A stretch of 32,247 nucleotides of DNA from Gammaproteobacteria bacterium. GTDB taxonomy: Bacteria > Pseudomonadota > Gammaproteobacteria > AKS1. The translations under genes and the position numbers were made by a program. Under the pieces are notes generated by a model. The model had not been told where the DNA came from. It saw nothing but the letters and a program-made list of their open reading frames with translations, and ran no database searches. Shown in pieces: positions 1 to 32,247 of this stretch. The stretch's first letter is position 1, and each line of letters opens with the position of its first letter. The DNA is taken from contig JALTKP010000310.1 in NCBI GenBank assembly GCA_027078075.1, positions 1 to 32,247 on the forward strand, in the 5' to 3' direction.

Positions 1-45
1 GTAGGTGTTGTTGAAGATGCAGACAGGGCATATCTTGCTCGTTAA
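1..45 (+). CDS. Possible C-terminal tail of an upstream gene (partial, ...VGVVEDADRAYLAR*)
   Basis: Frame 1 is open from base 1 to TAA at 43-45 and is followed directly by a strong terminator at 69-96. Only 14 codons are visible. Confidence 0.35.
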   Translation, partial: VGVVEDADRAYLAR

Positions 46-68
46 TCTTTAACTAATACAGTGTTACT

Positions 69-96
69 AAAAAGCCCCGCATTGCGGGGCTTTTTA
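69..96. terminator. Intrinsic terminator, probably bidirectional
   Basis: AAAAAGCCCCGC-AAT/ATT-GCGGGGCTTTTT hairpin with A-run and T-run flanks. It lies between the upstream partial CDS and the convergent lyase gene. Confidence 0.85.
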
Positions 97-244
97 TTGT
101 TTGGGCGTAATATTCAGGTTGTCGCAGCACCAGTAACTAGCTGCTGGCTCAAGAAGCGACTTTGTCTACTCGTAATTCACTATCATCTAATTACTGATGC
201 TGCGCCTTTTTTGTTGAGAATAAAGTGATGTAACTTATGAGCTT

Positions 245-1645
245 TTATTCAACAATCCCATCTCGCGCTGCTTTCAATACAATCGCATCAAAGTCATTAA
301 TGTCCATGAGCCTTTGTTCCTCAACAATATCGCGTACTGGACGACCGCTTTTTTCGGAAAGCTTGGCAATATCAGCTGCCTTGCTATAGCCGATATGAGT
401 GTTAAGCAAGGTGGCTAAACCAACACTGCTATGTAAAAACTCAGCACAGCGCTCACGGTTAATAATCAGTCCATCAAGGTTGAATTCGCTGGCAGCATTC
501 ATGGCGTTTGGTAACCATTCCATTGCATCAAACAGTGCTGAACCTAATGCTGGCATCATGACGTTGAGTTCAAGTTGTCCTGCTTGGGTCATCATCGCAA
601 TGGCATGATCTTGCCCAAGGATTTGGTAGCAAACCTGGTTAAGCATCTCGAACATTACTGGGTTTACTTTACCGGGCATGATGCTTGAGCCAGGTTGCAC
701 AGCCGGTAATGTGATTTCACCAATGCCTGTGCGGGGACCAGATGCCAGCAAACGCATGTCGTTACTAATACGAGTAAGCTCTAACGCCAAGCTACGAATA
801 GCGCCAGATAAAACTTGCACATCGTTCATTGATTGCATTTGTGCAGCAAGATCCTCCGCTGGACGAATCGCCTCACCGGTTAATGTAGCCAGTTCTTTAG
901 CAACATTCACAATGTAGTCAGGTGAGGTGTTTAATCCAGTTCCTGCAGCCGAGCCACCTAGGCCAATTTGGCAAAGTGGATCGCGGCAAGCGTCAATTTG
1001 TTTAGCAACACGACGCAAAGTCCAGGCATAAGCATTAAATTCACGCCCCAATGTCGTCGGTACCGCATCTTGTAAATGAGTACGGGCACTTTTAACCGTG
1101 TCGGCTTCCTGTTCACCTAATTTGGCGAAGGCATTTGCCATGGTTTCGACAGCACTAACTAGTTTGGGTAACTTGGCGAGCGCCGTTAGTCGAATTGCAG
1201 TGGGGATAGTGTCGTTAGTACTTTGTCCCATATTGACGTGATCATTAGGATGGACTTGATCGTATTGACCTTTATCTCCACCAAGCGCGACATTGGCAAG
1301 GTTAGCGATAACTTCATTGGAATTCATATTGTGGCTGGTACCCGCACCTGCCTGAAATCGATCTACAACAAATTGATCCAGATATTCACCCGCAAGGATT
1401 TGGTCACATGCATTAATGATGGCGTCACGTTGTTGTTCAGAAAGCCAGTTTGGCTGGCAGTTAGCAATGGCTGCCGCACGTTTGATACGTACGTGGGCAT
1501 GCACGAAATCACGGTCTGGCATACGCCCGCTGATAGGAAAATTGATAATAGCGCGAGCTGTTTGGATGCCATACCACGCTTCTGCGGGCACAGGTAATTC
1601 GCCGAGGCTGTCTTTTTCGATACGTGTGTTGTGATGTTCTGGCAT
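245..1645 (-). CDS. aspA: Aspartate ammonia-lyase / class II fumarase family lyase
   Basis: Family signature GSSIMPGKVNPV, plus SSNDV-like MGQSTNDTIPTA and TGLNTSPDY. The ORF extends to 1720, but the likely start is the internal Met (MPEHHNTRIEKDSLG) near 1645. Confidence 0.85.
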   Translation of the reverse strand: MPEHHNTRIEKDSLGELPVPAEAWYGIQTARAIINFPISGRMPDRDFVHAHVRIKRAAAIANCQPNWLSEQQRDAIINACDQILAGEYLDQFVVDRFQAGAGTSHNMNSNEVIANLANVALGGDKGQYDQVHPNDHVNMGQSTNDTIPTAIRLTALAKLPKLVSAVETMANAFAKLGEQEADTVKSARTHLQDAVPTTLGREFNAYAWTLRRVAKQIDACRDPLCQIGLGGSAAGTGLNTSPDYIVNVAKELATLTGEAIRPAEDLAAQMQSMNDVQVLSGAIRSLALELTRISNDMRLLASGPRTGIGEITLPAVQPGSSIMPGKVNPVMFEMLNQVCYQILGQDHAIAMMTQAGQLELNVMMPALGSALFDAMEWLPNAMNAASEFNLDGLIINRERCAEFLHSSVGLATLLNTHIGYSKAADIAKLSEKSGRPVRDIVEEQRLMDINDFDAIVLKAARDGIVE

Positions 1646-1798
1646 ATCTGGTCCCGTAAGTGGTTGTTTCTGTAGTATAATGAAACAGATTATCGCATAA
1701 CTAAAGGCTGAACTCAGCATTGATGGAATATCAGTGAACAGAAAGCTGTTTTACGGGTCTGATTGCTTACACTACCGATATGTTTGGAGATTGATTAA

Positions 1799-2308
1799 AT
1801 GTTATTTAGAAAGTTATTTATCACGGTGATGCTGTTTGGGTTCGCTATATCATCATCATTCGCTGGAGAAGATGATATTGTGGATTTCACCTTGAAAGAC
1901 CTTCAGGGAAAGACCCATAATTTGTCTGATTACCGTGGTAAATGGGTGATTGTTAATTACTGGGCAACATGGTGCCCACCTTGCCTCGAAGAAATCCCTG
2001 ATTTATCAGATTTCCATGACGAACATAAAGACAAAGATGCTGTGGTATTAGGTATTAATAATGAGGAATTACCACTAGCCAAATTAACAGATTTTTCAGA
2101 ATCATACTTAGTAAGTTACCCAATATTACCAGCGCCTAGGAATGCATCTGCGGATTATATGTTGGGCCCTGTTCCCGCGTTGCCTACAACCTATATTGTT
2201 TCACCTGCGGGTCGAGTTATGGCACGCCAAGTAGGACCATTAACCAGTGAGATGATTGAATCATTTATGAAAACGGCTTGTAAGGATAAAACAGTTGCTG
2301 CGTGCTAG
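1799..2308 (+). CDS. TlpA/ResA-like periplasmic thioredoxin-fold protein
   Basis: N-terminal signal peptide; WATWCPPCLEEIPDL active site; thioredoxin-like cis-Pro region (PALPTTYIVSPAG). Confidence 0.85.
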   Translation: MLFRKLFITVMLFGFAISSSFAGEDDIVDFTLKDLQGKTHNLSDYRGKWVIVNYWATWCPPCLEEIPDLSDFHDEHKDKDAVVLGINNEELPLAKLTDFSESYLVSYPILPAPRNASADYMLGPVPALPTTYIVSPAGRVMARQVGPLTSEMIESFMKTACKDKTVAAC

Positions 2309-2379
2309 TTGAAATAACTGTGCATCGGAACAGTGATACAGAATAGAGCTTGGACTATGCTATAAGAATACAGCTAATC

Positions 2380-2928
2380 ATGGAAAAAAATGAAGTGCTA
2401 AAGAGATTACAAAAAATTATTTTGCTGATGTTGCTAACCATAACAGGTTTGCAAGCGGGAACACCGCGTGATCCTTATGAGTACTTTTTTCAGCAATCTA
2501 TCGGTGACTATGCTGAAGAATTAGCTATTGCCAAAGAAGAAGGTAAAAAAGCCGTCATGCTTTTTTTCGAATTGGATGAGTGTCCATTTTGTCATTATAT
2601 GAAAAAGACGGTGCTTAATCAGCCTGAAGTACAAGAATATTATCGGAAGAACTTTGCTATGTTTGCTATCGATATCGAAGGTGATGTCGAAATGGTTGAT
2701 TTTGATGGCAAGGAAATGAAGATGAAAGACTTTGCTTTCAAATTAAACAGAGTGCGAGCAACACCCGTTATCGCATTTTATGATTTGGAAGGTAAACGAA
2801 TAGTTCGCTTTATCGGTAAAACATCGGGTGTGAAAGAGTTTATGCAATTAGGGAAGTTTGTCGCAGAGGGAAAATATAAAACAATGCGCTTTACCAAGTA
2901 TAAGCGCGAACTGCGTAAAGCGAAATAA
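2380..2928 (+). CDS. SoxW-like thioredoxin-fold periplasmic protein
   Basis: Signal peptide; ELDECPFCHYMKK (CxxC) motif; RATPVIAFYDLEGK cis-Pro motif. ATG at 2380 preferred over the TTG at 2350. Confidence 0.75.
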   Translation: MEKNEVLKRLQKIILLMLLTITGLQAGTPRDPYEYFFQQSIGDYAEELAIAKEEGKKAVMLFFELDECPFCHYMKKTVLNQPEVQEYYRKNFAMFAIDIEGDVEMVDFDGKEMKMKDFAFKLNRVRATPVIAFYDLEGKRIVRFIGKTSGVKEFMQLGKFVAEGKYKTMRFTKYKRELRKAK

Positions 2929-2946
2929 CATCAAGGGTTGTGACGG

Positions 2947-4263
2947 TTGAAATATTTTAAGTTGCCAAAGCTGCAATATATAATTGCTTGTGTCTGTGGT
3001 TTGTTCACAGTAATGGCCGTCGCAGAAGAAACCTTCCCTGACACAATATCTTTAGACTACGCACTACAGCGTGCAGAAAGTAACCATCCCGAGATTCAAC
3101 AAGCACAAGCCGCATTGGCATTAGCTAAATCAGAACAATTAGATGCAGAAGCGTTGACGGGAACAAACGTTTCAATACAGGCACGGCTTCGTTATATAGA
3201 ACCTTACAATACTAATTTTAATAACACACGTGATGATAGTGGTGTCAGTTTTCTGGTAGATAAAAACTTGTACGACTTTGGTCGTAGCGAATCCGCAGGT
3301 CGTGCAGCTGATTTGGCGATTAGTGGTGAACGTATAACGTTGGCAAGTACTCGTAACCAGCGCCGTTTAGAAATTATGCGACGTTATTTCGATGTGATGT
3401 TAGCAGACATGGCTTTTTTACGTGACGACGAAGACATGGCAACAGCCTATGTCACTTTAGATAAGGCTCGTGACCGCAGAGATGTAGGTCAGCTTTCTGA
3501 TGTTGATGTGCTTGATCTTGAAAGTCGTTATCAGAAAGTAAGAATAAGACGTTACCGTAGTGATAACCAACAACGTAGTACCCGTGCGGCACTTGCAATT
3601 GCTATGAACCAGCCAGGGCAATTACCTGCTACTTTACAAGATCCTAAGTTACCTTCGTTATCTCGCAAACTCCCTGAGTTCGAAGACATCCATAAAACTG
3701 CGAACAAAAGTAATCCCGGTTTAAAAGCAGCACAAGTCAGATTACAAGCAGCACAATCAAGACTTGAAGCGGCTAGAGCAGACGATGGACCTACCATTAG
3801 TGGTGAACTTGCTTTTAATGAAGATAACCGTGCAATTGGCTCACGAGAAAAAGCACGTATTGGCTTAGTGTTTAATGTACCGCTTTCAACTGGTGGTAGA
3901 ACACGAGCGCTTATTGCAAGACAACAAGCAGAATTAATTAGTGCCAGAGCAGCCGTCGCGCAGCAAAAAATATTGCTGGAACAACAAGTGCTGGATATCT
4001 GGCTAGAGCTTGCTAACTTAAAAGCACAACGGCAACAGGCGATAGCTCAACTTGATTATAGAGAATTATATCTTGATCAACGTAGGGCACTTTATGAATT
4101 GGAAACACAAACAGATTTAGGTGATGCCATGGTTCAAATTTCTGAAGCACAGCGATTTTTAAAACAAACAGAATTTGATATTGCTTATCGTTGGGCTCAG
4201 CTTGATGCGCTAATGGGAAAGAAAATTTATAGTGTGGTATCAGAACAAGGGGAAGTAAAATGA
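2947..4263 (+). CDS. TolC-family outer membrane efflux protein (TTG start)
   Basis: Signal peptide, two long coiled-coil-like halves, LDYALQRAESNHPEIQQAQAAL typical of the OEP/TolC family. Confidence 0.85.
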   Translation: MKYFKLPKLQYIIACVCGLFTVMAVAEETFPDTISLDYALQRAESNHPEIQQAQAALALAKSEQLDAEALTGTNVSIQARLRYIEPYNTNFNNTRDDSGVSFLVDKNLYDFGRSESAGRAADLAISGERITLASTRNQRRLEIMRRYFDVMLADMAFLRDDEDMATAYVTLDKARDRRDVGQLSDVDVLDLESRYQKVRIRRYRSDNQQRSTRAALAIAMNQPGQLPATLQDPKLPSLSRKLPEFEDIHKTANKSNPGLKAAQVRLQAAQSRLEAARADDGPTISGELAFNEDNRAIGSREKARIGLVFNVPLSTGGRTRALIARQQAELISARAAVAQQKILLEQQVLDIWLELANLKAQRQQAIAQLDYRELYLDQRRALYELETQTDLGDAMVQISEAQRFLKQTEFDIAYRWAQLDALMGKKIYSVVSEQGEVK

Positions 4264-5015
4264 AGCGGTTATATTTAATAGGTTTAATCCTAGTAACCTT
4301 TTCTAACTTGGCTTTCTCGGCGGATGTCGATGGAAAACTTGCTTGGTCACAACGTGTCGTTATGAGTACTACCGTATCGGGTATTGTCGATGAGATTTTA
4401 GTCGATGCTGGAGACCGTGTAAAAAAAGGTGATGTGCTTTTACGTTTACAAGCAGATCGATTTAAAGCAGGCGTGAGTAGTGCAAAGGCGGCTAAAAATG
4501 ATGCCCAATACAAACTCAAAGAAGCTGAAAGAGAGTGGGGTAGAGCTCAAGAACTATACGAACGTACGGTACTGTCTGATAGAGATTTACAATTAGCTGA
4601 GAATGGTTTGATTGCAGCACGGGCTTTATTTGCAAGTGCAAGCGCACAATATATTAATGCCAAACGTGATTTAGTAGAGAGTATTATAAATGCCCCTTTT
4701 GACGGTGTGATTCTTGGGCGTCATGTTGAGCCGGGGCAAATAATTATCACTCGTATGTCTGCTGTGCCGATGCTCAGTATCGCAGCGACTAAAACCTATC
4801 ATGTTACTGGTGCTGTGACATCTGCGTATGCAAGTAAACTAGCAACAGGACAAGCTGTAACAATGACTATCAATGGGCAGTCGTATAATGGTATTTTAGC
4901 GTCGATTGGTTTTGAAGTATTAAAGGGTACCGATACTTATCCAGTTACAATAAGATTTAATGCAGGTGATAAATTACTGCGGGCTGGGCAAGCAGCAATA
5001 ATTCATTTTCCTTGA
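4260..5015 (+). CDS. Periplasmic adaptor / membrane fusion protein (HlyD/RND-type)
   Basis: Signal peptide; ATGA overlap with the upstream TolC gene; lipoyl-like STTVSGIVDEILVDAGDRVKKGDVLLRL and APFDGVILGRHVEPGQII. Confidence 0.85.
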   Translation: MKRLYLIGLILVTFSNLAFSADVDGKLAWSQRVVMSTTVSGIVDEILVDAGDRVKKGDVLLRLQADRFKAGVSSAKAAKNDAQYKLKEAEREWGRAQELYERTVLSDRDLQLAENGLIAARALFASASAQYINAKRDLVESIINAPFDGVILGRHVEPGQIIITRMSAVPMLSIAATKTYHVTGAVTSAYASKLATGQAVTMTINGQSYNGILASIGFEVLKGTDTYPVTIRFNAGDKLLRAGQAAIIHFP

Positions 5016-5016
5016 A

Positions 5017-5580
5017 TTATCTTTTATACCAACGATCACTCAAGGCATTGAGTACTTTATTCGAGTAACGTTTACTTCCAAGGCTGCCATTATAGCGAGC
5101 TAAACCTCGAATCAGATCACCCTTTTCTTTGTCTAGATAATGTCGAAGAATAGTACAGCCAAAACGTAAATTGGTATTTGGTTGAAATAGATCATCATTG
5201 GGTTTGCCTATTTCTTTTAACCAGAATGGCATTATTTGCATAAGCCCACGAGCACCGACTCTGGATATTGCCCAACGATCAAAATTACTTTCAATTTCAA
5301 TAACTGATAAGACTAATTCAGGTGCCAGTTTGGCACGATTAGCTTCATAGTGAATTTGTTTTAATAAACGTAGACGCTTGCGATGATTCGGTATTTTCTT
5401 TTTAAGACGGCTCGACATGTCGAGCAACCAAACCTCTGCATGAAAGCGATCTTCAAAACTGTCAGCACTGTTAATGGCTTTTGTGAGAAGGGAACGAAGC
5501 TCTGGATCAGGACGCTCAGTCGTTGAAGCATACAAGTTGCTCCAGAAAAATAATAAAATAAGTAAAAATGGTTTATACAT
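5017..5580 (-). CDS. Lytic transglycosylase (SLT domain)
   Basis: Signal peptide; ES-NFDRWAISRVGARGLMQIMPFW and ARYNGSLG SLT motifs. Confidence 0.88.
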   Translation of the reverse strand: MYKPFLLILLFFWSNLYASTTERPDPELRSLLTKAINSADSFEDRFHAEVWLLDMSSRLKKKIPNHRKRLRLLKQIHYEANRAKLAPELVLSVIEIESNFDRWAISRVGARGLMQIMPFWLKEIGKPNDDLFQPNTNLRFGCTILRHYLDKEKGDLIRGLARYNGSLGSKRYSNKVLNALSDRWYKR

Positions 5581-5609
5581 AGCTAACCTTGTTTACTTGT
5601 TTATGACGA

Positions 5610-7316
5610 CTAACCCATTTTATCTTTGAGAAATTCAATAATACCATCAAGTGGTGTATCGATACTGTCATTATCACGACGACCTTTGTATTCGATCATA
5701 CCAGCATCCAGCCCACGATCACCGAGTACTAATCGATGTGGTATACCGACAAGTTCCATATCGGCAAACATAACCCCAGGGCGTTCTTTGCGATCATCAA
5801 GCAGTACATCAAAACCGGCCTGCTTTAATTCAGTATAGAGGGTTTCAACCGCTTCGCGCAGGCGTTCAGACTTGTGCATATTCATCGGTAAGATACTGAC
5901 ATGAAAAGGTGCAATAGATTCTGGCCAGATAATGCCTTTATCATCGTGATTTTGTTCAATAGCAGCAGCGACAACACGTGTAACACCAATCCCATAACAA
6001 CCCATGGTCATAATTTGTTGTTTACCATTTTCATTGAGTACATTGGCATTCATTGCTGAACTGTACTTATCACCAAGCTGGAAAATATGCCCAACCTCAA
6101 TGCCACGGGCGATTGTTAAACTACCTTCACCGTCAGGACTGATATCGCCATTAACAACATTACGAATATCGATACAGTCAGGTTCATCAAGATCACGACC
6201 CCAGTTTACGCCAGTAAGATGTTGACCATCTTTATTAGCACCACAGATGAAATCAGCAACATGTGCCGCACTGTGGTCAACTAATACTAAAATATCGAGT
6301 CCAACAGGGCCAATTGATCCGACTTTGCAGCCAAGTTCTCTTGTAATACGCGCTTCGTCAGCCATAACTAAAGGATCGGCAATGGCAGGGTGTTTAATGG
6401 CTTTGATATCATTGAGCTCATGGTCACCACGTAGCACCAAGGCAACAAGAGAATCATCAATGCCTTCAACAACCAGTGTCTTTAAGCACTGATGAGGTTC
6501 AACATTTAAGAATTTGCTGACTTCATCAATACTGTGTTGTTGTGGTGTATCAACAGTTGTCATTTCTTGACTACCTGTCGGTCTCTCGCCAACAGGAGGT
6601 AAGGCTTCTGCAAGTTCTACATTAGCGGCATAATCACTACCATCACTAAAGGCAATCGCATCTTCACCAGAATCAGCTAGCACATGGAACTCATGAGAAA
6701 GTGCGCCACCAATGCTACCGGAGTCTGCATTTACTGGACGGAACTTGAGACCAAAGCGAGTAAAAATACGAGTGTAAGCTTCGTGCATACGCGCATAGGT
6801 AGCATCAAGTGAGGCATCATCAAGATGGAATGAATATGCATCTTTCATGATAAATTCGCGTGAACGCATTACACCGAAACGAGGACGGATTTCATCGCGG
6901 AATTTAGTTTGAATTTGGAAAAAGGTCACTGGTAATTGGCGGTAACTACGAATTTCACGTCGAATCATATCAGTGATAATTTCTTCGTGGGTTGGACCAA
7001 GGCAAAATTCGCGGTTATGACGATCGCGCATCCTAAGTAGTTCAGGACCATATTGATCCCAGCGGCCTGATTCTTCCCATAATTCCGCAGGCTGTACAAC
7101 CGGCATTAATACTTCTTGTGCACTCGCTGCTTCCATTTCTTCACGAATAATGGCTTCGACTTTGCGTAGAACACGCAAACCCATAGGTAACCAGTTATAT
7201 AAGCCTGCAGCCATTTTACGAACTAGACCAGCACGAATCATGAGCTGATGGCTAATAATTTCAGCATCAGCAGGGGTTTCCTTGACGGTGGCGAGCAAGA
7301 ACAGGGAAGTACGCAT
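5610..7316 (-). CDS. proS: Prolyl-tRNA synthetase
   Basis: Full-length bacterial Pro[48 protein letters not shown], editing domain, GCYGIGVTR and [10 protein letters not shown] motifs. Confidence 0.97.
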
Positions 7317-7358
7317 AATCGAATTTCTTTCTATAGAGTGATAAAGGACGCTATTCTA

Positions 7359-7625
7359 CTATTTCGAGCTGGCAGGCGCATCCATTACATTCCAGTCATC
7401 ACGAACTTTTATTTTCTGATATAGGGTGCCATCGCTGGGTGGTTCCTGAGTTAATTGCCAAGCGCCATCTTTTGATTTCCATTTATAGCCGTAGACCACA
7501 TGGTTCTTTACACCAGTATCATAGAGAAGCTGGTTGTTAACGAATGTTTTGACGTCGGAATTAAAGAGATAACCGGCTACAACAGCAATAATGAGTAGAA
7601 AAATAAGTAGCATGAAACCTTTCAT
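7359..7625 (-). CDS. Small single-pass membrane protein, DUF4124-like
   Basis: N-terminal TM helix, then YKWKSKDGAWQLTQEPPSDG, resembling the DUF4124 YKWxDxxGxxxYTxxPP motif. Confidence 0.55.
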   Translation of the reverse strand: MKGFMLLIFLLIIAVVAGYLFNSDVKTFVNNQLLYDTGVKNHVVYGYKWKSKDGAWQLTQEPPSDGTLYQKIKVRDDWNVMDAPASSK

Positions 7626-7718
7626 AAGTGTGCCTTGTGATGGTTTTTATGACTTAAGTTTAGCAAATTATTGCTATATCGTGAATAAAACAAGGTGTTA
7701 TGTTTCTTTTCCCTGAAT

Positions 7719-7743
7719 AGCCTCTTCCGATAGGAAGAGGCTT
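7719..7743 (-). terminator. Putative terminator hairpin downstream of the cytochrome b gene
   Basis: AGCCTCTTCC-GATA-GGAAGAGGCT perfect stem, just downstream of the minus-strand CDS ending at 7756. T-tract is short. Confidence 0.55.
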
Positions 7744-7755
7744 ATTGGGTGAGAA

Positions 7756-8409
7756 TTATTTATCGGATTTTGATTCTTTATATCCGGTAATCATTGATTT
7801 AACTAAGTTTTGTTTATGTTTCCGGCTGGATAAGAGTACGCCTCCAACATGGAGAAAAATCAACAAAACAGTGAAGTTTGCAAGAAATTCATGAATTTCT
7901 TCCCAAAATTCTTCGCCTTGTTCATTGTTGTGATCTTCATCATCGGATACTTTTATGAAGCCTGCTTGCTGTACCTGGCTATATTCAGCTGTTGAGACAG
8001 CAAGTGGTCCATTGCCTTCAAGCCCATAAACTTTTAACCCACTATAGCCTGTTGCAAGTATGCTGATGAGTAACGCTATCGTCATCCAGCCGCCAGCAGG
8101 ATTATGTCCAATGTATTTTTTTTCATGCTCTTGGCCATTTTTCAACGTGAATAATGCCTTAAGATAATCAATGGCAGCAGTAGGAGAAGTAATAAATTGG
8201 CTGAACCGAGCGTACTTGCTACCAATGAATCCCCAGATAATACGTACGACAATAAGACCCATGATGTAGTAGCCCGCGTAAGCATGTACAAGATCGAGTT
8301 CTTCGCCAGTTAAGTAGGCAATCGTAAATACGAGTACCAGCGTCCAGTGGAAAAAGCGTACCATGTAATCCCAGACGTAAATTTGATTTTTCATTTTCAG
8401 TTCCTTCAT
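7756..8409 (-). CDS. Cytochrome b561-family di-heme membrane protein
   Basis: WDYMVRFFHWTLVLVFTIAYLTGE, VHAYAGYYIMGLIVVRIIWGF(I)GSKYARFSQF and a C-terminal HV(G)G helix, typical of cytochrome b561-like electron carriers. Likely start is internal (MKNQIYVWDY). Confidence 0.85.
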   Translation of the reverse strand: MKELKMKNQIYVWDYMVRFFHWTLVLVFTIAYLTGEELDLVHAYAGYYIMGLIVVRIIWGFIGSKYARFSQFITSPTAAIDYLKALFTLKNGQEHEKKYIGHNPAGGWMTIALLISILATGYSGLKVYGLEGNGPLAVSTAEYSQVQQAGFIKVSDDEDHNNEQGEEFWEEIHEFLANFTVLLIFLHVGGVLLSSRKHKQNLVKSMITGYKESKSDK

Positions 8410-8547
8410 TTTGTGTAGGCTTGTACTAATGATGGTTTAATTTACGTCAAGATACATCGGGCAAATGCTGCATAATTGTCTTTTAGGGACATATGTACCA
8501 TGATATAACCTATTGATAATACAAAAATAATGAAAGGCTATTAAATA

Positions 8548-9048
8548 ATGCTGCAATCATACAAAGAAACAGCTTTGGTGCTTGTTTTGCTGCTGGTCGG
8601 CGTCTCCAGTGGAATGGATTTGTATACCGATCTTTCTCACGGTGCATCATTTTCCCATGTATTTAAAGAGGGGCTGATTGCCTTCTTAGCACTTATTCTG
8701 GTTGTGTGGATTTTATACGAACAACGCCAACAATTAGCACAAATACTTAACTTGAAGGCTGAGTTAGTCCAATCAGAGCAACAAGCATCTAAGGCTAACA
8801 GTTATGTGATTACGGCACGCAAGCAACTGTCTGAGGTGATCAGTAAGCAATTTGAAGAATGGGGTTTATCTTCAAGTGAAAGAGAAGTGGGCTGGTTATT
8901 ACTGAAAGGCTTTAGTTTGAAGGAAGTTTCAGCAATTCGTGAGACGCATGAGAAGACAGTGCGTCAACAAGCGTCTGCAATTTACAAGAAGTCAGGATTA
9001 AGTGGACGGCATGCCTTTTCAGCTTGGTTTATTGAAGATTTGTTGTGA
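8548..9048 (+). CDS. Membrane-anchored LuxR/GerE-type HTH protein
   Basis: Two N-terminal TM helices, a coiled-coil linker, then a C-terminal HTH: LSSSEREVGWLLLKGFSLKEVSAIRETHEKTVRQQASAIYKKSGLSGRHAFSAWFIEDLL. Confidence 0.75.
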   Translation: MLQSYKETALVLVLLLVGVSSGMDLYTDLSHGASFSHVFKEGLIAFLALILVVWILYEQRQQLAQILNLKAELVQSEQQASKANSYVITARKQLSEVISKQFEEWGLSSSEREVGWLLLKGFSLKEVSAIRETHEKTVRQQASAIYKKSGLSGRHAFSAWFIEDLL

Positions 9049-9057
9049 TAAACAGTA

Positions 9058-9354
9058 ATGTACTTTGATATAGAACGTTTTACCCAACTTTCGACGGCAT
9101 TGCTATTAGGTTGTTTTTATTACTTTATATTAATCGCCAAATTAAGATCAATAATGTGGTTGTTGGTATTGTCTGTTATATGGATGGCTGGCTTTATTTT
9201 AATACGCGATATTTTAGTTGAATTGGTATTAATGTTTAATGATGGGATTTATCCCTTTAGCGTGGAGCAATACATCATCCTTGGGCAAGATATATTTTTA
9301 GCCCTGCTAATATTTAGTATTGGGCAACTAAAATTCGTTAATGATGCATCTTAG
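9058..9354 (+). CDS. Small hypothetical membrane protein (about 3 TM helices)
   Basis: Hydrophobic ORF 9 nt downstream of the LuxR-like gene on the same strand. Confidence 0.5.
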   Translation: MYFDIERFTQLSTALLLGCFYYFILIAKLRSIMWLLVLSVIWMAGFILIRDILVELVLMFNDGIYPFSVEQYIILGQDIFLALLIFSIGQLKFVNDAS

Positions 9355-9695
9355 AATGTTGCTTTATTCCAGCCCCACATGGCACGAGGGCTATTAGTGA
9401 ACTCAATATAGATCCGTTCAGAATTGATGTTGGTTAAGTTGTTGACCAATTCACATAGTGCCGCTGAAAGAGAAGTTGTTTTGTCTTCAGCAAGACTAAT
9501 GCTTTTTAGCTCGATATAACAAAGCGGATCATTTTTACCTGCGAATAACATAGAACAAGAAGGCTCTATTGCAACCATGACATAACTTTCAGGCTTGTTT
9601 AACAGCGAAGCAGTCAATGCTGATAGCTGTTTAAGCAAGGCCTGACAGGTTATATCATCCAGTTCAATATTTGTCTGTAATTTAATTAAAGGCAT
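9351..9695 (-). CDS. MIF / phenylpyruvate tautomerase-like protein
   Basis: Starts MPLIKLQTN (Pro after Met), with YVMVAIEPSCSMLFAGKNDPLCYIELKSI, INSERIYIEF and WGWNKATF, closely matching the MIF superfamily pattern. Confidence 0.8.
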   Translation of the reverse strand: MPLIKLQTNIELDDITCQALLKQLSALTASLLNKPESYVMVAIEPSCSMLFAGKNDPLCYIELKSISLAEDKTTSLSAALCELVNNLTNINSERIYIEFTNSPRAMWGWNKATF

Positions 9696-9700
9696 AATTG

Positions 9701-10201
9701 TTATTTTTTACAATATGATTTTACTGCCTCTTGAGCACGTTTTAAATTTGCAGCACGTTCATCATCAGTAAGGTAACGCACAGAACCATCTTCATCGGTA
9801 TATCGTACACGCACCTTTGTTTGTAACAAATTAAGATTCTTTTTGGCTTTGTCGCAATTCTTTTTATATTCTGCTTTCTTCGCTGCTTTTTTGTCGGCTT
9901 CTTTTTTTGCTTTATTAGTTTCTTCCTGACGTTTATTAAAGTTTTCTAAGCGCTTATCAAATTCACCTTTCGCTTTCACCGGATCAACTGCAGGCTTTGA
10001 GGGGGGCTTTATGGTTTTAAAATCGCCATTGGGAGGAGGCGTTGCCGTGTATTGAGTTACACCACTTTCATCTACCCATTTGTACATTTTAGCTGATGCG
10101 ATATTTGCCACAGCGAAATTACCTAGGAGAAAAAGCAAAGACAGTAGAGTTGTTAAGGTATTACGCATGAATCGACTCCTTAATTCTTGGTTTTTAGACA
10201 C
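9701..10201 (-). CDS. DUF4124 domain-containing protein
   Basis: Signal peptide; KMYKWVDESGVTQYTATPPPNGD, then a Lys-rich coiled region. Start probably at MRNTLTTLL. Confidence 0.75.
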   Translation of the reverse strand: MSKNQELRSRFMRNTLTTLLSLLFLLGNFAVANIASAKMYKWVDESGVTQYTATPPPNGDFKTIKPPSKPAVDPVKAKGEFDKRLENFNKRQEETNKAKKEADKKAAKKAEYKKNCDKAKKNLNLLQTKVRVRYTDEDGSVRYLTDDERAANLKRAQEAVKSYCKK

Positions 10202-10485
10202 TATAGCGCGAAAATGGTTTGCTGTTTTAGAACTAGTTACGATTTTTTGATCTATTTAGTTAAAAATCAACGTTTTTTCAATACGATACTTGACCCGACG
10301 CGCCATTATAAGTATTTTCTCATATTGGCTCGGAATACCTGTAGTGCTCGATTTTAGAGCAATTTTCAGCCTTTAATTTAGAAATTTGGTTGACCTAGGG
10401 TATTTACTTATCAGGTCGACAGGGTCGCTATGACGCTGTTGAGCTATGTTGTTGATAAAAAAGAATTTATTTGGAGATTGTGAAC

Positions 10486-12198
10486 GTGGAATTGAACGGT
10501 GCCGAAATACTCATTCGTTTCCTGAAGGACGAGGGCGTAGAACACGTCTTTGGTTACCCAGGTGGCGCGGTACTCTATATATATGATGAGTTATTCAAAC
10601 AAGAAGATGTGAAGCATATTCTTGTTCGTCACGAGCAGGGTGCAACGCATGCTGCCGATGGTTATGCACGTTCGACAGGCAAGCCGGGTGTTGTTCTCGT
10701 GACATCTGGTCCAGGTGCAACGAATGCCGTAACCGGTATTGCAACGGCCTACATGGATTCGATTCCAATGGTGATTATCACCGGTCAGGTTAATACTTGG
10801 GCAATTGGTTCGGATGCGTTTCAAGAAGTCGATGCAGTGGGTATCACTCGTCCCTGTGTAAAACACAATTTCCTTGTTAAAGATGTTAAAGATTTAGCAG
10901 AAACGTTGAAGAAAGCATTTTACGTTGCAACCACAGGGCGACCTGGTCCGGTTGTGGTTGATGTACCGAAAGATGTCACTATGGCAACAACGGAATACAC
11001 ATTTCCAGAAACGGTTGAGATGCGTTCTTATAATCCAGTTGTCAAAGGTCATCCAAAACAAATTAAGAAAGCCGCAGAATTATTACTCGCAGCGAAACGT
11101 CCAATGATCTATGCCGGTGGTGGCGTGATATTAGGCGAAGGTTCAAAAGAGCTAATTGATTTTACTCGTAGCTTGGGTGCGCCTGTTACAAATACATTAA
11201 TGGCATTAGGCGCTTATCCTGCAACCGATGAACAGTTTGTGGGCATGTTGGGTATGCACGGTACTTATGAAGCCAACATGGCAATGCATAATTGCGATGT
11301 ATTGATTTCAGTTGGTGCGCGTTTTGATGATCGTGTTGTTGGCCAGATAGAACAGTTCTGTCCGGAAGCAACTATTATCCATATTGATATCGATCCGGCC
11401 TCTATTTCTAAGAGTGTCGTTGTTGATGTACCCATTGTTGGGGATGTTGCAACAGTACTTAAAGACATGATTGCAATTGTGAAAGAGGGTAAGTGTAGTC
11501 AAGACGAAAAGGCACTTAAATCTTGGTGGAATCAAATCACTGAATGGCGTGGCGTTAACTGCTTAAACTACGATCGCCATAGTGCTTTAATTAAACCTCA
11601 GTTCGCTATTGAAAAATTATATGAAGTCACTAATGGTGAAGCTTATGTCGCATCTGATGTAGGTCAGCATCAAATGTGGGCAGCACAATTTTATAAGTTT
11701 GATGAGCCTCGTCGTTGGATTAACTCTGGTGGCTTAGGGACAATGGGCTTTGGTTTGCCTGCTGCTATTGGTGTGCAATTGGCACATCCGGATGCAACCG
11801 TTGCGTGTGTAACAGGTGATGCAAGTATTCAAATGTGTATTCAGGAACTGGGTACAGCATTGCAATACAACACGCCGGTTAAAATCATTAGTTTGAATAA
11901 CCGATATATGGGCATGGTTCGTCAGTGGCAAGAATTCTTTTATGAGTCACGTTACTCACAATCTTATATGGAAACCATTCCTGATTTTGTGAAATTAGCA
12001 GAATCGTACGGACATGTTGGTATGCGTATTGAAAAACCGGAAGATCTAGAAGGTGCTATGAAAGAAGCCTTTGCTATGAAAGATCGTTTGGTGTTCATGG
12101 ATATTATTACGGATCAAACTGAAAACGTTTACCCTATGATTGCCGCAGGTAAAGGGCATCATGAAATGCACCTTTCACCAGAGAGGGAGCTAGCCTGA
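10486..12198 (+). CDS. ilvB: Acetolactate synthase large subunit
   Basis: MELNGAEILIRFLKDEGVEHVFGYPGGAVLYIYDEL through a TPP-binding domain (GDASIQMCIQELGTALQYNTPVKIISLNN). GTG start at 10486 preferred over the TTG at 10471, because GGAG is properly spaced from it and the N-terminus matches family starts. Confidence 0.95.
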   Translation: MELNGAEILIRFLKDEGVEHVFGYPGGAVLYIYDELFKQEDVKHILVRHEQGATHAADGYARSTGKPGVVLVTSGPGATNAVTGIATAYMDSIPMVIITGQVNTWAIGSDAFQEVDAVGITRPCVKHNFLVKDVKDLAETLKKAFYVATTGRPGPVVVDVPKDVTMATTEYTFPETVEMRSYNPVVKGHPKQIKKAAELLLAAKRPMIYAGGGVILGEGSKELIDFTRSLGAPVTNTLMALGAYPATDEQFVGMLGMHGTYEANMAMHNCDVLISVGARFDDRVVGQIEQFCPEATIIHIDIDPASISKSVVVDVPIVGDVATVLKDMIAIVKEGKCSQDEKALKSWWNQITEWRGVNCLNYDRHSALIKPQFAIEKLYEVTNGEAYVASDVGQHQMWAAQFYKFDEPRRWINSGGLGTMGFGLPAAIGVQLAHPDATVACVTGDASIQMCIQELGTALQYNTPVKIISLNNRYMGMVRQWQEFFYESRYSQSYMETIPDFVKLAESYGHVGMRIEKPEDLEGAMKEAFAMKDRLVFMDIITDQTENVYPMIAAGKGHHEMHLSPERELA

Positions 12199-12692
12199 TG
12201 CGACATATTATTTCTGTATTACTTGAAAATGAATCAGGTGCGCTATCCCGCGTTGCAGGGCTTTTTTCGGCACGTGGTTACAACATTGAATCATTAACAG
12301 TTGCACCTACTGAAGATAGTTCTTTATCGCGTATGACGTTAGTCACTGAAGGCTCAGAGCAAATAATTGAACAAATCACTAAGCAACTAAATAAATTAGT
12401 TGATGTAGTAAAATTATTAGACCTTACCGAAGGTGCGCATATTGAACGTGAGATGATGCTGATTAAAGTAACCGCTGAAGGTGTTGATGTACGTGAAGAA
12501 ATTAAACGCCTTATCGATATCTTCCGTGGCCGCATTATTGATGTTACAGATACTACTTATACATTGGAGTTAACCGGTACGGGAAGTAAGTTGGATGCAT
12601 TTATTGAAGCACTTGGAAGCACAACGATTTTAGAAACTGTACGATCAGGCGTGTCAGGTATTGCGCGCGGAGCAAAGAGCTTGCATGTGTAA
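12198..12692 (+). CDS. ilvH: Acetolactate synthase small (regulatory) subunit
   Basis: MRHIISVLLENESGALSRVAGLFSARGYNIESLTVAPTED (ACT domain). Coding region overlaps the end of ilvB. Confidence 0.96.
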   Translation: MRHIISVLLENESGALSRVAGLFSARGYNIESLTVAPTEDSSLSRMTLVTEGSEQIIEQITKQLNKLVDVVKLLDLTEGAHIEREMMLIKVTAEGVDVREEIKRLIDIFRGRIIDVTDTTYTLELTGTGSKLDAFIEALGSTTILETVRSGVSGIARGAKSLHV

Positions 12693-13775
<1,083 letters not shown>

Positions 13776-13796
13776 TTGTCTGAGTAATACATAAAC

Positions 13797-13826
13797 AATG
13801 CGGTCTTTATGACCGCATTTGTTTTT
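13797..13826 (+). terminator. Intrinsic terminator after ilvC
   Basis: AATGCGGTC-TTTAT-GACCGCATT stem followed by TGTTTTT. Confidence 0.8.
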
Positions 13827-13843
13827 GCAGGTTAACGAATATT

Positions 13844-14479
13844 ATGGCACTAACAAATCGACATCAATTAATCGCTAGCGAAGGGCATGTATTTATTACC
13901 CTGAGTATCGTTGTCGTTAGCGTTGTTGGTTATAAGCTTGGTTGGCTTGAAACATCACTATTATGGTTAATTCCAGTGTTATTGATCTTTATGTTTCGAG
14001 ATCCAACACGCCATATTCCCCCCGAGCCTTTAGCTGTATTAAGCCCTGTTGATGCTGAAGTATTGGCAATTGAAGATACTCGTGATGGTTTTATTGATCG
14101 TAATGCAAAGAAGATTGTTCTCGGCATGGGGATTTTTGATATTTATTCAATACGCAGTCCTATTGAAGGCAAGGTCGTTCACCAATGGTATGTGGATAAG
14201 GAAACAGCTGTTTCTGATGCCCCACAGTTTGCACAATGGATTAAGACCGACGAAGATGATGATGTTCTACTTGCCATCTACCGAGGACGTGTCATGCCTA
14301 GACCTCGTTGTTATGTACAAATTGGTGAACGCTTGGGTCAGGGACAGCGCTGTGGTTTTATGAGTTTTGGTGCTCGTATCGAAGTGTATGTGCCAGATAC
14401 AGCACGTATTGATATAAAAGTAGGCCAGCGTTTGATCGCAGGAGAGCATCCTCTGGCACATTTCATACACCATCATTAA
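13844..14479 (+). CDS. Phosphatidylserine decarboxylase-like protein, probable pseudoenzyme
   Basis: FMFRDPTRHIPPEPLAVLSPVDAEVLAIE, MGIFDIYSIRSPIEGKVVHQWY and CGFMSFGARIEVYVP align by eye with short (Psd-A type) PSD motifs. The processing Ser and the conserved His are substituted. Confidence 0.75.
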   Translation: MALTNRHQLIASEGHVFITLSIVVVSVVGYKLGWLETSLLWLIPVLLIFMFRDPTRHIPPEPLAVLSPVDAEVLAIEDTRDGFIDRNAKKIVLGMGIFDIYSIRSPIEGKVVHQWYVDKETAVSDAPQFAQWIKTDEDDDVLLAIYRGRVMPRPRCYVQIGERLGQGQRCGFMSFGARIEVYVPDTARIDIKVGQRLIAGEHPLAHFIHHH

Positions 14480-14559
14480 TGATTCATTATTGTCCGAAAA
14501 GTCAGCAGATCAACACTTTCCTGCTATGATTTAGTTATTATAAAGATTAAGCTCACACT

Positions 14560-15321
14560 ATGACTGAACCAGAACAAATTCATAAGCAGCGTAGCAAAGG
14601 CATTTATTTGTTGCCTAACCTATTCACAACAGCCGGTCTATTTGCAGGCTTTTATGCCATTATTGCCGCAGTTGATGGGCATTTTGCGAATGCAGCCATC
14701 GCTATTTTTATTGCTTTAATCATGGACGGCATGGATGGTCGTGTTGCTCGTATGACTCACACCGAGAGTGATTTTGGTGCAGAATATGACAGTATGGCTG
14801 ACATGGTGTCATTCGGATTGGCACCGGCTCTTGTTATTCACCAGTGGGCACTGACTTCATGGGGTAAAATTGGCTGGTTGGCAGCATTTGTTTTTGCAGC
14901 TTGCGCCGCATTACGTTTAGCACGTTTTAATACACAAGTAGGCATTGCTGATAAACGTTATTTCCAAGGCTTAGCTAGTCCAGCCGCTGCATCATTGATT
15001 GCCGGTTTTGTTTGGTTGGGCGTTGATTTTGGTTGGGAAGGAACGGATAAAAGTTTGATTGCGATTGTGGTTAGTATCGGTGCAGGTATCTTGATGGTAA
15101 CTAATATCCGTTACCACAGTTTTAAACAATTTGATTTGCGTGGCAAAGTTCCTTTTATTGTTATTGTTGCTTTAATGCTGACCTTTGCCGTGATTTATTT
15201 ACACCCACCCGTCATGTTATTTGCTGGTTTCTTTATTTATGCGATTTCAGGGCCGATAATGGCAATTCTAAAATACAAAGAACGCCATCAAGATAAAAAT
15301 AAAACTGACAAAGCCGCGTAA
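14560..15321 (+). CDS. pssA: CDP-diacylglycerol--serine O-phosphatidyltransferase
   Basis: CDP-alcohol phosphatidyltransferase motif MDGMDGRVARMTHTESDFGAEYDSMADMVSFG; N-terminal YLLPNLFTTAGLFAGFYAI. Confidence 0.93.
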   Translation: MTEPEQIHKQRSKGIYLLPNLFTTAGLFAGFYAIIAAVDGHFANAAIAIFIALIMDGMDGRVARMTHTESDFGAEYDSMADMVSFGLAPALVIHQWALTSWGKIGWLAAFVFAACAALRLARFNTQVGIADKRYFQGLASPAAASLIAGFVWLGVDFGWEGTDKSLIAIVVSIGAGILMVTNIRYHSFKQFDLRGKVPFIVIVALMLTFAVIYLHPPVMLFAGFFIYAISGPIMAILKYKERHQDKNKTDKAA

Positions 15322-15323
15322 AT

Positions 15324-17357
15324 TTATAACCAATCTTTTTTGTTTGCAGCTACATGCATCAATGTAGCAATAATACGTTTATCATAAATCGTACCAGACT
15401 CGTTGTAGAGTTGGTCTAAAATTTCTTGGTTTGATAGAGGCTCTCGGTAAGCGCGTGGGCTCTGCATAGCGACGAAGGCATTGGCGACAGCCAAAATACG
15501 TGCTGTGATTAATATTTTGTCACCACTGATGCCACCTGGGTAACCACTACCATCAATATGTTCATTCTTCTGAGCAATGGTTTCCAGTACAGGTCCATCG
15601 AATTCTAAATCAATTAATATATTTGATGTTTGAGTAATGGTTGTTTGCAACGTATCACGTTCTTCATCAGTCAGTTCGGTGGTTTTTTCTAATATATCTC
15701 TAGGAATAAATAATTTCCCAATATTAGCTAAGCATGCAGCCAGTTCAAGTGTTTCAATTTCTGTTTTTGAGAGATTAATTTCTTGTGCTATCGACCGAGC
15801 AAGTTTAGTTGTTTTTTGTGAATGATTCGCACTGTCAGGGACATAACTATCTATTACATGTGTTAATGTTTGCACAAGGTGCTTCATTAAGCGCTTATGT
15901 TTGTCTTCGGCATTTCTCAATTCAGTAATATCATGAAGCACAACTAAAGTGTTGTATTCGTTAATTGGGAAAAAACTACAGTGATAGGTTTTAGTGAGGT
16001 TGTTAAAGGTTAGTTCACTAACTACTACAACAGTACGATTATTGTTATGAGCATCTGCAACAAATTTTTGTATTAATTTTCCTGTTTCATATCCAAAACT
16101 TTCAGTAAGTCCTTTGTCGATGAGGTTATCAGGTGTTAGGTTATAAATTGATGCAATAGGAAGATTTGAAAACTGGATACACATTTTTTTATCAATGATT
16201 AAAATAAAATCACCAATATTATTGGTAACTGTTTGCAGCGCTTCTTTTTGTTGTGTTAGTAATGCTGATTTTTCATTTAGTGCGGCAGCATATTTCTGTG
16301 CATATAAGCTGGCACCATGTCTCCACGATGCAATAAGAATGAATAATAACGCAGCAAGACCAAGTGAAAATGAAATTATTAAGCTTTCACGGCGAGCATA
16401 AGATCCCTCTAACGCTTCTGCTGATGAAATGGTTTGTAATAACAGCCAATTTGTATCTTGTATTTCTCGGCTCATAAAAAGTATATCTTTGCCGGTATAG
16501 TTTTTTCGAATAGCAAAGGCGCCAGGATTATCTAGTGCATAGGCTGCAGCCAGATTGTTAACATCATGGGGTAACTTAAGAAACATGTTTTGATGGCTGT
16601 TATTCTTTTTGTTTAAATAAATAATAGAATTATGGTGCCTTCTAACAAGAAGCGTCTCGTCACTTTTAGTGCTAAAGATTTCTTTGTTTAGTAAGGGGTA
16701 AAGTTTATCGCTTAACGTTGTAATACCAATAATGCTGGCTGATGCCTTGTTATTATTAATGTTGTGGGCAGGAACAATAAAAGTAATAACTTGTTGTTTA
16801 TGCTGATCGAGATAAATGTCGCGGAGCTGTTTAGTTCCGGTTTTTACCGAAATCTTAGCTTTTTCTAAACTAAGCTTATCCAGTATTGGCATGCCTGGTG
16901 TGGCAACAATAACCTTGCCATCAGCAGATACGATTGCGATACCTGAGTGCCTAATAGTTGCTACATTTGCTTTTATTGGGCTGGGCGTAATTTTTTCAAC
17001 AAAGCCGCTGTTTTTTGCAGTTTGTATAAGTAAATTTTTAAGGTATGTGCGTTGCGCAAGTTGAACGCTAGTATAATCGCCGTTGTTGTTAGAAAGCTGG
17101 GTCAAGTAAAGTTGTAAAGACTGGTTATTAGCAAGCGATGTTAGCGTTTCATACTGTGATGACATCCAATCATTTAACAGATCTTCGCGTACATCCGCCA
17201 TTAATGATAAACGGTATTGCCAGTTTTGAATATCTCGTTCATATTCATTTGTGGATAGCTTATTAATTAAGCCAAGTCCAATAACAGTAATGGCAACAAG
17301 AATTATTAATGCTAACCATTTTGATAATTTAGTTTGTAATAGTGATACCGACTTCAT
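15324..17357 (-). CDS. Membrane sensor with Cache-like periplasmic region, PAS-like domain and degenerate HD-GYP domain
   Basis: Two TM helices flanking a roughly 300-aa extracytoplasmic region; a PAS-like region (NNIGDFILIIDKKMCIQFSN); C-terminal HIDGSGYPGGISGDKILITARILAVANAF recognisable as HD-GYP, with HD replaced by AN. Confidence 0.8.
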   Translation of the reverse strand: MKSVSLLQTKLSKWLALIILVAITVIGLGLINKLSTNEYERDIQNWQYRLSLMADVREDLLNDWMSSQYETLTSLANNQSLQLYLTQLSNNNGDYTSVQLAQRTYLKNLLIQTAKNSGFVEKITPSPIKANVATIRHSGIAIVSADGKVIVATPGMPILDKLSLEKAKISVKTGTKQLRDIYLDQHKQQVITFIVPAHNINNNKASASIIGITTLSDKLYPLLNKEIFSTKSDETLLVRRHHNSIIYLNKKNNSHQNMFLKLPHDVNNLAAAYALDNPGAFAIRKNYTGKDILFMSREIQDTNWLLLQTISSAEALEGSYARRESLIISFSLGLAALLFILIASWRHGASLYAQKYAAALNEKSALLTQQKEALQTVTNNIGDFILIIDKKMCIQFSNLPIASIYNLTPDNLIDKGLTESFGYETGKLIQKFVADAHNNNRTVVVVSELTFNNLTKTYHCSFFPINEYNTLVVLHDITELRNAEDKHKRLMKHLVQTLTHVIDSYVPDSANHSQKTTKLARSIAQEINLSKTEIETLELAACLANIGKLFIPRDILEKTTELTDEERDTLQTTITQTSNILIDLEFDGPVLETIAQKNEHIDGSGYPGGISGDKILITARILAVANAFVAMQSPRAYREPLSNQEILDQLYNESGTIYDKRIIATLMHVAANKKDWL

Positions 17358-17385
17358 AGGTACCTAATCCTTTGTTGTTATCGAG

Positions 17386-18060
17386 TTATGATGGTAAATG
17401 AATCCACCATTGCTTCTCATCTAGTGAATAGATGGGTATGTAGTGTAGAATGCTTTTATCTGACAATATCTCATCAACTTGATTATCTAAAATCAAAGTA
17501 TCACCGTCTAGGTAAACTGCAAGAATTGCATGAGGAATACCTAGATTAGTATCTTCCAAAATGACTATTCGGCTTTGCAAATTTCTATGCCCTAACCAGC
17601 GCAATGACAGTAGCTTAGTTATTGCATAGTCTTCACAATCGCCACCACGTTTTAGAAACTGTTTCGGTATTGCCCAATAATCGTCAAGATTATAATTATC
17701 GATATCTAGAATATATTCTTTTTTGTTGGCGTAGAGATTTATATTTTTTAATTGGGTTCGAGTATCTTGACCTTTTAATGTTTCAAGGTAGTTTAGCCAC
17801 TGTGTAAGGTGGCAACGATTGAATTCCTGACTGTTACAGTCACCTTCAGGGATATCTTCTTTGATGTGGCGATCCAGAACACTCAACCATTGAGGGAATA
17901 TTTCTAATCCCGCTTGTTTGGTTTCTAGACTACCGAATAATCCAACTGCATATGCAAATGTTGGGGATAAACTCAAAATCAGTAAAATGCTTACAAAGCG
18001 TTTTATTTGTTTTATATGCGGGTTATTTTGTAAAAACTGCCCCAAAAGGTTCTCCAGCAC
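17386..18060 (-). CDS. LapG-like periplasmic transglutaminase-like cysteine protease (BTLCP family)
   Basis: Signal peptide; catalytic-type motifs RGGDCEDYAITKLLSLRWLG (Cys), IPHAILAVYLDGDTLILDNQVDEI (His, Asp). Confidence 0.85.
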   Translation of the reverse strand: MLENLLGQFLQNNPHIKQIKRFVSILLILSLSPTFAYAVGLFGSLETKQAGLEIFPQWLSVLDRHIKEDIPEGDCNSQEFNRCHLTQWLNYLETLKGQDTRTQLKNINLYANKKEYILDIDNYNLDDYWAIPKQFLKRGGDCEDYAITKLLSLRWLGHRNLQSRIVILEDTNLGIPHAILAVYLDGDTLILDNQVDEILSDKSILHYIPIYSLDEKQWWIHLPS

Positions 18061-18201
18061 ATTAAGTCTCTTATGTAATCAGTTGATATTAAGTGAATAT
18101 TCTCTAACAAGCTATTTATTAACAGAGATTGCTATAAATTTCTATCAAGTACGTAAGTAAAAACATCACCTAAATTATGGATTTTAAAAGAATTAATATC
18201 A

Positions 18202-18230
18202 TTGTATAAGCTAGGTGATATAGATAAAAT
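18202..18230 (+). promoter_or_regulatory. Candidate sigma70 promoter for the Slam-like operon
   Basis: TTGTAT, 17-nt spacer, TAAAAT. The spacer contains one arm of an ATCACCTA/TAGGTGAT inverted repeat. Confidence 0.4.
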
Positions 18231-18344
18231 GCTTATGTTTATTATCGAGTGGGGCGATGGTAGACAGCCTTTTGCATTGTCATATTTAAAATACTATCCC
18301 TGATTTTTGTGGTTTTAGAAGCATACAATAATAAGGTGGGAAGT

Positions 18345-19619
18345 ATGAAGTCTGGGTTACGCCACATTGGTTTATTTTTAGTAAGCACATCCTGTTTGTT
18401 TTCGGCACAAGCGTTAGCTGTTGATGCTGAAGCTGAATTTAAAAAGGCTATGGCGGAGAGAGAGAAAGGTAACCTTGATGAATCAATTGTTATCTTTCAG
18501 TCGATTCTAAGTCAGGAGCCAGCCTTACATCGCGCACGTTTAGAATTAGCCGTTGCTTATTATCGTTCAACTCGATTTGAAGAAGCTGAAAGTCAGGCAA
18601 AAAAAGTTCTTAATGAACCCAATACACCTCCTGCAGTACGGTTATCAATTATTGCGTTTCTTGCAAAAATAAAATCAGAACGTAAACGTTTTGAGAAAGT
18701 GGGGAGTACATACAGAACCTCTGTTTCAGCGGGTTATTTGCATGATACGAATGTTAATGTTGGTCCTAATTCCGATGTAATTAATCTGGGTACATCAACA
18801 TTACGTTTAGCAGCTGGTTCAACTCCACAGAGTGATGGCGCAATTACTTTAACAGGAACATTTAATTACAGTTACCAAACAGGCAAGGTTGTAAATGTTG
18901 GTGGTAAGTCTGCTGCAGTCTTGTGGCAATCTCAGGCATCTATTTATAGTAAGCAGTATCAAGAATTATCTGAGTTTAATCTCGATGTTGTTAGTGCTAG
19001 TACTGGTCTTGCTTTTGTTGCCCCAGGTTATTGGCGTAGCAACATTAGTTTGCAGCTTGACAGTATTGAATTGGGCAGTGATTCCTTAGCTTTTTATACC
19101 ACATTGTTACCAAGCGTTACGTGGCAACTTAATAAGACAACAGATTTATCTATTAATGGATCATTAGCAGATCGTGACTTCAAGCAAAGTAATGATCAGG
19201 GTCGTGATAGTTTTTATAAATCAGTGGGTGTGACCTTGGGTAAACGTTTAATGAAAGGTAAGGTCGCACTTCAAGCGGGTTTGACCTTCTTTAATGAAGA
19301 TGCAAAAAATGATCGTTTTAGTCGTGATGGTGCTAAGTTGTTTTTAGGTGCTAATTGGAACGCATGGAAAAATGGTTTGTTGTACGCGACCTTTAGCGAA
19401 CGTGATTCAAAACATGATGACCCTGAGCCACTGTTTAATGAAAAAAGAGATGAGCGTGAGACAAAATTCTTAGTGGGGTTTCGTCATCAGTTTTCCGGTG
19501 ACTATCTGAATAAGTGGGTACTAAAAGGTAGTTACAAGAATACAGATAATGCATCGAATATTGATATCTTTAAGTATGATCGTGAAGTAACGAGTGTCAC
19601 GTTTTCGAGAAGTTTTTAG
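18345..19619 (+). CDS. Slam-like (DUF560, surface lipoprotein assembly modifier / type XI secretion) outer membrane protein
   Basis: Signal peptide; N-terminal TPR region (LHRARLELAVAYYRSTRFEEAESQAKKVL); SAGYLHDTNVNVGP at the domain junction; C-terminal beta-barrel ending in Phe. ATG at 18345 with upstream GGTGGGA. Confidence 0.75.
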   Translation: MKSGLRHIGLFLVSTSCLFSAQALAVDAEAEFKKAMAEREKGNLDESIVIFQSILSQEPALHRARLELAVAYYRSTRFEEAESQAKKVLNEPNTPPAVRLSIIAFLAKIKSERKRFEKVGSTYRTSVSAGYLHDTNVNVGPNSDVINLGTSTLRLAAGSTPQSDGAITLTGTFNYSYQTGKVVNVGGKSAAVLWQSQASIYSKQYQELSEFNLDVVSASTGLAFVAPGYWRSNISLQLDSIELGSDSLAFYTTLLPSVTWQLNKTTDLSINGSLADRDFKQSNDQGRDSFYKSVGVTLGKRLMKGKVALQAGLTFFNEDAKNDRFSRDGAKLFLGANWNAWKNGLLYATFSERDSKHDDPEPLFNEKRDERETKFLVGFRHQFSGDYLNKWVLKGSYKNTDNASNIDIFKYDREVTSVTFSRSF

Positions 19620-19650
19620 ACGCCAGTAGGTTTAAGCGGGGGAGTAGATT

Positions 19651-20760
19651 ATGAATACATATAAGATAATTTCACAAGTAGTTGTAGCATCGTTAGTGAG
19701 CATAGCAACATCGGGTTTTGCTATTACGGAGGATGACTCTGTGCATAGCTGGGGGCCTTGGACGACATTAGTTCAACCAGCAGCAGGTCGAACTGCCCCC
19801 GTTTCAACTACAGTAGCAGGGCCTGTGACGCCAGGTTTTGGGGCAGGTGATACAAATCAATTTACACCGGTTGTAACGACACCAAGCACAACGCCAACAA
19901 CGCCAAGCTCAGGTGATAGTTGTGTGGCTGGTTCAGCATGTAACTATGCTTTGATTTATTCTAGAGGGGACGGTGAAACATCACTCCAAGCGGCAACGGT
20001 GACATTAAATCCTATTCCGGTAAGACAACAAGTTTCAGAACAGCAACCGCCAGGTGATGGGCCGGTAGCTATTCAGGTTGCTCCCGCATTTGAAACGTCA
20101 TTAAATATTAATAGTACAAGTTCATTACCATTATCTATCTCGGTAAATAATGTATTAGTGAATTTTATAAATTCTACATTGTGGCGCTATAACGCGGGCA
20201 GAGATTTTGTCCAAGGCAACACGGTTGATGCAGGCGGTAGCGCTTTCGTATATGGGCTTTCTGAAATATCAGAAGCGGATCGTACGAGAACAATTGGCTA
20301 TTTTATAGCGGGTAGTTTAACGGGTACGGATGAACTTGATGCATTTAATGTGGGCGAAGTTGAAGCAAGTTATGAAGGCTTTACGCTTAATTCAGGTGTA
20401 GAAGTTGCGATTGATGTTGATTTTGGTGCGGGTACTTGGAATGGTAGCTGGAATGATGGCAATGATGGTGGCGTTAGAGCAGTAATGAGCACTGATGGTG
20501 TTAATGTTCTTAAGGGGGCTGTCGGTTTTAATGCGGAAGGGGTCATAGATGGTGCAAATTTGGTTTCAACCTCTATCTCGGCAAGTGATGCCACGTCTAT
20601 CTCTGGAACAATAGATGGCTCGTTCTTTGGTGGTGGAGCCTCTGTACTGGCTGGTTCACTGGAGATTAAAAAATCTACTCAAAACTACACTGATGGTGAA
20701 TATCAGGATTTATATGTAACGAGTCGAAATGTTACTTTGCCACAGGCTAGGCCAGAATAA
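19651..20760 (+). CDS. Secreted Slam-cargo-like protein with Thr/Pro-rich linker and TbpB-like C-terminal barrel
   Basis: Signal peptide without lipobox; TTPSTTPTTPSS linker; CVAGSAC cysteine pair; C-terminal IDGSFFGGGASVLAGSLEI resembling the terminal barrel strands of TbpB-type cargo. Directly downstream of the Slam-like gene. Confidence 0.6.
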   Translation: MNTYKIISQVVVASLVSIATSGFAITEDDSVHSWGPWTTLVQPAAGRTAPVSTTVAGPVTPGFGAGDTNQFTPVVTTPSTTPTTPSSGDSCVAGSACNYALIYSRGDGETSLQAATVTLNPIPVRQQVSEQQPPGDGPVAIQVAPAFETSLNINSTSSLPLSISVNNVLVNFINSTLWRYNAGRDFVQGNTVDAGGSAFVYGLSEISEADRTRTIGYFIAGSLTGTDELDAFNVGEVEASYEGFTLNSGVEVAIDVDFGAGTWNGSWNDGNDGGVRAVMSTDGVNVLKGAVGFNAEGVIDGANLVSTSISASDATSISGTIDGSFFGGGASVLAGSLEIKKSTQNYTDGEYQDLYVTSRNVTLPQARPE

Positions 20761-20775
20761 TTTATTGTTTAAATC

Positions 20776-20806
20776 AAAAAAAGCGGCTTTTTAGCCGCTT
20801 TTTTTG
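20776..20806 (+). terminator. Intrinsic terminator after the cargo-like gene
   Basis: AAAAAAGCGGCT-TTTT-AGCCGCTTTTTTT. Confidence 0.9.
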
Positions 20807-20836
20807 TTACGAATGATTAATTCTTATACTAAATAC

Positions 20837-20865
20837 TTGGAAAATATCAGGCTTAAGGCTATAGT
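20837..20865 (+). promoter_or_regulatory. Candidate sigma70 promoter of the leuA leader
   Basis: TTGGAA, 17-nt spacer, TATAGT. Confidence 0.5.
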
Positions 20866-20872
20866 ATCTTCC

Positions 20873-20965
20873 ATGAGTACACAGGTACACAGCTTAAGTT
20901 TCAAGAAGGCCTATTCAGGTCAGGCTGCTTTGTGCCTTAATACACTCTTCCTGCTACTGCCGTAA
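20873..20965 (+). CDS. Leucine-rich leader peptide upstream of leuA (MSTQVHSLSFKKAYSGQAALCLNTLFLLLP*)
   Basis: 30-codon ORF ending with LCLNTLFLLLP, located between a terminator/promoter and leuA, followed by several stem-loops (20957-20970, 20987-21000, 21036-21094). Confidence 0.65.
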   Translation: MSTQVHSLSFKKAYSGQAALCLNTLFLLLP

Positions 20966-21035
20966 GGCAGACAATACATCCCCCATACCCTGGCGAGGGT
21001 CAGTATAAACGCAAAAATCAGACAAATATCAGTAG

Positions 21036-21094
21036 AATACCGGCGTACAGCCATGCCCATTTTCGGCTGTGAGTGGTAAAATGCCGGCAGTATT
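21036..21094 (+). promoter_or_regulatory. Nested stem-loop in the leuA 5' leader
   Basis: AATACCGGC pairs with GCCGG(CAG)TATT around an inner ACAGCC...GGCTGT stem. Confidence 0.5.
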
Positions 21095-21108
21095 GTATGG
21101 AGTAGGAC

Positions 21109-22653
21109 ATGAGTGACAAATTAATTATTTTTGATACGACTTTACGCGATGGTGAGCAAAGTCCCGGTGCGTCCATGACCAAGGATGAAAAGGTTCGTAT
21201 CGCCAAAGCACTTGAAAAAATGCGTGTTGATGTTATTGAGGCGGGTTTTCCGATTGCCTCTCAAGGTGATTTCGAGGCAGTAAAAGCAGTTGCTGATACC
21301 GTTCAGGACAGCACAATCTGTGGATTGGCTCGTGCACTGGATAAAGATATTGATCGAGCTGGTGAAGCGCTTAAAGGCGCTAATTCAGCACGTATCCATA
21401 CCTTTATCGCAACGTCTCCGATTCACATGAAAGATAAGTTGCGTATGTCACCAGATCAGGTTTTAGAACAAGCGGTGGCTGCTGTAACACGGGCACGTCA
21501 GCATACAGATGATGTTGAATTTTCGCCTGAAGACGCAGGTCGTTCTGAATTGGATTTTTTATGTCGAGTGCTTGAAGCTGTGATTGATGCCGGCGCGACA
21601 ACCTTAAATATCCCTGATACGGTTGGTTATAATTTACCGCATCAATTTGGTGAATTGATTTATAACTTACGTGAAAAAATTCCCAATTCAGATAAAGCAA
21701 TTTTCTCGGTACATTGCCATAACGATCTTGGTTTAGCTGTATCAAATTCATTGTCTGCGGTGTTAAACGGAGCAAGACAAGTTGAATGTACCATTAATGG
21801 TTTGGGTGAGCGTGCCGGTAATGCTTCATTAGAAGAAGTTGTGATGGCAGTACGTACACGTCAGGATATTTTTGATTGTGACACCGAGCTTGATTCTACT
21901 CAGATCATGACCTGTTCACGTCTTGTTTCTGGTATTACTGGTTTTGCAGTACAGCCAAATAAGGCCATTGTTGGTGCAAATGCTTTTGCACACGAATCTG
22001 GTATTCATCAAGATGGTGTATTAAAGAAACGTGAGACTTACGAAATCATGCGTGCTGAAGATGTTGGTTGGTCAGCGAATCGAATGGTACTTGGTAAACA
22101 TTCTGGGCGTAATGCTTTCCGTACCCGCATGCAGGAATTAGGTTTTAGTTTTGAGTCTGAAGATGATGCAAATGATGCATTTTCTCGTTTCAAAGATCTT
22201 GCTGATAAGAAGCATGAAATATTTGACGAAGATTTGCAGTCATTAATGACCGAAGCCGGTATTGAAGCTGAGAATGAGTTATTTAAATTAGTGTCATTAA
22301 AAGCCGGCAGTGAAACAGGTAAGAAGCCAGTTGCTGAAATTACTTTATGGGTCGATGGTGAAGAAAAATCGGCACGTTCAGAAGGTGGTGGGCCGGTTGA
22401 TGCCGCCTTTCGTGCCATAGAAGAAATTGTTGAAAGTGATACCGAGTTGCAACTTTATTCTGTCAATAACATTACTACCGGTACTGATTCACAAGGCGAA
22501 GTGACGGTTCGTCTTGAAAAAGGTGGCAGTATTGTTAATGGACAAGGTGCAGATACAGATATTGTAATTGCATCAGCCAAAGCTTATATCAATGCCTTGA
22601 ATAAAATTATTCGACCTTCTGAACGTTCACACCCTCAAGCAGGTGATGTTTAA
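21109..22653 (+). CDS. leuA: 2-isopropylmalate synthase
   Basis: [55 protein letters not shown]-terminal regulatory domain. Confidence 0.97.
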
Positions 22654-22661
22654 AACAGCTT

Positions 22662-23390
22662 ATGCATGATCAGTATCTACAAGCAATGGGAATTACCCGC
22701 TGGGTCAGACGTGAGTCTGACCCAGTTGTAGTAAATGACATAGTGGAACAAGTCGCACCACAAGTTGAAGAGAATAACGAAGTAGAATTAACCGTCATTC
22801 AGACACCAGACAGTCATATGGTGGATGATCTTGACTGGCATGGGCTTCAGCAACAAGTATCAAGCTGTATTGCATGTGATTTGCACGCGACACGTTCACA
22901 AGTTGTTTTTGGTGCGGGTAGTCAACAAGCTGACTGGATGATTATTGGTGAAGCACCTGGTGCAGAGGAAGAGCAGCAAGGGCTACCCTTTATGGGGCAA
23001 TCGGGTCAATTATTGACAGGGATGATTGAGGCAATGGGCTTGAAGCGTGAACAAGTCTATATCACCAATATTCTTAAATGCCGCCCACCTGAAAACCGAG
23101 ATCCGAGTAAAGATGAAATAATGGCTTGCCATGCTTTTCTAAGACGTCAAATTGAATTGCTGCAACCTAAAATTATATTGGTATTTGGTCGAGTTGCAGC
23201 ACAGAATCTTTTAGATACAGATAAACTCATGAAAGATCTGCATGGCAAGGTGTTCAAGTATAAAGACACTGATATTCCCGTTGTTACAACCTATCATCCT
23301 GCTTACTTATTACGAGCACCGAGTGAGAAGCGAAAGGCATGGAATGACTTGCAAGTGGCAATGCGTATTGTCGCAGGTGAAACTTCATGA
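22662..23390 (+). CDS. Uracil-DNA glycosylase superfamily protein (family 4-like, Fe-S)
   Basis: CIACDLHATRSQVVFGAG; IIGEAPGAEEEQQGLPFMGQSGQLL; TNILKCRPPENRDP; TYHPAYLLR. Confidence 0.9.
   Translation: MHDQYLQAMGITRWVRRESDPVVVNDIVEQVAPQVEENNEVELTVIQTPDSHMVDDLDWHGLQQQVSSCIACDLHATRSQVVFGAGSQQADWMIIGEAPGAEEEQQGLPFMGQSGQLLTGMIEAMGLKREQVYITNILKCRPPENRDPSKDEIMACHAFLRRQIELLQPKIILVFGRVAAQNLLDTDKLMKDLHGKVFKYKDTDIPVVTTYHPAYLLRAPSEKRKAWNDLQVAMRIVAGETS
22700..22725. repeat. Perfect 11-bp inverted repeat with GTGA loop inside the UDG coding region
   Basis: CTGGGTCAGAC-GTGA-GTCTGACCCAG. Confidence 0.85.
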
Positions 23391-23857
23391 GTGCGGTATT
23401 GCAACAACCCCATATTAGCCTCTGCCCAATGCAACTAGATAATGTAGAAGAGGTATTAAAGATAGAACATACAATGTATGACTATCCATGGACTGAAGGT
23501 ATCTTCAAAGATTGTTTACGGGTTGGTTATTGTTGTTGGTTGTTAATGGAAGATGATGAAATTGCAGCCTATTCAGTTTTATCTGCAGCGGCAGGTGAGT
23601 CGCACTTACTAAACCTATGCGTTAGAAAAACCAGTCAGCGTCGTGGCTATGGTAGACAATTAATGGAACACATGCTGAAATTAGCAAAACGACATGATGC
23701 TGACGTTTGCTTGTTAGAAGTAAGACCATCAAATACGGCAGCGATAGATTTGTATGAAAAAATGGATTTTGTTGAAGTCGGTGTACGACCCAATTATTAC
23801 CCAGCGAAGAATGGTCATGAAGATGCGGTTATTCTCGCACGTGAACTAACCTTTTAA
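23387..23857 (+). CDS. rimI: Ribosomal protein S18-alanine N-acetyltransferase
   Basis: GNAT fold: LLNLCVRKTSQRRGYGRQLMEHML, LLEVRPSNTAAIDLYEKMDFVEVGVRPNYYPAKNGHEDAVIL. ATGA overlap with the upstream gene. Confidence 0.92.
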   Translation: MSAVLQQPHISLCPMQLDNVEEVLKIEHTMYDYPWTEGIFKDCLRVGYCCWLLMEDDEIAAYSVLSAAAGESHLLNLCVRKTSQRRGYGRQLMEHMLKLAKRHDADVCLLEVRPSNTAAIDLYEKMDFVEVGVRPNYYPAKNGHEDAVILARELTF

Positions 23858-23877
23858 TTTAAAAATTGTAGATAAAA

Positions 23878-25458
23878 ATGTCAGAAATTACAGACGAAAC
23901 ATCCTTGCGTCGTACCTTTGCGATTGTTTCACATCCGGATGCAGGTAAAACAACACTTACCGAGAAATTACTGTTATTTGGTGGTGCAATTCAAATGTCC
24001 GGTACCGTTAAAGGCCGTAAGTCTGATAGGCATGCGACCTCTGACTGGATGGAATTAGAAAAGCAACGTGGTATCTCTGTTACTTCATCGGTTATGCAGT
24101 TTACTTATGGTGATAAGATTGTAAACCTACTTGATACTCCTGGGCATGAAGATTTCTCAGAAGATACTTATCGTACACTAACCGCAGTCGATTCAGCTTT
24201 AATGGTAATCGATTGTGCGAAAGGTGTAGAGCAACGAACAATTAAATTGATGGATGTTTGTCGTTTACGTGACACACCGATAATGACATTTATTAATAAA
24301 CTTGATCGTGAAGGTCGAGATCCTTTTGAATTGCTCGATGAAATTGAAGATATTCTAAAAATTCGTTGCGCGCCGATTACTTGGCCGATAGGTATGGGTA
24401 AAACACTTAAAGGTGTTTTCCATATGTTAAATGATACGGTTCATCTTTTTAGTGCCACCCATAAAGGTAAAGTGCAGGAAGGTGAAGTCATCGAAGGGTT
24501 AGACAACCCGCGTCTTGATGAGTTGCTGGGTGTGCAGGCAGAAGAATTGCGTGAAGAAATTGAATTGGTTCGCGGAGCAGGTAATGCTTTTGATGTTGAT
24601 GATTATCTTAAAGGAGAATTAACGCCGGTTTTGTTTGGTTCGGCAACCAATAACTTTGGCATTAAAGAGTTATTAGATGTTTTTACCGAAAATGCACCTG
24701 CGCCATTAACACGTCAAGCAGATGTGCGAGCAGTGACTCCAGGCGAAGGTAAATTTTCAGGGTTTGTATTCAAAATTCAAGCGAACATGGATCCAGCGCA
24801 TCGAGATAGAATTGCCTTCTTGCGCATTACATCGGGTAAATTTACCAAGGGTATGAAAATGTATCAGGTCCGTTTAGGTAAAGATGTGCAGATTGCCAAT
24901 GCAACAACATTTATGGCAAGAGAACGTGAAAATGTAGTTGAAGCATATCCTGGCGACATTATCGGTTTGCATAACCATGGCACAATTAAGATTGGTGATA
25001 CTTTTACGCAAGGTGAGAATCTTAAATTTACCGGAATCCCTCATTTCGCACCGGAGTTATTTAGACGAGTCGTATTACGTGACCCTTTAAAAATGAAAGC
25101 CTTATTGAAAGGTTTGGTACAACTATCAGAAGAAGGTGCAACACAGGTATTCCGCCCTAAACAAAGTAATGACCTCATTCTTGGCGCAGTAGGTATCTTG
25201 CAGTTTGATGTAGTGGCATATCGACTGAAAGATGAATATAACGTGGAATGTTCGTATGAGCCGGTACAGGTTGCTACAGCTAGGTGGATTGAGTGTGACG
25301 ACCCTAAAATGCTCGCTGATTTTGAGAAAAAGGCAGTTGAGAACCTAGCTGTCGATGCAGCTGAGGAACTGACATATCTTGCTCCTACACGGGTAAATTT
25401 AGACTTAATGATGGAACGTTGGCCTGAAATAAGATTTTTATCAACCAGAGAGCATTAG
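23878..25458 (+). CDS. prfC: Peptide chain release factor 3
   Basis: [65 protein letters not shown]; full length. Confidence 0.97.
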
Positions 25459-25554
25459 AGTTGATCTTAACTATTTGTTTATAATGGTAAAATTATATTA
25501 TGGCGATAAAAGAATAAACATCGAATTTCTAAAGTCTTTTCTATAATTACCGAT

Positions 25555-25588
25555 AGCCTGTACATAGTCACTCTGTACAGGCTTTTTT
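25555..25588 (+). terminator. Intrinsic terminator between prfC and the VWA gene
   Basis: AGCCTGTACA-TAGTCACTC-TGTACAGGCT followed by TTTTT. It abuts the ATG at 25589. Confidence 0.8.
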
Positions 25589-28042
25589 ATGACTCATTTT
25601 AATGAGAATTTTTCACGATCATGTCTACGAACATGGGTATTTACCCTCGTATCAGCAGTATTTCTTTGTCTATTATTTATCACAGGAAAGGTTAGCGCAG
25701 CAGAAGCGAGCACGGTAGAGCCGACAACTGATTTACGTATTCTGGTTGATGTGTCTGGCAGTATGAAAAAGAATGATCCAAAAAATTTACGTAGAGATGC
25801 TCTACGTTTATTAATTGGAATGTTACCTGAAACAAGTCGTGTAGGTATCTGGAGTTTTGGCCAATACGTCAATATGCAGGTAAAACCTGATTTCGCAACA
25901 AAAGCCTGGAAAAAGAATGCACGTAAAGAAGCAAACACGATTCGTTCTTTAGGTCTTTATACCAACATACAAGATACCCTAACCAAAAGTAGTTGGGATT
26001 GGCGACGTCCTGATCCTAAATGGGATCGTCACATGATTTTATTAACTGACGGTATGGTTGATATATCAAAAGATCCATCAAAGAACCGCAAGTCACGCCA
26101 AAAAATTCTAGGCAGTATTGTTTCTGATCTTAAAGCAGCCAATGTGAAGATACATACTATTGCACTGTCTAAACAAGCTGATCATGAGCTATTAAGAACA
26201 TTATCGACAAAGACCGATGGTTGGTATGAGTCAGTTGAATCTGCTGATATGCTGCAGCGACTGTTTTTAAGACTATTTGAAAAAACCACCAAGATGGATT
26301 CATTACCGCTAGAAGGTAATTTATTTGATGTTGATGGAAGTATCAGTGATATGACATTGCTGGTATTTCGCAGTGCATCAGGAAAACCAACTAAAGTATT
26401 AGCACCTGACCATTCTGTTTTAGAGTATGGCAAGCCACATAAAAATGTTGATTGGTTTCAGGATAAAAGTTTTGACATCATCACCATTCATAAACCAATG
26501 GTGGGTAAGTGGAAGTTAGATGCCGATATTGACAAAGATAATCGCGTTAAAATAATTAGTAACTTGAAATTACGCGTTGATTCACTGCCAATTGACATTA
26601 TTGAAAATGAATCAGTAAATTTAAAAGCATCCATTATTAGCAAGGAAGGACTTCTTGAAGATAAGGAAATGCTGAGCCTAATAAAGGTTACATCTCAAAG
26701 TGTTGGCTTTAAAGGCAACGAAGTAACTCAGGAAGTGCCAGCAACAAAATTGGCCGGTGTTTATGAAGCGCGGCTTGAAGGTGTTAGTGAAAAAGGCACA
26801 GTTCAAATTGTTGTAAAAGTGGATTCCCCTACATTTAAACGTGAATCAAGGCATGAAATAAAAGTTCACGAGAGTCCAATTAAATTAGAATTAAATGCGA
26901 CAACTAATGGTCTTGTTATTAGAGTAACGGAAAACCCATCTCTAATACAGACAGGTACTTTACAACTTGCACTAAGAATAGAAGGTAATAAAGGTGCTTA
27001 CTACGTAACAAAGTTTGGAGCACATCGCTGGCAAGCAACATTGGATAATGGTTTTGAAGGGAAGGAAATTACAATAAATGCGACTGCAAATCGTATTGGT
27101 AACATTAAGTTTAAAATGCAATTACATGGTCGATTACCTGTTGCGATAAAACCGATAAAAGATCCATTAACAATATGGGCAGAAGAAACAGATTCAGGGC
27201 TTGTTATTAAAGCATTGCTTGAAGAAAACTTGTTGCAAACAGGTACCTTACAACTTGGCTATTTCAAAGAGGGACACAAAGATCAAATAGTCACAATTCC
27301 CCAACAGACTGATAAAGTATGGCAACAATTACTATTGCCAGAGCATACTGGAGCTACATTGACAGTTTCAGCTTCTGCTCATCAACTTAATGGTAAAGAC
27401 TTCGAGAAAGAATACGCGGTGGTTGTGCCAAAGGTAAAAATCAAAGAACCCATTGCCGAAGTACAAGGTACACAAGATAATAAGCAGGATGAGCATGCAG
27501 AAGAAGCAGAACATGCTAAAGAAGAAGACCATGTAAAGGACGATGGGCATGAACCTGAAGCTGAGCATGAAGCGAATCCCGACGCAGAGCATGATGGTGA
27601 ATCTAGTTCACTTGTTATTATTATCGCATTGGTAATTGCAAATATTATAATATTTGGTGGTGCATACTTCGGTTATCGTTATTGGAAAAAGAAGAACCAA
27701 CCATTGCCAGATGACTATGATGAAGAGGATGCTAAAAAAACAGATGATGCTGCTAAGAAAGATCTTCCAGAATCTAAACAGGATGAAATAAAGAAGGACA
27801 GTGATGATACTGAGGATTTTTCTGAGCAAAGAAAGGAACCCACACCACCAGATGATGTGGAATTAAAAGTAGATGAGAAAGATGATACGCCAGAAGATGA
27901 AGACAAAGAAAAGCCTGAAAATGATGAGGAAGTTAAAGAGCCAGATATGATTGAAACCGCTTCGGCAGATGATCTTCCTGATTTTGATGTGGATATGGAG
28001 TCAGATACATCAGAGGAAAGTGATCAGGAGAAAGATAAATGA
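25589..28042 (+). CDS. VWA-domain periplasmic/membrane protein (TIGR03503-like)
   Basis: Signal peptide; DLRILVDVSGSMKKNDPKN MIDAS motif (DxSxS); HMILLTDGMVD; single C-terminal TM helix (LVIIIALVIANIIIFGGAYFGYRYW); long acidic tail. Confidence 0.8.
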   Translation: MTHFNENFSRSCLRTWVFTLVSAVFLCLLFITGKVSAAEASTVEPTTDLRILVDVSGSMKKNDPKNLRRDALRLLIGMLPETSRVGIWSFGQYVNMQVKPDFATKAWKKNARKEANTIRSLGLYTNIQDTLTKSSWDWRRPDPKWDRHMILLTDGMVDISKDPSKNRKSRQKILGSIVSDLKAANVKIHTIALSKQADHELLRTLSTKTDGWYESVESADMLQRLFLRLFEKTTKMDSLPLEGNLFDVDGSISDMTLLVFRSASGKPTKVLAPDHSVLEYGKPHKNVDWFQDKSFDIITIHKPMVGKWKLDADIDKDNRVKIISNLKLRVDSLPIDIIENESVNLKASIISKEGLLEDKEMLSLIKVTSQSVGFKGNEVTQEVPATKLAGVYEARLEGVSEKGTVQIVVKVDSPTFKRESRHEIKVHESPIKLELNATTNGLVIRVTENPSLIQTGTLQLALRIEGNKGAYYVTKFGAHRWQATLDNGFEGKEITINATANRIGNIKFKMQLHGRLPVAIKPIKDPLTIWAEETDSGLVIKALLEENLLQTGTLQLGYFKEGHKDQIVTIPQQTDKVWQQLLLPEHTGATLTVSASAHQLNGKDFEKEYAVVVPKVKIKEPIAEVQGTQDNKQDEHAEEAEHAKEEDHVKDDGHEPEAEHEANPDAEHDGESSSLVIIIALVIANIIIFGGAYFGYRYWKKKNQPLPDDYDEEDAKKTDDAAKKDLPESKQDEIKKDSDDTEDFSEQRKEPTPPDDVELKVDEKDDTPEDEDKEKPENDEEVKEPDMIETASADDLPDFDVDMESDTSEESDQEKDK
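26880..27400 (+). repeat. Tandem duplication of a roughly 95-aa domain within the VWA protein
   Basis: GLVIRVTENPSLIQTGTLQLALRIEGNKG and GLVIKALLEENLLQTGTLQLGYFKEGHKD are in register, each followed by matching ITINATANRIG / LTVSASAHQLN strands. Confidence 0.75.
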
Positions 28043-28656
28043 ATGAAACGGCCAGCACAATAGTAATTATTGCGGCTGAATTCGGCGCTGTGTTACTAGT
28101 GCTGTTTATAATTGCATTAATATTATTCTTAAAGCGACGTGCATCAGACAAACGTTATGTTGCTGAATTTATTGCGGAGCATAAAAAGAATCATGCTAAT
28201 AGACGTGATGCAATACGAGAAAAAATGGTATCAGACTCTCTTCTTAGTGAAGAAGAGTTAGATGATTTTCTTGATAACGTTACCGCATCAGAAAGAAAAC
28301 TCTATAAACGTATCTTGAATATGTACCTAGGTTTTGATCGACAATGTTTAACAGAAATTCGTGATGAATTATCAGATATTAATAGCAGTTGGATTGAAAC
28401 GGTTAAAAAGAACATAAATTCAGTGCCTGCCGGAAGTATTCCAGAAGAAAAAGTTCAGGAATTGAATGACAAGATTGATGAATTAACCACTGAAAATACT
28501 AAAATAGCAGTTGATCTTGCTGAGGCAATGGAAACTATGGAAGATATAGTTAAGGAATATTCTCTTATGTATGCGGGGCAGGAGAATGAAACAATGGATC
28601 GACTTTCTGATGACTACCAAAAATTGAAAAACAAATCAGATTCGCACAATAATTAA
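28039..28656 (+). CDS. Hypothetical membrane-anchored coiled-coil protein, partner of the VWA protein
   Basis: ATGA overlap with the VWA gene; N-terminal TM helix, then a charged, coiled-coil-like cytoplasmic region. Confidence 0.6.
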   Translation: MNETASTIVIIAAEFGAVLLVLFIIALILFLKRRASDKRYVAEFIAEHKKNHANRRDAIREKMVSDSLLSEEELDDFLDNVTASERKLYKRILNMYLGFDRQCLTEIRDELSDINSSWIETVKKNINSVPAGSIPEEKVQELNDKIDELTTENTKIAVDLAEAMETMEDIVKEYSLMYAGQENETMDRLSDDYQKLKNKSDSHNN

Positions 28657-29372
28657 TGCTGCATATGCTCGTGATTGGCGTGGTGATGCGCATGTGCATT
28701 AGGAGCAGTAAGACTATAAACACCGAACAATATAATTAATGTTCCTGCAAGTTGACGCACTATTGGTTGATGAATAAATCGTTTTACCGAGGTTGCAAAA
28801 GTTCCCAATAAGAATAGTGTTGGTAGTGTACCGAGACCAAATGCCAACATAATAAGGCCACCTTGTAGGGTGTCTTGACTACTTAGCGCAAATACCAGCA
28901 TCGCATAAACCATTCCACAAGGAAGCCAACCCCATAGTGTTCCAAGCATAAAAGCATGTGGGTATGTTTTAACCGGTAGTAATTTGTTGCCAAGTGGTTG
29001 GATGTATCGCCACAGGTAACTTCCAGCAGTTTCCAACACACTCAAGAGTTTCCACCAACCTGCAATATATAAACCCAATAAAACCATGAATACACCACTT
29101 AGCATACCACCTATGTTTTGTGCATTTTGGTTAAAATATTCGCTACTGGACTCGCCGATACTGGCGACTAATAATCCGGCAATAACATAACTGCTTAGTC
29201 GACCGATATTATAAAAGAGAATAAAGCTGAGGGTTCTTATCTTATTTTTATTGAGATTAGGTTCTAATCCCATACTGAGGGTACCGACTATTCCTCCGCA
29301 CATGCCAACACAATGTACTGAACCAAGTAGCCCGGTAATGAATGCTGCGAGTAGAGTTATTTCATTACTCAT
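28653..29372 (-). CDS. Sulfite exporter TauE/SafE-family (UreH-like) membrane protein associated with cbb3 oxidase
   Basis: FITGLLGSVHCVGMCGGIVGTLSMGL; TLWGWLPCGMVYAML; His-rich C-terminus AHAHHHANHEHMQH; downstream of fixH. Confidence 0.85.
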   Translation of the reverse strand: MSNEITLLAAFITGLLGSVHCVGMCGGIVGTLSMGLEPNLNKNKIRTLSFILFYNIGRLSSYVIAGLLVASIGESSSEYFNQNAQNIGGMLSGVFMVLLGLYIAGWWKLLSVLETAGSYLWRYIQPLGNKLLPVKTYPHAFMLGTLWGWLPCGMVYAMLVFALSSQDTLQGGLIMLAFGLGTLPTLFLLGTFATSVKRFIHQPIVRQLAGTLIILFGVYSLTAPNAHAHHHANHEHMQH

Positions 29373-29380
29373 GTAGACAA

Positions 29381-29878
29381 TTATTTTGGTGCTAATTCAA
29401 TTTTATTTTGACCAGGATGGATAAGCTCAGAACTGAGTCGCCAGTCTTCAGTATGAAGTTGAACATACCATTTACCTGGAATTAGTTTCTCAATAAGACC
29501 ATGGTAATTATTATTAGGTGTTAATAACAGCGTTACATGCTGATCATGATTAGCACGAGTAGCATGTAACATACTAAGACTAATGCTTTCAGGTAATGTA
29601 ATTTTATTTCCATCGAGTTTGACAGAGACAGTGCCATTTTCAAGGCTGAATTCAAATTGTGCATTTAGCCCTAACTTTTTTGCTTCAATATCACGTTCAA
29701 GCACTAAGTTAATTTGTTTGCCATAACGATAGTAATCATCATTCACTAAACCATCATCGGTTGTTATAGCAAGGTAAATCATAGAAATTCCACCCAATAC
29801 AGCACTGAGGGGAATTAGAATAAGCATCCAAACTAGAGGTTGGTGGTACCATATAGTACTTCTTGCAAGCATATTCAT
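29381..29878 (-). CDS. fixH: FixH-family protein
   Basis: YHQPLVWMLILIPLSAVLGGISMIYLAITTDDGLVNDDYYRYGKQIN, typical of FixH/CcoH. Positioned immediately after ccoG. Confidence 0.85.
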   Translation of the reverse strand: MNMLARSTIWYHQPLVWMLILIPLSAVLGGISMIYLAITTDDGLVNDDYYRYGKQINLVLERDIEAKKLGLNAQFEFSLENGTVSVKLDGNKITLPESISLSMLHATRANHDQHVTLLLTPNNNYHGLIEKLIPGKWYVQLHTEDWRLSSELIHPGQNKIELAPK

Positions 29879-31278
29879 TAACGGCGACCTGATGGTCCGA
29901 GGAAGCGAGTAGCTTCATTAATAATAATATCTGGGTTATCGATAGAAATAACCGAGATGTTAATTTCAGTACTGCGTTTTTTAAGATCATAAGGGTCAAC
30001 CTGAAGTCGTAGAGGAACATCTCGTACTTCACCTGATGCGATCTTCACCGTATCTGATTTGATAATAATTTTCATACCCTCAATACCTGATGCACTGATC
30101 TTGTAGTTATGAGATTTTTCATCTTTATTGATGATTTGTAATGAGTAGGTATTTTCAATAAGCCCCATATCTGTTTCGTTAAATAAACGAGTACGATCAC
30201 GAATAATGCCGACTTCTAGTGGTATACGTGTCGCAATAGCGTAACCAAGAGTTACAATCATTAAAATCAGTGCAACGGCATAAACCATAATCCGTGGGCG
30301 GAAGAGGCTAACAGATTTTCCTTGAAGAGCATTTTCAGTGGTATAGCGAATTAAACCACGATCATAGTTCATTTTGTCCATTACACTGTCACAGACATCA
30401 ATACAAGCTGAACAAGCGATACATTGGTACTGCAGACCATCGCGAATGTCGATGCCAGTAGGGCAGACCTGCACGCAGAGAGTACAGTCAATACAGGAAC
30501 CTAAGCCTTTTGATGAAGGAACATCATCTTTCTTACGAGATCCTCTTGGTTCACCACGTTTTTCATCGTATGAAATAATAAGCGTATTATTATCAAACAT
30601 GGCACTTTGGAAACGTGCATAAGGGCACATGTAGATACAAACTTGTTCGCGCATAAAGCCAGCATTACCCCAAGTCGCAAAGCTATAAAAAATAATCCAG
30701 AACCATTCCCATGGGCCAAGTGATAATTCCAGAATACGTGAAGCAAGTTCATCGATAGGGGTGAAGTAACCAACGAAAGTAAAACCGGTATAAGCGGCAA
30801 GCGCCAACCATAGAAAATGTTTAGTGGCTTTTATTCTTATCTTGTATGCATTCCATGGCATTTTATCGAGTTTAATTTGCTTAGGACGATCACCTTCAAC
30901 CTTACGGGCGATCCACATAAACAATTCTGTCCAAACTGTTTGTGGGCAGGCATAGCCACACCAGAGTCGACCTGCAATAGCGGTGAAAAAGAACAGCGCA
31001 AAAGAGGCGATAATCAATAGAACGGCAAAATAGAAGAAATCTTGTGGCCAGAAGGTCAGACCAAAGATATGGAATTTACGATTGGGCAAATCAAAAAGAA
31101 CGGCTTGTCGGTCTGCCCATTCTAACCAGGGAACAATGTAGTAAATTCCCAGCAGTATTAAAACACCGATACTGCGCCACATTGCAAATAACCCAGTTAC
31201 CGCACGTGGATATATTTTGGCATCACTCGCAGTGATAGCGTCAGATTTGTTGATTTTCGGGGATTTATTAGTAGCCAT
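29878..31278 (-). CDS. ccoG: Cytochrome c oxidase accessory protein CcoG (FixG)
   Basis: Polyferredoxin motifs CIDCTLCVQVCPTGIDIRDGLQYQCIACSACIDVC; WCGYACPQTVWTELFMWIAR; C-terminal IgFixG-like region. Confidence 0.95.
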   Translation of the reverse strand: MATNKSPKINKSDAITASDAKIYPRAVTGLFAMWRSIGVLILLGIYYIVPWLEWADRQAVLFDLPNRKFHIFGLTFWPQDFFYFAVLLIIASFALFFFTAIAGRLWCGYACPQTVWTELFMWIARKVEGDRPKQIKLDKMPWNAYKIRIKATKHFLWLALAAYTGFTFVGYFTPIDELASRILELSLGPWEWFWIIFYSFATWGNAGFMREQVCIYMCPYARFQSAMFDNNTLIISYDEKRGEPRGSRKKDDVPSSKGLGSCIDCTLCVQVCPTGIDIRDGLQYQCIACSACIDVCDSVMDKMNYDRGLIRYTTENALQGKSVSLFRPRIMVYAVALILMIVTLGYAIATRIPLEVGIIRDRTRLFNETDMGLIENTYSLQIINKDEKSHNYKISASGIEGMKIIIKSDTVKIASGEVRDVPLRLQVDPYDLKKRSTEINISVISIDNPDIIINEATRFLGPSGRR

Positions 31279-31310
31279 TACATCACAGTTCTTTATTCAT
31301 AGTCAGAAAA

Positions 31311-31337
31311 CTCCTCTTTGCTGGAAGCAAAGAGGAG
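31311..31337 (-). terminator. Strong hairpin between the 82-aa ORF and ccoG (possible attenuating terminator or mRNA stabiliser)
   Basis: CTCCTCTTTGCT-TCC-AGCAAAGAGGAG (minus strand) followed by TTTTC. Confidence 0.6.
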
Positions 31338-31367
31338 AGTGAGTATCGGCAGAATGTTGAATTAGTT

Positions 31368-31616
31368 TTATTTAGGCGCACAAGGCTTGCGGAAGAAACA
31401 TGTCATTGCGCAAGACGTTGTTGTTAATAACCAGAATAAAAAGAACCCAACAGAGTAAGCACCAAGTCGGCTTGTATCAGCAAAACGCGTTTCCTGAAGT
31501 AGCACGTCTGGATCAAAGGCGGTAAAGAACAGTATGGTGGCAAGACCTGCTGTGAGAAATGCTGGCCAGAGAACAGAAACGGTCTTCTGACAAGTTGGTA
31601 GTGCTTCATCTGCCAC
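31368..31616 (-). CDS. Small two-TM, cysteine-containing membrane protein between ccoP and ccoG
   Basis: MADEALPTCQKTVSVLWPAFLTAGLATILFFTAFD...LLTTTSCAMTCFFRKPCAPK; collinear with the cco genes. Confidence 0.6.
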   Translation of the reverse strand: MADEALPTCQKTVSVLWPAFLTAGLATILFFTAFDPDVLLQETRFADTSRLGAYSVGFFLFWLLTTTSCAMTCFFRKPCAPK

Positions 31617-31663
31617 TGTAACTCTCCATACTATTTTATAATGCCCTCAATCTTACTATAGGT

Positions 31664-32247
31664 TTACTCCTTTCCGCCAGCCGACAAGCTGTAAACATAG
31701 GCTGTCAGCACGTGGATTTTACCTTTATCAAGAAAATCTTTGTGTGCAGGCATCTTGCCACTACGTCCCTCTGCGATAGATGCCATAACGGCGCGTTGTG
31801 ACGCGCCGTAAAGCCATGTCTTATCAGTCAGATTTGGAGCGCCAAGTGCTTGATTACCTTTAGCATCTACAGAGTGACAGGCGACACAAAGTTGAGAAAA
31901 TTTCTCTTTACCGGCAGCAACCGCAGTTGGGTTTGTTTCACGTCCAGCCAAGCTAAGAATATACTCAGATACATTGAAAACACCATCATTACCAAGTATC
32001 TGGCCCCAAGCAGGCATAGCACCATTACGACCATGTGTGATACTGGCTTTGATATTTTCAGGCTTGCCGCCGTATAACCAGTCATTATCTGTCAGGTTAG
32101 GGAAGCCATGCGAACCACCCGCATCAGAACCATGACAAATAGCACAGTAGTTATTGAAAATACGTCGTCCTGTTTTAATGGCGTCTTCATCTTGAGACAA
32201 ACTGATAATATCTTTTTCTAAATAAGCCGCATAGATAGGACCAAAGG
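31664..32247 (-). CDS. ccoP: cbb3-type cytochrome c oxidase diheme subunit CcoP (partial, runs off the window)
   Basis: Two CxxCH haem motifs (YCAICHGSDAGG, LCVACHSVDAKG). The frame stays open past the TTG at 32200 to the window edge (...FGPIYAAYLEKDIISLSQDEDA). Confidence 0.92.
   Translation of the reverse strand, partial: FGPIYAAYLEKDIISLSQDEDAIKTGRRIFNNYCAICHGSDAGGSHGFPNLTDNDWLYGGKPENIKASITHGRNGAMPAWGQILGNDGVFNVSEYILSLAGRETNPTAVAAGKEKFSQLCVACHSVDAKGNQALGAPNLTDKTWLYGASQRAVMASIAEGRSGKMPAHKDFLDKGKIHVLTAYVYSLSAGGKE

Follow-up and report, generated by a model that had tools for sequence, protein, structure and literature searches.

A recurrent gene cassette that likely couples a Lap/Dvh-type protease switch to type XI (Slam) secretion

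Background

Among the closest described systems is the DvhG/DvhD pair (BfsG/BfsD) of Desulfovibrio vulgaris (Font et al. 2026, PMC13090378), in which DvhD is a proven c-di-GMP switch and DvhG cuts large adhesins of type I secretion systems (T1SS) behind a folded retention domain. The published LapG cleavage consensus is [T/A/P]AAG (PMC13090378). The receptor of the LapG/LapD/LapA system of Pseudomonas is a GGDEF-EAL protein with a LapD_MoxY_N domain. LapG control also extends to a non-T1SS substrate, the very large type Vb adhesin CdrA of P. aeruginosa, which relies on the two-partner exporter CdrB and for which LapD is the receptor (PMC4694147). In type XI secretion systems (T11SS), the Slam protein combines TPR repeats with a 14-strand barrel and the cargo carries a TbpB-like barrel at its C-terminus; TXISS-1B is also known to have soluble (SPI) cargos (PMC8406197, PMC12282271). 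LapG, transglutaminase-like proteases and HD-GYP are not mentioned in the searched main text of these two T11SS papers, and no coupling of LapG to T11SS was found in the literature searched.

Gene content and layout of the locus

The window, i.e. the whole stretch of 32,247 nucleotides that was analysed (contig JALTKP010000310.1 of assembly GCA_027078075.1, a gammaproteobacterium), contains two divergent gene pairs, one encoding a LapG-like protease and its receptor (minus strand) and the other a Slam-like protein and its cargo (plus strand), separated by ca. 285 bp. The features are the following, with their basis in brackets.

15324..17357, minus strand: DvhD-like receptor gene (HD_5 match, DvhD structure match)
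17386..18060, minus strand: gene for a LapG-like periplasmic cysteine protease (Peptidase_C93) with signal peptide (PF06035, NF045674)
18061..18344, no strand: intergenic region shared by the divergent gene pairs (sequence)
18345..19619, plus strand: Slam/T11SS-like outer-membrane protein gene (TPR_Slam, AlphaFold model)
19651..20760, plus strand: gene for a secreted, non-lipidated cargo of 369 aa (AlphaFold: disordered N-terminus, C-terminal barrel)
19651..19722, plus strand: predicted cargo signal peptide, residues 1-24 (by eye, between ...SGFA and ITEDD, no lipobox)
19735..19788, plus strand: cargo tag D29-SVHSWGPWTTLVQPAAG-46, putative LapG recognition/cleavage site (conserved motif)
20245..20730, plus strand: predicted TbpB/fHbp-like beta-barrel at the cargo C-terminus, about residues 199-360 (AlphaFold, Foldseek)
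20777..20806, plus strand: terminator-like stem-loop with T run at the end of the slam-cargo pair, AAAGCGGCTTTTTAGCCGCTTTTTTT (read from sequence)

The first-pass annotation, made from sequence alone, had described four genes in two divergent operons around one intergenic region. This held for all four, each found where it had been placed, with the start of the Slam-like gene moved to ATG 18345, which is preceded by a ribosome-binding-like sequence and was preferred over the listed GTG 18309. The stem-loop was not among the listings of a pattern scan of the window, promoter-like sites in the window did not exceed shuffled expectation, and an Rfam search of the window gave no match. A genome of the same genus (G001) has an identical arrangement at the identical site, between pssA and leuA. 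No T1SS genes were recognised adjoining the module (T1SS were not searched by profile), and no glycosyltransferase was seen in the locus.

The protease and its receptor

The protease matches PF06035 (E=1.9e-15) and CystProtLapG (NF045674; 9e-21) with 74 bits for an equivalog cut-off of 320, and is therefore a divergent member of the LapG family. Its family profile retrieves LapG structures from the PDB (4u65, 7.5e-24; 4fgo, 9.3e-22). The catalytic triad Cys142-His177-Asp192 and the calcium-site residues Asp141 and Glu143 are present, and all five are invariant in 58/58 relatives, so that the catalytic site is intact. Whether this is merely a canonical LapG was considered and rejected, since the canonical LapGs, two of which occur with LapD in the window genome in addition to the module, are separate paralogs (about 27-29% identical) that are accompanied by LapD.

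The receptor is composed of a transmembrane segment (TM), a periplasmic dCache-like domain, a second TM, a PAS domain and a pseudo-HD-GYP domain, with Pfam matches to HD_5 (E=1.7e-39), PAS and, weakly, dCache_1. In the window protein HD has become AN and HH has become KN while GYP is kept, and the HD motif is destroyed (HD to [A/C]N) in 58/58 relatives. The best PDB match of an eight-sequence receptor profile is 9rc0/9rbz (HD domain/sensory box protein, i.e. DvhD; E=3.5e-76). Equivalents of the c-di-GMP contacts L577, Y621, M646, R650, Y652 and E668 are kept and two others are changed (K582 to R, Y523 to D). The metal site is thus lost and most c-di-GMP contacts are retained. As an inner-membrane protein that combines a periplasmic domain with a degenerate c-di-GMP domain, it fits what is required of the receptor of such a switch; that it binds c-di-GMP, and with what sign, is inferred.

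The pair resembles DvhG/DvhD in joining a LapG-family, Ca-dependent protease to a TM-dCache-PAS-pseudo-HD-GYP receptor that has lost both the HD and HH catalytic motifs, DvhD being the closest solved structure; the HD motif is replaced by SQ in DvhD versus [A/C]N in the module receptors. What had first been annotated as a pseudo-c-di-GMP receptor is thus a relative of the published DvhD, and the combination of LapG with a pseudo-HD-GYP protein is not new in itself. With LapG/LapD/LapA the module shares the protease family and the cleavage motif, and c-di-GMP inside-out control would be expected; it differs in its receptor type and in having no recognised T1SS, and the canonical LapG-LapD pairs of the genome are located separately. 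A LapA-type, T1SS-linked Lap system in the narrow sense, which requires that T1SS genes and LapD accompany the protease, is not what was recognised here.

The Slam-like protein and its tagged cargo

The Slam-like protein has a signal peptide, TPR helices and a 14-stranded barrel (AlphaFold model with pLDDT 89, 5 helices and 14 long strands), so that an N-terminal TPR domain followed by a 14-stranded outer-membrane barrel, as demanded of a Slam, is predicted by the model. Its match to TPR_Slam (6.7e-8, 33.3 bits) falls below the curated cut-off of 35.2 bits. Among relatives, TPR_Slam was matched in 15/15 (E<=0.01) and SlipAM (PF04575)/DUF560 in 7/15 (best 7.6e-8), and the barrel protein is thus Slam-related, which does not refute its initial assignment to DUF560/Slam. 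Searching the window's own genome with PF04575 gave zero matches, the controls being likewise unmatched, which makes the result uninformative. In Foldseek, the porins OmpG and CymA were the best matches of the model, which fits a 14-strand barrel and leaves the family unnamed. Compared with classical Slams, the subfamily is divergent, mostly below Pfam cut-offs, and has a protease and a receptor added.

The window cargo matches TbpB_B_D (4.9e-5) and, likewise below the cut-off, slam_lipo (2.7e-4); these families are found in 7/16 and 9/16 of the long cargos, respectively. AlphaFold predicts a disordered N-terminus and a C-terminal barrel (pLDDT mostly 80-96), for which the best PDB matches by Foldseek are TbpB (4o4u, 1.5e-5), NHBA (6cuj, 2e-5) and then fHbp. 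A C-terminal TbpB-like barrel, which a Slam cargo should have, is therefore predicted for the window cargo but not for the short cargos of relatives.

Diverged cargos have in common an N-terminal tag, S[VA]xxWGxW-x4/5-PAAG. In 50 non-redundant tags the first W is found in 48 (2 Y), G in 50, the second W in 50, P in 49, the two alanines in 47 and 50, and the final G in 43; the di-alanine and WGxW belong to just 12 columns that are invariant across 16 cargos. The PAAG/TAAG of the tag corresponds to the published LapG consensus, as in DvhG targets, and an N-terminal [T/A/P]AAG motif, expected of a Lap/Dvh substrate, is thus present (50 non-redundant cargos). By inference, the scissile bond of the window cargo would lie between A44 and A45, with no cleavage data. 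The di-alanine is missing from a few tags, those of L063 (PKAG), L081 (PSAG) and L172 (PLAG). As a rule a genome has a single copy of the tag (a few loci have two), and the idea of a sorting signal shared by several proteins, as PEP-CTERM is, was rejected for this reason.

Only ca. 20 residues, predicted disordered, separate the signal peptide from the cut site, and the AlphaFold model of the window cargo has no folded retention domain upstream of that site, a Lap/Dvh feature that is therefore lacking. The linked, presumed target, a short-tagged Slam-type cargo of ca. 370 aa, differs in this from the adhesins cut by DvhG. The LapA targeting helix and DP turn are also absent. In some relatives the N-terminus before the tag is longer or lipid-anchored: a lipobox-like N-terminus occurs in 4/56 tagged relatives, convincingly in 2, and in the lipoproteins L048 and L058 a coiled-coil-like segment lies between the lipid site and the tag, which is what a cleavable anchor would predict. 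Finally, 28/56 tagged proteins are complete, short, proline-rich and barrel-less, which remains unexplained and makes "tagged Slam cargo" unfit for all members. Next after 24/26 short tagged proteins lies a VPLPA-CTERM-type gene.

Recurrence and co-inheritance

A scan of genome contigs with the single window LapG gave no relatives, while an eight-sequence alignment gave 118. The 81 loci of this LapG subfamily belong to Gammaproteobacteria, Betaproteobacteria and Desulfobacterota, and cassette carriers are sulfur-cycle and marine bacteria. The receptor adjoins LapG in 78/81 loci and a Slam lies within 3.6 kb in 72/81, divergently in 62 of the 72. Recurrent co-localisation had been set beforehand as a test and was found; together with the shared site in G001, it indicates that the window arrangement is not due to chance. 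The loose tag occurs in 52/58 loci in which 1 kb or more follows Slam, with 3 more recognised by eye, and neither Slam nor tag was found at canonical LapG loci (0/11). In genomes of the class (n=369), the tag is found in 11/12 with this LapG versus 0/357 without it (Fisher p=3e-20), chance pattern matches lacking the SVxxW context having been discounted. Distances of LapG, receptor and Slam co-vary (r=0.82-0.87; 0/1000 permutations as high). This LapG is the sole LapG in 8/12 module genomes, and a LapD domain is missing from 8/12. Sister LapG/pseudo-HD-GYP pairs without Slam also exist. Gene content, recurrence, co-inheritance and motif conservation are thus shown.

Proposed mechanism and rival explanations

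The four genes likely form one module, in which a Lap/Dvh-type c-di-GMP protease switch acts on a type XI (Slam) cargo. Cleavage, c-di-GMP binding and its sign, c-di-GMP control, export, and tethering versus release are all inferred, without any experiment. The cargo would be made with an ordinary signal peptide and, once mature, would have the tag (DSVxxWGxW...PAAG) at its start, then a disordered linker and finally the TbpB-like barrel, which Slam would recognise in moving the cargo to the surface. The receptor may bind c-di-GMP without hydrolysing it and restrain the periplasmic protease from inside the cell; a drop in c-di-GMP would free the protease, which would cut between the two alanines and remove the tag. 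Most likely, the tagged N-terminus would keep the cargo attached to, or within, the Slam/outer membrane as long as it is uncut, and cutting would release it, the tag standing in for the N-terminal lipid of classical Slam substrates. No mechanism is known by which the tag would hold the cargo, there being no folded retention domain like that of LapA. A bolder reading, that the tag replaces the lipid anchor so that a soluble Slam cargo is surface-held and freed on demand by a c-di-GMP-governed LapG across all three taxa, is slightly more likely to prove wrong than right.

Maturation without tethering remains possible. LapG would trim every cargo before or during export, giving a new N-terminus or removing a chaperone or targeting element, and c-di-GMP would set the amount of mature cargo. 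The position of the short tag directly behind the signal peptide, the removal of only ca. 20 residues and the lack of a retention domain in most cargos are in favour; however, a DvhD-type receptor that holds the protease back suits regulated release better than constitutive trimming, and the lipoprotein variants carry a long upstream anchor.

It is unlikely that the tagged protein, rather than being the main cargo, is a partner with its N-terminus on the periplasmic face of the Slam pore, so that cutting it would open or close the exporter to a different substrate, for example the neighbouring VPLPA-CTERM protein. The short, barrel-less half of the tagged proteins and their CTERM neighbours support such a plug or gate, whereas the tagged protein of the window is a long one with a Slam-type barrel and lacks a CTERM neighbour.

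A still weaker case can be made for a LapG/receptor pair that acts, as in Desulfovibrio, on a T1SS adhesin encoded at another site of the genome, the proximity of the pair to slam and cargo reflecting shared regulation only. DvhDG and canonical LapDG do act on T1SS adhesins (PMC13090378), and the canonical pairs of the window genome and the Slam-less sister pairs would fit; against this, the LapG motif is near-invariant in the linked cargo, the tag is single per genome and only found with this LapG, and distances co-vary with Slam.

Least probable of all is a PgaA-like polysaccharide exporter in a module for c-di-GMP-controlled matrix export: TPR plus barrel is an architecture common to PgaA and PelB, and CTERM neighbours, present in relatives, are typical of EPS-producing bacteria, but 14 strands are predicted versus 16 in PgaA (PMC8406197), TPR_Slam and SlipAM are matched, the locus lacks a visible glycosyltransferase and the window cargo barrel is TbpB/fHbp-like.

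Conclusions

The regulated LapG-Slam surface module of the first-pass annotation is supported by strong comparative evidence, while retention or release of a surface protein is only inferred. Support that it had not seen comes from the cargo PAAG, a motif cut by LapG proteases, within an almost invariant tag. Its view that LapG normally cleaves a T1SS-secreted adhesin needed correction, given CdrA, with which the module would share a LapG-controlled substrate that does not leave via T1SS. It knew of no described system of this composition; in the literature searched none with T11SS coupling was found, LapG with pseudo-HD-GYP and LapG on a non-T1SS substrate being already known.

If true, the proposal would connect type XI secretion with a field so far separate from it, the regulation of surface adhesins by c-di-GMP (Lap/Dvh), and would make the LapG switch a portable module on at least three export routes (T1SS, T5b and T11SS). 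It is directly testable because the scissile bond is predicted. The tag would also offer a searchable cargo signature for environmental T11SS, so far poorly assigned to cargos. It may further suggest how non-lipidated Slam cargos stay at the surface, and the cassette as a whole suggests a mode of surface-protein retention or release not described before.

Organization and recurrence of the module

The four-gene module of the window is flanked by pssA and leuA and consists of two divergent gene pairs, the starts of which are separated by ca. 285 bp:

15324-17357, minus strand: HD-GYP protein (receptor), 28 bp after the LapG-like gene
17386-18060, minus strand: LapG-like protease, first gene of its pair
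18345-19619, plus strand: Slam-like protein, first gene of its pair
19651-20760, plus strand: cargo, 31 bp after the Slam-like gene

A terminator-like stem-loop is visible in the sequence 3' of the cargo gene. The first-pass annotation had placed the proteins as a LapG-like protease, a pseudo-HD-GYP receptor, a Slam-like protein and a secreted cargo-like protein; these placements held in Pfam/NCBIfam, with the Slam-like and cargo matches falling below curated cut-offs.

All four genes occur at the same site in a genome of the same genus (G001), with 77-81% identity for LapG, receptor and Slam and 49% for the cargo. A profile built from these two cargos and searched against the Gammaproteobacteria genome set matched seven further genomes, all of which (7/7) have a cargo bearing the N-terminal tag described below. 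LapG, receptor and Slam adjoin it in five, among them G083; in G125 LapG and the receptor are present but no Slam lies at the locus, while in G102 the cargo contig carries no other module gene and LapG sits on another contig. The G083 genome is 100% complete and in one contig; its Slam gene (L042:7660-8966) is present as two overlapping ORFs, owing to a frameshift, to misassembly or to recent pseudogene formation.

Eight LapG sequences, used as query against ca. 85,000 species genomes, returned 118 relatives, found in Gammaproteobacteria (Thiohalobacter, Thiogranum, Neptuniibacter and others), Sulfuricella and Desulfobulbaceae, 80 of which were examined as loci. With the window this gives 81 loci: the receptor adjoins LapG in 78, and Slam lies within 3.6 kb in 72, in divergent orientation at 62 and in the same orientation at 10. 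Of the nine loci lacking Slam, six are at a contig end or on a short contig. Neither Slam nor tag was found at 11 canonical LapG loci. At one locus of Sulfuricella sp. T08 (L103, L105), two LapG and HD-GYP pairs surround a single Slam.

Across 58 loci, LapG, receptor and Slam show correlated pairwise distances (r = 0.82-0.87), a level reached by none of 1000 label permutations. In the LapG tree, Slam-linked sequences cluster together, separate from canonical LapG, and a sister branch holds LapG with pseudo-HD-GYP without Slam; the deep branches of this tree are long and of uncertain order. The sister pairs are L173, L174 and L175 (genomes G059, G307 and G195). L173 is close to HlyD-like and TolC-like genes and a repeat protein, and may thus be a gammaproteobacterial type I secretion system of the Desulfovibrio DvhDG type.

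A degenerate receptor

Among PDB structures, the receptor profile comes closest to 9rc0/9rbz (E = 3.5e-76), titled 'HD domain/sensory box protein'. We take this protein to be DvhD, since numbering its GYP tyrosine 621 brings the residues cited in the DvhD paper into register. DvhD binds c-di-GMP without hydrolysing it (PMC13090378). In all 58 relatives the receptor's HD metal motif is replaced by [A/C]N and the first His of HH by Lys; most retain the GYP loop, R635 and Y637. Of the eight canonical c-di-GMP contacts reported for DvhD, six are unchanged in the window receptor, a seventh is conservatively substituted (K to R) and the eighth is lost (Y523 to D).

Among 12 module-bearing genomes of the class, nine have one LapG and eight no LapD domain; in about eight, the module LapG is the sole LapG and no LapD was found, and the pseudo-HD-GYP protein is therefore its natural partner. 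The window genome also carries canonical LapG-LapD pairs (L011, L017; also L018 in G001), so that two Lap-type circuits coexist.

A conserved tag with a putative LapG site

Directly after the signal peptide the cargo bears the block HSWGPWxTLVQPAAG, in which the window and G001 proteins differ at one residue. It represents a tag, S[VA]xxWGxW-x4/5-PAAG, ending in a putative cleavage site: the published LapG consensus is [T/A/P]AAG, cut between the alanines (PMC13090378). In 50 non-redundant tags, the G of WGxW, the second W and the second alanine are invariant (50/50 each), followed by P (49), the first W (48, Y in two), the first alanine (47) and the final glycine (43, A in the remainder). These counts are biased upward, since the loose collecting pattern presupposed part of the motif. 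In 16 long cargos, 14 of which are only 19-31% identical to that of the window, 12 columns are invariant: S, W, G, W, A and A of the tag and six in the barrel.

The tag was found once per genome; it is present in 11 of the 12 class genomes holding this LapG subfamily and absent from the 357 others (369 genomes; Fisher p = 3e-20, uncorrected for relatedness); the twelfth has a degenerate WGPW...PLAG. Cargos of L117 (Neptuniibacter) read TAAG, within the known degeneracy of the motif and the form found in Pseudomonas LapA. L117 and L098 each have two tagged cargos. A second short motif, RP-x-D/E-x-x-x-F, lies between PAAG and a proline-rich linker in L059, L073, L095, L104 and others; it is common to many cargos, including short forms without a barrel.

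Putative exporter, cargo and short tagged proteins

AlphaFold models the Slam-like protein with TPR helices and 14 long strands (pLDDT 89); type XI secretion (T11SS) barrels are given as 14 strands vs 16 in PgaA (PMC8406197). The cargo fold is a model prediction, with residues 1-89 and 108-196 disordered and ca. 199 to 360 well predicted; its best PDB matches by Foldseek are TbpB, NHBA and fHbp. TbpB and fHbp are Slam substrates.

Half of the tagged proteins (28/56) are complete yet short, proline-rich and barrel-less. A VPLPA-CTERM-type gene follows 24 of the 26 with enough downstream sequence and 10 of 23 long ones; only four such ORFs occur elsewhere in ca. 5,900. This neighbour (L045, L047, L065, L075, L080, L087, L095, L101, L106 and others) encodes a secreted protein of ca. 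230 aa with a VPLPA-CTERM (TIGR03370) tail. It is an unexplained fifth member of the module, absent from the window.

A lipobox-like start occurs in only 4/56 tagged proteins and is convincing in two (L048, L058), where it precedes a coiled-coil-like stretch and then the tag. Judged from sequence alone, this layout is what a cleavable anchor would call for.

Proposed mechanism

LapG with a pseudo-HD-GYP receptor (DvhDG), LapG acting on a T5b substrate (CdrA) and soluble T11SS cargos are already known. The first-pass annotation knew of no system of this composition, and LapG, pseudo-HD-GYP and T11SS together were not found in the literature searched, which left out preprints and supplements.

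The data show the composition of the module, its recurrence and co-inheritance, the motif, an intact protease site and a degenerate phosphodiesterase site. The weak point of a retention mechanism is that the window cargo has only ca. 20 residues before the cut and no folded retention domain. Tag removal could instead serve maturation, and docking of the protease may account, partly or wholly, for the conservation of the tag. The retention model fits cargos like that of the window well and the short ones poorly. By inference from the family, the receptor would restrain the protease at high c-di-GMP and free it at low c-di-GMP; by inference from the tag's position, its removal would then free a cargo otherwise held at Slam or the membrane.
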